DNA of 64,000 bases, from contig NZ_CP089301.1 in NCBI RefSeq assembly GCF_021227995.1, forward strand, positions 5,146,001 to 5,210,000, written 5' to 3'. A program made the position numbers and the translations under genes. The notes beneath the pieces are model-generated. The model had not been told where the DNA came from, ran no database searches, and saw nothing but the letters and a program-made list of their open reading frames with translations. Of the stretch, positions 1 to 64,000 are shown piece by piece (the stretch's first letter is position 1; every line of letters begins with the position of its first letter). Source of the DNA: Novosphingobium kaempferiae (GTDB taxonomy: Bacteria; Pseudomonadota; Alphaproteobacteria; Sphingomonadales; Sphingomonadaceae).

Positions 1-1520
1 TTGCCGGCCAGACAGGCGATCAATTCCGCCGAGGAAATTATCTCGCTCGGGTAAAGGTCCATCATCTGGCCGCCGGCAAGCCCGTCCTGACCCACGCTTC
101 GAGCAAGGCGCAGCACTAGTTCAGCACGCACGCCCGCATGGTGATGCGTACGGGGATCCGCCAGTATCTCGAACGCAAGCGCGAGCAGTGCATCCCCGGC
201 GAGCAGAGCAGTGGCTTCGTCGAATTGGCGGTGCGCCGTTGGCCTTCCGCGCCGCAGGTCGTCGTTGTCCATGCAGGGGAGATCGTCATGAACGAGAGAC
301 TGGGCGTGGACGCATTCGATGGCTGCCGCAGCGCGCAACGCCATGCTTCTGGTCCCGCCCAGCATCTGCGTCACCGTAACGGTGAGAGCGGCGCGAAACC
401 GCTTGCCTCCTGAGGTCGCTGCGTAGCGCATGGCATCGGCAAGACGCAGACTTCGCGCGGGCATATCGCCGATCGCCTCGAGAATGGCCTCGTCAACATC
501 CCGGCGGATGTCTGCCAGGATCGCCGCGGCATCGGATCGCTCGCGGCCCGGAAGTGTAACCGGCACCGGTCGAAATCTCATGCCTTCCTCCGTTCCGGCC
601 ACCTCGCTGAAACCGAACCCGTGTTCACGCAGCCAGGCGCATACTTCCTCGATCACCTCGTCAGGAGCCGATGCTGCCGCGCTGAGACCAACCCTCATGG
701 CGGCAGCGGGGAAACGCGATGCCAGATCGTCGGCGCCTTCGACCAACAGGCCCTGAGGGCATCCGGCAGCAATCGCGGTCTCGACGAGCCGGCGCGCATT
801 CGATGACATCGGATCGCCAACGATCACCACCACATCGCATTGCGCAGCGATCTCGACGACAGCGGCCTGGCGGTTGGTCGTTGCATAACAGATGTCGCTT
901 GTGCGAGGCCCCGCGCAGTCCGGAAATCGGGTCTTTATGGCCTTGATCATGCTGTCTGCCTCGCCGACGGAGAACGTGGTCTGAACCGCATAAGCAACCG
1001 GCGTGTCGTCAGGAAGTATTAAGGCATTGACGTCCGTCACGGTGCCGACCACCGAAATACTTGCGCGGGGGACCTGCCCAATTGTCCCAATGATCTCCGG
1101 GTGATCGAGGTGTCCGACGAGTACGACATGTCGGCCCTGCAGATGCCACTGGACTACTTCGGCATGCACCTTGGCTACAAGCGGACATATCGCATCGACA
1201 ACCCGCAGCTTGCCCCGCCGAGCCGCCTCTTTCACAGCAGTTGCGCTGCCATGGGCGGAGAGGATGGTAACTGCGCCTTGCGGTATTTCGCTCACATCCT
1301 GAACGAAAACTGCCCCAAGGCGCTCGAGACGCGCGACTACCTGGCGATTGTGCACGATTGCGCGGCGAACGTAGACCGGGGCGCCATGGGCGGCCAATGC
1401 GTCTTCGACGGCGGCTATAGCCCGCCGCACACCTGCACAGAAGCCACGCGGATTGGCTAGCAGCACCGACTTGCACCCAGCCGCGTGTCTTTGATCGAGA
1501 TACAAGCTTTGTGAAACCAT
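1..1520 (-). CDS. IspH (HMBPP reductase) fused to a GGPP/FPP-type prenyl synthase, partial
   Basis: One frame stays open from ATG at 1520 to the left edge (506 codons, no stop; I checked every codon). Residues about 17-325 are IspH/LytB, the last MEP-pathway enzyme (HMBPP to IPP plus DMAPP): NPRGFCAG with cluster Cys28, His57, SAHG, CPLVAKVH (Cys112), HPE, and DICYATTNRQ (Cys211), so all three Fe-S cysteines are present. Residues about 340 onward are a trans-prenyl synthase: GGKRFR at 371-376 and the first Asp-rich motif DDLPCMD at 412-418. The second Asp-rich motif lies outside the window. The start has a TTAGGAT-like ribosome site. It is divergent from a CrtI-like gene, suggesting that C5 units made by one domain are elongated by the other for carotenoids. 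Whether both domains are active is inference. Confidence 0.9.
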   Translation of the reverse strand, partial: MVSQSLYLDQRHAAGCKSVLLANPRGFCAGVRRAIAAVEDALAAHGAPVYVRRAIVHNRQVVARLERLGAVFVQDVSEIPQGAVTILSAHGSATAVKEAARRGKLRVVDAICPLVAKVHAEVVQWHLQGRHVVLVGHLDHPEIIGTIGQVPRASISVVGTVTDVNALILPDDTPVAYAVQTTFSVGEADSMIKAIKTRFPDCAGPRTSDICYATTNRQAAVVEIAAQCDVVVIVGDPMSSNARRLVETAIAAGCPQGLLVEGADDLASRFPAAAMRVGLSAAASAPDEVIEEVCAWLREHGFGFSEVAGTEEGMRFRPVPVTLPGRERSDAAAILADIRRDVDEAILEAIGDMPARSLRLADAMRYAATSGGKRFRAALTVTVTQMLGGTRSMALRAAAAIECVHAQSLVHDDLPCMDNDDLRRGRPTAHRQFDEATALLAGDALLALAFEILADPRTHHHAGVRAELVLRLARSVGQDGLAGGQMMDLYPSEIISSAELIACLAG

Positions 1521-1602
1521 TTTCGTATTATCCTAACTCACTGGCACTGTTTCGTCTTTTTGCCCGGATTTCCACCCTCCCCTTTGGACAGGTAGTGCTA
1601 TG

Positions 1603-1634
1603 GGGATCATCCGGTACGACATGGAATCATCCGG
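1603..1634. repeat. Two direct repeats ATCATCCGG spaced 20 bp
   Basis: ATCATCCGG occurs at 1606-1614 and again at 1626-1634, each preceded by GG two bases upstream, giving an exact 20-bp period (two helical turns). The pair lies between the divergent IspH-fusion gene and the CrtI-like gene, where a regulator of both could bind. An operator role is inference. Confidence 0.4.
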
Positions 1635-1658
1635 CCCTCCAAGAATGGCGACATTTTC

Positions 1659-3137
1659 ATGCCTTCCAGATCCTGCGCTATTGTCATCGGGTCAGGCTTC
1701 GGCGGATTGGCACTCGCGATCCGTCTGCAGAGCGCGGGCATCGACACGACAGTGCTCGAAGCGCGCGACCGCCCTGGCGGCCGCGCCTATTGCTGGAAGC
1801 GGGAAGGGTACACCTTCGATGCCGGTCCTACTGTGATAACCGACCCGGCTTGCCTGGAAGAACTCTGGGCACTGTCGGGGAGCCAAATGGCCGATGATGT
1901 GACCTTGCGGACGGTCGACCCGTTCTATCGCCTTGTCTGGAACGATGGGACGCAGTTCGATTACTCGAACGACGATGCCCTACTGAAAGCAGAAATCGGC
2001 AAGCTCGATCCGCGGGATGTCGAGGGCTACAAACGTTTTCTGGCCTATTCCCGCGCGGTCTATCAGGAAGGATACGTGAAGCTTGGCGCCGTCCCGTTCC
2101 TCGACTTCAGAAGCATGCTGAAAGCGGCGCCCGCATTGGCCCGGCACAAAGCCTGGCAATCGGTGTATGCAACGGTTGCCTCTTTCGTGCGAAACGAGAA
2201 GTTGAGGCAGGTGCTGTCCTTCCACACATTGCTGGTCGGCGGCAATCCCATGAAGACGAGCAGCATTTATGCCCTCATTCACCATCTTGAAAAGCTGGGC
2301 GGGGTCTGGTGCGCAGCAGGCGGCACGAATGCGCTCATCGACGGGATGGCGGGGCTGTTCGAACGTCTGGGCGGGAGGCTGGTGCTGAACGAAAAGGTCC
2401 AGACAATCACGTACGAGGGCAGCCGGGTAACGGGCGTGGTCACCCAGTCCGGGCGCCGTTTCAGTGCCGACCAGATCGCCAGCAACGGGGATGTCGTGAG
2501 CACTTATGCGACGATCACCGGTTCCCGCTATGCCGCTCGCAAATTGCGCTCGCTGAAGTCCAAGCGCTTTTCACCCAGCCTGTTTGTGGTGCACCTTGGC
2601 TTGAAGGGTACGTTCCCGCGGATTGCCCATCATTCGATTCTGTTTTCGGATCGCTATGGGCCGTTGCTTGACGATATTTACAGGCACGGCCGCCTGCCCG
2701 AAGACCCTTCGATCTACTTGCACAATCCCGGCGCCAGCGATGCGAGTGTCGCCCCGGCTGGTAGATCGGCGTTTTATGCGCTGGCCCCCGTCCCCCACCT
2801 GGGTGCCGCACCGATCGATTGGGCCACAGAAGGAGATCGCTACCGGAAGATCGTCATCGAGCGCATCCGCGCCACGCTGATCCCGGACATCGACGATCGC
2901 CTCGAGGTCTGCTTTCACTATACGCCCCGCGACTTTGAAAGCGATCTGGGCGCTCATCTGGGCAGCGCTTTCAGTCTGGAGCCGACACTGACGCAAAGCG
3001 CGTGGTTCCGCGCCCACAACCGCGACGATCATTTCGGCAATCTCTTCCTCGTGGGCGCAGGCACCCATCCCGGCGCGGGCATTCCCGGTGTCGTCGGAAG
3101 TGCGAAGGCAACAGCAGGATTGATGATCGGACCATAA
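1659..3137 (+). CDS. crtI: CrtI-family phytoene desaturase
   Basis: 492 aa, the usual CrtI length. The N-terminus has the FAD-binding Rossmann motif IGSGFGGLALAIRLQ and an acidic residue at the second strand (VLEARDRPGGRA). The C-terminus carries the CrtI signature GNLFLVGAGTHPGAGIPGVV near residues 460-480. The family introduces double bonds into phytoene to give neurosporene or lycopene, using FAD at the membrane. A crtB, crtY or crtZ gene is not in the window. The divergent IspH/prenyl synthase fusion would supply GGPP. The upstream ribosome site is weak (AAGAATGG). A different polyene substrate cannot be excluded. Confidence 0.88.
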   Translation: MPSRSCAIVIGSGFGGLALAIRLQSAGIDTTVLEARDRPGGRAYCWKREGYTFDAGPTVITDPACLEELWALSGSQMADDVTLRTVDPFYRLVWNDGTQFDYSNDDALLKAEIGKLDPRDVEGYKRFLAYSRAVYQEGYVKLGAVPFLDFRSMLKAAPALARHKAWQSVYATVASFVRNEKLRQVLSFHTLLVGGNPMKTSSIYALIHHLEKLGGVWCAAGGTNALIDGMAGLFERLGGRLVLNEKVQTITYEGSRVTGVVTQSGRRFSADQIASNGDVVSTYATITGSRYAARKLRSLKSKRFSPSLFVVHLGLKGTFPRIAHHSILFSDRYGPLLDDIYRHGRLPEDPSIYLHNPGASDASVAPAGRSAFYALAPVPHLGAAPIDWATEGDRYRKIVIERIRATLIPDIDDRLEVCFHYTPRDFESDLGAHLGSAFSLEPTLTQSAWFRAHNRDDHFGNLFLVGAGTHPGAGIPGVVGSAKATAGLMIGP

Positions 3138-3159
3138 GTGCCGCCGTTGTATGCGGCAC
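3138..3159 (+). terminator. Short hairpin just after crtI
   Basis: GTGCCGC at 3138-3144 pairs with GCGGCAC at 3153-3159 around an 8-nt loop, starting right after the crtI stop codon. No T-run follows, so this is at best a weak terminator or RNA-stabilising hairpin. Confidence 0.35.
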
Positions 3160-3316
3160 GTGAGCCGTGCGGGGTGTGTGCGACGGCATCAAACGGGTCA
3201 AAAGTCGGCAGGGTACCTGAGTGATCGCAGCCTCAGGCAGTGATGAAGCAAAGTGCGCAAGCGGTTTCCAATATCGCGGAACACCAACACTCTCCGCCCT
3301 ATCGGAGCGATCAGAA

Positions 3317-3676
3317 TCATTGCTGTTCGAGGGCGGACGCCTGGCGACCAAGCTCATTCGCCTTTTCACTCGCAGCTTGGCGGATTTCCTTTGCCTTCGC
3401 TTCCAGCTTGTCAGCTTCCGCATCTGCCTGCTCTTCTAGCAGTCGGCCCTGATCCTTGAGGGCATCGGCCTGCGAAGCGCGCATTTTTTCCTGAGCACGG
3501 TCAATTCGATCGGCTGCGGCTCCTGCCTTTTCCGCAGGCCCGCCACCCTTGTATTCACGCCCTGCTGCTTTGGCAGCGGCCTCGTCTTTTTGGGCCCCAG
3601 CCTTTTCCTTGGGTCCGTCACACCCGGCCACGAGCAATGCGAGTGAGGAGGCGCAGATGATGGATAGCGTCTTCAT
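3317..3676 (-). CDS. Small Ala/Lys/Glu-rich lipoprotein
   Basis: 119 aa. The N-terminus is a lipoprotein signal with lipobox LVAGC (Cys at residue 19). The rest is charged, rich in Ala, Glu, Lys and Gln, with heptad-like spacing (about residues 60-115), so a helical, probably coiled-coil periplasmic protein is expected. No enzymatic motif is visible. A GGAAC-N16-AGTT sequence (3685-3709, minus) lies very close upstream, leaving almost no leader, so its role is doubtful. Function unknown. Confidence 0.7.
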   Translation of the reverse strand: MKTLSIICASSLALLVAGCDGPKEKAGAQKDEAAAKAAGREYKGGGPAEKAGAAADRIDRAQEKMRASQADALKDQGRLLEEQADAEADKLEAKAKEIRQAASEKANELGRQASALEQQ

Positions 3677-3780
3677 GCCAGTCTAACTAACTGCGCGCGG
3701 TCGCGTTCCGCTTATTCACAGAGCGCCGATACAGATCGCGGCGCATGTTCGTCATTCGGCAATCCGACCAATCATTCGCA

Positions 3781-4190
3781 TCACTGCTGCGGGTAGATGT
3801 CATGCAGGACGAAATCGAAATGGTCCTCGGTTGTCGTCGCGCAATCGCCCCCGTCTCCCGCAGAATTTGCTCATCTTTCACGATGAAGACACCCCGGCGC
3901 ATCTCTATCGTTCCGGGCACACGCAACCGGGAGATCACGCGCGTCACGAACGATCGGCCAACACCAAGCACCCCGGCCAGTTGCACATGGGTAAGCGCAA
4001 ACTGCGAGCCACGCGTCCTGCTCATCGGGGCATGGAGCCGTTTCGCCGCGCTTTATGTGATCATCTGCGTGGCATTGCAGGGAGCGGTCTGGAATACCTG
4101 GGAGAGCAGGCATTCCGAATAGCGCGAGAACCAGTGGCGAAGCGTTGGGAAGTCGAGCGCAAAATTCTCCGGGCGATAGATTTATCAGAA
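3781..4190 (-). pseudogene. Crp/Fnr regulator relic (in-frame stop, frameshift, 5' truncation)
   Basis: The minus strand encodes the last part of a Crp/Fnr regulator: LRHWFSRYSECLLSQVF, then CNATQMIT, a TAA where the family has a Glu codon (IEER-type sequence), then SAAKRLHAP and the helix-turn-helix LTHVQLAGVLGVGRSFVTRVI. After RETGAI the frame shifts by +1 to recover HFDFVLHDIYPQQ and a stop at 3781. Upstream of residue IYRPENFA the frame has two stops and no cNMP-binding domain. An ATG after the stop gives a 112-aa open frame, but it ends in non-family sequence. I read this as a dead gene. Confidence 0.75.
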
Positions 4191-4277
4191 ACTTAACTGG
4201 ACTAACGCTGGTTTCGGTCCAGATACACGGCTTGGCCGCATTCGCAGTTCGGACTCAATCTCGGAGGCGTGGGAGAT

Positions 4278-4568
4278 ATGTCGTGGAAGGACGACGACCG
4301 GATTAAGGAAATAGAGAAAGCACTTCTAAGGGCCGAGGGGGCTCATTATGCGCTGCATGATGTTCTCGCCCGCGCATTGGGCCGGCTGCCTACTGCTGAT
4401 TACGATCAACTCATGCGCTCCTTGGCCAAGCAGGCTGATGACCTCGATCCACGCCTTGGGGCGGATCGGATCGCAGGTTATCGCGATGAGCTTGCATCGA
4501 TCGCGGACGAGGTCGAGCACGCACGGCCTCCGACCTCGGGCCTGCTGGGCAGACTTCGCCGAATCTGA
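4278..4568 (+). CDS. Hypothetical helical protein
   Basis: 96 aa from ATG 4278, with a GGAGG ribosome site about 10 nt upstream; a GTG at 4269 is too close to that site. The protein is acidic and predicted helical, with no signal peptide or membrane segment (motif LARALGRLPTADYDQLMRSL). I do not recognise a family. Its neighbours are a regulator relic and another unknown, so context does not assign a role. Confidence 0.6.
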   Translation: MSWKDDDRIKEIEKALLRAEGAHYALHDVLARALGRLPTADYDQLMRSLAKQADDLDPRLGADRIAGYRDELASIADEVEHARPPTSGLLGRLRRI

Positions 4569-4676
4569 GCGCGCTCGATCCCGTCAGCAAACACGACAGG
4601 TTCGCGGTTCGATCGCGATGTGCTATGCAGCCATGCCGCTGCGTGCTTGTGCATTTGATGGTCGCGCATAGAACGA

Positions 4677-4991
4677 TTGGAAGAGATTTTGCCTGCCCAC
4701 GGCAGCGACGATCCGTCGCGCGAACTCACCGAAGGCGCGCTTCTCGCATTACGAGAGGTGGCGATACAATTGCTCAAATGTATCTCAGAGGAAGACATAC
4801 GCACGGCGATCAGGGAGGTGCTTGAAGACCTGCCCGACCGTGGCGAGACGCTTCCCTCCAGCATCGCTGAGAGCTATGCACAAGAACTGTTTGCGCTACA
4901 ACGCGAAGTTGACCGATTAAAGGACGGAGCGAACGCTTTGATCGCGTACCTCGACGGGGGAATCGATAAAGGTGGGCCCACGGGCGGCTAG
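4677..4991 (+). CDS. Hypothetical protein
   Basis: 104 aa starting at TTG 4677 with no clear ribosome site; a later start is possible. Acidic, mostly helical sequence (LLALREVAIQLLKCISEEDI) with a likely amphipathic helix near residues 65-95 and a Gly-rich tail. No family recognised. Codon composition resembles the surrounding small genes. Moderate to low confidence that it is translated. Confidence 0.4.
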   Translation: MEEILPAHGSDDPSRELTEGALLALREVAIQLLKCISEEDIRTAIREVLEDLPDRGETLPSSIAESYAQELFALQREVDRLKDGANALIAYLDGGIDKGGPTGG

Positions 4992-5337
4992 TTAACGCCG
5001 GCTGCGAGCGCTGCATCGCCGCCCACCCATTTCATGCACCTCAATCAATTTCCAGCAAGCGCGGCGTCGATCATTGCAGTCCATGCCGCCCTAAAGTTAT
5101 CGGCGACAGTCGCGCTGGCAAGATCCGTGTTTCCAGATCCGCACATTTCTTCGGCGGGCTACGGATTGTGCCGAGTGCTTCTGAGCCTCAGACCGATATT
5201 TCATCCCCTCCGGCCCGGCGTTCATTCGTATGACGGCCCGAGATCGAGCGGCCCTGCCCGCCGGTTCCAAGTGCCGCTCCAGACCTCACCGGCGCGCCAA
5301 ATCGTTTTCGCTCCTGTTCGAGCTTTCTGGCGACGTG
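4992..5337. other. Intergenic, no gene supported
   Basis: 346 bases between a hypothetical gene and a small RHH gene. Open frames here lack ribosome sites and plausible protein composition. I see no convincing hairpin or repeat. Confidence 0.5.
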
Positions 5338-5502
5338 CTATTCGCCGGCAAGCGCCTTCTCAATAAGGCGCCGGATAGCCTCAGGTCGGGTGGGATGTCC
5401 GAACTCGCGCTCCCGCCACGCATCGATTCTTGCAATCAGATCCGAATGCATCGAGATTGTTTGGCTGATCGACCTCTTCCGAGCCTTCACCTTATGGATC
5501 AT
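5338..5502 (-). CDS. Ribbon-helix-helix (CopG-like) small DNA-binding protein
   Basis: 54 aa from the ATG at 5502 (MIHKVKARKR). A basic N-terminus is followed by a short beta-strand pattern (SISQTISMHSDLIARI) and two helices (DAWREREF, RPEAIRRLIEKAL), which is the RHH layout. Such proteins bind DNA as dimers and often act as antitoxins or plasmid/phage regulators; no toxin gene is adjacent. A longer start at 5589 would add 29 residues that do not look like protein. Confidence 0.6.
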   Translation of the reverse strand: MIHKVKARKRSISQTISMHSDLIARIDAWREREFGHPTRPEAIRRLIEKALAGE

Positions 5503-5718
5503 TCTCACGCCGTTTCGTTTCGGGTTGCTGCGGCGGGGCGAATGAAGTTTGTCGGGGGGACTGGCTAATTTCCCACCGCAGCGGCCCATATGTGTACAAG
5601 TGAGCGCTTCTTCTCAATTTGCATGCGATAAGGCGTTTACGCAAAGCGATAATCCGCCGTCCAAGTTCCGCCCCCAGTGCTGATAAAAGCAGATGGGACA
5701 CGGCATCCGAGTCTCGGG

Positions 5719-5901
5719 TCACGGCATCCTCTTGGTTTCAGTCTCTGTCGGCTCCGGCAAACCGAGCCTCTGATCCAGAATCCTGTTATACGCTTCCAGC
5801 AGATCAACGACGCTTTCGATCGGAAGTCTGGTATCGGCCCTTTCAAGAGCCTCGCTAACGTCGCCTTCCGTCGCTGCGCGCAGGTCGTCGATGATGTCCA
5901 T
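5719..5901 (-). CDS. Hypothetical 60-aa acidic protein
   Basis: Starts at ATG 5901 with a good ribosome site (GAGGAAG, 5 nt spacing). Acidic helical sequence (MDIIDDLRAATEGDVSEAL, then VVDLLEAYNRILDQRL) ending in a Pro/Glu/Thr tail. No family recognised. It lies between an RHH protein gene and a three-gene operon on the same strand and may belong with them. Confidence 0.55.
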   Translation of the reverse strand: MDIIDDLRAATEGDVSEALERADTRLPIESVVDLLEAYNRILDQRLGLPEPTETETKRMP

Positions 5902-5964
5902 TGCTCTTCCTCGTTAACTGCGGAAAATCAACTTGGATCAATCAGGAGGAGTTCCTGAGGCGTG

Positions 5965-6225
5965 TCAGTGCCGACGCGCTCCGTGCTGTGCCCGCAAGAG
6001 AATGGTCACCTTGTCAAAGACCGACAGCCATCTGGCCATCCCCGTATAATCGCCGCTGCCTGACATGCTCTGAATATGCTGGCTGACGACACATGCGACG
6101 CTGGGACCGAGCTGGTCGGCCAATTCGGCGGCATAGATCCATGCCGCTGCCACGGTCGGGAGATCTCCGGCGCTCATGCACTGCCGGTCGAACGTGGGGA
6201 CGCGGTAACGGCGCGACGGCATCAC
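5965..6225 (-). CDS. Hypothetical protein, last gene of a three-gene overlapping operon
   Basis: 86 aa; its ATG overlaps the stop of the preceding gene by 4 nt (ATGA), so translation is probably coupled. No signal peptide. A central hydrophobic helix (AAAWIYAAELADQLG) and FDKVTILLRAQ near the C-terminus are visible. No family recognised. Works, by position, with the YozE-like protein encoded two genes upstream. Confidence 0.6.
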   Translation of the reverse strand: MMPSRRYRVPTFDRQCMSAGDLPTVAAAWIYAAELADQLGPSVACVVSQHIQSMSGSGDYTGMARWLSVFDKVTILLRAQHGARRH

Positions 6226-6500
6226 AGGTCGAGCAGCGATAGTTGAGGCTGGTCGTCCGCCGGGGCGCTTCCGGCACGATCAAGCAGGCGGGCAGCGGCT
6301 GCGGCATCATTGAGGTCGATTTCCTCGATCATCACCAGGTTGCGGGTGATCTCGACCTTCTCGCGCAAGCGCTGGAGCACAGCGGGGAAGATGTTGCGCA
6401 GTTGACGGCAGTCGTCGGGGGTGGCGCCGTCGCGATCGGCTTGTGTAAAGCGGTGCTCCGCCAACGCGATCAGCGCGTCGTCCGTCATCGGGCCCGTCAT
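6222..6500 (-). CDS. Hypothetical protein, middle gene of a three-gene operon
   Basis: 92 aa; 4-nt ATGA overlaps with genes on both sides. Helical, acidic, with a hydrophobic patch (VEITRNLVMIEEIDL, about residues 49-63) and a C-terminal QPQLSLLDL tail that could be a short linear motif for the beta clamp (QLSLLDL resembles QLxLF-type sequences). That resemblance is only suggestive. Family not recognised. Confidence 0.6.
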   Translation of the reverse strand: MTGPMTDDALIALAEHRFTQADRDGATPDDCRQLRNIFPAVLQRLREKVEITRNLVMIEEIDLNDAAAAARLLDRAGSAPADDQPQLSLLDL

Positions 6501-6757
6501 AGTGCTGCCCAGTCCATTTCAGCGTCATCCACCGCATCGAACATCTCCGGATCCGCACCGGTATCTCCCAGCCGCTTGCGTACCGCATCCGCATTCCCGT
6601 CCTTTGGAAAGCCCCTGTCCGATTTCGCGATTGTCGCCAGCTGGCCGATGGAGCCGCCCCGCTCTACCTGCTGAAGAACCCACTGTCCGAACGGCACCGG
6701 CTTTTCCGGCGCGTCGCGGACATCTATGCGAAGGTCGTCACGGCTGGGCAGTTTCAT
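6497..6757 (-). CDS. YozE/SAM-like domain small protein
   Basis: 86 aa with ribosome site AAGGATGTG. Residues about 22-84 follow the YozE_SAM_like pattern: FGQWVLQQV, IGQLATIAKSDRGFP, then ADAVRKRLGDTGAD and a terminal Trp. The family is of unknown function, usually found as small stand-alone proteins. First gene of an operon with two unknown genes joined by 4-nt overlaps. The family call is by eye. Confidence 0.55.
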   Translation of the reverse strand: MKLPSRDDLRIDVRDAPEKPVPFGQWVLQQVERGGSIGQLATIAKSDRGFPKDGNADAVRKRLGDTGADPEMFDAVDDAEMDWAAL

Positions 6758-7420
6758 CTCGACACATCCTTCTTTTCCGAATCGCTATCATGCGCTCATA
6801 GCATGTTCGATGTTTGTTCTCACAGCCCTTGCCCGCGTACCCTGACGCCATGACCTGCCGGATCTGCACCGCCAACCGGGATGCGCTGGCCAATGAGCTG
6901 ACACATGAGATGTGGGCCTCCTGCATCGACAGCAAGCCCGGCAGGGAATGGTCGGCAATACGCCGCCCCATTCCTGAGAGTTGGATACCGCGACCACACG
7001 CGCGATGGCGTAGGCATCCATTCCACAGCCGTCTTTTTTCCCGCATGAACCGCGGTGCAATCGACATCCTCGATGCCGCTGCCGTCGAAGCGGGCAAAAC
7101 GCCGATGCCTCCGAGACCCATGGTGTGACCGGCGCCAGCTTGGCCGTCAATTGCGGGAGTCGCAGAGGGATGACAGGTCGAGCGGTTCTGGGCATGAATA
7201 ACGACGCAACCCGGCACACATGGAATGGCCCCCTTTTGTCGGACCCGAGACATCCAGATTTACCTCCACCGTTGGAAGCTCGTTGCTGGTCAGCGCGGGT
7301 AACGGACTTTGTCATGATGCGGTGCAGCAATGTCGTGTAGATATGCCGAGCGACCCGAAGGGCTATGCCCTTGAAACAACTGGCCCGGCCTGCCTTCGCA
7401 GCGCTGGGCCTCTTTGCATC
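6758..7420. other. Gene-poor stretch, no gene supported
   Basis: 663 bases with overlapping open frames on both strands, none with a good ribosome site or recognisable protein. The longest (6788-7330 minus, 180 codons) is rich in Arg, Cys and Trp in a pattern typical of random GC-rich frames. Possibly decayed sequence. Confidence 0.45.
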
Positions 7421-7669
7421 TCAGCTTTTCCGCATTCGCCGGTGAGCCTGCCTCGCCAGCAAAACCATAATCTGATCGGTCGGAAGCCGCGCCGACACGC
7501 TATTCCGGAGCGCTAAGCCGTTCGTGGCGTCATCGACGTTGTGCTCGAGGCGTAAGCGCCCTTCCAGCGCAGCAAGATCGTTGCTGCTGTGGCACTCGTC
7601 GGCGGAGAAGATTGCGAGCGGTTCATTCGTCTCGACGTTGACCAAGTAGAAGTAGGAGAGCGGAATCAC
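7421..7669 (-). CDS. Hypothetical 82-aa protein (GTG start)
   Basis: The GTG at 7669 has a strong GGAGGA ribosome site 7 nt upstream, which decides the start; the frame continues upstream but with non-protein-like sequence. The protein begins MIPLSYFYLVNVETNE and contains a helical C-terminal half ending in basic residues. Looks like a small soluble protein with a short beta region at the start. No family recognised. Confidence 0.55.
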   Translation of the reverse strand: MIPLSYFYLVNVETNEPLAIFSADECHSSNDLAALEGRLRLEHNVDDATNGLALRNSVSARLPTDQIMVLLARQAHRRMRKS

Positions 7670-7751
7670 GGCATAGTCCTCCGACCCTCGTCGTTCGCCT
7701 AAAGAGTGTTCGCCAGCGCGGGGACGCTTCCACAGCTCGGTGGGGGGCGAC

Positions 7752-7988
7752 CTAGGCCGCGCCGCCATTGTGTTCGGTTTTGAACTTTGGATTGCGCTGA
7801 GTGCCCGCCTGCTCGGCATCGGCTTCGTCCAGCGGATGCTTTCGGACAGCCACCCCACCAGGCTCCGCCCTCGGCGTGGCTCCGGTGTCGCTGCGGCCCT
7901 CAGTGTTCTGGCCCGGGTTCTGCCTTTCCTCGCGCTTATCGTCGCGATGGGCCTTATCCTCATGACTGCGCTGGGTGGGGTCGGTCAT
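7752..7988 (-). CDS. Hydrophilic disordered small stress-type protein
   Basis: 78 aa, almost free of hydrophobic residues and rich in Arg, Lys, Asp, Glu, Gln and Pro, so intrinsically disordered. Ribosome site AGAGGCG about 8 nt before the ATG. It is preceded by a perfect GGAAC-N16-CGTT promoter (8021-8045), the EcfG general-stress signature in alphaproteobacteria. Small hydrophilic proteins of this kind are often stress induced; the function is unknown. Confidence 0.65.
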   Translation of the reverse strand: MTDPTQRSHEDKAHRDDKREERQNPGQNTEGRSDTGATPRAEPGGVAVRKHPLDEADAEQAGTQRNPKFKTEHNGGAA

Positions 7989-8020
7989 TGGTCGCGCCTC
8001 TTGAATTGCAATGCCGTCTC

Positions 8021-8045
8021 AACGGGGCAGCCCCCCCTACGTTCC
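8021..8045 (-). promoter_or_regulatory. EcfG (general stress) promoter, perfect consensus
   Basis: On the minus strand GGAAC (8045-8041), 16 bp, then CGTT (8024-8021), ending 32 bp before the start codon of the 78-aa hydrophilic protein. This is an exact match to the known alphaproteobacterial EcfG/SigT consensus. No other promoter in the window matches as well. Confidence 0.7.
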
Positions 8046-8087
8046 ATCGCGGCAAGAGTGACAACCGGCCCCCTTCATCATCCCTGC

Positions 8088-8340
8088 ATGTGCAACCTCT
8101 ACCGGGTCGCGGCCCATGTCTCAAAAGCCTGGCCCGGCGACACCAGCCTCGTGATCGAGACCGCCGAGCCGCGCCCGATGATGCGGGGGTTCCCGAGGCA
8201 TGCCACCAGCAAGCGGACGGTCCCCCCCTGCACGATGGCCCCGCAGTGCACAAACCTGCGGGAACGGGGAGCCTTTCGCATCAGTGGCGTAGGCCCGGAC
8301 AAAAATGGCAGCGGGCGTTTAGCGGCCGATAAAGTGAAGG
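8088..8340 (+). pseudogene. Decayed SRAP (YedK/HMCES-like) remnant
   Basis: The frame begins MCNLYRV, the hallmark start of SOS-response-associated peptidase family proteins, where Cys2 forms the crosslink to abasic DNA. A fragment like the WPG-x-x-x-LVI / GFP segment follows (AWPGDTSLVIETAEPRPMMRGFPRHATSKRT), but the connecting residues are missing and the later sequence matches nothing in the family. A full SRAP protein is about 200-230 aa. I read this as a deletion-riddled relic; a coincidental start is the alternative. Confidence 0.45.
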
Positions 8341-8363
8341 CTGTTCCAGGCCGTTCCCAACGT

Positions 8364-9209
8364 TCATGCCGCGAGCGCCAGAGATCCGGCTGGGCGGGCA
8401 TCCTGTGACGTCTCTTCGGTGATCACCTCGAAGCTGACCAGACGCATCTCGCCAAACGCAGTCGAAAGGGCCGTATCGGCAGCGTCGCGACCGCAGGCCA
8501 TCAGGATGCGGCCGATGCGGGGTGTTCGGTGACGCGCATCGAAGCTAAACCAGTCTCCATCAAGATAAACTTCGAACCACGCGTGAAAATCCATCGCTGC
8601 AGGCAAAGGCGGCACGCCGATGTCGCCAAGATAACCGCTGCAGTAGCGTGCTGGAATATTCAGGCAGCGGCATAGCGCCACCGCGAGATGCGCGAAGTCG
8701 CGGCAAACCCCGACCCCTTCGTTGTACGCCTCCCATGCGGTCCGCGTTGCGCGCGCATGCTGATACCCGTAATCCAGATGGCCATGAACGAAGTCGACGA
8801 CCGCCTGAACCCGCTGCCAACCGGGCTCTATATGACCAAACTTTTCCCAGGCAATCTCGCTGAGCAGATCCGTCTCGCAATACCGTGAGGCGAGAAGAAA
8901 TACCAGCGCATCGCTGGGAAGATCCGCAATGTCATGCTGCCGCGCCATGGGGACTTGCCGATCAGGCACGCCATCATCCTCGATGATGAAGTCGCAACTG
9001 ATCTGTGTTTGACCCACAGGAAGGGTCATGCGCGTACAGACATTGTCAAACCCGTCGCGATATTCGACCGCCGTCAATTGACGATCCGTGACGATCTCAT
9101 GCTTCGACTTCAGATCGCACATTCGTTCAGGTCGAACACTAGTCATCAGTACCAGAGGCGTCTCTCGACAAGTCTCAACAACGATCTTGTAGCCTGCCTG
9201 GATCAGCAT
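8364..9209 (-). CDS. Transglutaminase-like cysteine protease-fold protein
   Basis: 281 aa, cytoplasmic (no signal peptide). Transglutaminase core in the second half with an intact triad: Cys169 in GVCRDFAHL, His209 in DFHAWFEVY, Asp224 in FDARH. The first 100 residues form a beta-rich region typical of bacterial relatives. Bacterial members are thought to act as peptidases or amide-modifying enzymes; the substrate is unknown. It is a close paralogue of the protein at 25683-26498, with the same residue numbering through the core, but here the catalytic His is present. It stands alone, facing small stress genes. Confidence 0.85.
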   Translation of the reverse strand: MLIQAGYKIVVETCRETPLVLMTSVRPERMCDLKSKHEIVTDRQLTAVEYRDGFDNVCTRMTLPVGQTQISCDFIIEDDGVPDRQVPMARQHDIADLPSDALVFLLASRYCETDLLSEIAWEKFGHIEPGWQRVQAVVDFVHGHLDYGYQHARATRTAWEAYNEGVGVCRDFAHLAVALCRCLNIPARYCSGYLGDIGVPPLPAAMDFHAWFEVYLDGDWFSFDARHRTPRIGRILMACGRDAADTALSTAFGEMRLVSFEVITEETSQDARPAGSLALAA

Positions 9210-9446
9210 CTTGACCTCAACGACCTTTCATCCGCGGTAATTCGAGCTTGCCTTGGTTACTGAAGAAAGCCCAACCCTGGAATTTGGTTGCACAGCGTGC
9301 CGCTTTGGCGCCGGAGACAGATGCGTAGTGACGAGACGTCCGCCAGCCGTGACCGGGCCGAGAGTGCCTTTTGGTGGTTGCGACACAATGGCGCGCACCA
9401 GTCCGTCAAGGCAAAGCGTGCCAAGGAAACCAGCCCCGCATTCCTG

Positions 9447-9471
9447 GGAACAATCATAAACACCGAACGCT
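9447..9471 (+). promoter_or_regulatory. EcfG-like promoter for the glycine-zipper lipoprotein
   Basis: GGAAC at 9447-9451, 16 bp spacer, then CGCT at 9468-9471 (one mismatch from CGTT), ending 28 bp before the ATG at 9500. Spacing and position fit the general-stress promoter; assignment is inference. Confidence 0.5.
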
Positions 9472-9499
9472 GCTGCCTCGCCTAACAGGAGGAAAACCC

Positions 9500-9718
9500 A
9501 TGAATATCAAAGTCGCCTCGGTACTATCCCTTCTCGTGGTACTCGCCTCCGGGACATCGGCATGTTCACGCGGCGCAACCCGTGGCGGATTGATTGGCGG
9601 CGCCGGCGGCGCGGTCGTGGGCAGTGCCACCGGTCTTGGCACGACGGAAGGCGCCGTCGTTGGCGGTACGGCAGGCGCAATTATCGGCGACAAGGACAAG
9701 CATCGTCATCACCACTGA
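9500..9718 (+). CDS. Glycine-zipper small lipoprotein
   Basis: 72 aa with an ideal AGGAGG ribosome site. Signal peptide with a lipobox-like GTSAC (Cys at residue 22), then a glycine-zipper segment (GGLIGGAGGAVVGSATG and a second GAVVGGTAGAIIG, about residues 29-63), ending KHRHHH. Such proteins insert in or coat the outer membrane and resemble the osmotically induced OsmB/SlyB type. A stress role fits the EcfG-like promoter upstream. Followed by a hairpin terminator. Confidence 0.8.
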   Translation: MNIKVASVLSLLVVLASGTSACSRGATRGGLIGGAGGAVVGSATGLGTTEGAVVGGTAGAIIGDKDKHRHHH

Positions 9719-9758
9719 TAGCTTGCCCATCATAGTCTTCCAGACACCTTTTTTGCGG

Positions 9759-9787
9759 GAGGCCGGCGTACCAGGGACGCCGGCCTC
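9759..9787 (+). terminator. Hairpin terminator after the glycine-zipper gene
   Basis: Perfect 11-bp stem (9759-9769 with 9777-9787), 7-nt loop, followed by TTAATTT. Intrinsic terminator for the gene at 9500. Confidence 0.7.
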
Positions 9788-9917
9788 TTAATTTGCGGCG
9801 CGTACGATTGCGCTGCTATGCGCGCCATCCAAACGATATGCCCGTAGCCAGCCTGTCCTGCGATCGGCTTTATAAAGCGGCGTACCGTTGTGACGTGGCG
9901 AAACAAGGTCCTCGCTG

Positions 9918-9943
9918 GGAACCAATCCAGCCCGGCGGGCGCT
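9918..9943 (+). promoter_or_regulatory. Possible EcfG-like promoter
   Basis: GGAAC at 9918-9922, 17 bp, CGCT at 9940-9943, 46 bp before the start of the 59-aa gene. It has the same -10 variant as the promoter at 9447. Weaker than the perfect match at 8021. Confidence 0.35.
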
Positions 9944-9989
9944 CCAAGGATACAACGGGCCACATTGAGCCCTCAGCCAGGAGACAATC

Positions 9990-10169
9990 ATGAGCATCGA
10001 AGGCAAAGCCAAGGAAGCGGCCGGCTACGTCAAGGAAGAGCTGAACGAACACGCCAAGTCGCCCGAGAGCCAGAAGAAGGCTCAGGAGGGCCGCGATCTG
10101 CGCAACGAAGGACGGCTGGAAGATGGCAAGCCGCCGATTATCTCCGAGCCGGGCGCTGGCAAGAAGTGA
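9990..10169 (+). CDS. Small CsbD-like stress protein
   Basis: 59 aa, with AGGAGA 6 nt before the ATG. Begins MSIEGKAKEAAGYVKEELNE, an amphipathic KGKAKEAAG-type helix reminiscent of CsbD-family proteins, then a hydrophilic Lys/Glu/Gly/Pro tail. The resemblance is weak, so the family is uncertain. CsbD-like proteins are general-stress induced, which fits the EcfG-like sequence upstream. Single gene, closed by a strong terminator. Confidence 0.7.
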   Translation: MSIEGKAKEAAGYVKEELNEHAKSPESQKKAQEGRDLRNEGRLEDGKPPIISEPGAGKK

Positions 10170-10175
10170 AACATC

Positions 10176-10204
10176 ATACCCCCGCTCAGGCGGGGGTATT
10201 TTTT
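10176..10204 (+). terminator. Strong intrinsic terminator
   Basis: Perfect 10-bp stem ATACCCCCGC / GCGGGGGTAT with a TCAG loop, followed by a run of six T (10199-10204). It lies 6 nt after the stop of the 59-aa gene. Confidence 0.9.
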
Positions 10205-10231
10205 GCTTCGGGCTCGCACCGCAACGACCTT

Positions 10232-11083
10232 TCAGTCGACCATTGCAGCCTGAATCTCTTCCCCGGTGGGCGCTCGCTTGATCGCCAGCAGTTTCTCGTC
10301 CCACTCGATCAGGCCCGCCTTGGCGAAGGCGCTCAGCCATCCATACATCGGCCATACTCCCCATTTCTCGTAAAAGACCTGCGCATTGCGCACGATGTCG
10401 TGGAAGTGCTGGAGTGGCGGGTCGAAACCGGGATGGTGCTGGTGAAACGCGCCCGGCCCACCCATGAACAGTAGCGGCAATCCGGCCCTCTCAGCACCGA
10501 AACCAAAATCGGTATCTTCCGCACCGTAGCCTGTGAAGCGTTGGTCGAACCCACCAAGGGCGTCGAAACGCGAACGGCGTATTCCGAAGACCAGCGACCA
10601 GAAAAGGCCAGGGTTATCGACCTGCCGTAACCCGGACACCGGAAAATCACGAACGGGATGGCCACGGGCATGAACCAAGAGGTCCGCCTCCTCCCAGTTC
10701 GAGCGTGCGTCGTCCGGACCAAGATATCGAACCTCGGCACAGATCAGCGCGTCTTGCTGACTTAGCGTCCGGGTCATCGCGCCAACAAGACCGCGCATCG
10801 CGATGCAATCGACATCAAGAAAGAGCAGGTGGTCACCGGTTGCCACCGCGGCGGCAGCGTTTCGCGCCGCCGCGAGAGGTAGCCCACCTGTGGAGAGGCG
10901 GATGAGTTTGTTCGCAAAGGGCAGATCGTCGATGCCGACCGGAGGCGAACTGTTCATGTCCACGATGATGAGCTCGTCCGGATAATGATCGCTGCGCCGG
11001 AGACCTTCGATCAATTGCGCGAGGTGCCCGGCCCGGTTCCGCACGATCGTCAGAACGCTGATGCTCATCTCGTCTTGCGCCAT
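10232..11083 (-). CDS. Glycosyltransferase family 2, last gene of the glycan cluster
   Basis: 283 aa, GT-A fold. The N-terminus reads ISVLTIVRNRAGHLAQLIEGL, the metal/nucleotide DXD-type motif is FLDVDCIA (about residues 91-98), and a galactosyltransferase-like C-terminal part has GGFDQRFTGYGAEDTDFGFGAERAG. These enzymes transfer a sugar from a nucleotide donor in the cytoplasm. It overlaps the methyltransferase gene by 19 nt, so the two are translated together. Acceptor unknown. Confidence 0.85.
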   Translation of the reverse strand: MAQDEMSISVLTIVRNRAGHLAQLIEGLRRSDHYPDELIIVDMNSSPPVGIDDLPFANKLIRLSTGGLPLAAARNAAAAVATGDHLLFLDVDCIAMRGLVGAMTRTLSQQDALICAEVRYLGPDDARSNWEEADLLVHARGHPVRDFPVSGLRQVDNPGLFWSLVFGIRRSRFDALGGFDQRFTGYGAEDTDFGFGAERAGLPLLFMGGPGAFHQHHPGFDPPLQHFHDIVRNAQVFYEKWGVWPMYGWLSAFAKAGLIEWDEKLLAIKRAPTGEEIQAAMVD

Positions 11084-11652
11084 AGATCGAGGCGATAGTG
11101 CATGCGTCGCTCGGCTATCGATACCGACACTTGTTTACCCACGATTGCATGGAGCTTGTTCACGACCTCATCTCCGTTTTGCGGATAGTCGGTCTCTCCA
11201 GTCCAGTGAACGAGGAGCAGGTCGCCCCCGGGCACGAGATGTTCCTGCAACCAGACGCCGGTCTGCGCAAGGTCGTCATCGTCCCAGTAATAGGCGACCT
11301 CGGACAGGACTATGAGATCGAAGTCGCGGTCGGGCGCCTGCGCGGGGAAGCGCATGTTGGCAAAGCCGACATGGTCAAGGTCGGCACAGCGCCGACGGGC
11401 AGCTCGCAAAGCGGTGCCGCTTACGTCGAGGGAGAACAGTGACGCTACCTTGCCTGCAAGACTTCGGGTCAGCACGCCCTTGGCGCAGCCGACCTCCAGG
11501 CCGGCAGCATAACGGCGTGCCCCCAGCGCCTCGATCGAGTGCCTGTACTTGGCCTGCTCATACGCGCTGGTCTCCAGGTCCCACGGATCGGGCGTTCCCA
11601 GGAACATCGCTTCGAAATATTCGGGCGGCATGCTGGCTGCGTGTCGGGTCAT
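11065..11652 (-). CDS. SAM-dependent methyltransferase, NodS-like
   Basis: 195 aa. Class I methyltransferase: motif I is GLEVGCAKGVLTRSLA (about residues 51-66), the acidic end of strand 2 is FSLDVSGTALRAARRR, and the following FDLIVLSEVAYYWDDDDL resembles the NodS family, which N-methylates deacetylated glucosamine. With a PIG-L deacetylase gene overlapping by 4 nt upstream, N-methylation of a freshly deacetylated amino sugar is a reasonable guess but not shown. Confidence 0.8.
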   Translation of the reverse strand: MTRHAASMPPEYFEAMFLGTPDPWDLETSAYEQAKYRHSIEALGARRYAAGLEVGCAKGVLTRSLAGKVASLFSLDVSGTALRAARRRCADLDHVGFANMRFPAQAPDRDFDLIVLSEVAYYWDDDDLAQTGVWLQEHLVPGGDLLLVHWTGETDYPQNGDEVVNKLHAIVGKQVSVSIAERRMHYRLDLWRKTR

Positions 11653-12350
11653 CTGCCCGTCCTTACAAAAAGGATGTCGCGCGCTGCCATGCGCTGCTCA
11701 TCGGCAGGGAGCCGGAAGCCTGGGCCGTACGAAAGTGTCAACTGGCTGCGGTGCGCGCGCAGGGCCCTTCGGCGTTTCCCGATCGGCATCGACCTTGTCC
11801 GGAGGGGCGTGAATGCCTTTACCGGCAGATGCGGAGCCCAGACGCAGTACTCCGCCACCCGGATCGGCCGTTTGGCGCAGCGAGCGACCGCATAGGCTAG
11901 GTGCGCAGCTGCCGCGTGATCGCAATGCGGTTCATGATGGGCGGTCACGGCAATCGCATCGACGCGCCGCCGCCGGCACAAGGCAGCCATCTGCGACACG
12001 CTCTTTTGAAACTCCATACTCTGCGGCGTTTCCGGTCGCGCATCGCGCCAACCAAGACAGACAGGAGCATACCGCCGACAACCGGTGAGGTAGAAAAGAG
12101 ACAAGCCCGCTTCCCGCAGCCGCACACCGGCAAGCTTGCGAACGCCGCCATCCGTATGCGGATGAGAGCCGGAACCGTCAGTCAGATAGACTACCCCGGC
12201 CAGGCGCGATCCCGCGGCGGTCTGGGCAATGAGTGCCCCCGTTCCCAAGGTTTCATCATCCGGGTGCGGCGCCAGTACCAGCCACCGCGTTGCGCGCCAC
12301 GGCGCCTGATCGAGCCTTTGCGCTACCACAACGCATCCTCGCTTCCCCAT
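11649..12350 (-). CDS. PIG-L / LmbE family deacetylase
   Basis: 233 aa. The zinc-site signature APHPDDETLGTGALI lies at about residues 27-41, with Asp/His partners later (HHEPHCDHAAAAHLAYAV) matching the family's HxxH. The family removes N-acetyl groups from GlcNAc conjugates (GlcNAc-PI, mycothiol and bacillithiol precursors, glycopeptides). It overlaps the upstream flavoprotein gene by 28 nt and the downstream methyltransferase gene by 4 nt. The actual substrate is unknown. Confidence 0.85.
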   Translation of the reverse strand: MGKRGCVVVAQRLDQAPWRATRWLVLAPHPDDETLGTGALIAQTAAGSRLAGVVYLTDGSGSHPHTDGGVRKLAGVRLREAGLSLFYLTGCRRYAPVCLGWRDARPETPQSMEFQKSVSQMAALCRRRRVDAIAVTAHHEPHCDHAAAAHLAYAVARCAKRPIRVAEYCVWAPHLPVKAFTPLRTRSMPIGKRRRALRAHRSQLTLSYGPGFRLPADEQRMAARDILFVRTGR

Positions 12351-13453
12351 GCATCATGGTCGAGCCAGGCGAGCGCCGCCTGGTCGCGCGCGTAATCGGG
12401 TCCGGCCTGTCGCAGATAGAGGGAAAGGTCGCGAATGATCTTGTCGATACGCTGGCCGTCCATGGCGCTACGCGTGCCAATGATGCGCGTAGCAAGCTCC
12501 ATGACGTCGAGGCCCGCACGCTCGACGACACCGCGCGTGAGCCGCGCGAATGCGGGTCCATCGCGATCCTGCGCAGCGGCTCGAGCGGCACATTCGCGGA
12601 CCCATAGATAGGCGGTACGGGCAGCGACGACGCAATCTGCAAACTTCGCGCGCTGAAGCGGATCGCCACGCGCCTGATCGGACATTGCGTCTCGCGTCTC
12701 GCTAAGCAGCGCCTCGATGCCTCCCAGTTGAACTGCGGCAAACCGCCAGGCGCCGGTGGTAAACCAGGGATCTAGGTCGTAATCGCCTGGCGCGCCAAGA
12801 AGGTCGGCCGGGGATACCCGCAAATCGGTGAGGTCGTAGATCCCGCTGTTGCTTGCGCGCATTCCGCGCATGCGCCACTGCGAAAGATTGGCGCGCTGCG
12901 CATCATCGGCTGCGACGATCACAAGTTGGCGACTGCCTGTCCGGGGCATAGCGGTGACTATCGCATGCGAAAGTCCGCCCGCGCCGCTCGCAAAGCTCTT
13001 CGCGCCTTCTAGTTTCATGCTGCCATCGGTCCGGCCGATAAGCTTGACCCCTGGCGGGGGCTCGGTTGCCCAGACGCCGTAGAACGCGCCAGCCGACAGG
13101 GCATGGGAGAGCTGGGATATCTGATCGGGCGATCCGTACCATTCAAGGAGGGCCAGCGCATTAACATGACCTTCGAACAAGCGCCCGACACTAAGGTCAG
13201 CGCGGCCAATGATACGAAGGACATCCATGAGCGAACCGTAACGATCCAGGGAATCTTTGAAGATCGTCCCACCTGCTTGCGGACTGGCAAAATCGCGATG
13301 AAGCCCGGCTCCTGCCAGCATGCGCATGCTTTCCAGAGGAAACACCGGTGCCGCGTCGTAGCGGACGCCAAGCTCGATCAGTTTATCCGCCAGGGCCGAT
13401 GCCCGCACCCTTGGCGTTTCCTGCTCGCGCTGAGAAGTGGATAAGCGGCTCAC
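12323..13453 (-). CDS. Acyl-CoA-dehydrogenase-like flavoprotein
   Basis: 376 aa with the acyl-CoA dehydrogenase fold: an N-terminal helical part, a middle beta domain (YGVWATEPPPGVKLIG, KSFASGAGGLSHAIV) and a helical C-terminus ending IIRDLSLYLRQAGPDYARD. The family either desaturates acyl-CoA or, in group D flavin monooxygenases, hydroxylates or N-oxidises substrates; I could not place a catalytic Glu with confidence, so dehydrogenation is not assured. Embedded between a glycosyltransferase and a deacetylase with overlaps of 4 and 28 nt, which argues for a biosynthetic rather than beta-oxidation role. Confidence 0.75.
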   Translation of the reverse strand: MSRLSTSQREQETPRVRASALADKLIELGVRYDAAPVFPLESMRMLAGAGLHRDFASPQAGGTIFKDSLDRYGSLMDVLRIIGRADLSVGRLFEGHVNALALLEWYGSPDQISQLSHALSAGAFYGVWATEPPPGVKLIGRTDGSMKLEGAKSFASGAGGLSHAIVTAMPRTGSRQLVIVAADDAQRANLSQWRMRGMRASNSGIYDLTDLRVSPADLLGAPGDYDLDPWFTTGAWRFAAVQLGGIEALLSETRDAMSDQARGDPLQRAKFADCVVAARTAYLWVRECAARAAAQDRDGPAFARLTRGVVERAGLDVMELATRIIGTRSAMDGQRIDKIIRDLSLYLRQAGPDYARDQAALAWLDHDAWGSEDALW

Positions 13454-14493
13454 GCCTGGAGTTCTCCGCGTTCGAGCAACAGGTCTGCGTGCCGTTCAAG
13501 CCATTCAGCGACTTTGGAAGCGGCGTGAGGATCGTAGAGTCCGCGCCGAGGCGCCGCCGGGCGGGCGACGGCATCCTCCAGGAGACGTGGCCAGCACAAC
13601 CCTGCAGGCCATTCAGGCACGACAATCGCGGCGCCGAGAGCCTTCAACCCCCGGCCTGACGCTTCCTGCTCCCCGAAAGGTCTCTCTTGCGGGATGCAGA
13701 TGAAGGGTTTGTCTGCCGCCATGACCGCGCCTACCAGCCCATCTCCTGCAGACCCGACAACGATCGCGGCGTGAGCGATTTCGACCTCCGGGCGCGACAC
13801 CCATCCGCACATCTCGAGATTGGCGGGGCAATCGCGAGCAGGCGTTGCAGGGCCGATCACCCGCCAGCGCCATTGCGGGCAGGCCCGCGCGGCGTCGGCG
13901 ATAAGATCACCGTCGCCCGGCTCGCCTCCTTGTCCCATGACAACGAGGATGCGGTTGGCGTGCGCTTGCGCGCGGACGGGCGGCGCTGTCACTCCGGGCA
14001 CATACAACGTCTTTTCCCGGACCCAGTCGGGTATGGTGGGCACCTCGAACGCGGGATGGAAGGGCGCAAGAATAGCCGACGCGCCCCTGAATGCGTCAAG
14101 GTGCGCAGGATCGGAGCGCTCACCGCCAAGACGGACGTAAACGGTCGGGACAGAGGCCAATCGGGCGATCATCGCTACCTCGACGGAGACGTCAACCACC
14201 AGAAGGCTCGGCTCAGCCTCCGCAATCCAGTTCGTTATCTTCGCAGCGCGCAGCCGCACACCTTCATGGAAGAGGGGCGCGTAGTGAAGAGCGTCGGGAC
14301 GCGAGACCGCCTGGTCGATGCCATCGAAGCGGCCGGATGGCGGGCGGTCGTCGGGCAGATCGATGTCACCGTCCTTCATGCCCGTTCCAAGCAGAACGAT
14401 CGGCCGTGAAGCCTTCGCCCGTATCGCCTCGGCACGGTGCAGATGCCCGGCACCGTGGTGATGGACGTAATAGCCGATCGGTCGGCGGCTCAT
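13450..14493 (-). CDS. MurG-like (GT-B) glycosyltransferase
   Basis: 347 aa from ATG 14493, which overlaps the upstream stop by 4 nt (ATGA) and so decides the start; a start at 14598 would add residues inside the neighbour. The N-terminus YYVHHHGAGHLHRAEAI is the GHxxR-type start of MurG/GT28 and related GT-B enzymes. The C-terminal half has GGEPGDGDLIADAA and a donor-site segment AAIVVGSAGDGLVGAVMAADKPFICIP. Probably uses a nucleotide sugar; acceptor unknown. Confidence 0.75.
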   Translation of the reverse strand: MSRRPIGYYVHHHGAGHLHRAEAIRAKASRPIVLLGTGMKDGDIDLPDDRPPSGRFDGIDQAVSRPDALHYAPLFHEGVRLRAAKITNWIAEAEPSLLVVDVSVEVAMIARLASVPTVYVRLGGERSDPAHLDAFRGASAILAPFHPAFEVPTIPDWVREKTLYVPGVTAPPVRAQAHANRILVVMGQGGEPGDGDLIADAARACPQWRWRVIGPATPARDCPANLEMCGWVSRPEVEIAHAAIVVGSAGDGLVGAVMAADKPFICIPQERPFGEQEASGRGLKALGAAIVVPEWPAGLCWPRLLEDAVARPAAPRRGLYDPHAASKVAEWLERHADLLLERGELQA

Positions 14494-15446
14494 GGCCGGA
14501 TGTCCAGGATCATATCGCTGGGCATTGGCGGCAGAAGCTGCTCTTCCCGCGCGATCCTCATTTGTCCTCCCGGCCTTGCTCTCAAGCGTCTGCGCCAAAG
14601 CGCCCGTTCACGCCAGTGTCCGAAATCTGGCATGCTTAACGGCTTGCCCGATGCCGCCAGATCGAACATCTCCTGCATGGCCTGCGCCATACCGCCTTCG
14701 GCTCTTCCGTCGCGGCGCGAAGAGACAAACGTGAACACGTCCGCCGGATGCGCCAGGCGACCGCCGCAGGCTGTCGCGGCGGCAACCAGGGCACGATCTT
14801 CGCCTGAGCGCAACAAGGGGACCCCGCCGCACCGGGCATAGAGCCCGCCGCGCAAAGCCAGCGACGCGCCCGTGTGATCGCCGTGACGCGGCGCTGGATT
14901 CCAAGGGAGGGGATCCAGAGCGTCCTCGATCTCCCGTACAGCTTCCCAGTAGGCATCGTGCGCTTTCTTGAGCGCGACGACCTCGTGCGGCATCTCCTCG
15001 CGGGAATCTATGACGATGCGGCCACCGACAATATCAGCGCCGCGCGCGAAGCCACCGATCGTGGCGTGGAGCCATTGCGGCGGTGGGCGCGTATCCGCGT
15101 CGGTGCTCACAAGGATACCGTCTTCCCGGCCGCTCAACAAAGCGAGCCCCGTATTCATGGCGAGGCGTCGGGCGGAACCGGCGTGAGCGAGATCCGGCGG
15201 AAACGTGGCATTCTTGATGTGAATGCGAAGGCGACCTCGATAATTCGATCGCGCGTTTTCAGCAATCTCGCCGCTCTTGTCCGTCGTGTTGTTGAGCGCG
15301 ATTACCACCTCGATCTGCCCACCCAGTGATTGCGCGGCCAGCGCTTCCAGCAACGTCGGCAAGCGTGCAGCTTCATCCCGGGCAGGAACGCACACGACAA
15401 GATCCACGGCTTCAGGCGCTTTCAGGAGGTTTGCATCTTCAGGCAT
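14490..15446 (-). CDS. Glycosyltransferase family 2
   Basis: 318 aa. GT-A signature: VVCVPARDEAARLPTLLEAL near the start and DXD-type STDADTRPPPQWL at about residues 114-126, then HTGASLALRGGLYARCGG and EDRAL, the family's acceptor-side ED motif. No signal or clear membrane helix, so cytosolic or peripheral. Overlaps the GT4 gene by 8 nt and the MurG-like gene by 4 nt. Confidence 0.82.
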   Translation of the reverse strand: MPEDANLLKAPEAVDLVVCVPARDEAARLPTLLEALAAQSLGGQIEVVIALNNTTDKSGEIAENARSNYRGRLRIHIKNATFPPDLAHAGSARRLAMNTGLALLSGREDGILVSTDADTRPPPQWLHATIGGFARGADIVGGRIVIDSREEMPHEVVALKKAHDAYWEAVREIEDALDPLPWNPAPRHGDHTGASLALRGGLYARCGGVPLLRSGEDRALVAAATACGGRLAHPADVFTFVSSRRDGRAEGGMAQAMQEMFDLAASGKPLSMPDFGHWRERALWRRRLRARPGGQMRIAREEQLLPPMPSDMILDIRP

Positions 15447-16572
15447 GGAGCAATGGCGCTACTGCAGCTTCTTCGGCCGCGTCATTCGCGGCAATTCGCC
15501 GCAGATACAGCGCTTCGTAGCTATCAATCATACGGCGCGCATCGCAGGTCTGTTCGGCGCGCCGGCGGCAATCCTCGCGTTTGAGCGAGAGCGCGGCCTG
15601 CGCTGCCTGAGCAAGCGAGCGGACATCGTCCGGGACCGCCAGGACCCCGCAGGTTTCGTCGAGAATTTCCGGGATGGCGCCGCGTGCGAAGGCCGCGACA
15701 GGCACACCGCACGCCAATGATTCCGCGACAACCAGACCGTAAGGTTCGTCCCACATCGGCGTGCACAGGAAAGCGCGTGCACCTCCTACCAGCCTCGCGA
15801 GCGCACCATGATCGAGATGACCGACATGCACTGCATTGCGGCCAAGATGCGGTTTTATCCGCGCCTCGAAATAGGCCTGGTCCAGGACCGGGCCTGCGAT
15901 ATGCAAAGGCAAGCCGATCATCCTTGCGGCCTCTATCGCAAAGTGCAGACCCTTTTCCGGCACTATGCGCCCGTACCAGACGAGATAGGGCGTCGGGTCG
16001 GGCTCCGGGCTGAACGCAAATCCATCAAGGTCGATACCGTTGAGAATGATTTGGTCGGTTCGCGCCACGTGATCCCACAGATCTGCCACCGAGCGCGAGA
16101 CGGCGGCGAAGCTGTGACTGGCCGCAGTGCAGAGGCGCACGCCGCTCTCGAGCCAACAGAACGGCGGTGTGTGTAGGGTCGTGACCATCGGCATGGGAAG
16201 GGTCTCGGCCATGGACACTGGCAGGTAGTGCAGCGAGTTGTTGTGGACCACATCGAACGGCCGGTGCCGCAGGTTTTTCATCAGCGTCAGATAGGCATGA
16301 TGCTCCTTGAAAAACGCCACGTCCTGGGCCTCGGCAGTTCCGACCTCGGCCAGGGCCGTGGCGTCGCAGACCGCCTCAAGACCCAATGAGACATCCGATC
16401 GCGCCGAGGCAAAGACCGTTACATCATGTCCCCTCCCGCGCAGCGCGCGGGCGAGCAGATGGGTGTGCATCTCAAGACCTCCCGCGAAGGGTTCGCGGAT
16501 CGGATACTTGAGATGAGAGATTATGGCGATGCGCAGTCGCCTGGAGCTGTGAGGGGCAGCCGGGAGGGGCAT
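15439..16572 (-). CDS. Glycosyltransferase family 4
   Basis: 377 aa from ATG 16572; the frame extends upstream to 16710 but that would run into the catalase gene. GT-B fold: N-terminal GGLEMHTHLLARALRGRGHDVTVF, and donor-site FLCTPMWDEPYGLVVAESLACGVPVAAF with the EX7E glutamates. First of seven overlapping genes. GT4 members open several pathways, including mycothiol/bacillithiol, where a GT4 is paired with a PIG-L deacetylase as here, but no Cys ligase gene is present. 40 nt separate it from the catalase stop, so one transcript is possible. Confidence 0.82.
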   Translation of the reverse strand: MPLPAAPHSSRRLRIAIISHLKYPIREPFAGGLEMHTHLLARALRGRGHDVTVFASARSDVSLGLEAVCDATALAEVGTAEAQDVAFFKEHHAYLTLMKNLRHRPFDVVHNNSLHYLPVSMAETLPMPMVTTLHTPPFCWLESGVRLCTAASHSFAAVSRSVADLWDHVARTDQIILNGIDLDGFAFSPEPDPTPYLVWYGRIVPEKGLHFAIEAARMIGLPLHIAGPVLDQAYFEARIKPHLGRNAVHVGHLDHGALARLVGGARAFLCTPMWDEPYGLVVAESLACGVPVAAFARGAIPEILDETCGVLAVPDDVRSLAQAAQAALSLKREDCRRRAEQTCDARRMIDSYEALYLRRIAANDAAEEAAVAPLLHA

Positions 16573-16612
16573 GACGCCCTCTCCCGGGCAGGCGTCGTCA
16601 CTGCCGGCAGGG

Positions 16613-18841
16613 TCAGGCTGCAGACTGTGCATCCAGGTCCACCTCCAGCTCGCGCGGCCAGTGGCGCAAGGTGCGGCATGCCTCCAGGAAGGCAGTCGCG
16701 TCCCTGGCACTCGTCAGAGGGAGACAGGCTTCGTCGAGATCGTCGGCGATTCCGGCCTTGGCGAACAGCGGCTGCGCTTCGGCGGAGAAACCGATGAACT
16801 TGCAGTGCGCGAAGGCATCAGTGACGAAATCCTTCGCCGGCGCATCGTTGGCCAGAAGCGCGGCGCCCTCCGCGGAAACCACGAGGGCCACCGCATCGTA
16901 CAGTACCGAGGGACCGCCATCGATCTTCTGCTTGGCAGCCACAGTCTTGCCGTCGGAAAGCGTCACGCCTGCGATCTTGGGTGCGATGACCTCATAGACG
17001 GCACCTTCCTTCTCGATCGCCTTCACAAGAGCGGCAAAGAGCTTGGCGTCGGCACCGTCGGTGAGCAGGATCCCGAGTTTGCGCCCCTTGAACGTGGCAG
17101 GGCCGTTCCGGACGATGCTCAGTTTCTCCGAAGGCGGCAAATCGGTAATGGGCGCGCGTGCTGCCCGCGCCCGATCAGGCAGCGCCATCCCTAGCCCGTC
17201 GGCAACCGTGGCCGCCAGACCTTCGTCGACATTGAGGAGATGGGAAAGCGTCCTCGAGCGAATGTCGGGGCGCTCGACCTTGGAGAGCTCGAACACCAGC
17301 GCATCGCCGATATGCTTTTGCTCTATCGGGGTCTGCGAAACGAAGAACTGCCGTGCCTGGCTGTAGTGATCGGCAAAGGTTTCCGAACGGATACGCTGCT
17401 TGGGGCCATCGGCGACCTCCTCGAAAGTTGTGAAGCCACGAGCCGGATCTTCGCGGGGACCGCCATCGGTCGGCCCCCAGCTGTTGGGCTCGTAGTTCGC
17501 CCGTCCCTTGGGGTTGCGCATCGCCATGTGCCCGTCCTGCTGGAAATGATGCATCGGGCACTTGGGGGCGTTGATCGGAATATGGGTGAAGTTGGGGCCG
17601 CCCAGACGCTTGATCTGGGTGTCGAGATACGAGAAGTTGCGGCCCTGGAGTAGCGGATCGTTCGAGAAGTCGATGCCGGGCGGCACGTTCTGCGTGCAGA
17701 AGGCAACCTGCTCGGTCTCCGCGAAGAAATTGTCGACCACCCGGTCGAGCACCAGGCGGCCCACCACCCGCACCGGCACGAGTTCTTCTGGGATGAGTTT
17801 GGTGGCATCGAGGACGTCGAAGTCGAAGCTTTCAGCGAAAGCATCGTCAAACAGCTGCACGCCCAGCTCCCACTCGGGATAATCGCCCGAATTGATCGCA
17901 TCCCACAAGTCGCGGCGATGGAAGTCCGGATCGGCGCCGTTGATCTTGACAGCCTCATTCCACAGAACGGACTGCAGCCCCTGTTTCGGCTTCCAGTGGA
18001 ACTTGACGAAGGTCGATCGGCCTTGTGCGTCAAGCAGGCGGAAGGTGTGGACCCCGAAGCCTTCCATAGTACGGAAGGAGCGAGGAATGGCACGGTCCGA
18101 CATGGCCCACATGATCATGTGGAAGCTTTCGGGCGTCAGACTGATAAAGTCCCAGAAATTGTCATGCGCGGTCTGTGCCTGGGGGAAGGCGCGATCCGGC
18201 TCCGGCTTTGCTGCATGGATGAGGTCGGGGAACTTCATCGCATCCTGGATGAAGAAGACCGGGATATTGTTGCCGACAAGATCCCAGTTACCTTCCTGGG
18301 TATAGAGCTTGACGGCAAAGCCGCGCACATCGCGGGCCAGATCCACCGAACCCTTGGATCCGGCAACCGTCGAAAAGCGTACGAAGGCCGGGGTCTTTTC
18401 GCCGACCCGCTGAAACACATCTGCACGCGTGACGTCGGCAAGGCTGTCGGTCAGCTCGAAATAGCCGTGGGCGGCATAGCCGCGCGCATGGACCACGCGC
18501 TCGGGGATACGCTCGTGGTCGAAATGGAACATCTTCTCGCGAAAATGAAAATCCTCCAGCAAGGTCGGCCCCCGCGCGCCCTGCTTGAGACTGTTCTGGT
18601 TGTCCGAAACCGGAACCCCTTGCTGTGTGGTCATTACCGCGACATCGCCACCCGCGCTTTGCCGGGTTTCGCCGCCCGGACCCTGAGGTTCTTCATACGC
18701 AAAGGAGATTTTTGCGTCGGCCGGGATCGGCTCGGCCTTCTGTGGCGATTCCCCTGCCATATCGGCACCTGCCAGGTCGGCCTGGGTGCGGGGGGCACGC
18801 CGGGAAGAGGATGACGGCGATCGGGAGGGGGTCTTGGCCAT
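16613..18841 (-). CDS. katE: Large-subunit catalase HPII type
   Basis: 742 aa from ATG 18841 (AAGGA site 6 nt upstream favours it over the ATG at 18847). Large-subunit clade 2 catalase: a low-complexity N-terminal extension, catalytic His in [12 protein letters not shown], Asn in [13 protein letters not shown], heme Tyr in [16 protein letters not shown], and a C-terminal flavodoxin/DJ-1-like domain from about residue 590 ([19 protein letters not shown]). Degrades hydrogen peroxide in the cytoplasm. Divergent from the Crp/Fnr gene; a TTGACC-17-TTAAGC sequence near 18900-18928 could be its promoter. Confidence 0.95.
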
Positions 18842-18948
18842 GGTCATTCCTTATGGATTGATTTGCCCACCCAACCCGGGAGCTTGTTGCGGGTTGCCGC
18901 TTAAAATCGGAAATTAACTTGGGTCAAAACGATTTGTCGGCTGCGGCT

Positions 18949-18975
18949 GGAAACGGATTTGGAGAGCTGTCCGTT
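18949..18975 (+). promoter_or_regulatory. Possible EcfG-like promoter before the Crp/Fnr gene
   Basis: GGAAAC at 18949-18954, 17 bp, CGTT at 18972-18975, about 56 bp before the start at 19032. The -35 has one extra A relative to GGAAC. It may drive the regulator / LOV kinase group. Confidence 0.4.
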
Positions 18976-19031
18976 AGGGATCGAGCGTGCGAAAGCGCAC
19001 TGCCTCGACAACCGAATTGAAAAAGGTCTCA

Positions 19032-19766
19032 ATGTTCACGGATCGCTTTCTCAGGTTCAAGCGCGGCATGAGTCTCGACGCCAACGAACGCCTCCTGCTT
19101 GAGACATCCATTGACGAGGTGCGCACCGTTGATGCGCGCAGGATCGTCATTCGCTCAAGGACGAGGCTTCAGGAAAGCACACTTCTGGTCGAAGGTTTCA
19201 TGTCGCGTTATATCGATGACAGAAACGGAATGCGTCAGCTTGTCGCCATTCACGTACCGGGTGATTTCGTCGATCTGCATGCCTATCCGCTGCAAACTCT
19301 CGACCATGATGTGGCGACCATGACATCCGCGACGATCGCGATCGTGCGCCACGAAGCGCTTGACGCGATCATCCATGAGCAGCCGCAAATGAGCCGCAAA
19401 TTTTGGTTCTCGACGCTCATCGATGCTGCGATCCATCGTGCCTGGCTGTTTCGGCTCGGACGGCTCGACGCTGTCGGCAGGATCGCGCACTTCCTTTGCG
19501 AAACCAATGCCCGGCTTTTTTCGGCGGGGCTGAGCGATGGCCGCCGGTTTGCTCTTCCACTGACTCAGACCGACCTCGCTGAAATCTGCGGCCTTACCAA
19601 TGTTCACGTCAATCGCGTCATGCGCCAGCTACGTGAAGCGAAGGTGTGCGTGTTTCGCTCGTCCCTTGTCGAGATTCTTGATATCGAACAGCTCGTCAAG
19701 CTGGGGCAGTTCGACCCCGATTACCTCTACCTCGAAGACCCGGATCCCGTCCTTCCCTCTCACTGA
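19032..19766 (+). CDS. Crp/Fnr family transcriptional regulator
   Basis: 244 aa from ATG 19032 with AAAGG 6-7 nt upstream; GTG at 18987 is the alternative. Contains a cNMP-binding-type beta domain (VEGFMSRYIDDRNGMRQLVAIHVPGDFVDL, about residues 50-85) and a C-terminal winged helix (LTQTDLAEICGLTNVHVNRVMRQLREA). No Fnr-type cysteine cluster, so the ligand is open. Divergent from katE and followed closely by a small gene and a LOV histidine kinase, suggesting light/stress control. The relic at 3781-4190 is from the same superfamily. Confidence 0.9.
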   Translation: MFTDRFLRFKRGMSLDANERLLLETSIDEVRTVDARRIVIRSRTRLQESTLLVEGFMSRYIDDRNGMRQLVAIHVPGDFVDLHAYPLQTLDHDVATMTSATIAIVRHEALDAIIHEQPQMSRKFWFSTLIDAAIHRAWLFRLGRLDAVGRIAHFLCETNARLFSAGLSDGRRFALPLTQTDLAEICGLTNVHVNRVMRQLREAKVCVFRSSLVEILDIEQLVKLGQFDPDYLYLEDPDPVLPSH

Positions 19767-19777
19767 GAGCGTTCAGC

Positions 19778-19972
19778 ATGACCCAAGCGCCAAACCCCCC
19801 GCAGCCGCATGACGACCCCGGTATCGCCAGCGCAGAAGATGGCGTAGTGATCCTCGATGGGCCCAATGGCCTGGCGGTCACCATGACGGCTCAGGCCGCA
19901 GCCAGGACCGGCCAAAGCCTGATTGAGGCAGCCGACCTGGCCGAGAAACAGGTTCGCGATCAAAGCGCATAA
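19778..19972 (+). CDS. Small hypothetical protein
   Basis: 64 aa, 11 nt after the Crp/Fnr stop, with a modest GAGAG ribosome site. Pro/Asp-rich N-terminus, then EDGVVILDGPNGLAVTMTAQAAARTG and a helical tail. Soluble, acidic. Possibly co-transcribed with the regulator. Family not recognised. Confidence 0.55.
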   Translation: MTQAPNPPQPHDDPGIASAEDGVVILDGPNGLAVTMTAQAAARTGQSLIEAADLAEKQVRDQSA

Positions 19973-20093
19973 ATTTCCCGAATTTTTCATGCCCTGCTCC
20001 ATCACGGATTGGATCGGGCCAGCGAGGAACCAACGCGGGCTGGCCCTGTTCTTCCAAGTGCGCGATGTCCTTTGGTATTCGCCGGAGGAACTT

Positions 20094-21197
20094 GTGAAGC
20101 AGAGCGACGACTGGCACCTGACGGATATTCTCGATTACGAGCATGGCCGTGGTGATCCGTTTGCAGCAGCCGTGCGCGCCACCCGCATGCCGATGGTCAT
20201 CACTGATCCGGCGCAGGACGATAACCCTATCGTTTTTTGTAATGTCGCGTTTCAGACGCTGACGGGCTATTCACGCGCAGAGATTATCGGGAGAAACTGC
20301 CGGTTTCTGCAGGGGCCCGACAGCGACGCCGGGGCGGTAGCCAAGGTCCGCGAAGCGATCGATGCGGGACACGATGTCGATGTCGATATTCTCAACTATC
20401 GCAAGGACGGCTCGACGTTCTGGAATGCCTTGTATCTCTCCCCGGTCCGCGATCAGGGGGGCGCGATCCGCTTCTTCTTTGCCTCGCAGATGGACGTCAC
20501 CGAGCGTGTCGAGGCGCAGAAGATCATCAGTGACCAGAAGCATTTGGTAGAGCAGGAGGTGGAGCGGCGCACCGCCGACTTGCGCCGTGCGTTGGAGGCG
20601 AAAACGATCCTGCTGCATGAGGTCGATCACCGGGTCAAAAACAACCTGACGATGATCGGCTCGTTACTGCGTCTTCAGGTTCGAACGATTGACGACCCTG
20701 TTGTCGCCAGCAGGCTTGGCTCCATGCTGGAACGCGTGGATGCGCTGGCCACCGTGCATCGTCAACTCTACCAGTCTCACGACATTACCCTTTTCGATCT
20801 CGGAACATTTGCACAGAGCCTTGCGATCGATGTCGTCGGCGCAAGCGGGCGGGACGACATTCGCCTTCGTATCGATGCGCAACCGCTTCTTGTCGACGCG
20901 GCCAATGCCTCCGCGCTCGGTCTCATCTTGAACGAAATCCTGACCAACGCCATCAAGCATGGATTTGCTGATGGTCGGGGCGGTTGCCTCACGCTGTCGG
21001 TCGAGCGTGAAGATGGTCGAGGGCTGATCCGGATTTGCGACGATGGACCGGGCCTGCCGGCCGCGAAGCGCACCAGGAGCATCGGGACTGCGCTGATCGC
21101 GAGGCTCGCCAGCCAGGCCAATGCTGAGGCCGAATGGACCGGCAACAATCCCGGCACCTGCGTCACCATAACCTTTCCGCGTAGTGAGACGACATAA
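20094..21197 (+). CDS. LOV-domain sensor histidine kinase (HisKA_2/HWE type)
   Basis: 367 aa from GTG 20094, chosen because GGAGGAA lies 3-5 nt upstream; the open frame reaches back to 19923 but reads through non-protein sequence. LOV domain at about residues 25-135 with the photoactive Cys69 in GRNCRFLQGP, which forms an FMN adduct in blue light. A helical linker leads to the phosphoacceptor His179 in LHEVDHRVKNNL, then a HATPase with NEILTNAIKHGF and DDGPGLP. Overlaps the response regulator start by 1 nt. Likely a blue-light input to the stress response. Confidence 0.9.
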   Translation: MKQSDDWHLTDILDYEHGRGDPFAAAVRATRMPMVITDPAQDDNPIVFCNVAFQTLTGYSRAEIIGRNCRFLQGPDSDAGAVAKVREAIDAGHDVDVDILNYRKDGSTFWNALYLSPVRDQGGAIRFFFASQMDVTERVEAQKIISDQKHLVEQEVERRTADLRRALEAKTILLHEVDHRVKNNLTMIGSLLRLQVRTIDDPVVASRLGSMLERVDALATVHRQLYQSHDITLFDLGTFAQSLAIDVVGASGRDDIRLRIDAQPLLVDAANASALGLILNEILTNAIKHGFADGRGGCLTLSVEREDGRGLIRICDDGPGLPAAKRTRSIGTALIARLASQANAEAEWTGNNPGTCVTITFPRSETT

Positions 21198-21643
21198 TGA
21201 CCCTTGTGATGAATATCCTGATTGTCGAAGACGAGCTTCTTCTCGCCATGGACATCGAGGCTATAGTGGAGGACAGCGGCCACAAGGTCGTTGGCGAGGC
21301 CGCAAGCCTGAAGGACGTTCAGGATCTGCCCGATGCGACCAACCCGCATCTTGCATTTGTCGATGTTCATCTTGCGAACGGTTCCAGCGGACTTGATGTC
21401 TGCCGGCTTATCCAGGAAAGATGGCCCGATGCATTGGTGATTTTCGTCACCGCGAATGTCGCCAGGATCCCCGATGATTTTTCCGGCGCGCATGGTGTTA
21501 TCGCCAAGCCCTTCTCTCATGCGGGGATGACGCACGCGATCCACTATCTGGCCAACGGCGTGTTTGATCCTCCTCCTCATGTCCAGAAGCCGGCAAGTCT
21601 TACTTGTTCGCACCATCTTGAGCAGCGCTGGGCCCTCGCCTGA
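21197..21643 (+). CDS. Single-domain response regulator
   Basis: 148 aa receiver domain: acidic pair in ILIVEDELLLAMD, phospho-acceptor Asp in LAFVDVHLANG (about residue 57), conserved Thr in FVTAN and Lys in IAKPF. No output domain; the last 25 residues are unstructured. Its start overlaps the LOV kinase stop (TAATGA), so it is the likely cognate partner, passing phosphate on or acting as a sink. Lacks the sigma-like domain of PhyR. Confidence 0.88.
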   Translation: MTLVMNILIVEDELLLAMDIEAIVEDSGHKVVGEAASLKDVQDLPDATNPHLAFVDVHLANGSSGLDVCRLIQERWPDALVIFVTANVARIPDDFSGAHGVIAKPFSHAGMTHAIHYLANGVFDPPPHVQKPASLTCSHHLEQRWALA

Positions 21644-21923
21644 TATCGCGCACGTGCCGTGCCGTACCAAGAAGCCGATTTGCCCAAACGGGCAGGCGCG
21701 GCATGTCGATAGCAATTCGCCTGAAAAGGGCAGCACGCGTGTGTTCCCGAATTTCATCGCGGATAAGGGAAGCGCTACCCTCTCCCCCTTGTCCGAAATC
21801 GCAGTGGTGCCGGGCCTGCCTGCCGCCGCAGTTCTTGTGATGTCCGGGCCCTCGACAGCGCGCGAGACACGGCAATGGAACTTCGCGGCTGTACCGGCTC
21901 TTCCTTGTTGAAAGGAGATCGAC

Positions 21924-22205
21924 ATGGAACACACCACTTCTGGGGGGCCCGAAGCGGCCCGCCCGGACGACAAGCATGAATTGCCGGGGTCGACTGGGCG
22001 CGTCGATGCCCACGATGCCAACGAACTCGACCTCAGGCACGGCCGCGCCGGCGCCGAGGCCAAGCCGTTTTCGCCTGTACGCCGGGGAGCCGCGAAAGCA
22101 GATCCGTCGCCGCAGAACAAAGGGTTGGTCTCCGAGCGGCGTACGGCTGGCAGAGATGACGGGATAAGCAACTCGACTGCGGACGCTACCAGCTCCGGAC
22201 ACTGA
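21924..22205 (+). CDS. Hydrophilic disordered protein
   Basis: 93 aa with a clear GAAAGGAG ribosome site. Rich in Gly, Asp, Ala, Arg, Ser and Pro, nearly no hydrophobic residues; intrinsically disordered, like the 78-aa protein at 7752. No domain. Sits after the LOV kinase/regulator pair and may be part of the same stress response. Confidence 0.55.
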   Translation: MEHTTSGGPEAARPDDKHELPGSTGRVDAHDANELDLRHGRAGAEAKPFSPVRRGAAKADPSPQNKGLVSERRTAGRDDGISNSTADATSSGH

Positions 22206-22686
22206 CGGCGTGGGTGACCTCCCGCAACACTTACGCCTATTTTCAACAGCGTCGAACGCCCGAACAAGGTCCCGTAGAGTCTTCCAGCCAGCCCCTTTGT
22301 CGTCTGAGACGGGAGATATCGGATCTGTATGGGCAATCGCGGCAGCATAGCTGCTTCTATATGCTTCGGTCTGACAAGTCGGCCGCTGATCGCTCAGGTC
22401 AACCATCTCGAGAAGCGGCATGAGCGAGGGGCCGGATCTGAAATGGAACGGTCCGTGTCGCTCTCCCTTTTTCCTGTCGGTAAAGCGCGAGCAACAGCCA
22501 TCCGTGGAAAACCGTGCTTCGCGCTGCGAAGGGCCTGGAGGCGAACCGCGTCAGGGACCAGCAGGTAGGCTGATAAAACGTCTTAACCCAGATCAATGCT
22601 GCCCAAGCGGACCTTGCGGTTTTCGCCTTGACCGCCACTTATTGTGCAGTGCAGCACAATAGCGGCCCTGACCCGAAGGAATTGGC
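22206..22686. other. Intergenic region before the esterase gene
   Basis: 481 bases without a supported gene; contains a palindrome at 22640-22661 and a TTGACC at 22628 that may be a -35 element. The rest shows no clear structure. Confidence 0.5.
22640..22661 (+). promoter_or_regulatory. Palindromic operator, PhaR-like
   Basis: Perfect 8-bp inverted repeat TATTGTGC / GCACAATA with a 6-bp spacer AGTGCA, 25 bp before the PHB-depolymerase-like gene. The TTGTGC/TGCA content resembles sites described for the polyhydroxyalkanoate regulator PhaR in alphaproteobacteria; this identity is inference. It follows TTGACC and would overlap a core promoter. Confidence 0.5.
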
Positions 22687-23850
22687 ATGCGGAAGATTTC
22701 GGACACGATCAGCCGTCTCGCAGCCCTACGGGCTGCCGGAAACGCAAATACCTTTCTCCCAGCAAGCAGCCGGTTGGCGCGACTCTCCAATTTCGGTCCG
22801 AATCCCGGAGCACTGAATGGATACGTCTATATTTCTCAAACGCTGAGGACGAACGCTGCGCTAGTCGTTGTCCTGCACGGCTGCACGCAAAATGCCGCCG
22901 GATACGACATCGGCGCGGGATGGTCGGACATGGCGGACCGGCACGGATTTGCGCTTATCTTCCCCGAGCAACAACGCCAGAACAATCCCAATCTATGCTT
23001 CAACTGGTTCTCACCGGGCGACAACCGGCGCGATGTGGGTGAAGCGCTCTCGATCCGGCAAATGGTGGCCGCGGTCACCGCGCGGCACGGACTGGATCCG
23101 GCGCGCGTGTTTGTGACCGGTTTGTCGGCAGGCGGGGCAATGACCTCGGTCATGCTCGCGGCTTACCCGGAAGTGTTCGCGGGGGGCGCGATCATTGCTG
23201 GTCTGCCCTACGGATGTGCAAATACGGTCCCGCAGGCGTTCGACCGGATGCGCGGACACGGCATGCCGAGCGGTTTGGAACTGACGGCACTGGTTCGCAG
23301 CGCTTCGGACTACGAAGGACCATGGCCCACGCTATCGATCTGGCATGGCACCGCCGATGCGACCGTGAGCCACGACAATGCCCAGGCTATCATCGACCAA
23401 TGGCGCACCCTGCATGGCGCTCGGAAGGCGCCCGATCACCTCGAGGCTATCGGAGCGCATGCCCGTCGCATCTGGACCGACGCAGCGGGTCGCGAAGTAA
23501 TCGAGTTGTACACCATCCACGGCATGGGTCATGGCACTCCGCTCGACACCCTGAGCGCCGACGGGTGCGGAGCCAGCGGTCCCTATCTGCTGGAGGCGAA
23601 TATTTCTTCAACTCAGCGCATCTGCCACTTCTGGGGACTTGCTCACGAGACTGAGACAGGGGCCGCCAAGGTTGCGAAGCAGCCTGCGCTCGGCCCATCA
23701 GACCAGGAGGCAGCTCATGACTCGATCAGCAATGCAATGCCGCCGATTTTTGCACGCCGCCCCTTCGCCCATGACCAGCAAGCGCATCGCACCGGCGGCG
23801 TACGCAAGGTCATCGAAGATGCGCTGCGGAGCGCTGGACTGATGCGATGA
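22687..23850 (+). CDS. PHB-depolymerase-type esterase (LpqC/phd family)
   Basis: 387 aa with GAAGGA ribosome site. Alpha/beta hydrolase: oxyanion region VVLHGCTQNAAGYD, nucleophile Ser147 in GLSAGGAM, Asp224 in HGTAD, His282 in MGHGTPL. This set matches the extracellular PHB depolymerase/acetyl-xylan-esterase-like family. No convincing signal peptide, so secretion is uncertain. The last 70 residues are variable and charged. The PhaR-like palindrome upstream supports a polyhydroxybutyrate link; ester hydrolysis of another polymer is possible. Confidence 0.85.
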   Translation: MRKISDTISRLAALRAAGNANTFLPASSRLARLSNFGPNPGALNGYVYISQTLRTNAALVVVLHGCTQNAAGYDIGAGWSDMADRHGFALIFPEQQRQNNPNLCFNWFSPGDNRRDVGEALSIRQMVAAVTARHGLDPARVFVTGLSAGGAMTSVMLAAYPEVFAGGAIIAGLPYGCANTVPQAFDRMRGHGMPSGLELTALVRSASDYEGPWPTLSIWHGTADATVSHDNAQAIIDQWRTLHGARKAPDHLEAIGAHARRIWTDAAGREVIELYTIHGMGHGTPLDTLSADGCGASGPYLLEANISSTQRICHFWGLAHETETGAAKVAKQPALGPSDQEAAHDSISNAMPPIFARRPFAHDQQAHRTGGVRKVIEDALRSAGLMR

Positions 23851-23878
23851 TGGCAGCCCCCGATTGCAGGGGTGCCGA

Positions 23879-24724
23879 TTACGCCCTGCCCCGCCGTATG
23901 CTTTCTTGCCCAGAAGCGAGCGTCTCTTGCGCTGAGCGGTCACGCATCGACAATACACCGGCAGCTCGTCGTACCGCTTCAGCCAGATGCGTCGCCCATG
24001 CTTTTTGTCCAGACGGGCTGGCAATGAGGTCTTGGCGCACCTCGATCTCGGCGTAGCGCAGATTGCGCGCAAACGCGTGAAACGGAACTGTGTAGTCGGT
24101 TTCGTCCATGGCATAGGGCTCGTTATCCCCGATGGTCAGCTCTGAGCGCTCTCCAAGCGCATCGCGCAGTCCAAGGGCAAAATCATTCCGCCCCGAACCG
24201 TGCAATACCCCGACGTCCCAAGGCCGGGTCACTCCGTCCAACGTCGGCGTGAAGCTGTGCAGTGAGAGGAGGATCGTCTCCTCGCCGGCAGCGTGCCGAG
24301 CGTCGAGGAGCGTAGCGATCGCTGCATGATAAGGCCCGTGGATCGCGGCGGCCCGGGCAGTGCGCGACCGCTCGGTCAGACGCCGGTTTCCAGGAATCGG
24401 GGTGCCGTCCGAAATTTCGGGGATGGCGTCGGGGCGCGTGGGCAGGCGATTGCAGTCAATGACAAGGCGCGAATAGACCTGATGCAGGAAAGGCGCCTTC
24501 AACAGGATGGCCAAAGCCCGGCCAAGGCCGAGCACGCCGATGTCGATCGCTATGTGGCGCCTCAGGTCATCGGGTTGCAGACCAAGGGATTGCAAAGGGC
24601 GTGGAACCGCGGATCCCGCGTGGTCGCCGGTTATCAGGAACGGCGAGTTTCCTGCGGCGTTAAATAAAGCAAACGGCGCCGGATCTCCCGGACCCAGCAC
24701 GCTCTCGACCGTGCCCCCGGTCAT
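23879..24724 (-). CDS. N-formylglutamate amidohydrolase family protein
   Basis: 281 aa. Family signature SPFLITGDHAGSAVP near residue 27, VIDCNRLPTRPDAIPEISDGTPIPGN in the middle and LSLHSFTPTLDG with metal-ligand His. The named activity is hydrolysis of N-formyl-L-glutamate in histidine breakdown, but no other hut gene is near. It is divergent from two transglutaminase-like genes, so a role in trimming gamma-glutamyl or modified peptides is possible. Catalytic family call is firm, substrate is not. Confidence 0.85.
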   Translation of the reverse strand: MTGGTVESVLGPGDPAPFALFNAAGNSPFLITGDHAGSAVPRPLQSLGLQPDDLRRHIAIDIGVLGLGRALAILLKAPFLHQVYSRLVIDCNRLPTRPDAIPEISDGTPIPGNRRLTERSRTARAAAIHGPYHAAIATLLDARHAAGEETILLSLHSFTPTLDGVTRPWDVGVLHGSGRNDFALGLRDALGERSELTIGDNEPYAMDETDYTVPFHAFARNLRYAEIEVRQDLIASPSGQKAWATHLAEAVRRAAGVLSMRDRSAQETLASGQESIRRGRA

Positions 24725-24738
24725 GAGGAAACCCTTCC

Positions 24739-25677
24739 ATGCCGTTGCTGACTATCCATCACACAACGCTGTATCGCTACCAGCAGCCTGTGTCGCTTGG
24801 TGAACATCGCATCATGATGCGGCCGCGCGAAGCGTTTGACCAGCGATTGCTCTCCGCGCGCCTGATCATCGACCCTGAACCGAGTGAACTGCGCTGGCTG
24901 CACGACGTATTCGGCAATTCGGTTGCCGTCGCCTCGTTCGAGCGCCGCGCCCAAGCCCTGACGATCACCAGCGAGACGACGCTCGAGCATGTCCCGCTTA
25001 CCCAGACGCAAGTTGACGTCGAGAACTATGCGCGCCTGTTTCCCTTTACCTATTCGGCCGAGGACATGCCCGACCTTCTGCGCTCGATCGAGCGGCAGCA
25101 CCTCGACCCTGAGCGCATCGTCGACAACTGGGCGCGGGCATTCCTCCGCCACGACGCGAGCACCGGGACTATTTCCCTGCTGACTGAGATCGCAACCAGC
25201 ATCAAACGGGACTTCACCTATGTCCCGCGTCATGAAAAGGGCACCCAGTCGCCGATCGAGACATTGAAGAAGCGCCAGGGGACGTGCCGCGACTTCGCCG
25301 TCTTGATGATCGAAGCGGTTCGCGCGCTCGGCTTTGCGGCACGGTTTGTCTCGGGCTACGTCTACAATCCGTCCCGGTCCGAAGGCGTGGTCGGCGGCGG
25401 CAACACCCACGCCTGGGTCCGCATCTTCCTCCCTGGTTCCGGCTGGGTCGAGTTCGACCCCACCAACGGCATCATCGGTAATCGCGGCCTAATCCGCGTG
25501 GCAGTGGCGCGCGATCCCTACCAGGCGTTGCCGCTGTCAGGCACCTGGTTCGGCTTGCCCGCCAGCTTCCTCGGCATGGACGTAACCGTCGATGTCCACC
25601 GGGCCGATCCAGGACAATTCCCCTCCATCGGCCATGGCGCCGTAAACAGCCGCCGTTCCGGCGCTTCAGGAAAGTGA
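24739..25677 (+). CDS. Transglutaminase-like protein with bact_transglu_N domain
   Basis: 312 aa. N-terminal beta domain (LTIHHTTLYRYQQPVSLGEHRIMMRPR) typical of Bact_transglu_N, then the transglutaminase core with intact triad Cys183 (GTCRDFAVL), His224 (NTHAWVRIF) and Asp240 (WVEFDPTNG). Cytoplasmic. Followed 5 nt later by a second family member, so the two probably act together. Enzymes of this kind are suspected amidases/peptidases; the substrate is unknown. Confidence 0.87.
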   Translation: MPLLTIHHTTLYRYQQPVSLGEHRIMMRPREAFDQRLLSARLIIDPEPSELRWLHDVFGNSVAVASFERRAQALTITSETTLEHVPLTQTQVDVENYARLFPFTYSAEDMPDLLRSIERQHLDPERIVDNWARAFLRHDASTGTISLLTEIATSIKRDFTYVPRHEKGTQSPIETLKKRQGTCRDFAVLMIEAVRALGFAARFVSGYVYNPSRSEGVVGGGNTHAWVRIFLPGSGWVEFDPTNGIIGNRGLIRVAVARDPYQALPLSGTWFGLPASFLGMDVTVDVHRADPGQFPSIGHGAVNSRRSGASGK

Positions 25678-25682
25678 CACCC

Positions 25683-26498
25683 ATGCTGATCCGCTGTGGC
25701 TACGATATCCGATTTGAAACCGAAACGACGACCGCGATGATGGCGATGCTCAGCCTTCACCCTTCGCGCCACCAGGACCTGCGCACCCCCCAGCGCCTGC
25801 TGGCCGACCCAGATATCCCGCTTTATCAGTTCGAGGATGTCTTCGGGAACGTCGCCACGCGCTTCAGCATACCGGCGGGCGGTGTGACCCTGTCGTGCGA
25901 ATTCGTCATCGAGGACAACGGCGAGCCGGACATGCGCCCTGCCAACGGCCCGCAAATGCCGGTCGAAGACCTTCCGAATTTCGTGATGCCGTTCCTGCTG
26001 GGCAGCCGCTATTGCGAAACCGACCGCCTCATGGACGTGGCCTGGAGCAATTTCGGACACTACGGCAATGCTCGTGACAGGGTGGATGCGATCGTCGACT
26101 TCGTTCATCGGCATATTGAGTTTGGTTACCATCACGCCCGGCCCGACAAAACCGCCTGGAACGGCTATCAGGAGCGTCAGGGCGTGTGCCGCGATTTCGC
26201 TCATCTCGCCATCACGCTGTGCCGCTGCATGAACCTTCCAGCACGCTACTGCACCGGTTATCTGGGGGATATCGGGGTTCCGGCCGCCGACGCGCCGATG
26301 GACTTCAGCGCCTGGTTCGACGTCTATATCGATGGCAGTTGGTACATCCACGACGCTCGCCACAACAAGCCGCGCATCGGTCGAATCCTCATGGCGCGTG
26401 GCCGCGATGCCACCGACGTCGCCTTGACGACGGCTTTCGGGCCAGCGACCCTCGCCCGCTTCGACGTGTACACTGAAGAAATTCAGCCCGTCGAATGA
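25683..26498 (+). CDS. Transglutaminase-like protein lacking the catalytic His
   Basis: 271 aa from ATG 25683 (GGAAAG upstream; GTG 25674 overlaps the previous stop). Same architecture as the 8364-9209 paralogue and alignable without gaps through the core. Cys169 (GVCRDFAHL) and Asp224 (HDARH) are kept, but the triad His is Ser209 (DFSAWFDVY, codon AGC). It may be a pseudoenzyme, a regulatory partner of the upstream transglutaminase, or use another residue. Whether Ser is common in this subfamily I cannot check. Confidence 0.82.
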   Translation: MLIRCGYDIRFETETTTAMMAMLSLHPSRHQDLRTPQRLLADPDIPLYQFEDVFGNVATRFSIPAGGVTLSCEFVIEDNGEPDMRPANGPQMPVEDLPNFVMPFLLGSRYCETDRLMDVAWSNFGHYGNARDRVDAIVDFVHRHIEFGYHHARPDKTAWNGYQERQGVCRDFAHLAITLCRCMNLPARYCTGYLGDIGVPAADAPMDFSAWFDVYIDGSWYIHDARHNKPRIGRILMARGRDATDVALTTAFGPATLARFDVYTEEIQPVE

Positions 26499-26933
26499 TA
26501 GGCGCACCAATCCGCTGCGTCCCCGGGTCGGCCCGCCCGGTGCCCAAAGTTTGCACAGGTGCGGAGCCCGAAGCTGTGCCTGCTTTCACGGTCGCGGCGA
26601 TAGAGATGCCTGCTTGCGACCCTGCCCTGAGCATTTATTGCTATAGCGAACGAATAGGATCTTGGAAGGTCGCAACGCCTGTTCAGAGCGCGAGGAAAGC
26701 TTGGCCATCTTCCATTAAGCCTTGATCAACATTCTTACCGAACGCGTCTTTTCATAACTTCGAATTTCGTTCCCAAAAAAAATATAAAATTTGCAACGCG
26801 TTGTTGGGATCAAAACCCGTTCTGGGCAGTATCTCCGACGCTCAGACCGAAAAAACGGGTGAGCGGTGTGATGTGCCGGAGGAACCGTGGCACTCGGCAT
26901 CTGAGTGCGATATACGGTTTCAGGGAAGCTTTA
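26499..26933. other. Intergenic region before the autotransporter
   Basis: 435 bases with no supported gene. It has an A/T-rich stretch at 26773-26792 and the palindrome CAACGCGTTG at 26794-26803, where a promoter and regulator site for the autotransporter could lie. Confidence 0.45.
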
Positions 26934-29900
26934 ATGACCTCGACAGTTGCACGCAAAGGCGCTTGTGCGTCCGCTTATGCACGCCTAGCGCGTGGTACCG
27001 CAATTTTCCCCCTTGCGTTGGGAATGGTTGCGTTTGCGAGCCCCGCAATGGCAGCAGACGAGTGCGGTCTTGCCCCTCTGGGTGGAGGTACGGTGACGTG
27101 CATCGCCACCGACAACCCCTTTTCCAACGGCATCTCGTACACCGCAATCGCAGACGACCTGACCGTATCGCTCGAAAACGACGTCGCTGTCTCGGCTTCG
27201 GCAAACGACACGCGCGGTATCGTGCTGAGCGGCATCGGTGCAAACACGGTCACCCTCGCCGGTGGTACGGCTTCGGTATCGACAGCAGGCGCGAACGCGA
27301 CTGCGGTGGACGTCAGCAGCCTCGGCGGTCCGGTTTCGATTACGGTTGGCAATGTCAGCACGTCGGGTTCGCTCGCAGGCGGTGTACGCGCCATCGGCGG
27401 TATCGATGGTGACGTCACGGTGGTCACCGGCAACGTGACTACCACCGGCCTTGACGGCAGCAGCTTCTTCTTTCTCCCCAATTCGACCGCCATCACCGCT
27501 ACCGCAACCGGGACCGGCAATGTCACCGTTGACGCCGGATCCATCAGCACCGCAGGGCTCGGAGCGCGCGGCGTGAATGCATCGGCCGTTGCAGGCGATG
27601 TCACCGTGACGACGGCTGCGGTCACGACGACGGGCGACAATGCAATCGCGATCGCAGCAAACAGCGGCACCGGCAATGTCGATGTAATGGCGACCGGCGC
27701 GATCGACACGAGCGGTGACTTCGCCCATGGCGTCTATGCCACGGCCATGAATGGGGCTGCGGCCGTCGACGTCACCAGCATTACGACGACGGGCTTCAAC
27801 GCTAACGGCGTCTATGCCATGTCGGGCGCAGGCGGAACCACCGTCAACTTCGACGATATCGCGGTCGCAGGCACCCTGACCAGCGGCATCGATGCACAAT
27901 CTGTTGGTGGCGCCGTGAACATCAGCGGCGGCTCTGTCATGGCGACCGGCCAGGCTTCCACTGCGGTTTACGGATACTCCGATACCGGCATGGTGAATAT
28001 CGCCACGACCGGTACCGTCGCAGCCACTGGTCGCGGAGGATCCGGTATCTACGCGGCTTCGGCTTCAGGCGACGTGATGGTGTCTGCCAGCAATGTCACC
28101 ACCGTAGCCGCTGATTCAGCAGATACCGAGACGAGCCGCAGTGCCATCTACGCCCAGGGCGCGAACGCGAATGTTACGCTGACCGGCACTGCCAATGCCG
28201 CAGGCCAGGCGCTGTTCGGCGGTTCGGCCGATGCTGTCGCCGTTATCGCAACTGACGGCGATGCCATGGCCGACGTCAATGCGATCAGGTCCACCGGCGC
28301 TTCCTCTCGCGCGCTCAGCGTTTCCGCCACGGGCGATGCGACCGCTACAGTGCGCGGTGCCGTTTCCGCTTCGGGCGATCTGGCCGATGCCGTATTCATC
28401 GATGCGGGCGACAAGGCCACGGTCAACGTGACCAGCGGCGGAACCATCACTGCGGCGGATGGCAACCTGATCACGGTCAATTCCATCAACGGCACGACCA
28501 TTAACAACGCCGGCATTCTGGGCGCCGCCCGCAACGGCTACACCCTGGCTGTGACCGGCGGCCCGGCAACGGTGAACAATTCCGGCACCCTCAACAGCGA
28601 TATCACGCTGACCGCGGGCAACGACACCGTCAATAACAGCGGTATTTTCGTTCTGGGCGACAACCCGAATTTCGGTGCCGGCCTCGATACCTTTAACAAC
28701 ACCGGCACCATCGTCTTCGGCCAGCGTACTGCGGCGTCTGCCAAGACAATGGTCGGGCTGGAACGGCTCAACAATTCCGGCCTTATCGATATGCGCAACG
28801 GCATCACCGGTGACACCCTGACCATCCCGGGCACTTTCACGGGATCTGGCAACTCACAACTCGGTGTGGATGTAAATCTGGGGACTGGCGCATCCGACAC
28901 TCTCATCGTCGGCGGAGCGGCTACGGGAAGCAGCAGCATCGTGCTGCGCCAGACGGGTACGCAGGCACTGTTCAATTCGGGCGTGACGGTGGTTCAGGCA
29001 GGCGCCGGATCCTCGGCGAACGCCTTCGTTCTGGCAGGGGCGAATGGCGGCGTCGATGCTGGGCTCGTCCGCTACGAAATCGTCTACAACCCGGCCGACG
29101 CCTCGTACAACCTCGTGGGCGGCCCGAGCGATGCGGCCTATCGCACGCTTAATTATGTCGAGGGCGTCCGCAGCCTCTGGCTGAAGTCGGCAGATGTCGT
29201 CAGCGCCCAGCTTCAGGCCCGCCGTGACCAGCTGTGGGCGCAGGGTGAAGCCGGCACCTCGGGCAAGTTCTGGCTGCAGATGCATGGCTCGGTAGAGGAC
29301 CGTGGCAATGGTGGCAACTTCACTGCCTTCGGTGCGACCCGCTCGGTTGATACCAGCTATCGGCAGGACTACTTCGGCGGTCAGGTCGGCTTCGACTTCG
29401 GCGGCGGTAGCGGTGAGCGCGGTGGTTTCGCCTTTGGCGTGACGGGCGGCTACATCTCCTCGTCGATGAACTTCGACAATGCCTCCGATCGCGTCCAGTT
29501 CGATGTCGTCAACGCCGGTGTCTACGGCGCCTTCACCAGCGGAAACGTCTTCATCAATGCCTTGGGCAAGTACGACTATTACTGGGCGACGGCGCACAGC
29601 AACAGCGGCGGCTTCCGCGACAAGTCCAAGGGTGATGCCTACGGCGGCCGCGTCGAAGCCGGTCTCCGCTTCGGCAACGACAGCTTCTTTGCGGAACCGG
29701 CTGTGAGCGTTTCCTACCTGAAGACCGGTTTTGACAGCTTTGCATCGCAAGGTGTCAATGTCGACTTCAACGATGCGGACGGCTTGCGCGGGCGTGCCGG
29801 AGCTCGGATCGGCACCCAGTTCGATATGTTCGGCTCTAAGGCGTCGATCTACGCTGGTGGCAATTATGTCCACGAGTTCAAAGGCCGTGACAGCGTCACC

Positions 29901-30107
29901 TTCATCAGCGGCGGTGAAATTCTCACCTATCGCAACAACCGCGTGGGCGACTACGGCGAAGCCAAGCTGGGAATCGAGATCGCCCAGACGGGCGGCGTCA
30001 GCGGCTTCATCGAGGGAACGTATATCCGCTCGTTCAGCGACAACAGCGCCACGCGTTCGGACATAGAAGGCGCCGGAGGCCGTGCAGGCCTGCGCATACG
30101 CTTCTGA
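26934..30107 (+). CDS. Autotransporter (type V secretion) with beta-helix passenger
   Basis: 1057 aa from ATG 26934 (AGGGAAG upstream; the frame starts earlier at 26859 but that N-terminus is not a signal peptide). Sec signal peptide ending ASPAMA at about residue 40. The passenger (about 41-740) is Gly/Thr/Ala/Val-rich with many imperfect repeats of the VTVTT...TGDNA type, expected to form a right-handed beta-helix on the cell surface. The last 280 residues are the outer-membrane barrel, ending in GLRIRF with terminal Phe. Probable adhesin; ligand unknown. Confidence 0.9.
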   Translation: MTSTVARKGACASAYARLARGTAIFPLALGMVAFASPAMAADECGLAPLGGGTVTCIATDNPFSNGISYTAIADDLTVSLENDVAVSASANDTRGIVLSGIGANTVTLAGGTASVSTAGANATAVDVSSLGGPVSITVGNVSTSGSLAGGVRAIGGIDGDVTVVTGNVTTTGLDGSSFFFLPNSTAITATATGTGNVTVDAGSISTAGLGARGVNASAVAGDVTVTTAAVTTTGDNAIAIAANSGTGNVDVMATGAIDTSGDFAHGVYATAMNGAAAVDVTSITTTGFNANGVYAMSGAGGTTVNFDDIAVAGTLTSGIDAQSVGGAVNISGGSVMATGQASTAVYGYSDTGMVNIATTGTVAATGRGGSGIYAASASGDVMVSASNVTTVAADSADTETSRSAIYAQGANANVTLTGTANAAGQALFGGSADAVAVIATDGDAMADVNAIRSTGASSRALSVSATGDATATVRGAVSASGDLADAVFIDAGDKATVNVTSGGTITAADGNLITVNSINGTTINNAGILGAARNGYTLAVTGGPATVNNSGTLNSDITLTAGNDTVNNSGIFVLGDNPNFGAGLDTFNNTGTIVFGQRTAASAKTMVGLERLNNSGLIDMRNGITGDTLTIPGTFTGSGNSQLGVDVNLGTGASDTLIVGGAATGSSSIVLRQTGTQALFNSGVTVVQAGAGSSANAFVLAGANGGVDAGLVRYEIVYNPADASYNLVGGPSDAAYRTLNYVEGVRSLWLKSADVVSAQLQARRDQLWAQGEAGTSGKFWLQMHGSVEDRGNGGNFTAFGATRSVDTSYRQDYFGGQVGFDFGGGSGERGGFAFGVTGGYISSSMNFDNASDRVQFDVVNAGVYGAFTSGNVFINALGKYDYYWATAHSNSGGFRDKSKGDAYGGRVEAGLRFGNDSFFAEPAVSVSYLKTGFDSFASQGVNVDFNDADGLRGRAGARIGTQFDMFGSKASIYAGGNYVHEFKGRDSVTFISGGEILTYRNNRVGDYGEAKLGIEIAQTGGVSGFIEGTYIRSFSDNSATRSDIEGAGGRAGLRIRF

Positions 30108-30114
30108 TTTAAAG

Positions 30115-30140
30115 GGAGCGCGTCCTGTCGGACGCGCTCC
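30115..30140 (+). terminator. Hairpin after the autotransporter
   Basis: Perfect 11-bp stem GGAGCGCGTCC / GGACGCGCTCC with a 4-nt loop, 8 nt after the stop codon. No T-run follows, so it may be a weak terminator. Confidence 0.6.
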
Positions 30141-31002
30141 AATCGGACGTAACTGACATCGCCCCCTTTTGCTCGTCGCGGTTGCGATTTGCGCTAGGAT
30201 CAATTTTCTCCCGTCGCGTCCCTCGAGCTTTCTCCGGCAAAGTGTCTGTCATGACTGCACGCCGGAACTGGATTATGTAAATCGGCGATCTTGAAAAAAA
30301 GCGGGCGCGACAGAGTGGATCTGTCGCGCCTGCGTCGCGATCTAACGCGTGGGGTGCTGTACCGATCGCGACTTTCCTGATCCACAGCAGCGCCTACATC
30401 ACTGCGTCCCAGTTCCGTCGTTTGCCGCCAGAGTGGGACGGCCACCGACCTGATGCGCGAATTCGACAGTCCCCCGCAAGTCGCCGATCTCGCAAGCACG
30501 GTTAAAACGATTGCGACCTGCGCATCCACGCACTTTTCTACCGAGCGCTTTGCCGCTCTTTTCCAGGCGATGGGTTACTTTCCAGATCAGCTACGTCCTT
30601 CCGTCGATCGCGGGCTTGAACCCGGCGACCGTCGCGCGCATCTCTGGGTAAGCATAGGCGCGGTCGAGCGCGAGCGTGATATCAGTTCTAGGATGATTTG
30701 AGCTTTTGTCGCGAGCGGTGCACATTTTGCGCTGCCGTGAGGCGTCGCGAATGTGTCACCTTCTTGGATGGCCACGATTGGCGGGTAGCCGATTGGCCGT
30801 CAGGCGAATGTCCGGATCCGAGCCGGGTGGCGGTGATAGCCGGCGGGACAACCCCAGTCGTTCCCATCGGGACTAAAGTTGTTCACTCTCGCAGAAAGTG
30901 GTCAATCATGCCGGTCGAGAGGCGGTCTGCGAGGGGGGAGCTGTGTTGCATCTATTTAGCGAAATACTCGCGCCCTCGCGGGCTATCCGTGCTGGAACGA
31001 TT
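30141..31002. other. Long intergenic region with a minus-strand terminator
   Basis: About 860 bases with no recognised gene. A strong terminator pointing left sits at 30294-30330. On the minus strand between 30450 and 30710 short frames (ITLALDRAYAYPEMRATVAGFKPAID, then a stop) look vaguely protein-like but match nothing I know; possibly a decayed gene or the 3' part of the porin transcript. Confidence 0.45.
30294..30330 (-). terminator. Strong intrinsic terminator on the minus strand
   Basis: Perfect 11-bp stem GGCGCGACAGA / TCTGTCGCGCC, 5-nt loop, followed on the minus strand by CGC and seven T (30300-30294). It ends a transcript coming from the right, about 670 nt beyond the porin stop. 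Confidence 0.85.
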
Positions 31003-32370
31003 TCAGATGGTCGCGATCACGTTGAAGGACACATACCGCGTCCACTTGCCTGCCGTGGCGTTTGGCGCATCCCGAAGGAAGCGTTCCTTGGCCAGCACCA
31101 GACCGTCGAATTCAAGCTGCAGCCGCTTCGGAATAACCCAGTAACGCACGCGGCCCTCCAGCTGGTTTCCAGCAAAATCACCTGACCGCCCGGAAGCGTC
31201 ACGAACGCCGGTGGAGGAGAAACTGTCCTGCCGGGCAGCAAGCCACATGGGCCGGTAGGCGGCGAACCAGTCGAGGAGCTTGCTGGGTTTGGCCTCGAGG
31301 CGGATACCGACCGTTTCGATATTGGTTCGCGCGAGGGCATTGAAGAGCCCAGCCGGCGCGAGGTCGGCGCGGCGCATACCGAAGAGGGTATCAAAGCGGC
31401 CAAACTTCCCGCCGGGCTTGTCGCCGCTCGCCCGATCATATTCGACAGACAAACGCGGCATCCAGGCGCCTGGGAAAGTATAGCCCACGTCGGCATGGAA
31501 AAAGCTCGCAGCCACGGTCTGGCGCTGGGCGGATGCAGCCGTTGACGTGCTTACCGACCCAGTCTGATAAAATGCTTCGATTTCATAATCTAAATTTGAA
31601 ACCTTCGGCTCGACGATCAGGCGACCACCGAAGGTGTCGAGCGAGCGGTCGCGGGTCGGCCGCCCCGGGGCGTCACGCTCTCCCAGATGAAAATAGATGA
31701 CCTCGAGGATCGCGAGGCCAACGGTCTTTGCGCGGCTAAGTTGACCGCCCCAAAGGACGAAGTCGAAGCTTTCCCGATCAAGCTTCACTTTGGCGGAACG
31801 AACATCCTCCAACGTATCGGGCAGGCGAACCTGCGGCAAAGTGTAGATGAGAGTGCCCTTCCACCCGCCGCGGGCGGAGAAATCGGCCTTCACACCGGTA
31901 TAGCCGTTGGTCGTGTTGCGGTAATCGTCGGCGGCGACCAGACGCCGCGAACCAAGGTTGAGCATCATGCGTCCGGCGGTGAGTGTGATTTTCGAACCAG
32001 CGCCAAGTGGATCCTGGAAGGTTCCCGCTACATAGGCCTGAACCGGCTCGAATGTGTTCACCTCATTCGTCGAGACAGGCGTACCAACCCGGTCACCCCA
32101 GACCCGGCTGTCATAGAGTTCGACAGCGACCTCGATGTCGGCCTTACGATATCGAGCCAGCACATTGGTACGCAAGTTCAGCAAATCATCACGTCTGTTG
32201 AAGCCGACCCGTGGCTGCCCGTCGATGGCTTCGTAGCGCAGACGCGTCGCCCCGGAGATTGACATGCCTTCTTGCACCTCCTCCGCCTGAGCTGGTGCCG
32301 CAGTGGTAGCGCAGGCAGCGACCATCCCCATCACGTACCCCGAGAGCCATCCCAGCGGCGCACGTCTCAT
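31003..32370 (-). CDS. Alginate-export-type outer-membrane porin
   Basis: 455 aa. N-terminal signal peptide (VMGMVAACATTAAPAQA) cleaved near residue 29, then alternating beta-strand sequence: ISGATRLRYEAIDGQPRVGFNRRDDLLNLRTNV and a late WLAARQDSFSSTGVRDASGRSGDFAGNQLEGRVRYW segment typical of the Alginate_exp barrel family. Such porins move sugars, small acids or other solutes through the outer membrane. Divergent from chrB with about 30-48 bp between starts, so promoters must overlap; a link to chromate is not shown. Confidence 0.8.
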   Translation of the reverse strand: MRRAPLGWLSGYVMGMVAACATTAAPAQAEEVQEGMSISGATRLRYEAIDGQPRVGFNRRDDLLNLRTNVLARYRKADIEVAVELYDSRVWGDRVGTPVSTNEVNTFEPVQAYVAGTFQDPLGAGSKITLTAGRMMLNLGSRRLVAADDYRNTTNGYTGVKADFSARGGWKGTLIYTLPQVRLPDTLEDVRSAKVKLDRESFDFVLWGGQLSRAKTVGLAILEVIYFHLGERDAPGRPTRDRSLDTFGGRLIVEPKVSNLDYEIEAFYQTGSVSTSTAASAQRQTVAASFFHADVGYTFPGAWMPRLSVEYDRASGDKPGGKFGRFDTLFGMRRADLAPAGLFNALARTNIETVGIRLEAKPSKLLDWFAAYRPMWLAARQDSFSSTGVRDASGRSGDFAGNQLEGRVRYWVIPKRLQLEFDGLVLAKERFLRDAPNATAGKWTRYVSFNVIATI

Positions 32371-32399
32371 TAGATATACCTATTTCCTTATCCACACCA

Positions 32400-33374
32400 T
32401 TGAGATATGCTTCTATCATGATTCGAGCAACACCTCATTCCGAGTGGATCGCGCTCCTTCACCAGTTGCCCACGAAGCCGCCATATCTGCGGGTGAAAAT
32501 CTGGCGCCGGCTTCAGGCGATCGGGGCCGTGGCGATCAAGAATGCAGTTCATGTTCTGCCCAAGGCGCCAGAGCATGAGGCGACCTTTCTGGAACTGCTC
32601 AACGAGATCGTCGCAAATGGGGGTGAGGCAATCCTGATCGACCTTCGTCTTCTGGCCGGGATGACCGATGGGGACGTCAAGGCCTTGTTCGATGGCGCCC
32701 GGGACACTGATTACGACGAGATCACGCAGAGCGCCCGCCGCCTGCTGGAAACGGGGCCTGCAAGCGGTAGCGAGATCGCGCGCCTTCAGAAACGGATGGG
32801 CGAGATCACAGCGCTTGACTACTTCGGAGCACCGGGCCGCCGCGATGCTGAAACGGCTCTCGAACAACTCGATCGTCAGCGCTACGAGCACCCTGACGTC
32901 AGCCGCTCCCAACCGCTTGCCGAGCAACCTCTCGACCTCACATCCAAGGTCTGGGTGACGCGCAGCGGCGTCCATGTCGACCGAATAGCCTGTGCCTGGC
33001 TCATTCGCCGGTTCGTGGATCCCGCAGCCACCTTCAAGTTCGTGGACGCGCGCAGCTATCTGCCGGGACCCGGAGAGCTTCGCTTCGACATGGCCGAGGC
33101 AGAGTTCACTCACGAGGAGGACCGCTGCAGCTTCGAGACGATCGTGCTGCGCGCCGGTCTCACCGGTGACCCCGCTCTGGTCGCCATCGGGGAGATCATT
33201 CACGATCTCGACATCGCCGATGGCAAGTTCAACCGCCCGGAGACGCCTGGCCTCGGCGCTATCCTCTCCGGTGTGTGCGCGTCGTGCGACGACGATCTTC
33301 AGCGCATCGCTCAAGCCGGCGAGGCCCTCAACCAGTTCCATGCATTCTTCAGCGCGAGGAATCCTGCACCATGA
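32400..33374 (+). CDS. chrB: ChrB chromate resistance protein
   Basis: 324 aa (ATG 32418 is an equally good start). N-terminal ChrB domain WIALLHQLPTKPPYLRVKIWRRLQAIGAVAIKNAVHVLP and a C-terminal ChrB_C part VWVTRSGVHVDRIACAWLIRRFVDPAATFKFV with HEEDRCSFET, likely metal-binding. ChrB is known to sense chromate and regulate chrA, or to assist resistance. Its stop overlaps the chrA start by 4 nt. It shares a very short divergent promoter region with the porin gene. Confidence 0.9.
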   Translation: MRYASIMIRATPHSEWIALLHQLPTKPPYLRVKIWRRLQAIGAVAIKNAVHVLPKAPEHEATFLELLNEIVANGGEAILIDLRLLAGMTDGDVKALFDGARDTDYDEITQSARRLLETGPASGSEIARLQKRMGEITALDYFGAPGRRDAETALEQLDRQRYEHPDVSRSQPLAEQPLDLTSKVWVTRSGVHVDRIACAWLIRRFVDPAATFKFVDARSYLPGPGELRFDMAEAEFTHEEDRCSFETIVLRAGLTGDPALVAIGEIIHDLDIADGKFNRPETPGLGAILSGVCASCDDDLQRIAQAGEALNQFHAFFSARNPAP

Positions 33375-34774
33375 CCAGTGTCGTCAGCACACCTGCTGAG
33401 TTGCCGTCGCAACGCGCCGGCGATCATGGCATCCCGTTTGCCGAAGCGGTGGGAGTTTGGGCGCGCATCGCCGCCCTGAGCTTCGGCGGACCTGCTGGTC
33501 AGATCGCCGTCATGCATCGTATCCTGGTGGAAGAGAAGAAGTGGATCGGGGAAGAGCGTTTCCTCCACGCCCTCAACTACTGCATGCTCCTTCCCGGACC
33601 CGAAGCACAGCAGCTTGCCGCCTACATCGGTTGGCTGCTCCATAAGACCAGGGGCGGTCTGGTCGCGGGAGCGCTGTTCGTCCTGCCGGGGTTCCTCGCG
33701 ATCCTTGGCCTCAGTTATGTCTACGTGCTCCTGGGGCAGACACCGCTTATCGAGGGCATGTTCTTTGGTTTGAAGGCGGCTGTCCTCGCCGTGGTCCTTC
33801 AAGCGGTGGTGCGCGTGGGATCGCGAGCGCTCAAGAACAACGTGATGCGAGGGATCGCAGCGACTGCTTTCGTTGCCATCTTCTTTCTGGATGCGCCATT
33901 CCCGCTGATTGTCTTGCTAGCCGGGATCGGCGGTTACATAGGAGGACGCGCGGGCCTTCCCGCCTTCAAGGGCGGTGGCGGCCACGGATCGGCAGGCGGC
34001 AGCGTCGTCCACGATGCGGATACCGCACTTGGGGAAGGCCTGCCCGAGCATGCCCGTCCCAACCTGGCATGGTCGCTGAAGATCTCGGGAGCTCTCCTTG
34101 TCCTGTGGCTCGCGCCTGTAATAGCGCTGCTGGTATTTGCCGGGCCGGACAACGTCTTTACGCAGATCGCCACATTCTTCAGCCAGATGGCTGTCGTGAC
34201 CTTCGGCGGCGCCTACGCCGTTCTTGCCTATGTCGCACAGGAGGCTGTCGGCACCTATGGATGGTTGCAACCGGGCGAGATGCTGAACGGCCTCGGTCTC
34301 GCCGAGACCACGCCGGGACCACTTATCATGGTCACGCAGTTCGTCGGCTTCCTCGCCGCCTTTCGCGAGACGACCGGGATGTCTCCGCTCGTTGCGGCAA
34401 CGCTCGGCGCGATCCTCACCACCTGGGTGACTTTCGTGCCCTGCTTCCTGTGGATTTTTGCCGGGGCACCATTCGTTGAGCGGCTGCGCGGCAATCGCGC
34501 GCTCTCTTCGGCGCTGATGGCTATCACGGCAGCGGTGGTCGGCGTCATCTTGAACCTCGCCGTCTGGTTCGCGATTCACACGCTTTTCACGCGCACCCGC
34601 AAGGTCGACTTTATCGGTGAAGGACTCGACGTTCCGGTGCTTACCTCGCTGAATGTTGCAGCGCTTGTCCTGGCTCTGGCGGCGGCGGTCGCGGTCTTCA
34701 GGTTCAAGACCGGCATGATCCCTGTTCTTCTGGCATGTGCTGTTCTTGGCGCGGGCTATGTAGCGATCGTGTGA
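33371..34774 (+). CDS. chrA: ChrA chromate efflux transporter
   Basis: 467 aa from ATG 33371, overlapping chrB by 4 nt (ATGA); the frame extends upstream within chrB. Two-domain CHR family inner-membrane protein with about ten hydrophobic segments. Signatures in each half: LSFGGPAGQIAVMHR (about residue 36) and FGGAYAVLAYVAQEAV (about 279). Exports chromate. Longer than the classic 400-aa form because of a Gly-rich cytoplasmic loop near residues 195-215. Confidence 0.93.
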   Translation: MTSVVSTPAELPSQRAGDHGIPFAEAVGVWARIAALSFGGPAGQIAVMHRILVEEKKWIGEERFLHALNYCMLLPGPEAQQLAAYIGWLLHKTRGGLVAGALFVLPGFLAILGLSYVYVLLGQTPLIEGMFFGLKAAVLAVVLQAVVRVGSRALKNNVMRGIAATAFVAIFFLDAPFPLIVLLAGIGGYIGGRAGLPAFKGGGGHGSAGGSVVHDADTALGEGLPEHARPNLAWSLKISGALLVLWLAPVIALLVFAGPDNVFTQIATFFSQMAVVTFGGAYAVLAYVAQEAVGTYGWLQPGEMLNGLGLAETTPGPLIMVTQFVGFLAAFRETTGMSPLVAATLGAILTTWVTFVPCFLWIFAGAPFVERLRGNRALSSALMAITAAVVGVILNLAVWFAIHTLFTRTRKVDFIGEGLDVPVLTSLNVAALVLALAAAVAVFRFKTGMIPVLLACAVLGAGYVAIV

Positions 34775-35520
34775 GGAATGCATCGTGACCGAACTTACGA
34801 GACGCGGCGCAATCCCGACCCTTGGAACGCCACGGTCATGGGTCTGCTTGACCGCTAGCAGCCCCGGGCTCGCACGACGATGAGCCGACGAACGTCTCCA
34901 AGGAAGCGACGCCGGCCTATTTTCGCGTCGCGTGCGCTCATGTCGTCAACGTCGCATTGCTTTCGGCATGGTGCAAAGGCTTCTCCGGGCTCCTGTCTCA
35001 TTCCAGTCGAAGACCGACAAGTACCAAGCCCCCCCACCCTGCGCGGCGCCCGGCTGCTGCGTTGTCCTGATCGGCAAGGGGCCTCGGGTTCACAGAGGCG
35101 GGATATGGCCATTGAACCAGAACGCGTCGCTCATGGCACCTACGACTACAGCGTCAAGCTCGACACCCGCGCCTGCGGATCCATCTGCAAACTTGCGGGT
35201 GCTGCCGGCGTCCGTCAAGAAAGCTAATCCGAAGCGAGACGGCGTCGTGGGGACACAGCGGGTCGAGGAAAGATCCTCTCGCTGCTGTTCCGCGAAGGTA
35301 ATGGCGGTGGGCGGGAATTGAACCCGCCGGCTACGCCGCCGTGTGCCTCGGTGGAAGAGACCCACACATCGAATCGCCCCACACAACAGTGGCGGCGGCA
35401 AGTAGCACACAATTAGTGACGCTCAACACCACCACACACCATCGAGATTGTGGGGGTGGTGAGAAGCGCAGGCCGCTGTCGATCGTTTCTTGCCAACGGC
35501 CCGCCGGATCGCCTGCAGTG
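34775..35520. other. Gene-poor stretch with an RNA-like segment
   Basis: About 745 bases downstream of chrA. Open frames exist on both strands but lack ribosome sites. The segment 35302-35420 shows tRNA-like and hairpin-forming sequence on the minus strand (see separate entry). No known gene recognised. Confidence 0.45.
35302..35330 (-). other. tRNA/tmRNA-like T-arm and acceptor-end sequence
   Basis: On the minus strand a GCGGG / CCCGC stem encloses TTCAATT, a standard T-loop, followed by CCACCGCCA as in a tRNA or tmRNA 3' end. I could not find a matching full tRNA body; the upstream GTGTG...CACAC and GGC...GCC hairpins could belong to a permuted tmRNA acceptor piece. No peptide-tag sequence was found. 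Alternatives are an attachment-site remnant or chance. Confidence 0.3.
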
Positions 35521-35754
35521 TTACTTGGTTGCGCCTTCAGCGGCGTCGCCGGCTTTGTCTGCGGCATTGCTCACGCTGTCGGCGGCGTTGGTGATCGCGT
35601 TGTTCTTCGCGGTTTCGCTGCCAGTGAGTTGGCTCACGAAGAAAACGCCTGCAATTACGGCCAGCAGCACGGCGATTGCGATGACGACACTCGCGCCGGA
35701 ACTGCGGCGGGTTTCGACGACGGTGGTCGTGTGCGACGGATTGCGATCAGCCAT
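35521..35754 (-). CDS. Small single-pass membrane protein
   Basis: 77 aa with ribosome site GAGGTGAGG. A hydrophilic N-terminus (MADRNPSHTTTVVETRRSSG), one membrane helix (VVIAIAVLLAVIAGVFFVSQL, about residues 23-43), then an Ala/Asp/Asn-rich amphipathic tail (NAADSVSNAADKAGDAAEGATK) facing the periplasm. Resembles small envelope-stress-type proteins of sphingomonads. Single gene. Confidence 0.7.
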   Translation of the reverse strand: MADRNPSHTTTVVETRRSSGASVVIAIAVLLAVIAGVFFVSQLTGSETAKNNAITNAADSVSNAADKAGDAAEGATK

Positions 35755-35963
35755 TTACCTCACCTCACATTGCTGTCTGTACTGCCGTCAACTCCGCCAA
35801 CCCGCATCGGTTGCACGCGGGCTTTGACATGAATGCCACTCGGGATGGATTGGCCTTTCCAGAACCTCCCTCCGCCGAGCGACAACGCCGTTATCCCGCA
35901 ACAACGCTCTTCAAAATCCGATCAGTATGGAAGGGCTGCCACCGGGTGCGCCACACCCAGTCG

Positions 35964-36134
35964 TCAGCTGCGCAAGGGAGCAAGTTGCCGGTGAACATTG
36001 ATGAGTGACGCTCGGTACGCCTGCATGACGCGGGTCGCCCATTGAGCCTGTTGGTTCACATCGCTCGGCTCATGGTCCGCGTCGTCGGCGGCGACGATCT
36101 GGGTCGATCGAGTGGAGGCATGTTCGGTGGTCAT
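35964..36134 (-). CDS. Doubtful 56-aa open frame
   Basis: Starts MTTEHASTRSTQIVAADD at ATG 36134 without a good ribosome site. Hydrophilic first half, then a short amphipathic helix (QAQWATRVMQAYRASLINV). Could be a small protein or a chance frame; listed because no better gene occupies the region. Confidence 0.22.
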   Translation of the reverse strand: MTTEHASTRSTQIVAADDADHEPSDVNQQAQWATRVMQAYRASLINVHRQLAPLRS

Positions 36135-36372
36135 AGGGCGTCTTTGTCGTGTCGTATCATTTTTGGGTGGCAGGAAGTTGTGGCATTTCCGGACCGCAAA
36201 ATGCGGAGGACACAAATCAGTTCCGAGTTTAGTTTTGTCGCTTGAGTGCAAGGGCATGGAACGAGGCTCGCGCGCGATGAATGTTGTTGCATGGACTCGC
36301 GCCAGCCTTATCCTCTCCATGCCCACGTCATTATCGCTGACTCGTAGTCGCGCTTCGATAAGGCATCAGCGG

Positions 36373-36401
36373 CAGGAGAGAGAGAGAGAGCAAGTCTCCT
36401 G
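36373..36401. repeat. GA microsatellite inside an inverted repeat
   Basis: A run of alternating G and A (36376-36390) is enclosed by CAGGAGA (36373-36379) and TCTCCTG (36395-36401), which can pair. Either a small RNA hairpin or a slippage-prone repeat. Confidence 0.5.
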
Positions 36402-36596
36402 ATGCACAGTACGACACGATGGCGTGGTGAAACCTAGCCGCGCTTCCGGTAGCCCAGCTTCGGGCGGGGTGACACGCTCTTGATGCTCTGAGCGTCCTGG
36501 CCGTCGCTCAGCCAGCCGCGGCAAATGCTCGACGCATCGGAAGGACTATAGTACTACAGGGGTGCAAGTGAGGGTCAAGCTGCGGGGCAGAGCGTA

Positions 36597-36758
36597 ATGG
36601 ATACAGCGATTACAAATCGGCAGTTCTTCGCGGCCGAGACGCGCTTTTTCGCGATCACAGCCATAGTCATGGCGCTCATTAATGTCATCGCTTTCTCGAA
36701 AGGCAGTCTTGAATCAACCTTCATTGGCAGCGTCAACCAATTCGTCCACGCCGCCTAA
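36597..36758 (+). CDS. Small membrane protein, possibly a truncated gene
   Basis: 53 aa from ATG 36597. Begins MDTAITNRQFFAAETRFFAIT, then one membrane helix (AITAIVMALINVIAF). The start resembles the first helix of larger sphingomonad membrane proteins with an RFF...MAxVMA pattern, but ends 20 residues later. The weak ribosome site (GGGGCAGAG) and short length leave it open whether this is a real small protein or a truncated one. A very strong terminator follows 22 nt after the stop, supporting transcription. Confidence 0.5.
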   Translation: MDTAITNRQFFAAETRFFAITAIVMALINVIAFSKGSLESTFIGSVNQFVHAA

Positions 36759-36780
36759 GCGCCCTCTTCCAGTCTGGATA

Positions 36781-36822
36781 AAAGAAACCCCGGTAGCTCG
36801 AATGAGCTACCGGGGTTTCTTT
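36781..36822 (+). terminator. Very strong intrinsic terminator
   Basis: Perfect 19-bp stem (36781-36799 with 36804-36822) with a GAAT loop. It has A residues before the stem and a T-run to 36824, so it can act in both directions. Confidence 0.92.
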
Positions 36823-36829
36823 TTGCTCG

Positions 36830-36946
36830 TCGTCCCGGACTTGATCCGGGACCGCTGGCCGGGAACAGCCTCGCTATCAGCAACGCTTCCCACGCTTTGA
36901 GCTTCGCCTGAAGAAAGCCGCCCGTCCCAGATCAAGTCCGGGACGG
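36830..36946. repeat. REP-like inverted pair
   Basis: Two copies of a palindromic unit: GTCCCGGA / TCCGGGAC at 36832-36852 and CCGTCCC / GGGACGG at 36922-36946, in opposite orientation to each other, separated by about 70 bp. This CCCGGACTTGATCCGGG type is a common dispersed repeat in alphaproteobacteria. It lies between a terminator and the 3' end of the helicase gene. Confidence 0.65.
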
Positions 36947-36967
36947 GGACGTCATACTTTCAAAAAC

Positions 36968-38770
36968 TTACCAGCTCTTCTTCGGCTTTTTGTGAAACGG
37001 CTTGCCACCACCCGGACGGTCCTGACGCGGGCCGGTCGGACGCGCGCGGTAGGGCGCCGAGCCTTCACCGCCCTGCCCCTCGAAACGCTGGCCGCCGCCA
37101 TTGCCATGCGGACGACGCCCACGACCCTGCGGACCTTCACGGTCGCGGCTGCGGTGACGGGCTACGTCACGCGGCGTGTCGGGAGCACGCTCGATGCGGA
37201 CAGTCGCTTCGTATTCGCCATCATCACGCGCGGTACGAGCGACGGCGCGCTCGAACTGCTCGGCCTGTGCAGCCGGGATCTGGAAGTAGGTCTGGTCGGC
37301 GTTGATGCGGATCTGGCCGACCGCATCGCGCGTGACGTGACCACGGCGGCAAAGCACCGGCAGGATCCAGCGCGCCTCGGCCCGCTGGTCGCGACCGACG
37401 TCCATGCGGAACCACACGACATCGTCAAAGCCCGGGCGCTCGCGCTTCTGGCGGGATTCCGGCGAGTTTCCGAGCAGTTCCTCAGGCTGCGGCATCGCGG
37501 CGCGGTGCGCGCGCACCAGCGCGGCAGCGACGTCCTCGGCGCTCATCGTCTCCAGAACGACCTTCGCCAGTTCGCGGTCGTCTTCCTCGACCTCGACCGG
37601 TGCCAGCAGCTTTTCGAGCAGACGGTCTCGGTCCTGCGCGCGGATCGCCTCGGGGGTCGGAGCATCGCCCCATTCCGCCTCGATGCGGGCACCGCGCAGC
37701 ATCATCTCGACGCGGCGGCGACGCGGATAGGGCACGAGGAGCACAGCGGTGCCCTTCTTGCCCGCGCGGCCGGTACGGCCCGAACGGTGCTGCAGGGTTT
37801 CGGCGTCGCGCGGAATCTCGACGTGAATGACGAGGCTCAGCGACGGCAGATCGATGCCACGAGCGGCGACGTCGGTCGCGACGCAGACGCGGGCGCGACG
37901 ATCACGCAGGGCCTGCAGCGCGTTGTTGCGCTCGTTCTGCGAATGCTCGCCGGAAAGCGCCACGGCCGAGAAGCCGCGCTCGACCAGCGTCGCGTGCAAG
38001 TGCTTCACGTTGTCGCGCGTGGCGCAGAACAGGATCGCAGTTTCCGCTTCATGGAAGCGGAGCAGGTTCACGACCGCGTGCTCGATGTCGGAGGGCGCGA
38101 CGGTCACCGCCTTGTAGGCGATATCGCCATGGCCGCGGTTCTCGCCAACGGTCGAGATACGCAGCGCATCCTTCTGATAACGCTGGGCAAGTGCCTCGAT
38201 CGGACGCGGCATCGTCGCCGAGAACAGCAGCGTGCGACGGCTTTCGGGCGTTGCGTCGAGCAGCTCTTCCAGATCCTCGCGGAAGCCCATGTCGAGCATC
38301 TCGTCGGCCTCGTCGAGCACGACGGCGCGCAGGGCCGAGAGGTCGAGCTTGCCGCGCTCAAGGTGGTCGCGCAGACGGCCCGGGGTGCCGACGACGATCG
38401 CCGCACCGCGCTCAAGCTGCTTGCGCTCCTTCACCGGGTCCATCCCGCCGACGCAGGTGACGATGCGCGCGTTGGTCTTGGCATAGAGCCATTCGAGTTC
38501 GCGGCTGACCTGCTGCGCCAGTTCACGCGTCGGCGCGATGGCGAGCGCCAGCGGCGTCGAAGCGAAGGCCAGTTCGTCGTCGGCGAGAAGTTCGTCGGCC
38601 ATGGCGAGACCGAAAGCTACGGTCTTGCCGGAGCCGGTCTGCGCCGACACAACGAGGTCGCGGCCATGAGCCTGCGACTCGGTAACCGCGGCCTGCACGG
38701 GGGTCAGCGTCTCATAGCCATGCGCGGTAAGCGCCTCGGCGAGAAGCTGGGGAATCTGCGGAAAAGTCAT
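36968..38770 (-). CDS. DEAD-box RNA helicase (DeaD/CsdA type)
   Basis: 600 aa from ATG 38770 (MTFPQIPQLL), chosen over 38851 because family members start close to the Q motif (LTPVQ). Motif I is AQTGSGKT (43-50), motif II VLDEADEMLDMGF, SAT in LFSATM, and HRSGRTGRAGKKG in the second RecA domain. After it a DbpA-type RNA-binding domain (HVTRDAVGQIRINADQTYFQIP) and an Arg/Gly-rich basic tail. Remodels structured RNA and ribosome precursors, often in the cold. Monocistronic. Confidence 0.93.
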   Translation of the reverse strand: MTFPQIPQLLAEALTAHGYETLTPVQAAVTESQAHGRDLVVSAQTGSGKTVAFGLAMADELLADDELAFASTPLALAIAPTRELAQQVSRELEWLYAKTNARIVTCVGGMDPVKERKQLERGAAIVVGTPGRLRDHLERGKLDLSALRAVVLDEADEMLDMGFREDLEELLDATPESRRTLLFSATMPRPIEALAQRYQKDALRISTVGENRGHGDIAYKAVTVAPSDIEHAVVNLLRFHEAETAILFCATRDNVKHLHATLVERGFSAVALSGEHSQNERNNALQALRDRRARVCVATDVAARGIDLPSLSLVIHVEIPRDAETLQHRSGRTGRAGKKGTAVLLVPYPRRRRVEMMLRGARIEAEWGDAPTPEAIRAQDRDRLLEKLLAPVEVEEDDRELAKVVLETMSAEDVAAALVRAHRAAMPQPEELLGNSPESRQKRERPGFDDVVWFRMDVGRDQRAEARWILPVLCRRGHVTRDAVGQIRINADQTYFQIPAAQAEQFERAVARTARDDGEYEATVRIERAPDTPRDVARHRSRDREGPQGRGRRPHGNGGGQRFEGQGGEGSAPYRARPTGPRQDRPGGGKPFHKKPKKSW

Positions 38771-38927
38771 ATCTGAATCAACGAGTCCTGCCGCGATCAT
38801 GCGGCCTTGAGGGAGCGTAGGGAGGGCTGCGTGGGTCGCCCTCGGGCGCACCGGTTGAGCGGCCCATAGACTAAAGCGTGCAAATTTGCGCGCTCAATTT
38901 CACTCCGGGACGATTCGTCCTATCTGG

Positions 38928-39143
38928 TCAGGCCTGCAGCGACCATGACGCGGCCCGCGCAGTCTTCGTATCGGCGCATCTTTCGGGCAGTTCGTCGAAG
39001 CTGGGTTCGAAGCCGAGCAGTATGTACATGTCGCGTTCGAGGAACGGCGCAGCATCGCCGGCGCTCATGTCCACGCGTGCGCATTCTCCCAGCCCGGGCA
39101 GGCTGGTGCGAAAAATTCCTTTTCGCACAGTACTTAAGCGCAT
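38928..39143 (-). CDS. Hypothetical 71-aa protein
   Basis: ATG 39143 has AAGGGG about 9 nt upstream; a GTG at 39152 overlaps that site. Reads MRLSTVRKGIFRTSL then DAAPFLERDMYILLGFEPSFDELPERCAD, a mixed, soluble, protein-like composition. No family recognised. Divergent from the TPR-sulfotransferase gene. Confidence 0.5.
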   Translation of the reverse strand: MRLSTVRKGIFRTSLPGLGECARVDMSAGDAAPFLERDMYILLGFEPSFDELPERCADTKTARAASWSLQA

Positions 39144-39337
39144 TAAAGTCACCCCTTGGAGTTGTCAGCCCGGCCCGCGGAGCGCCCCGCTAACGATCCC
39201 GTCATCGGCGATCAAGTGCGGCATGGAGGCTGTCACAATCCTGCAAGACAGGCAATCCCGGCCAAAGTGAGCGCCCTGCACACGCGTTCGTCGAGCATGC
39301 TTGAGCAACTGCCACAGTTGCCCATAAACCTTGCTGC

Positions 39338-41101
39338 ATGAACGTCTCAATCGCCACGCTCGTCTCCGAAGACCCTGCACGCGCGCTTCCGTTGCTTCGC
39401 GATGCGATCCTGCGCGAGCCGGAGAATGCGTCAGCGTATCGACTGCTCGGCAGGACCTTGCGCAAGCTCGGTCGCGATGAAGAGGCGCTTCTGGCCGAAG
39501 GTGAAGCGATCCGGGCTTCGACGCAGGATCCGGCGCTGATCGCCATCGCGCGCGCGCTCATGGTCGGCGATCTCCCTGTGGCGGAAAGCGGCTTGCGCCA
39601 GCGCCTTCGCGAGCAACCCACCGATGTCGCGGCGATACGCATGATGGCCGAACTGGCCGGGCGCATCGGCCGCTATCGCGATGCGGAAGCCCTGCTGCGC
39701 CGGGCTCTGGAACTGGCTCCCGGCTTCACGGCAGCGCGCGCCAATCTCGCTACCGTGCTCTACAGGCAGAACCGGTTTGGCGACGCGGTCGCGGAACTCG
39801 ATACGGTTCTCGCTGCCGGGAACGTGCAGGCGGGCGACCTCAACCTGCGCGCAGCTGCTCTGGGGCGGGTCGGCGACTATGCGGAATCCCGCCGCATCTA
39901 CGCTGAACTGACTGCAACCTTTCCCGATCACGCAAAACTCTGGATGAGCTACGGCCATATCCTGAAGACCTTGGGCGAGCAGGCCGAGAGCATCGCTGCC
40001 TATCGTCGCGCCATCGCCATCGAACCCGGTCTCGGCGAAGTCTGGTGGAGCCTCGCCAACCTCAAGACATGGCGCTTCGAGGATGCGGATGTCGCGGCCA
40101 TGGAAGCCGCATTGCAGGAGCCTGCACTGTCCGACGACGACCGCCTGCATCTCCATTTTGCGCTCGGCAAGGCGCTAGACGAACGCGCCGCCAGCGCCCG
40201 TGCCTTCGAGCACTATTCGCAGGCCAATCGCATTCGCCGGGACCAACTGGAGCACGATCCCGAAGGCGTATCCGAACAGGTCGATGCCATGACCGCGACC
40301 GTGACGCCCGCCTTCGTCGCTGCGCGCAAGAATGCGGGACACCCCTCCCCCGATCCGATTTTCATCCTCGGCCTGCCACGCGCAGGATCGACTCTGATCG
40401 AGCAGATCCTGTCGAGCCATTCGCAGGTGGAAGGCACCATGGAACTGCCCGACATTCCCGCGATGGCCATGCGCGAAGCGCAAGCTCATGGCGGCCGCCC
40501 GCGCGACTGGCCTAAGGCGCTGGCGGCGATGCCTCCAGAGCGTCTGGCCGAACTGGGCGCCGAGTTCCTCGAACGCACTCGGGTCCAGCGCAAGACGGAC
40601 AAGCCGTTCTACATCGACAAGCTGCCCAACAACTGGGCCTACCTCGGCCTGATCGCGCTGATATTGCCCAACGCGAAGATCATCGACGCGCGGCGCCATC
40701 CGCTCGACTGCTGCTTTTCGAACTTCCGGCAGCATTTCGCCAAGGGGCAGGCGTTTTCCTACGACCTGAACCATATCGGCCGCTATTACCGGGATTACGT
40801 GCGGGCCATGACCCACTACGACACCGTGATGCCCGGCCGTGTTCACCGGGTCATCCATGAGTATCTGCTGGACGATCCCGAAACGGAAGTTCGAAAGCTG
40901 TTGGCCGCGCTCGGTCTGCAATTCGAGGAATCCTGCCTCGAATTCCATCGCAATACCCGGGCCGTCCGCACCGCCTCCAGCGAGCAGGTGCGCCGTCCGA
41001 TCAACCGCGATGGCGTGGATCAATGGCAGCCCTACGAGGAATGGCTTAGCCCACTCAAGCAGGCGCTTGGCGATCTTCCGGAAACTTACGCCCGGAGGTA
41101 A
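39338..41101 (+). CDS. TPR-repeat sulfotransferase
   Basis: 587 aa. The N-terminal 280 residues are tetratricopeptide repeats (NASAYRLLGRTLRKLGRDEEAL, then GFTAARANLATVLYRQNRFGDAV). The C-terminal half is a PAPS sulfotransferase: 5'-phosphosulfate loop LGLPRAGSTLIEQILSSH at about 343-360 and the 3'-phosphate region DARRHPLDCCFSNF. Transfers sulfate from PAPS to an unknown acceptor. This type commonly precedes TonB receptor genes in sphingomonads, as here (about 130 nt to the receptor). Confidence 0.9.
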   Translation: MNVSIATLVSEDPARALPLLRDAILREPENASAYRLLGRTLRKLGRDEEALLAEGEAIRASTQDPALIAIARALMVGDLPVAESGLRQRLREQPTDVAAIRMMAELAGRIGRYRDAEALLRRALELAPGFTAARANLATVLYRQNRFGDAVAELDTVLAAGNVQAGDLNLRAAALGRVGDYAESRRIYAELTATFPDHAKLWMSYGHILKTLGEQAESIAAYRRAIAIEPGLGEVWWSLANLKTWRFEDADVAAMEAALQEPALSDDDRLHLHFALGKALDERAASARAFEHYSQANRIRRDQLEHDPEGVSEQVDAMTATVTPAFVAARKNAGHPSPDPIFILGLPRAGSTLIEQILSSHSQVEGTMELPDIPAMAMREAQAHGGRPRDWPKALAAMPPERLAELGAEFLERTRVQRKTDKPFYIDKLPNNWAYLGLIALILPNAKIIDARRHPLDCCFSNFRQHFAKGQAFSYDLNHIGRYYRDYVRAMTHYDTVMPGRVHRVIHEYLLDDPETEVRKLLAALGLQFEESCLEFHRNTRAVRTASSEQVRRPINRDGVDQWQPYEEWLSPLKQALGDLPETYARR

Positions 41102-41233
41102 GGCTTCGGACAGCGGCGATTGTGGCGAAAATGTCATACATCGCACTGCACAATCGCCCGTCCACAACCGACCTATTGTCAAAGCTCATCAATTATGGCC
41201 GCTTCCGTGCAAGGCAAGCACAGGGGAATGCGG

Positions 41234-43666
41234 GTGAATTCATCGCGTTTGGGTTGTCGTCGCAGCGCCGTCATTGCGCTGCTTGGGTCTTCCGCTCTTG
41301 CTGCGACGCAACCCGCGTTCGCACAGGGTGCTCCCGCTGCAGGCGAAGAGGATGGCGTCATCCTCGTGACCGCACAGAAGCGCACCGAGAACCTCCAAGA
41401 CGTGCCCATAGCCATCACTGCGCTGGGTGGTGAGAAGCTGCGCGACCTGCAGGTCAAGGAACTGCAGGACGCGGTCAAGAACATCCCCTCGGTAACCATC
41501 CAGACCACCCAGCCGGGCTTCAGCCAGGTCTACTTCCGCGGCGTCGCCTCGGGCGAGAACGCCAACCACTCCGGCCCGCTACCGACCGTCGGCACCTACC
41601 TCGACGAAATGCCGATCACGACCATTCAGGGCGCGCTCGACATCCACGCCTACGACATCGCCCGGGTGGAGGCGTTGGCCGGGCCGCAGGGTACGCTCTA
41701 CGGCGCGAGTTCGATGGCGGGCACGATCAAGATCGTGACCAACAAGCCGGACTATTCGGGTACCTACGGCGCTGCGGACATGGAACTGAACTCGGTCGCA
41801 CACGGCGATTTCGGCGGGGTCGCGCAGGGGTTCCTGAACTTCAAGCTGTCCGACCGTTCCGCCCTGCGCGTGGTCGGCTGGTATCGCCGTGACGGCGGCT
41901 ACATCGACAACATCCCGGGCAGCCGGACCTATCCGTCATCCGGCATCACGCAGGACAACGACGAGTTCGTCGAGAAGAACTACAACGATGTCGATACGTA
42001 TGGCGCCCGCCTGGCGCTCGGCATCGAGCTTGACGACAACTGGACCGTGACGCCGACCCTCATGGGCCAGGTCCAGAAGGTAAACGGCAGCTTCGCGCAG
42101 GAACGCTCCACTGCGGTCGACAAGAAGCTGCAGACCGTTCAGTACAATCCAGAGAGCAGCAAGGACGAGTGGTATCAGGCCGCCCTCACGATCGAAGGCA
42201 AGATCAGCAACTGGGATCTGGTGGCGACCGGCGGCATCCTGAACCGCAAGGATCGCACGGAATCCGACTATTCGGATTACGCCTACTTCTACGATGCGCT
42301 GGCCGGGTACGGGGCTTACTTCTACGACAACGACGGCGATCTGGTCAGCCCGAACCAGTACATTCAGGGACGCGACAAGTACCGCCGCCAGTTCGGCGAA
42401 TTGCGCATCAGCTCGCCGCAGGAGAACCGCGTGCGGCTGATCGCGGGCCTCTTCGCACAGCGGCAGGTCCACTACATCACGCAGAACTACATCATCGACG
42501 GCATCGCGGATTCGATCACCGTGCCCGGCACCGACAGCGACATCTGGTACACCCGTCAGAAGCGCGTCGACCGCGACTATGCGGCCTTCGGTGAATTGAG
42601 CTTCGACATCACCGACAAGCTCACCGCAACGGGCGGCCTGCGCGTCTACAAGTACAAGAATTCGCTGGCGGGCTTCTTCGGCTATGCCGAGGGCTATTCG
42701 GGCGACAAGTACGACGACGAGGGCAACTTCATCCGCGACGGAACGGGCGTTGCCGGATGCAACGGCCGCGCGCCGGTGGTTTCGGATTCGCCCTGTACCA
42801 ACCTGCAGGGCAAGACCTCCGACACCGGGTCGATCTACAAGGCCAACCTGACCTACAAGCTGACGCCGGACTGGCTCGTCTACGCCACATGGTCGCGCGG
42901 ATTCCGGCCCGGCGGCATTAACCGGCGCGGCGGGCAGCCCTATGCGCCCGACACGCTCGACAACTACGAATTCGGCTGGAAGAGCCAGATTGGCGCGTTC
43001 CACTTCAACTACGCCATGTTCCGCGAGGACTGGAGCAGCATCCAGCTCTCGTTCCTCGGCGAAAACGGCCTGACCGTGATCCGCAACGCAGGTGCGGCGC
43101 GTATCTATGGCGTCGAGTTCGACATGGGCTATCGCAAGGGCGGGCTGACGCTGAACGCATCGGGCAGCTACAACGACGCGAAGATCACGAAGGACTTCTG
43201 CGAATACGCCAACACGGCTTTCGACTGCACGATCCCCAGCCCTGCCGGGGACGAGAACTCGCTGTTGGCCCGGGCCGGCACGCACCTGCCCATCACCGCC
43301 CGCTTCAAGGGCAACGCCCTCGCCCGCTACGAATTCCCGGTCGGCGGCTGGACCGGCCATGTTCAGGGCGCGGTCAACTACATCGGCAAGCGCCGCAGCG
43401 ACCTTCGCGACGCCGAAAATACGATCAAGGGGCAGTTCGGCGGCTACACGACGGCGGACTTCAGCATCGGCGTGAAGAACGACGTCTGGCGGATCGACCT
43501 CTACGCCACCAATCTGTTCGACTCCAACGGCGTCATCAACAGCTCGGTCCAGTGCCTGGAGACGACCTGCGGCGATCCCGACGGCATGAGCACGACCGGC
43601 GGCGTATTCTACGACTACGTGATCCGGCCACGCGTCATCGGCCTGAAGATCGGAAGGGACTTCTGA
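41234..43666 (+). CDS. TonB-dependent outer-membrane receptor
   Basis: About 810 aa. GTG 41234 has AGGGGA 6 nt upstream and is preferred; ATG 41228 or 41195 are possible. Signal peptide ending QPAFAQ, TonB box region EEDGVILVTAQKR, plug domain (LQDVPIAITALGGEKL, VEALAGPQGTLYGASSMAGTIKIVTNKP), then a 22-strand barrel ending in IGLKIGRDF with C-terminal Phe. Imports an unknown substrate using the proton-motive force. Next genes encode a permease and catabolic enzymes, so an organic nutrient rather than iron is likely. Confidence 0.93.
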   Translation: MNSSRLGCRRSAVIALLGSSALAATQPAFAQGAPAAGEEDGVILVTAQKRTENLQDVPIAITALGGEKLRDLQVKELQDAVKNIPSVTIQTTQPGFSQVYFRGVASGENANHSGPLPTVGTYLDEMPITTIQGALDIHAYDIARVEALAGPQGTLYGASSMAGTIKIVTNKPDYSGTYGAADMELNSVAHGDFGGVAQGFLNFKLSDRSALRVVGWYRRDGGYIDNIPGSRTYPSSGITQDNDEFVEKNYNDVDTYGARLALGIELDDNWTVTPTLMGQVQKVNGSFAQERSTAVDKKLQTVQYNPESSKDEWYQAALTIEGKISNWDLVATGGILNRKDRTESDYSDYAYFYDALAGYGAYFYDNDGDLVSPNQYIQGRDKYRRQFGELRISSPQENRVRLIAGLFAQRQVHYITQNYIIDGIADSITVPGTDSDIWYTRQKRVDRDYAAFGELSFDITDKLTATGGLRVYKYKNSLAGFFGYAEGYSGDKYDDEGNFIRDGTGVAGCNGRAPVVSDSPCTNLQGKTSDTGSIYKANLTYKLTPDWLVYATWSRGFRPGGINRRGGQPYAPDTLDNYEFGWKSQIGAFHFNYAMFREDWSSIQLSFLGENGLTVIRNAGAARIYGVEFDMGYRKGGLTLNASGSYNDAKITKDFCEYANTAFDCTIPSPAGDENSLLARAGTHLPITARFKGNALARYEFPVGGWTGHVQGAVNYIGKRRSDLRDAENTIKGQFGGYTTADFSIGVKNDVWRIDLYATNLFDSNGVINSSVQCLETTCGDPDGMSTTGGVFYDYVIRPRVIGLKIGRDF

Positions 43667-43670
43667 TCGC

Positions 43671-44984
43671 TTGGCACCGGGAGATAATCAGGAGGTTGGA
43701 GCGTCTGAAACGGGCGCCCGCCCCAAGGGAGACGGTCGCCTCGGGCTGATCGCGGCGATGGCGCTGGTCATGGGTAACATGATCGGCTCGGGCGTCTTCC
43801 TGCTGCCGGCAAGCCTAGCGCCCTACGGCTGGAACGCCGTGATCGGCTGGGTGGTGACGACGGCAGGTGCGATGGTGCTCGCCTATGTCTTCACCCGGCT
43901 GACCACCGCCCTGCCAGACGCCGGCACGCCGTCAGGGTTCGTATCCGCCGCTTTCGGTGTGGTCGCGGGTTTCTTCGTAAGCTGGATTTACCTCGTCTCG
44001 ATCTGGACGACCGTCGCGACCATCGCCGTCGCCGCGGTGAGCTATCTCTCGAACATCTTTCCGGCGCTGGCCGCCGGAGCGTTCCGGCCCGCTCTCGCCG
44101 CATTGCTGCTGGTCTGGCTGATCGCGCTGGTGAACCTGCGCGGCGTGCGGACGGCGGGCGGCGTCCAGATCGCCACGCTCGCTATCAAGATCGTGCCGCT
44201 CCTCATGGTCATCGTGATCTCCGCCGCGCTGCTCTTATACGGTGGAGCGGAGGTGACGCCAGTCGATGCCGTGCCGATCACACCCGTCTCGATCAACGCG
44301 GCGGCCGCACTAACGCTCTGGGCGCTGGTCGGCTTCGAATCCGCCAGCATCGCCGCGGCCCGGGTCCGTGATCCCGCCATCAACATCCCGCGCGCAACGC
44401 TCTGGGGCACGGCGCTGACCGGGGTGCTCTACCTGCTGGTGTGCTCGGCGATAGGCCTGCTGCTGCCGATGAGCGTAGCCGCCGCATCGCCCGCTCCCTT
44501 CGCCACCTTCGTCGCGCGATACTGGGACGGCAGCATGGCGGTGCTGGTGACCGTCTGCGCCGTGGTCAGCTGCATCGGCACGCTCAACGGATGGACCTTG
44601 CTGGAGGCGGAAATGTCGCGCGACATGGCCAGTCGCAGGCTGCTGCCGCGATGGTTTGCCGGAACCGACGGCAAAGGCACGCCTCGCCGCGCGCTGCTGG
44701 TATCCACCGTGATCGCGACGGCCTTCGTGGCGATGAACGGTTCTCGCTCGATGCAGCAACTGTTCGAGTATCTGCTGCTGCTTTCCACCTCGGCGACGCT
44801 GTGGCTCTATCTCGCCTGCGCGGCTGCCGCCTGGAAGCTGCGGGTCTGTCGGCCGTTCGCGCTCGTCGGTGGGCTCTATGCGCTCTGGATGCTCTGGGGA
44901 GCGGGCATCGGGCCGAGTGGCATGAGCTTCATTCTCATGGCCGCCGGCCTGCCCATCTGGCTGTGGACCCGGCGCGAGCGCTAG
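43671..44984 (+). CDS. APC-superfamily amino acid/amine permease
   Basis: 437 aa starting TTG 43671, 5 nt after the receptor stop, with AGGGAC upstream. About 12 membrane helices; the first helix has the APC motif LVMGNMIGSGVFLLPASLAPYG, and helix 6 has WALVGFESASIAAARVRDP. Related to AdiC/PotE-like transporters. Probably moves the product of outer-membrane uptake across the inner membrane. Its stop overlaps the stop of the convergent regulator gene by 3 nt. Confidence 0.9.
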   Translation: MAPGDNQEVGASETGARPKGDGRLGLIAAMALVMGNMIGSGVFLLPASLAPYGWNAVIGWVVTTAGAMVLAYVFTRLTTALPDAGTPSGFVSAAFGVVAGFFVSWIYLVSIWTTVATIAVAAVSYLSNIFPALAAGAFRPALAALLLVWLIALVNLRGVRTAGGVQIATLAIKIVPLLMVIVISAALLLYGGAEVTPVDAVPITPVSINAAAALTLWALVGFESASIAAARVRDPAINIPRATLWGTALTGVLYLLVCSAIGLLLPMSVAAASPAPFATFVARYWDGSMAVLVTVCAVVSCIGTLNGWTLLEAEMSRDMASRRLLPRWFAGTDGKGTPRRALLVSTVIATAFVAMNGSRSMQQLFEYLLLLSTSATLWLYLACAAAAWKLRVCRPFALVGGLYALWMLWGAGIGPSGMSFILMAAGLPIWLWTRRER

Positions 44985-45574
44985 AGCAACGCGTCGAGCC
45001 ACTTCCCCACCAGCCCTTCCGCCTCTTCCGGCGTGAAAGGCGCTTTGCCGAGACTGAGTTCCAGCCATAGTCCGTCGATCAGCGCTGTCAGCGCGACGGC
45101 GGGCAATCGGGCATCCTGCATGTCGGGACGCAATGCGAGGATCAACCCCTCGATCCCACCACGAAACTCCCCGTAGATCTCTGCATGCAACGCGCCGATG
45201 CCCTGATCGACCGGCGTCATGCTCCAGAAGGCCAGCCAGGTCGCCAGGAGTTGCGGATCGGCTATGGGAGGTCGGAAACTTGCCGACAGATAGGCCAGAA
45301 GCCGTGCGCGTGGATCGCTGCCCGCCTCTGCCACGGCCTGCGCCAGCGCCTGCTCGACGCGCTCCCCCGTCCAGCGATAAGCCTGCGCTATCGCGTCGCT
45401 GACGCCGCCGAAATAGTGCCGCAGCAAGCCCGGCGATACTCCTGCCTCCGCACAGATCGCCCGCACCGAAGTCCCCGCCACTCCGTGCGTCGCAAGGCAG
45501 CGCGCCGTCGCTTCCACAAGGCTGCGCCTGCGCTCGTCCGGGTGTTCCCGCGTGAAGGATTGATGGTCGGCCAT
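44981..45574 (-). CDS. TetR-family regulator, BetI-like
   Basis: 197 aa from ATG 45574. N-terminal helix-turn-helix: RRSLVEATARCLATHGVAGTSVRAICAEAGVSPGLLRHYFGG, close to BetI (which represses choline/betaine genes), followed by a helical ligand domain. A near-perfect palindrome (45580-45599) sits 5 nt upstream of its start, between it and the Rieske gene, so it likely represses itself and the oxygenase operon. The much longer open frame on this strand (to 46774) is antisense to the oxygenase and not real. Confidence 0.9.
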   Translation of the reverse strand: MADHQSFTREHPDERRRSLVEATARCLATHGVAGTSVRAICAEAGVSPGLLRHYFGGVSDAIAQAYRWTGERVEQALAQAVAEAGSDPRARLLAYLSASFRPPIADPQLLATWLAFWSMTPVDQGIGALHAEIYGEFRGGIEGLILALRPDMQDARLPAVALTALIDGLWLELSLGKAPFTPEEAEGLVGKWLDALL

Positions 45575-45579
45575 AAGCT

Positions 45580-45599
45580 TGTTATACGATCGTATAGCA
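45580..45599. promoter_or_regulatory. Palindromic TetR-type operator
   Basis: Core TATACGATCGTATA (45583-45596) is a perfect 14-bp palindrome; extending to 20 bp gives 9 of 10 matching positions per arm. Located in the 36-bp gap between the divergent TetR and Rieske genes, overlapping both promoters. Confidence 0.8.
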
Positions 45600-45610
45600 A
45601 GGAGCGACCC

Positions 45611-46780
45611 ATGGCAACGCAGGCCGCCGAACACACCATGACCGACCCGCTGGAAGGCTGGAGCCTGCCCGCCTGGACCTACTCCGACGCCGAGTTCTTC
45701 GAGGTCGAGAGGGAGCGGATCTTCGCACCCAGTTGGCAGGTGGTCTGCCACGAAAGCGACGTCCCCAAGCCAGGCGACTGGCATACGCTTGATTACATCG
45801 GCGAAAGCGTGGTCGTCATCCGCGATGCGGACGGCACGCTTCGCGCCTTCACGAATGTCTGCCGCCATCGCGGCTCGCGCATCGTCGATGGCAGCAGCGG
45901 CTGCGCCAGGAAGCTCGTTTGCCCGTATCACGCGTGGACCTACGATCTTGACGGGCGCCTCTCCGGAGTTCCCGACAGCGGCAGCTATCCGGCTTTCAAC
46001 AAGGCGCAACACGGACTTGCTCCGGTCCAGATCGAAACGTGGCAAGGTTTCATCTTCGTGCGGCTGGTCGACGACGGCGGGCCATCGGTGGCGCAGATGA
46101 TGGCGCCCTACGAAGCCACGGTCGCGCCCTATCGGTTCGAGGAGCTCAAGGCGCTGGGCCGCGTGACCATGCGTCCGCGCGACGTGAACTGGAAGAACAT
46201 CGGCGACAACTATTCGGACGGCTTGCACATTCCCGTCGCCCACCCCGGCCTCACCCGCCTGTTCGGCCGCAGCTACGGTGTCGAGGCGCAGGAGAACGTC
46301 GATCGCATGTGGGGCGATCTGATGGATGCGCCGTCCCGCAACTGGTCTGAGCGCATGTACCAGAAGCTGCTGCCTCCGGTCCGGCACTTGCCCGCCGACA
46401 GGCAGCGCCACTGGCTCTACTTCAAGCTCTGGCCCAACGTTGCGTTCGACATCTACCCCGATCAGGTCGACTTCATGCAGTGGCTGCCCGTCAGCCCCAC
46501 GACGAGCCTGATCCGAGAGATCAGCTACGTCCTCGACGACGACCGTCGCGAAATGAAGGCGGCCCGCTATCTCAACTGGCGCATCAACCGCGAGGTCAAT
46601 GCCGAGGACACCGCACTCATCACCCGGGTGCAGGCAGGCATGGCCTCGCGCAGCTTCTCGATCGGCCCGCTGTCCAACAAGGAGGTCTGTCTGCGCCACT
46701 TCTGCAAGCGCATGCGCGAGGTCATCCCTGCGGCGCGCCTCGAACACCCCCCCGCCCCCGGCTGGAGCCGACACGCATGA
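45611..46780 (+). CDS. Rieske non-heme iron oxygenase, alpha subunit
   Basis: 389 aa from ATG 45611, AAGGAG 8 nt upstream. Rieske 2Fe-2S ligands Cys84, His86 (CRHRG) and Cys104, His107 (CPYHAW). Mononuclear iron site NIGDNYSDGLHIPVAHPG with His206 and His211. The family hydroxylates aromatic rings or demethylates quaternary amines; with a BetI-like regulator an N-methyl or betaine substrate is attractive. No ferredoxin reductase gene is adjacent; the overlapping FAD enzyme is not of that type. Confidence 0.9.
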   Translation: MATQAAEHTMTDPLEGWSLPAWTYSDAEFFEVERERIFAPSWQVVCHESDVPKPGDWHTLDYIGESVVVIRDADGTLRAFTNVCRHRGSRIVDGSSGCARKLVCPYHAWTYDLDGRLSGVPDSGSYPAFNKAQHGLAPVQIETWQGFIFVRLVDDGGPSVAQMMAPYEATVAPYRFEELKALGRVTMRPRDVNWKNIGDNYSDGLHIPVAHPGLTRLFGRSYGVEAQENVDRMWGDLMDAPSRNWSERMYQKLLPPVRHLPADRQRHWLYFKLWPNVAFDIYPDQVDFMQWLPVSPTTSLIREISYVLDDDRREMKAARYLNWRINREVNAEDTALITRVQAGMASRSFSIGPLSNKEVCLRHFCKRMREVIPAARLEHPPAPGWSRHA

Positions 46781-48378
46781 CCACGAAGTACGACGCCATC
46801 ATCATCGGCGCCGGCCACAATGGCCTGACCTGCGCCTTCTACCTCGCGCGCGCGGGTCTCAAGGTGCGAGTTCTGGAACGGCGCGATGTCGTGGGCGGCG
46901 CGGCGGTGACGGAGGAATTCCACCCCGGATTCCGCAATTCGGTCGCCAGCTACACCGTGAGCCTGCTGCAACCCAAGGTGATCGCCGACATGCGGCTGGC
47001 CGACCATGGCTATCGCGTGATCGAGCGGCCGATCAGCAACTTCCTGCCGCAGGAGGACGGCGGTTACCTCAAGCTCGGCGGCGGGATGGAGCGCACACAG
47101 GCCGAGTTCCGCCGTTGCTCCGAACACGACGCGGCGGTGCTGCCTGCATACTACGACGCACTTGAGGGCGTGGCCGAGGTGCTGCGCGATCTTGCGCTGA
47201 AGACATCGCCCGAAGCTGGCGGCGGCTGGCGTGCGCTCGTCGATGCGGCATTGCAGGGCCGCAAGCTGGCGGGCCTCTCGATCGAGGCGCAGCGCGACGT
47301 GCTGGACCTCTTCACCAAATCCGCGCGCGGGCTCCTCGACGGCTGGTTCGAAAGCGAGGCGGTCAAGGCCGCATTCGGGTTCGACGCGGTAGTCGGCAAT
47401 TACGCATCGCCCGATACGCCGGGCAGTGCCTATGTGCTGCTGCACCACGTCTTCGGCGAAGTGAACGGCAAGAAGGGCGCATGGGGCCACTCGGTCGGCG
47501 GCATGGGCGCGATCACGCAGATAATGGCGAAGGTCTGCCGCGATCTTGGGGTCGAGATCAGTCTTGAGGCGCCGGTCGCGCAGGTTTTGGCGGACGGTGG
47601 CAGGGTCGCAGGCGTTCGCCTCGAAAGCGGTGAAGAGATCACCGCACCGCGAGTCATCGCCAACGTCGGACCTAAGCTGCTCTACGATCGGATGATCGCC
47701 CCGAGCGACCTTCCATCAGACTTCGCTCGCCGGATAAAGGGTTTCAAGGCAGGCAGCGGCACCTTCCGCATGAACGTCGCGCTGTCCGAACTGCCGCGCT
47801 TCACCTGCCTGCCCGAGCCGGGCGAGCATCACCGGTCCGGCATCATTATCGCGCCCACGCTCGACTACATGGATCGCGCCTTCATCGACGCCAAGCAGCT
47901 TGGCTGGTCGAGGAAGCCCATCGTCGAGATTCTGATCCCCTCGACCATAGACGACAGCCTCGCCCCTCCCGGCCAACACGTTGCCAGCCTGTTCTGCCAG
48001 CAGTTCGCACCCGAGCTGCCCGACGGACGTGACTGGGACGCGGAGGAAGGCAAGGCCGCCGACACCATCATCGATACCGTGGAAGAGTACGCGCCGGGCT
48101 TCCGCGCCTCGATCCTTGGGAGACAGGTGCTCAGCCCGAAGGGGCTGGAGCGCAAGTTCGGACTGGTCGGCGGCGATATCATGCATGGCAACCTGACGCT
48201 CGACCAGATGTGGTCGGCGCGGCCGGTGCTGGGCCACGGCGCCTATCGCGGCCCCATCAAGGGGCTCTACATGTGCGGCGCGGGCACGCATCCCGGAGGC
48301 GGCGTGACCGGAGCGCCCGGCCACAACTGCGCGCATGAGGTGATCGCCGACAAGGGCCGGTTCAAGCGGTTCCGCTGA
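46777..48378 (+). CDS. FAD-dependent oxidoreductase of the PYROXD2/CrtI-like group
   Basis: 533 aa, ATG overlapping the Rieske stop by 4 nt. N-terminal FAD motif AIIIGAGHNGLTCAFYLARAG and ERRDVVGGAAVTEEFHPGFRNSV; C-terminal signature GLYMCGAGTHPGGGVTGAPGHNCA as in phytoene-desaturase-like proteins. Likely oxidises or isomerises the oxygenase product; no carotenoid genes are nearby, so a carotenoid role is unlikely. Convergent with the amidohydrolase gene. Confidence 0.88.
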   Translation: MTTKYDAIIIGAGHNGLTCAFYLARAGLKVRVLERRDVVGGAAVTEEFHPGFRNSVASYTVSLLQPKVIADMRLADHGYRVIERPISNFLPQEDGGYLKLGGGMERTQAEFRRCSEHDAAVLPAYYDALEGVAEVLRDLALKTSPEAGGGWRALVDAALQGRKLAGLSIEAQRDVLDLFTKSARGLLDGWFESEAVKAAFGFDAVVGNYASPDTPGSAYVLLHHVFGEVNGKKGAWGHSVGGMGAITQIMAKVCRDLGVEISLEAPVAQVLADGGRVAGVRLESGEEITAPRVIANVGPKLLYDRMIAPSDLPSDFARRIKGFKAGSGTFRMNVALSELPRFTCLPEPGEHHRSGIIIAPTLDYMDRAFIDAKQLGWSRKPIVEILIPSTIDDSLAPPGQHVASLFCQQFAPELPDGRDWDAEEGKAADTIIDTVEEYAPGFRASILGRQVLSPKGLERKFGLVGGDIMHGNLTLDQMWSARPVLGHGAYRGPIKGLYMCGAGTHPGGGVTGAPGHNCAHEVIADKGRFKRFR

Positions 48379-48390
48379 ACTTCTCGCTCC

Positions 48391-49668
48391 TCACTTGGCG
48401 ACAACGCCGCCCTTCATGACGTGCGCCACGCTTTCGATCACGCGCACGTCGGAAAGCGGGTTGCCCTTGACAGCGATCATGTCCGCGAACTTGCCCGGAG
48501 CGATCGAGCCCAGTTCCTTTTCGTGCCCGATGAGCGTGGCCGCATCGAGCGTCGCCGAGCGGATCGCCCGCGCAGGCGTCATCCCGTAGCGGACCATGTA
48601 AGCGAACTGCCGCGCGTTCAGACCGTGCGGATAGACGCCTGCATCGGTTCCGAAACCCAGCCTGACGCCCATCTTCACGGCCTTGGCGAAAGCATCGCGC
48701 TGTTCCTGCGTGGTCTCGCGGTTCTTGCGGAGATACTCCTCCGGCCAGCCCTCGCGCGTGCCCTGCTCGTTAATCCAGTCGCCATCGTAGATGTCCATGA
48801 CGAGCCAGACGCCCGCCTTCCTGGCCATGGCGAGCCCTTCGTCATCGATCAGGCTGGCATGTTCGATGCTGCGAACTCCCGCGCGAATGGCGGCCTTGAT
48901 CCCCTCCGCCCCATGCGCATGTGCAGTGGCGTAAGAGCCATGCGCCGTCGCCACCTCGACGACGGCGCGCATCTCGTCGTCGGACAATTCGACCTTGCCC
49001 GGTTCCGTACCGATGGCGAGGACGGCGCCGGTGGCGATCATCTTGATGAAATCGGCACCATGATCGAACAGGTATTCGGTCTTCTCCCGCGCTTCGCCTG
49101 CATTGCAAACGACGCCGAGACGCATGTCGGGCGGCAATTGATCGTTCGGCATGACGCCGTTGACTTCGCCACCACCGCCGGGCGCCGTGATGTAAGCTCC
49201 CGCCACGAACATGCGCGGTCCCGGCACAAGCCCCTGCGCGATGGCATCCCGCAGAGCGACGTCGGTCAGCCCCCGATACGTCCCCACATCGCGCACGGTC
49301 GTGAAACCCGCATCGAGCGTCTGCCGCGCATGAAACGCGCCGATAAGAGCGGTTGCCTGGGGGGATGTCTTGATCGGTGCCGACACATCGGCGCTTTCGC
49401 CCACATCGGCGAGATGCGTATGCAGGTCGATCAGTCCGGGCAGCACCGTATAGGGTGACCAGTCGACGACCTCCGCTCCTGCGGGTGGCGCTCCACATGC
49501 CTCGACCCGAACCACACGCTCGCCCTCGACGAGCACGCATTGTCCGGCCTTCGCAGTGCCACTGGCGACATCGACAAGCGCCCCCGTCCGCACATAGACC
49601 GAAGAGGCCGATGCCGGGATGGCGACACCTGCGAGGACAAGCGCCGCCGCGATCGTAGCCCCTCTCAC
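48391..49668 (-). CDS. Secreted amidohydrolase (imidazolonepropionase/Xaa-Pro dipeptidase-like)
   Basis: 425 aa with signal peptide (MRGATIAAALVLAGVAIPASA). Metal motif DLHTHLADVG with the HxH pair near residue 84, a later GSYATAHAHG and IRSIEHASLI, and LGFGTDAGVYPHG with the metal Asp. This TIM-barrel group includes periplasmic Xaa-Arg/Xaa-Pro dipeptidases and cyclic amidases. Its start overlaps the M20 peptidase stop by 4 nt, so both act together on a peptide or N-acyl substrate in the periplasm. Confidence 0.88.
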   Translation of the reverse strand: MRGATIAAALVLAGVAIPASASSVYVRTGALVDVASGTAKAGQCVLVEGERVVRVEACGAPPAGAEVVDWSPYTVLPGLIDLHTHLADVGESADVSAPIKTSPQATALIGAFHARQTLDAGFTTVRDVGTYRGLTDVALRDAIAQGLVPGPRMFVAGAYITAPGGGGEVNGVMPNDQLPPDMRLGVVCNAGEAREKTEYLFDHGADFIKMIATGAVLAIGTEPGKVELSDDEMRAVVEVATAHGSYATAHAHGAEGIKAAIRAGVRSIEHASLIDDEGLAMARKAGVWLVMDIYDGDWINEQGTREGWPEEYLRKNRETTQEQRDAFAKAVKMGVRLGFGTDAGVYPHGLNARQFAYMVRYGMTPARAIRSATLDAATLIGHEKELGSIAPGKFADMIAVKGNPLSDVRVIESVAHVMKGGVVAK

Positions 49669-51065
49669 TTCGCCGCCAGATCCTTGAGCAACGTGGTGTA
49701 GTAGACCACGCCTGGTGCGATGTTCAGAAGAGCGATGCGCTCGTTGAGACCATGCGCGAACTCGTCGGAGTCCTTTATCATCGATGCGCTAGCGCCGTAG
49801 CTCGGCACGCCCAGCGCACGATACCACATCGAGTCCGACGCGCCTGACGACTGCGAGGGGATGATCGGCACCGGTCCCCAGGCGGCCTTGACCGCCCTGC
49901 CCACCGCCGCCACGAAATCGGGACGAACCGGTGACGCGGGTGCCTCGACAGAATCGTCACCAGTGACATCCGCGAACTTGGCCGCAGGCATGGCGGCAAT
50001 CTTTTCTAGTTCCGCCATGATCTCAGCGCGCGTGTGCCCCGGAAAGATGCGACAGTTGATATTCGCGGTCGCGCTCTGCGGCAGTGCGTTCTGCGCGTGA
50101 CCGCCGGAGATCATGGTCGGCACGCAGGTAGTCGAGACACGCCCCACAGTCGCCGGATTGGCACGCAGAACAGCAAGCGCAGCGGGATCGTCAGGGTTGG
50201 CGACGAAGGCCTTCATCGCCGCCGCCAGCTTCGGGTCGGGCTCGATCTTGGAAGCCCCGGTCCAGTACTGCCGCGTCACGTCGTTGAGTTCGGGCTTGAA
50301 ATGATAGGCGCCGATCCGTGCCATGGCTTCGGAAAGCTGCACGATGGCATTGTCCGGCCGCGGCGCAGAGCTGTGCCCGCCAGCATTGGTCACGGTCACG
50401 GTGTAATCGACGTAGGTCTTTTCAGCCCCCTGCCAGCTCCAGTAGAGCGGCTTGCCGGTCTCCTCGGAGAGCGAACCGGAGGAACCGTCCACGTTCAATA
50501 CCAGTTCTGCGTTTTTCAGGCGCTCCGCGATCACCTTGGAGGTGTCCATGGTGGTTTCCTCGTCGCCCGAATAGGCAATGACGATGCTGCGTTTTGGCTT
50601 GAAACCCTCCCGGCGCAGTTCGATCATCGAGGACAGGGCCAGCGCGGCCTCGAACTTGGTGTCGCTCGCGCCGCGACCGTAAAGATAGCCGTTCTCGACG
50701 ACGGGCGTGAACGGATCGCGTTGCCAGTCCTGCGGCTTGGCCTCCACCACGTCCATATGCGCGGAAATAACGAGCGGCTTGAGCGAAGGGTCGCTGCCCT
50801 TCCATGTCGCGATGAGATAGGCGGTGTCGTCGAGAGGCACGATCTCGATGTCCTTCGCGTCCCAGCCCGCCTTGACCAGCGCGTCACGGAACAGCGAAGC
50901 CACTTCACCGGTCTTGTTCCCCGGCCCGCGCACCGAACGCAGCGCGATAGCCTTCTTCGACAGATCGAGCACCTGGGCTTCCGCTTCCGGATACGCCTTC
51001 GCCTGCGCCATGGGGGCAAGCAGGCTGGCTCCGAGCGAAAGAAGAACCGGTATCGAATAGCGCAT
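49665..51065 (-). CDS. Secreted M20 family metallopeptidase
   Basis: 466 aa with signal peptide ending APMAQAKA. M20 motifs: VISAHMDVVEAKPQDW (metal His at about residue 98), GYLYGRGASDTKFEAAL with bridging Asp, YSGDEETTMDT with the catalytic Glu pair, and SSGASDSMWYRALGVPSYG. The lid domain with NAGGHSSAPRPDNA is present. Cleaves dipeptides or N-acyl amino acids. First gene of a two-gene operon with the amidohydrolase. Confidence 0.9.
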   Translation of the reverse strand: MRYSIPVLLSLGASLLAPMAQAKAYPEAEAQVLDLSKKAIALRSVRGPGNKTGEVASLFRDALVKAGWDAKDIEIVPLDDTAYLIATWKGSDPSLKPLVISAHMDVVEAKPQDWQRDPFTPVVENGYLYGRGASDTKFEAALALSSMIELRREGFKPKRSIVIAYSGDEETTMDTSKVIAERLKNAELVLNVDGSSGSLSEETGKPLYWSWQGAEKTYVDYTVTVTNAGGHSSAPRPDNAIVQLSEAMARIGAYHFKPELNDVTRQYWTGASKIEPDPKLAAAMKAFVANPDDPAALAVLRANPATVGRVSTTCVPTMISGGHAQNALPQSATANINCRIFPGHTRAEIMAELEKIAAMPAAKFADVTGDDSVEAPASPVRPDFVAAVGRAVKAAWGPVPIIPSQSSGASDSMWYRALGVPSYGASASMIKDSDEFAHGLNERIALLNIAPGVVYYTTLLKDLAAK

Positions 51066-51299
51066 CGCGTTGAAGCCCCTTGGAATGTCGTTGTCCGGAA
51101 GAATCGAGGATCACCGGAACCGGCATCCTGTCGGCAGGCGAGACGGTGCGCAACGGCATCGTGAACAAGGCTCATCGCTGCATGAAGCGTCGGCCCTCTC
51201 ATCTTGCGATGGCGAAAAGCCTATCTCGCAAGCGCAGCACGTCGGGACGGGGCCCGGCAGCTGATCACACCTGCTTCATCCGAACAGCAAGGAACGACC

Positions 51300-52358
51300 A
51301 TGCAAGTCAAAGCCTACGGCGCCCATTCCGCCGACCGGCCGCTCGAAGCCATCACCATCGAGCGCCGCGAAACCGGCCCGCGCGACGTCGCCATCGAGAT
51401 CGCCTATTGCGGCGTCTGCCACTCCGACCTCCACACCGTCCGTAGCGAGTGGGGTGGCACCGTCTTCCCCTGCGTTCCGGGTCATGAGATCGTCGGCACC
51501 GTAACCAGCGTCGGCGCCGAAGTGACCCGCTTCAAGATCGGCGATACCGTCGGCGTCGGCTGCATGGTCGATAGCTGCCAACATTGCGGATCGTGCCATG
51601 ACGACCTCGAGCAGTACTGCGAAAACGGCTTCACCGGCACCTACAACGCGCCGACTGCCGATGCTCCCGGCCACACGCTTGGCGGCTATTCGCGCGCCAT
51701 CACCGTCGACGAACATTTCGTCCTTTCGATCCGCCACGCGCCTGAGCAACTCGCCGCTGTCGCTCCGCTCCTCTGCGCAGGCATCACGACCTATTCCCCG
51801 CTGCGTCACTGGAACGCCGGTCCGGGCAAGAAGGTCGGCGTCGTCGGCATCGGGGGCCTCGGCCACATGGCCATCAAGATCGCGCACGCCATGGGTGCGC
51901 AGGTCGTCGCCTTCACCTCGACCCCTGCCAAGCGGCAGGACGCTATCGACCTCGGTGCGGACAGCACCGTCGTCAGCCGCGAGCCCGAGGAAATGGCTGC
52001 GCATAACGGAACCTTCGATCTCATCATCGACACCGTGGCCGCCAGCCATGACCTCGACGCCTACGTCAACCTGCTCAAGCGCGACGGCGCGCTGGTGATG
52101 CTGGGCGTGCCCGAGCATCCGCATCCGAGCCCGAACATCGGCAGCATGATATTCGGACGCAAGACGATTGCGGGCTCTCTGATCGGCGGCATCGCGGAAA
52201 CGCAGGAAATGCTCGATTTCTGCGCGGAGCACGGGATCGTCTCGGACATCGAGATGATCGACATCCAGCAGATCGACGAGGCTTACGGCCGCATGGAGCG
52301 CAGCGGCGTCCGCTACCGCTTCGTCATCGACAGCGCATCGCTGGATGCGACTGCCTGA
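51300..52358 (+). CDS. Zinc-dependent alcohol dehydrogenase (YahK/CAD type)
   Basis: 352 aa from ATG 51300 with AAGGA 7 nt upstream; the open frame begins 96 nt earlier without a site. Catalytic zinc ligands in YCGVCHSDLH and PGHEIVG, structural zinc cysteines in CQHCGSCHDDLEQYC, and NADP Rossmann motif VGIGGLGHMAIKIA. The cinnamyl-alcohol-dehydrogenase family reduces a wide range of aldehydes, usually with NADPH. Single gene closed by a terminator. Confidence 0.92.
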   Translation: MQVKAYGAHSADRPLEAITIERRETGPRDVAIEIAYCGVCHSDLHTVRSEWGGTVFPCVPGHEIVGTVTSVGAEVTRFKIGDTVGVGCMVDSCQHCGSCHDDLEQYCENGFTGTYNAPTADAPGHTLGGYSRAITVDEHFVLSIRHAPEQLAAVAPLLCAGITTYSPLRHWNAGPGKKVGVVGIGGLGHMAIKIAHAMGAQVVAFTSTPAKRQDAIDLGADSTVVSREPEEMAAHNGTFDLIIDTVAASHDLDAYVNLLKRDGALVMLGVPEHPHPSPNIGSMIFGRKTIAGSLIGGIAETQEMLDFCAEHGIVSDIEMIDIQQIDEAYGRMERSGVRYRFVIDSASLDATA

Positions 52359-52385
52359 TATCGATAGCCAAAGGCTGAAATACGG

Positions 52386-52421
52386 CGGCGGTCGCTCCCT
52401 GAAAGGAGCGGCCGCCGTTTT
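52386..52421 (+). terminator. Intrinsic terminator after the alcohol dehydrogenase
   Basis: 13-bp stem (52386-52398 with 52405-52417, one G-T pair), loop CTGAAA, then four T. Confidence 0.85.
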
Positions 52422-52437
52422 CATATCTGCTGGAAAG

Positions 52438-52514
52438 TGGTGCGCCCGACGGGATTCGAACCCATGGCCCCCAGATTAGGAATCTGGTGCTCTATCCGGC
52501 TGAGCTACGGGCGC
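52438..52514 (-). tRNA. tRNA-Arg(CCT)
   Basis: Full cloverleaf on the minus strand: acceptor GCGCCCG / CGGGCGC, D arm with AGCTCAGCCGGATAGAGC, anticodon stem CCAGA / TCTGG with loop TTCCTAA (anticodon CCT, arginine), T loop TTCGAAT, discriminator A, and an encoded CCA (52440-52438). 74 nt without CCA. Confidence 0.97.
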
Positions 52515-52553
52515 ACGCAGGGGCGTCCTAGCCGCTGCAAAACAGCTTTGCAA

Positions 52554-53054
52554 TCAGTTCGCCTGTTCCGGGGAAACAACCGGAAATGGCAACGGCATGA
52601 GCCCGATGCCTTCCTCCAGCAATTCCTTCGCCTCTGCGACGGTCGCTTGTCCGTGGATGGTCTCGGCCTCTTGCTCACCATAGTGCATGGCGCGCGCATC
52701 CTTGACGAAACTTTCGCCCACGTAGCGCGATGACCTGAGCGCCTCGGCTTGCATCGTGGCGAGCGCCTGCATCAGTTCCGCAGCCTGCGGAGGCAGTGGT
52801 ACACCTGCAACCGCCGCCGTATCGCTTTTTGCCGCCACCGATGCCTTGTCGCGCCCTGTCGGAGCGGCTTGCGGCATCTGGTTGCCCTTGCGTGCAAGCC
52901 GTGGAGCCTGAATGGCCTTGTCGATCGCCGTCGAGCCACAATGAGGGCACGCAAGCAGCGCCCGTTCCTGCTGGCGAGCATAGTCATCGGAAGACTTGAA
53001 CCAGCCTTCGAATCGATGTGCTCCGGCGCGGCATTCAAGGTCGTAGACGATCAT
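52554..53054 (-). CDS. DUF1178 family protein
   Basis: 166 aa from ATG 53054. Begins MIVYDLECRAGAHRFEGWFKSSDDY with a zinc-ribbon-like CPHCGS at about residues 36-41, and ends in a conserved alphaproteobacterial segment (RYVGESFVKDARAMHYGEQEAETIHGQAT). Function unknown. Third gene after grxC and the nitrilase-family amidase, with 7-nt spacing, an order I recall from other alphaproteobacteria. Confidence 0.88.
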   Translation of the reverse strand: MIVYDLECRAGAHRFEGWFKSSDDYARQQERALLACPHCGSTAIDKAIQAPRLARKGNQMPQAAPTGRDKASVAAKSDTAAVAGVPLPPQAAELMQALATMQAEALRSSRYVGESFVKDARAMHYGEQEAETIHGQATVAEAKELLEEGIGLMPLPFPVVSPEQAN

Positions 53055-53061
53055 CGGGCAG

Positions 53062-53889
53062 CTACTTGGCGATAGCGCGGCGATTGGCAAGGCTCGGCAA
53101 CTGCGCACGGACCTGCGCGATGCGTTCGTGATCGATATCCACGAACGCCACGCCTGCCGCACCACCGTCGTCGGCCCCTTTCATGTCGAGCAACACCTCG
53201 CCCCAGGGATCGACGGCCAGAGAGTGCCCGTAAGTCTCACGCCCGTCCTCATGGCTCCCAACCTGCGCGGCGGACAGGATATAGGCGCTGGCCTCCACGG
53301 CACGGGCGCGCTGCATGAGATGCCAGTGCGCCTGCCCCGTAGGAACGGTGAAGGCAGCAGGCACGGCGATCACGTCGCAGCGGGCCAGCCCCAGAGCTTC
53401 GAACAGCGCCGGGAAGCGAACGTCATAACAGATCGCAAGCCCCAGACGCCCGAGCGGCGTCTCTACCGTCACGACATCATCGCCCGGCGTATAGGCGTTC
53501 GACTCCCGCCACGACTCGCCCGAAGCGAGATCCACGTCGAACATGTGAATCTTGTCGTATCGAGCCCGGATGTCACCGCTGCCGTCGATCACGAACGCGC
53601 GGTTGGCCCACTTGCCGTCTTCGCGCGCGATGGCGAGCGATCCGATGTGGACCCAAATTCCCTCGCGCCTCGCGGCCTCTCGCACCGCCGCAAGAACGAT
53701 GTCGTCCGTCTCGGTCGTGATCGCTTCGCGCGCGCGGTCACGCTTCCGGTCCAGCAGGCCCGACATTTCAGGCGTGAACAGCATGGCCGCTCCACCTGCT
53801 CGTGCCTGCTCGATCGCATCGACGATCGCAGCCGCATTGGCCTGCGGGTCGATGCCCGTAGTCATCTGGAACAGCGCTGCACGCACCAT
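53062..53889 (-). CDS. Carbon-nitrogen hydrolase (nitrilase superfamily, Nit/omega-amidase-like)
   Basis: 275 aa from ATG 53889. Catalytic triad visible: Glu41 (LLFTPEMSG context FTPEMSG), Lys113 (RYDKIHMFDVD) and Cys154 (LAICYDVRFP). Matches the Nit1/Nit2 group that hydrolyses deaminated glutathione or omega-amides (2-oxoglutaramate). Sits 4 nt after grxC, consistent with a glutathione-repair role, which is inference. Confidence 0.9.
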   Translation of the reverse strand: MVRAALFQMTTGIDPQANAAAIVDAIEQARAGGAAMLFTPEMSGLLDRKRDRAREAITTETDDIVLAAVREAARREGIWVHIGSLAIAREDGKWANRAFVIDGSGDIRARYDKIHMFDVDLASGESWRESNAYTPGDDVVTVETPLGRLGLAICYDVRFPALFEALGLARCDVIAVPAAFTVPTGQAHWHLMQRARAVEASAYILSAAQVGSHEDGRETYGHSLAVDPWGEVLLDMKGADDGGAAGVAFVDIDHERIAQVRAQLPSLANRRAIAK

Positions 53890-53893
53890 GCGA

Positions 53894-54157
53894 TCAGAGA
53901 CCGAGAACGGGGTCGAGCTTGCCGTCGCGGTCGAGCGCGTTGATGTCGTCGAAGCCGCCATAGGCCTTGTCGTCAATGAGGATCTGCGGAACCGTGCTCG
54001 CGCCCGGCACCCGTTCCAGCATTTCGGTGCGCTTGGGACCGCCCATGGTCAGGTCGTATTCCTCGTAAGCGACGCCCTTCTTGTCGAGCAGCGACTTGGC
54101 GGCAACGCAGTAGGGGCAACCCCACTTGGTGTAGATCTCGATCTTCGGCTGGCTCAT
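53894..54157 (-). CDS. grxC: Glutaredoxin 3
   Basis: 87 aa from ATG 54157. Dithiol active site CPYC (Cys14, Cys17), cis-Pro TVPQILID, and the GGFDDINALDRDGKLD C-terminal part that binds glutathione. Reduces disulfides with glutathione in the cytoplasm. First gene of the grxC / amidase / DUF1178 group. Confidence 0.95.
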   Translation of the reverse strand: MSQPKIEIYTKWGCPYCVAAKSLLDKKGVAYEEYDLTMGGPKRTEMLERVPGASTVPQILIDDKAYGGFDDINALDRDGKLDPVLGL

Positions 54158-54311
54158 GCCAAACTCCAGTTTAAGCGACCCTTGAAAGGCCGGTCGGCTA
54201 TCATATCTAGGTACGCAAGTCATGGCCCGCCATGGGCATGGCTTTTCCGACGAGGCGCCGGATTTCCGGGCCTCATGAAGAACGAAGATTGCTCATAGGA
54301 GGATTTTTGTC

Positions 54312-54779
54312 ATGAACCGTATCGATTTCTCGCCCTATCGCCGCACCATGGTCGGCTTCGACCGCCTTTTCGACATGATCGAGAATCAGGCGCGCGTTAA
54401 TTCGGGCGACAAATACCCCCCCTTCAACATCGAACGGCGCGGTCAGGATGCCTATCGCATCACGCTGGCAGTTGCGGGTTTCAAGCCGGCAGACATCGAC
54501 ATCACAGCGCAGGCCAATCTGCTGGTCGTCAAGGGCAGCAAGCCCGAGGAAAGCGCCGAAGGCGAGATGCTGCATGTCGGCATCGCCCAGCGCGGATTCG
54601 AGCGCCGGTTCGAACTCGCCGACTACGTGCGCGTAGATAGTGCCGACCTTGCAGACGGTCTGCTCATTATCGATCTCGTCCGCGAGGTTCCTGAAGCGAT
54701 GAAGCCGAAGAAGGTCGCCATCGGTGGCAATACCCTGACGGTCGTTGATGGCGGCGAAGGCAACACCGCAGCCGCATAA
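54312..54779 (+). CDS. Hsp20 small heat-shock protein (IbpA type)
   Basis: 155 aa with an AGGAGG ribosome site 9 nt upstream. N-terminal YRRTMVGFDRLFDMIE, then an alpha-crystallin domain at about residues 35-130 (YPPFNIERRGQDAYRITLAVAGFKPADIDI, RGFERRFELADYVRVDSADLADGLLIIDL). Holds unfolding proteins in the cytoplasm. The A/T-poor leader has no obvious ROSE thermometer. Confidence 0.93.
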   Translation: MNRIDFSPYRRTMVGFDRLFDMIENQARVNSGDKYPPFNIERRGQDAYRITLAVAGFKPADIDITAQANLLVVKGSKPEESAEGEMLHVGIAQRGFERRFELADYVRVDSADLADGLLIIDLVREVPEAMKPKKVAIGGNTLTVVDGGEGNTAAA

Positions 54780-54974
54780 AGTCCGGCGCGACAGGTATTT
54801 GCGGTTCCCGTCCCTTTCCGCAAATCCAGTCGAACCCTATGGAGGTGGTCCGGATCTCGGGCCGCCTCCTTTTGCATGTCGACTTGCGCAGATCGCACGC
54901 GCCTGGCCGGAATAAGCCTCGCGCCAGAAAGGGTTGATCGTTAGCCCGCAGGCCATGCCTCGGACCGATCACCC

Positions 54975-55910
54975 ATGACCGCGATCCTCGGAATCGTACT
55001 GCCCGTCTTCTCACTGATCTTCGCCGGGTGGCTGGTGCGGCGTATCGGTGTGATGGGCGCGCAGGCCACCAGCGAACTCAACCGGTTCGTCGTCTACCTC
55101 GCCCTGCCCGCGCTGCTGTTCGACATCGTGGCGAAGTCGAACTGGCATGAACTGTGGCAGCCGCACTTCGTGGCGGTCTTCACGCTGAGCACGATGGCGA
55201 TCTTCGCGCTGACGGTGCTGCTGCATATTCGGCGTAGCGGCTTTAGCGCGGATGGCCCCGTACTCGGCCTTGCGGCCGCCTATCCGAACACCGGTTTTCT
55301 GGGCTTCCCTCTCCTGTTGGGAGCACTTGGCTCCTGGAGCAACACCTTGACGCTGATCTCGACGATCATCGTAGCCTGCGTGCTCTTTGCCGGGGCGATC
55401 GTTCTCATCGAGATCCGACTGCATGCAGGCAGTCATCCACTCAAGGTCGCAGCCAAAGTCAGCAAGTCACTCGCCACCAACCCGCTGATCGTCGCGCCAG
55501 TGCTGGCGACGTTCTTTCCGACAACCGGCCTCGCAGTACCGCAGCCCGTCGAAGTCTTTCTGAAACTGCTGGGTGGCGCAGCTTCGCCCGCCGCGCTGGT
55601 CGGCCTCGGCCTCTTCCTCGCAGAGCCACGTAAAGCAGCGCCAGGCGCAGGACTGCTGACCACCGCGCTAGTCGCTGTGAAACTTATGGTGCATCCGGCC
55701 ATGGCGTGGCTGCTGGCGATGTGGGTGTTTCCGCTCGAAGCCCCAGTTCGACATGCTGCGGTGATCCTGGCCATGCTGCCTACCGGCACCGGACCATTCA
55801 TGCTTGCCGAATTCTACGGGCGAGAGGCCGGAGTTACGGCGCGAGTCATCCTGATCTCCACCGTCATGTCGATCGTCACGGTGTCGACTTACCTCATGCT
55901 TATCAGCTAG
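54975..55910 (+). CDS. AEC-family (auxin efflux carrier) transporter
   Basis: 311 aa, about ten membrane helices in two five-helix halves with a short central loop. Starts ILGIVLPVFSLIFAGWLVRRIGV, and ends MLPTGTGPFMLAEFYGREAGVTARVILISTVMSIVTV, typical of the family. Exports or imports small organic acids. Overlaps the stop of the convergent deaminase gene by 4 nt. Confidence 0.9.
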   Translation: MTAILGIVLPVFSLIFAGWLVRRIGVMGAQATSELNRFVVYLALPALLFDIVAKSNWHELWQPHFVAVFTLSTMAIFALTVLLHIRRSGFSADGPVLGLAAAYPNTGFLGFPLLLGALGSWSNTLTLISTIIVACVLFAGAIVLIEIRLHAGSHPLKVAAKVSKSLATNPLIVAPVLATFFPTTGLAVPQPVEVFLKLLGGAASPAALVGLGLFLAEPRKAAPGAGLLTTALVAVKLMVHPAMAWLLAMWVFPLEAPVRHAAVILAMLPTGTGPFMLAEFYGREAGVTARVILISTVMSIVTVSTYLMLIS

Positions 55911-56932
55911 ACGCTCGCCATTGCGTAAGCATCGAGCTTACGGTGCAATTCCTGCCGGAGTTCATCGTCAATCCAGGCCGCGTCGAACGCATTGCGGGTA
56001 ACGGTGATGAAGTCATCAGGTCCGAACCCGGCAAGATCATGCACCATCAGCATGTTCTCATTGATGTAATTGCCTTCCATGTAGGCGGGATCGTCGGAGT
56101 TGAGCGTCAGCTTCAATCCGAGGTCCAGCATTCCGCGCGCGATCGACTGATTTTCACCGGGTCGCATCATCTCATTGGCATAAGGGCAGACGGTAAAGAA
56201 CAGCCCGCGCTCCCGCGCCATCTCGATGAGTTCAGGACGATCGAGCAGGTTCGCGCCATGGTCGATCCGCTCGACGCCGATGTCCTCGATCGCCTGCCGG
56301 ATATGCTCGTGCGTATTCTTCTGATCGACATCGCAATGCATCGTGAGCCGAAAGCCCGCCTCGCGTCCGCGACGGAAAATCTCCGCGAACTTGGTCGGTG
56401 GGTTGTCCAACTCGTCTGAATCCAGCCCGAGGCCAACGATCAGGTGGCGATACGGCAATGCCATTTCGAACACCGCCATTGCGCTTTCAGCGCTACGCTC
56501 CCGTACAAAGCACATGATGAGTTGCGAGCGGATGCCGAAATCACGTTCAGCCTCGATGCGGCCACGCGTCAGCCCCTCGATCATCGTCGAAAACGAAACG
56601 CCGCGATCAGTGTGCTGCTGAGGGTCGAAGAACATCTCTGCGTAGATGACATTCTGGGACGCGACCTTGCGCAGATAGGCGTAGACCAGATCGCGGAAAT
56701 CCTCTTCATGATGCAATACAAAGCTGCCTTCATAGAAGATCGTGAGAAAGCTCGGGAGGTCATGGAAGACATAGCTGGCCCGCATAGACTCGACATCGAC
56801 ATAAGGCAGATCGACGTTATTGCGCGCAGCCAGTTCGAACTTGAGTTCCGCTTCCAGCGTTCCTTCGAGGTGAACATGAAGTTCGGCCTTGGGCATACCG
56901 TGGATGAAATCGACGATAGAGTTTGGCTGCAT
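55907..56932 (-). CDS. Adenosine/adenine deaminase (Add family)
   Basis: 341 aa from ATG 56932. Metal motif ELHVHLEGTLE (His19, His21), LTMHCDVDQKN, GVERIDHGANLL, and LNSDDPAYMEGNY. The SDDPAY segment and size resemble the adenine deaminase branch of the family (adenine to hypoxanthine) more than classical adenosine deaminases, but I cannot decide between them. Purine salvage, cytoplasmic. Single gene. Confidence 0.87.
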   Translation of the reverse strand: MQPNSIVDFIHGMPKAELHVHLEGTLEAELKFELAARNNVDLPYVDVESMRASYVFHDLPSFLTIFYEGSFVLHHEEDFRDLVYAYLRKVASQNVIYAEMFFDPQQHTDRGVSFSTMIEGLTRGRIEAERDFGIRSQLIMCFVRERSAESAMAVFEMALPYRHLIVGLGLDSDELDNPPTKFAEIFRRGREAGFRLTMHCDVDQKNTHEHIRQAIEDIGVERIDHGANLLDRPELIEMARERGLFFTVCPYANEMMRPGENQSIARGMLDLGLKLTLNSDDPAYMEGNYINENMLMVHDLAGFGPDDFITVTRNAFDAAWIDDELRQELHRKLDAYAMASV

Positions 56933-57041
56933 TTTCGATCTTGCCCTCTGCCGCATCGCCTCTCGGACGATGCGGCAGACTATATCGGGGCGCCATTCGC
57001 CGGAAAGCTAAATCTGCTGCACTGCAACAGCAGAATGAGCG

Positions 57042-58436
57042 TCAGGCTGCGATTTCCATTGGCATGGAGACAAGGATAGACCGCATTGAAAACTGACCTT
57101 CGACTCCCGTGAGTTCCGCCAAAGTCGGCGCGACCGTTCGAAGCGATACGCGGTCAGCGAGACGGCGTGGCTGGATTCCCGGTCCCTTGATCCAGAAAGC
57201 CCCATCAGGATGATGTTTGCCGCTGCGTAGCGCTTCAAGAGGATAGAACAGGTCGAAGAAGCCGACAGCTTCGTTGGCCGCCAAAGACAATACGACGATT
57301 TCTTTGGCGGGGTACTGTTCGACCATGCATCCGGCGTCGAGAGACAAGCCTTCCCGCCGCGCCCACATCGGCTGCCGACCATCAGAAAGACGCAGGGCTT
57401 CGATACGTTCGGCTGCGGTTATAGCGGCCTGTTCACTCTCGAAATGGAGCAGGAACTGCTGCGACATCACAGGCGCGTAACGCCAGCCTGGCGCCACTCC
57501 GGCAAAAGCCATGAGCCGCGCGATGTCGCGATGGCGGAAAATCTGCCTGCCCCCATCTTCTTCATGCGTCAGCATCGGCTGCTGGCTGAGCGCCGTCAGG
57601 AGAACGAGATTGTCATCTCCTCCTGTCATGGCCAGCGCTTGGCCGACCAAGCGATCCATGTTGCGATAGCCTTCCAGCACCGTGTCTCGATGCTCGCGAA
57701 AATCCTGCTCCGAAGGCTGTATCCCGAACAGTTCGGGTTCGAATTCGCGCCAGTGGAAATGCTGGAAATGGGCGGTGCTGTTAATGAAGAACGTCGAAAA
57801 GTGCGGCTTTTCATTGCGATAAATGGAACGAAACAGATCCCATTGCAGTCGATCGAGGATCATGGCCCTGCGCCATTTCACGTTGTCCGCACGTTCCTGC
57901 ACAAGTTGCGCGATCGCGGCCAACACCGATTGCGCCGACAGCCCATGCGTGAGCATGAAACGGCCAAACCGGGCAAAATCGAGGGGCGAGACATCCGGCT
58001 GCGCGCTATGCTCCTGCACGTAGCTGCGGACCAGATGCGTATAGGGCTCGAAATGACCATCAGGGAGCGAGACAGGCTCCGTCGCCCATGGGTCCGGCAG
58101 GAAATGTCCGAGAAATCCGGCTTGGACAGCAGCGTTCATGCTGCCGCAAATCCAGTTCGTGCGCCCGCTCCGGCTTACCAGATCCCATATGCGAGGTGCG
58201 CTCAATGCGGCGCCATCGTTGAGCTTGAAGCAGCCATGCTCGGCATAAGACAAGCCAGTATGCGCAGTAACCCACTGGATCCAAGGCTCCAGATTGGGTG
58301 CCGCCTCCTCTGCATCAGTGACGGCAACGAGCGCACTGTTGCGCAAGCGTTTGAAATTGGGGAGATGCCCGGCCGCTATGAAGCGGTCGAGTAGTGTCGG
58401 CGACAGTTCGTTGAATTCGAGAACAATCGTCGACAT
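57042..58436 (-). CDS. Alkaline-phosphatase-fold protein with altered metal site
   Basis: 464 aa. N-terminus MSTIVLEFNELSPTLLDRFIAAGHLPNFKRL has the layout of type I phosphodiesterase/AlkP proteins (strand, metal residue, GxLPNxxRL), but the usual Asp-Gly is Asn-Glu. A further PWIQWVTAHTGLSYAEHGCF matches the nucleophile region, and PDGAFWIKGPG plus TVAPTLAELTG match the C-terminal strands. Cytoplasmic, no signal peptide. Possibly a hydrolase or sugar-phosphate enzyme; activity unproven. Confidence 0.7.
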   Translation of the reverse strand: MSTIVLEFNELSPTLLDRFIAAGHLPNFKRLRNSALVAVTDAEEAAPNLEPWIQWVTAHTGLSYAEHGCFKLNDGAALSAPRIWDLVSRSGRTNWICGSMNAAVQAGFLGHFLPDPWATEPVSLPDGHFEPYTHLVRSYVQEHSAQPDVSPLDFARFGRFMLTHGLSAQSVLAAIAQLVQERADNVKWRRAMILDRLQWDLFRSIYRNEKPHFSTFFINSTAHFQHFHWREFEPELFGIQPSEQDFREHRDTVLEGYRNMDRLVGQALAMTGGDDNLVLLTALSQQPMLTHEEDGGRQIFRHRDIARLMAFAGVAPGWRYAPVMSQQFLLHFESEQAAITAAERIEALRLSDGRQPMWARREGLSLDAGCMVEQYPAKEIVVLSLAANEAVGFFDLFYPLEALRSGKHHPDGAFWIKGPGIQPRRLADRVSLRTVAPTLAELTGVEGQFSMRSILVSMPMEIAA

Positions 58437-58559
58437 CCGGACCTCCGCGCCAGCACTTCGCTGGTCACAGAGATGCCCGTTATCATGTAAAAGTAACCAG
58501 CAGAGACTGCTCCGTTCTGGACTTGTTGCGCCGCAGCAAGCCCGGAACTGGATCTATCC

Positions 58560-60206
<1,647 letters not shown>

Positions 60207-60270
60207 TTAAATTGCATGGGGGCCCTCAGGCAAGCGCCCGGAGCCTCATTCCACAGGTCAAACACATGGA

Positions 60271-60299
60271 AATGCCGTCTGACAACGCCAGACGGCATT
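60271..60299 (-). terminator. Inverted repeat between secG and pyrG
   Basis: Perfect 11-bp stem AATGCCGTCTG / CAGACGGCATT with a 7-nt loop. Only a short T-run follows on the minus strand, so partial termination or attenuation between the two genes is likely. Confidence 0.55.
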
Positions 60300-60336
60300 C
60301 CGGTTACGGTGAAGCGTCCGAAGACGCTTGCCGGGG

Positions 60337-60738
60337 TTACTGCTTGGCAGCACCCGAAAGAGGATCGGCCGGGACCGAGTCGCCGGCGGGAGCGCCCTGC
60401 GACGCGGGGGCCGGAGCAGCCGGATTGGCAGCGCCGCCGAGCGGATCCACGGGCTGAGCCGGAGCGGCCGGAGCCACGTTGCGCTCAAGCGAAGTATCGA
60501 TATCGCGGCCGGAGGTTTCGTTGACCGCCAGCGCTGCAAGGCCAATGCTCAGGATCACGAAGACGCTTGCCAGCACCGCAGTCGCACGGGTCAGGAAGTT
60601 GGCCGCACCGCGCGCCGACATCAGCCCCGAAGGGCTGCCGCCCACGCCTAGGCCGCCGCCTTCGGACTTCTGCACCAGGATCACGCCAACGAGCATGGCG
60701 GCCACCAGCGCCTGGACCACGGTCAGGAAAAGGAACAT
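60337..60738 (-). CDS. secG: Preprotein translocase subunit SecG
   Basis: 133 aa. First helix LFLTVVQALVAAMLVGVILVQKSEGGGLGVGGS with the SecG GGGLG loop, second helix VLASVFVILSIGLAALAV, and an Ala/Pro/Gln-rich tail typical of alphaproteobacteria. Part of the SecYEG channel. Between tpiA and pyrG on the same strand. Confidence 0.95.
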   Translation of the reverse strand: MFLFLTVVQALVAAMLVGVILVQKSEGGGLGVGGSPSGLMSARGAANFLTRATAVLASVFVILSIGLAALAVNETSGRDIDTSLERNVAPAAPAQPVDPLGGAANPAAPAPASQGAPAGDSVPADPLSGAAKQ

Positions 60739-60862
60739 CTTCGTCTCAGCCTTATCGCGGGGACATACCCCGCATCGTTCGCCGCGCAGATAGGCGCTCG
60801 CAGGCGAGCGCGCAACCCGGCAACTTTATTGCTGCGCCGACAAGACTGCCGACGCGCGAAAT

Positions 60863-61624
60863 TCAGCCTACTTCGGCTAGCGATGCGGCCGCGCCGACGA
60901 TAGCCAGGAAGCTCTCCGCCGTCAGGCTCGCACCGCCGACCAGCGCACCACCCACTTCGGGCACGGCAAGCAGTTCGGCCGCGTTTTCGGCCTTCACCGA
61001 ACCGCCGTAGAGAATGCGCACATCGGAACCGGCATCGCCATAGATCGCAACGAGCTTTGCGCGAATCGCCTTGTGCATCGCGGCGACGTCATCGACCGAC
61101 GGCACTCGGCCAGTGCCAATCGCCCATACCGGTTCGTAAGCGATCGAGAGCCGCTCAGGAGCGCCTTCAGTGCTCGGGCACGAGCCTTCGACCTGCGCGG
61201 TGACCACGCCTTCCGCATCGCCTGCGTCACGCTGCGCTTCTGTTTCGCCGACACACAGGATCACGGAGAGGCCCGCTGAAAGCGCAGCTTCCGCCTTGGC
61301 CTTTACTTCCGCATCGGTTTCGGACTGATACTCACGACGCTCGGAATGGCCGACGATGGTGAAGTCCGCCCCGGCGTCCTTGAGCATCCCCGCGCAGACT
61401 TCGCCGGTGTAGGCGCCATTGTCCTTGGCATGGCAATCCTGTCCGCCGACACCGATGAGTTCCACCGTGTCGCGCATCCGGTAGAGCAGGGTCGAGGGAG
61501 GGGCCAAGGCCACCTGCACCTTGGGAAACCGGGCGGCTGCCCGATCGATGGCGCGCGCTTCGTTGAGCATGGCGCGCGTGCCGTTCATTTTCCAGTTTCC
61601 GACGATGTAAGGTAGTCCGGCCAT
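60863..61624 (-). CDS. tpiA: Triosephosphate isomerase
   Basis: 253 aa. Substrate Lys in VGNWKMNG (residue 12), catalytic His in VGHSERR, catalytic Glu in SIAYEPVWAIGTGR, phosphate-binding YGGSVKAENA and GALVGGASL. Interconverts DHAP and glyceraldehyde-3-phosphate. Divergent from the ppiD-like gene. Confidence 0.98.
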   Translation of the reverse strand: MAGLPYIVGNWKMNGTRAMLNEARAIDRAAARFPKVQVALAPPSTLLYRMRDTVELIGVGGQDCHAKDNGAYTGEVCAGMLKDAGADFTIVGHSERREYQSETDAEVKAKAEAALSAGLSVILCVGETEAQRDAGDAEGVVTAQVEGSCPSTEGAPERLSIAYEPVWAIGTGRVPSVDDVAAMHKAIRAKLVAIYGDAGSDVRILYGGSVKAENAAELLAVPEVGGALVGGASLTAESFLAIVGAAASLAEVG

Positions 61625-61952
61625 TTCGCCCCCCTTGATCCGATCTCGGCGAACCTTCGGGAACTCCCCCGCGGGTTCCCTCGCAGATTTCCGGTAATGC
61701 CGTTGCCGCGGAACCGGGAATCAGGTCATTGCTGTCGCGGGCAGCTAGGGCACCCAAGCACGCCTTGTCAAAATTACTGCCCTGTCTTCGTCGCTCTTTA
61801 TGCCGTGACCGTCGCAGTATTGCCACGCGATCGGCTTTTGCCCCGGCCTTGCGCAAGTGGCATTGCAGGATAGGCGAAGGCACCCTAAAGCCTGCCGCGT
61901 TTAGAGGCGAAGCCGCAGGTTTCGCGCAGATAATCGCTGATCGGCACGGTCC
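61625..61952. other. Divergent intergenic region between tpiA and the ppiD-like gene
   Basis: 328 bases without a gene. It must contain the promoters of both neighbours; TTGTCA at about 61765 is a possible -35 for the plus strand. No repeat or strong hairpin noticed. Confidence 0.5.
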
Positions 61953-63902
61953 ATGCTCAATTTCTTCCGTTCGTTTCTCAAGTCCAAGGTCGGTGCTTTC
62001 ATCGGCCTGGCGGTTCTCGGGCTCATCGCCCTCGCCTTCGCCAGCGGCGACATCGCGGGTCTCACCGGTTCCGGCACCGCCGGTCCGGGCAGCGCCATCG
62101 TCACCGTCGGCAAGGAGAAGATCACCGCTGAGCAACTCGACCAGAGCGCAAAGCGCGCTCTGGAGCGCGTCAAGCAGCAGACCCCGACCGCGACGATGAA
62201 GCAGTTGATCGCCGAAGGCGGTCTGGAGCAGGTACTGGACAGCCTGATCGATGGCGCCACGTTCTACGCCTACGGCACCAAGAACGGCGTGGTCGTGAGC
62301 GACCGGCTCGTCGATAGCGAACTGACCCAAATTCCGGCTTTCCAGGGCGTGGACGGCAAGTTCGACCAGAATGTTTTCCGTCAGGCCCTCGCCCAGCAGC
62401 AGCTTTCCGAACAAGCCGTGCGCGATGACGTGCGTAAGAACATGGTCGCGCAGGAACTCGTCGTTCCCGCACAGATCGGCTCGGTGATGTCCCAGTATGC
62501 CGCCAAGCGCTATGCCTCGTTGCTGAGCGAGACGCGCAGCGGCACTGTGATCGCCCTGCCCTCGCTGCTGTTCGCGCCAGCCAAGCAGCCGACCGACGCC
62601 GAACTCGCGACTTTCTACAAAGACCACACCGGCCAGTTCGTCCGCCCCGAGCGACGTACCCTGCGTTATGCGATCGTTGGCGAGGACAAGGTTCCCGCCG
62701 CCGCGGCACCGACCGACGCCGAAATCGCCGCGCGTTTCGAAGCGAACAAGGCCGCCTATGCAGCCAAGGACAATCGCCGCATCACGCAGTTGATCGTTCC
62801 GACCGAAGCTGCCGCCAAGGCGGTGATCGCGGAAGTGGAGAAGGGCAAATCGCTCGAAACCGCTGCGCAGGAAAAGGGCCTTTCCGCCGCCAAGCTCGAG
62901 GGCTTCAGCCGTGAAGAGCTGTCCGGCCAGTTCTCGCCCTCCGTGGCGCAGGCGGTGTTCGCCGCGCCCGTGGGCAAGCTTGCAGCTCCGCAAAAGAGCG
63001 TGCTCGGCTGGCACGTCATCCGCGTCGACGAGGAACAGAAGACGCCCGCCAAGACGCTCTCCGAGGTCAAGGCTGAACTGACGGCGCAGATCGCCACGGA
63101 GAAGACCCGCAAGGCCTTCAGCGACGCCCTCGGCAAGATCGACAGCCAGTTCTCGGGTGGATCGAACCTCAACGAAGTGGCGAAGTCGCTGGGCGTCGAA
63201 GTCCAGCAGACGCAGCCGCTGACCGCTGACGGCGGGGTCTATCTCAAGCCCGGAGAGACGATCTCGGCTGAGCTTCGCCCGATCCTCGCCACCGCTTTCG
63301 GCATGGATCAGGAGCAGCCTCAGGTCGCCGAGGTCGAGAAGGGCAAGTCCTTCGTGATCTACGACGTGACCGACATCCAGGCATCCGCCCCTGCCCCGCT
63401 CGCCCAGATCAAGGACGACGTGAAGCTCGCGTGGTCGGTCGATGCAGGTGCCAAGGCCGCCAAGGCGGTGGCGCTCAAGATGCAGGCCGATCTGCGCAAG
63501 GGTCAGTCGATCGAGCAGGTCATGGCCGCTTCGGGCAAGAAGCTGCCTCCGCCGCAGCAGGTCTCGATGTCGCGCCCGACGCTTGCCGCCGCGCTGCAGT
63601 CCGGCCGTCAGGTGCCGCCGCCCGTCTCGCTGATGTTCCACATGGCCAAGGGCACGGTGAAGGTGCAGTCGGCCGCCGGGGAGCGTGGCTGGTTCGTGGT
63701 CCAGCTCAAGGACATCGTGCCCGCCCAGATCGATTCGGACGACATGATCCGCCGCGCGCAGACCGAACTCGGCCAGCAGCTGGGTCAGAGCTATGCCTCC
63801 GCTCTTGGCGCCGCAATGCGCAAGGACGTGGGCGTGAAGCGCAAGGACGACGCCATCAAGTCCGTCCGCGACCAGCTCGCCGGCACCGCGCAGGCCAACT
63901 GA
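61953..63902 (+). CDS. PpiD/SurA-like periplasmic peptidyl-prolyl isomerase
   Basis: 649 aa. One N-terminal membrane helix (VGAFIGLAVLGLIALAFASG, about residues 13-32) anchors it in the inner membrane. SurA_N-like helical region to about residue 240, then a parvulin-type domain (LIVPTEAAAKAVIAEVEKGKSLETAA, LGWHVIRVDEEQ). Chaperone for outer-membrane protein folding. Followed 19 nt later by trpE. Confidence 0.92.
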   Translation: MLNFFRSFLKSKVGAFIGLAVLGLIALAFASGDIAGLTGSGTAGPGSAIVTVGKEKITAEQLDQSAKRALERVKQQTPTATMKQLIAEGGLEQVLDSLIDGATFYAYGTKNGVVVSDRLVDSELTQIPAFQGVDGKFDQNVFRQALAQQQLSEQAVRDDVRKNMVAQELVVPAQIGSVMSQYAAKRYASLLSETRSGTVIALPSLLFAPAKQPTDAELATFYKDHTGQFVRPERRTLRYAIVGEDKVPAAAAPTDAEIAARFEANKAAYAAKDNRRITQLIVPTEAAAKAVIAEVEKGKSLETAAQEKGLSAAKLEGFSREELSGQFSPSVAQAVFAAPVGKLAAPQKSVLGWHVIRVDEEQKTPAKTLSEVKAELTAQIATEKTRKAFSDALGKIDSQFSGGSNLNEVAKSLGVEVQQTQPLTADGGVYLKPGETISAELRPILATAFGMDQEQPQVAEVEKGKSFVIYDVTDIQASAPAPLAQIKDDVKLAWSVDAGAKAAKAVALKMQADLRKGQSIEQVMAASGKKLPPPQQVSMSRPTLAAALQSGRQVPPPVSLMFHMAKGTVKVQSAAGERGWFVVQLKDIVPAQIDSDDMIRRAQTELGQQLGQSYASALGAAMRKDVGVKRKDDAIKSVRDQLAGTAQAN

Positions 63903-63921
63903 GCGGATGCAGGGGGCAGCG

Positions 63922-64000
63922 ATGGAGCGCGAATGCGATCGTCAGCAGGTGATGGACCAGCTTGCGCAGGGCAAGCCCGCGCTGGTCTGGCGCAAGCTGG
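63922..64000 (+). CDS. trpE: Anthranilate synthase component I, 5' end only
   Basis: Only 26 codons are in the window. ATG 63922 has AGGGGG 7 nt upstream; ATG 63907 and 63952 are in frame alternatives. The visible part reads MDQLAQGKPALVWRKL, matching the ALVWR start of sphingomonad TrpE. The ppiD-trpE order supports the call. Makes anthranilate for tryptophan. Confidence 0.7.
   Translation, partial: MERECDRQQVMDQLAQGKPALVWRKL

Follow-up and report, generated by a model that had tools for sequence, protein, structure and literature searches.

An IspH-trans-prenyl synthase fusion in carotenoid loci of Sphingomonadaceae, probably a bifunctional carotenoid-supply enzyme

Proteins in which IspH is fused to another protein have been described before. 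A 2015 survey of 15,660 IspHs names fusion partners other than the one reported here, for example in IspH-UbiA and IspH-RPS1 (PMC4746011). The present protein likewise has an N-terminal IspH fused to another protein and, like IspH-UbiA, joins IspH to a prenyl-processing enzyme; it differs from both in its partner, a trans-prenyl synthase (PF00348), in its occurrence in Sphingomonadaceae and in being an extra copy located within carotenoid loci. The terms polyprenyl, farnesyl, GGPP and FPPS do not occur in the main text of the survey, and its section on fusion types gives no prenyl synthase partner. A word search of the retrieved text of an IspH review (PMC9745026) returned neither 'fusion' nor 'fused', a nostoxanthin study mentions two ispH copies (PMC9950776), and among the titles and abstract openings listed in our literature search, outside which lay subscription journals and preprints, none mentions an IspH-prenyl synthase fusion. 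The fusion is real and conserved, brings a new partner to the known habit of IspH to fuse, and is probably a bifunctional carotenoid-supply enzyme. The proteins themselves are already in databases, and the novelty is in recognising their architecture, carotenoid clade and context; because the records shown with source names are labelled IspH (mostly) or hypothetical protein, a carotenoid role is hidden.

Compared with stand-alone IspH (LytB), the fusion keeps the fold, the three cysteines and the active-site residues, but its clade (SH-aLRT 100) excludes the sampled housekeeping IspHs and other second IspHs, and it carries a C-terminal synthase. With stand-alone CrtE-type GGPP synthases it shares both Asp motifs, two extra residues in the first of these, the lack of an aromatic residue four or five positions before it (-4/-5), and crt neighbours; unlike them it is fused to IspH, and its NCBIfam score is higher against the FPP synthase model than against CrtE, in each case under the cut-off. 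The two halves correspond to the last step of the MEP pathway and the step that builds the C20 chain. If active, the fusion would be nature's own solution to a problem of metabolic engineering, that of an oxygen-sensitive IspH feeding a GGPP synthase.

The fusion gene and its distribution

The window (the whole 64-kb stretch of DNA analysed, C1:5146001-5210000) belongs to a genome of 5.70 Mb in one contig (G000). A minus-strand frame is open from the ATG at 1520 to the window edge, with 506 residues inside the window, and 345 further bases, stop included, complete a frame of 621 aa (C1:5145655-5147520, read beyond the window edge). The features of the locus, in window coordinates, are:

1..1520, minus strand, onward 345 bases to the stop at G000 C1:5145655: fusion gene of ispH and a probable GGPP synthase (621 aa), open frame
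630..1466, minus strand: IspH/LytB domain, residues 19-297 (PF02401, E 9.8e-79; residue census)
1437-1439, 1185-1187 and 888-890, minus strand: codons of the IspH cysteines (residue census)
501..566, minus strand: linker, residues 319-340 (fast-evolving; pLDDT below 50 at 324-329)
1..443, minus strand: in-window part of the trans-prenyl synthase domain, residues 360-594 (PF00348, E 3.7e-50)
393-410, 267-287 and 300-302, minus strand: GGKRFR motif, first Asp motif and codon of Gln407 in the synthase
1583..1593, plus strand: candidate operator motif TTKGGACAKGT, in the gap separating crtI from the divergently oriented fusion gene, common to several loci
1659..3137, plus strand: crtI, phytoene desaturase family (TIGR02734, 640.5 bits, cut-off 238.1)

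An earlier note on this DNA had described a complete IspH with three cysteines, followed in frame by the GGKRFR and DDLPCMD motifs of a prenyl synthase, and had proposed that a second Asp motif and the stop be sought to the left. All of this was borne out. Both domains are complete, with Pfam scores of 264.8 bits for LYTB (cut-off 24.5) and 170.9 bits for polyprenyl_synt (cut-off 27), and the TIGR00216 score is 273.9 against a cut-off of 187.85. The cysteines are residues 28, 112 and 211, and the synthase motifs lie at residues 371-376 (GGKRFR), 412-418 (DDLPCMD) and, outside the window, 548-552 (DDLLD, the second Asp motif). GGKRFR is downstream of IspH as the note had it, but at about 53 residues from the end of the IspH part (near residue 318) and not at 40-50.

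A search of a protein set clustered at 90% identity scored 7,996 candidates; 1,578 of them passed the E 0.001 limit, and we examined the best 120. All 120, one of them the window's own protein, carry both Pfam domains, so that, in the sense of the Rosetta-stone criterion, IspH and a second domain of predicted function share one chain in 120/120 of these as well as in seven genomes and on one plasmid. Source names among them include Novosphingobium, Sphingobium and Sphingosinicella, as well as one Erythrobacter and a metagenome bin labelled 'Pseudomonas', and the architecture is kept down to 53% identity to the window protein among the homologues listed. In the alignment of 121 rows, which counts the window protein twice (P0002, P0003), Cys28 is present in 119 rows (the other two have gaps) and Cys112 and Cys211 in all 121. 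The IspH active-site region is essentially invariant, and the fusion conserves the positions that correspond to active-site residues of E. coli IspH. The first-motif Asp residues occur in 121/121 rows and those of the second motif in 120-121.

Of 72,556 plasmid records, one has a match spanning 80% or more of the query, plasmid pKN1 of Sphingobium yanoikuyae CC4533, where a fusion of 76.7% identity is annotated as plain ispH and stands in the same gene order as in the window (fusion, crtI, PAS-domain gene, FAD oxidoreductase, SDR gene). Between the window gene and this copy pN/pS is 0.19 for IspH, 0.20 for the synthase and 0.71 for the linker; comparison of the window gene with all seven loci gives 0.19-0.43 (IspH), 0.20-0.52 (synthase) and 0.67-1.42 (linker), synonymous sites being near saturation in the distant pairs. 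Judged by these ratios and the alignment, purifying selection acts on both active sites, which are conserved.

Full-length fusions were found in 2/61 genomes, the window's own counted, in 4/397 genomes of the family and in 4/296 of the order. These overlapping sets combine to seven fusion genomes (G000, G008, G068, G121, G145, G520 and G539), all of the window's family (f1). The class sample (1/385) and the phylum sample (1/398) each gave the window's own genome; the family, order, class and phylum searches applied stringent E-value limits, with few candidates scored per genome, so that distant independent fusions could escape them. In a scan of contigs for the fusion, the best segments of at least 80 loci fell in or near the IspH part. 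Among the sampled genomes the fusion is confined to the window's family, which the names of the nearest proteins and of the plasmid host indicate to be Sphingomonadaceae, and is sporadic there. All seven genomes also encode IspH and IspA as separate proteins. The fusion was considered, and rejected, as the cell's sole ispH: the search for a second, stand-alone copy that the note had advised found one in the window's genome at C1:263107-263940. The fusion gene is an accessory second copy beside housekeeping IspH and IspA.

The carotenoid locus and its candidate light regulator

A crtI beside the fusion, already noticed in the window, is present in 8/8 fusion loci (the seven genomes and pKN1), and CrtB and CrtY are present in four of the eight (L137, L138, L139 and L141, the L139 copies by Pfam scan). 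The window's genome has crtY, crtI and crtB at C1:1.068-1.073 Mb, about 4.1 Mb from the fusion in contig numbering, or 1.6 Mb in the opposite direction should the contig be circular. Genomes G427 and G562 have crtI and crtB with no such synthase within the 20 kb examined, so GGPP is apparently available from elsewhere. A small lipoprotein-like frame at window 3317-3676 also has a counterpart near the G379 carotenoid locus (L145:6095-6421), and a long open frame at window 46795-48312 gives a weak CrtI-family match (124 bits, below the cut-off of 238).

Five of the eight fusion loci (L003, L105, L139, L140 and L141) have a full-length LOV-HTH gene. Only a 65-70 aa piece was found in L136 and none in L137 and L138 within the stretch examined, so that any light control is not universal. 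The best solved relative of the LOV-HTH protein is EL222, a blue-light-activated DNA-binding protein, which it matches over residues 10-196 of 196 (E 3.3e-56), and the LOV Cys is kept in 10/10 aligned neighbours. The usual LOV site is GxNCRFLQ; that of the window reads GRNCRFLR. A DPRP photolyase-related gene outside the window (L003:5263-6839, G000 C1:5141263-5142839) is in two overlapping frames; its counterpart in G008 is in one long frame (L141:5101-6615), and the two-frame version is a broken gene or a sequencing slip.

Any target sites of the LOV-HTH protein are putative. The EL222 consensus RGNCYWWRGNCY, as given in PMC10521638, was tried as the operator of the crtI-fusion gap and rejected, with no match there within one mismatch; over L003 it gives 18 matches against 15.5 expected, which is chance level. 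TTKGGACAKGT differs from this consensus. Among 21 loci scanned it is present in the fusion-crtI gap of L003, L105, L136, L139, L141 and the broken locus L142 (which has one more elsewhere), and absent from the gaps of L137, L138 and L140. The motif was chosen after sight of the sequences, and its single match in the 64-kb window compares with 0.05 expected, one match being reached in 5/100 shuffles.

Proposed function and competing readings

Our preferred reading (probability about 0.75) is that the fusion is an accessory bifunctional HMBPP reductase/GGPP synthase supplying carotenoid synthesis and, in many carriers, perhaps under an EL222-type blue-light regulator. The N-terminal IspH domain would reduce HMBPP to IPP and DMAPP, the tethered C-terminal domain would condense these to GGPP for phytoene synthase, and expression in many carriers would probably be under the EL222-type regulator. 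From motifs, selection and gene neighbourhood, each of which is directly observed, we infer both catalytic activities, GGPP as product and the light control. In Foldseek comparisons the IspH half matches E. coli IspH (3f7t, target-normalised TM 0.94) and the synthase half an FPPS (4lls). Against this reading count the two missed synthase cut-offs, the failure to find a full-length LOV-HTH gene in three fusion loci, the departure of the window's LOV site from the usual form, the chance-level EL222 consensus, the distant crtY, crtI and crtB of the window's genome, and the crtI-crtB loci of G427 and G562.

A narrower form of this reading, compatible with it, has somewhat better than even chances: both domains are active, and the fusion merely sets their stoichiometry and co-expression while the C5 units mix with the cell pool. 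The linker is the fastest-changing part of the protein, variable in sequence and of low pLDDT. An AlphaFold2 model (120 sequences; mean pLDDT 88.7) is mostly confident within the domains, weaker at about 550-570, with low-confidence segments at 1-13 and 324-329; its pTM is just 0.55, so the predicted arrangement of the two domains is uncertain. Overlapping but unfused genes exist (L145, L148), and the crt locus of G242 has a synthase without ispH. Against this narrower form stand the near-constant length of the linker (F316 to L360 spans 47 residues in 108/121 rows) and the retention of the fusion down to 53% identity. With a fast-evolving linker and a domain arrangement that the model leaves uncertain, tethering and co-expression account for the data equally well, and channelling is a hypothesis. 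In its fullest form, which we consider speculative and rather improbable, a blue-light-induced HMBPP-to-GGPP enzyme would, in cells without isomerase, release IPP and DMAPP from IspH near the 3:1 ratio that GGPP needs and pass both to the tethered synthase, bypassing the housekeeping IspH/IspA pool. No type I isomerase (Idi) match was found in the window's genome and the best type II match scores 44.8 against 281.3 bits; with Idi not found there, IspH would set the IPP:DMAPP ratio. If the fusion is active, the natural fused, overlapping-unfused and synthase-only versions make C5 channelling testable by comparison.

It is unlikely, in our view, that the synthase half yields FPP or a mixture, so that the protein mainly feeds other isoprenoids. 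The top NCBIfam synthase match is to the FPP synthase model (NF045485), whose cut-off is just missed (265.6 vs 275 bits), ahead of CrtE (NF045685, 219.3 vs 460), and by fold the closest solved synthases are FPPS (Foldseek, 4lls, target-normalised TM 0.95). The CrtE score being under its cut-off, the fusion is not filed as a CrtE equivalog, and because neither cut-off is reached GGPP is a product that we infer. Large residues at -4/-5 halt elongation at FPP, a rule that mutants support, and type II GGPP synthases are described as having no aromatics there (PMC7261888). The fusion has two extra residues in its first Asp motif, as type II GGPP synthases do, and an aromatic at -4/-5 in none of the 121 rows, which argues against FPP: residue -5 is Gln in all of them and residue -4 is Ser in 120 and Leu in one. 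By locus, -5 is Gln in 8/8 fusion loci and the G242 gene, His in the unfused synthases of G379 and G564, and Tyr in 16/16 IspA, one of nine positions that separate the 11 carotenoid-locus from the 16 IspA sequences. The synthase tree also sets the fusion apart from IspA (98/97), and its neighbours are crt genes. Since -5 is Gln (His where unfused) at the place where all 16 IspA carry Tyr, the synthase half, which the note had left as of GGPP/FPP type, is a prenyl synthase as stated and probably a GGPP rather than an FPP synthase.

Still less probable is that the IspH half has lost catalysis and gates the synthase as a redox or iron sensor. Each of the seven fusion genomes has a separate IspH, and IspH-RPS1 has been proposed as a sensor (PMC4746011); against it, the three cysteines and the counterparts of the E. 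coli active-site residues are conserved, and purifying selection on the IspH half is strong. An assembly or sequencing artefact concealing two separate genes, for which the note had named a sequencing error near 420-560 hiding a stop or frameshift, is rejected as having next to no chance, the same in-frame join occurring in 119 other proteins of the 90%-identity-clustered set and on a finished plasmid.

Origin of the fusion

In a tree of 68 IspH rows, built by a quick method with SH-aLRT support only, the fused halves group (100) with stand-alone IspHs encoded in carotenoid-type loci, and both housekeeping IspHs and those of hopanoid-like loci fall outside this group. Two loci of the latter kind, L154 and L155, have another second IspH; they have in common a long cyclase-like protein and a dxs-like one, and presumably resemble hopanoid clusters. 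Within the carotenoid-locus group the fused halves cluster (98) with one fragment from G131 (L142:10300-12500), a fusion broken after about residue 259 and followed by frames that look transposase-like by eye. The ispH and synthase genes of G379 overlap by 7 nt, and those of G564 have an ATGA overlap, provided the synthase starts at that ATG.

The synthase tree has 37 rows and was rebuilt without Paracoccus CrtE, a very long branch, and with 10 of 20 added database rows. It splits IspA from all carotenoid-locus synthases. The synthase-only gene of G242 nests among the fused synthases (93/86), which suggests that G242 lost the ispH half of a fusion. A single clade of fused synthases is not rejected (AU p 0.43), though the G242 gene falls inside it in the best tree. 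We think that an overlapping ispH/synthase pair preceded the fusion; the trees are compatible with either order.

GC content is 0.605 in L003 and 0.625 in the fusion gene; three other parts of the genome have 0.66-0.68. This lower GC and the plasmid copy together suggest that the fusion region was acquired by gene transfer. Over the window (1-64000) and 26 kb leftward of it, GC in 2- to 4-kb steps is about 0.58-0.66, a possible acquired region.
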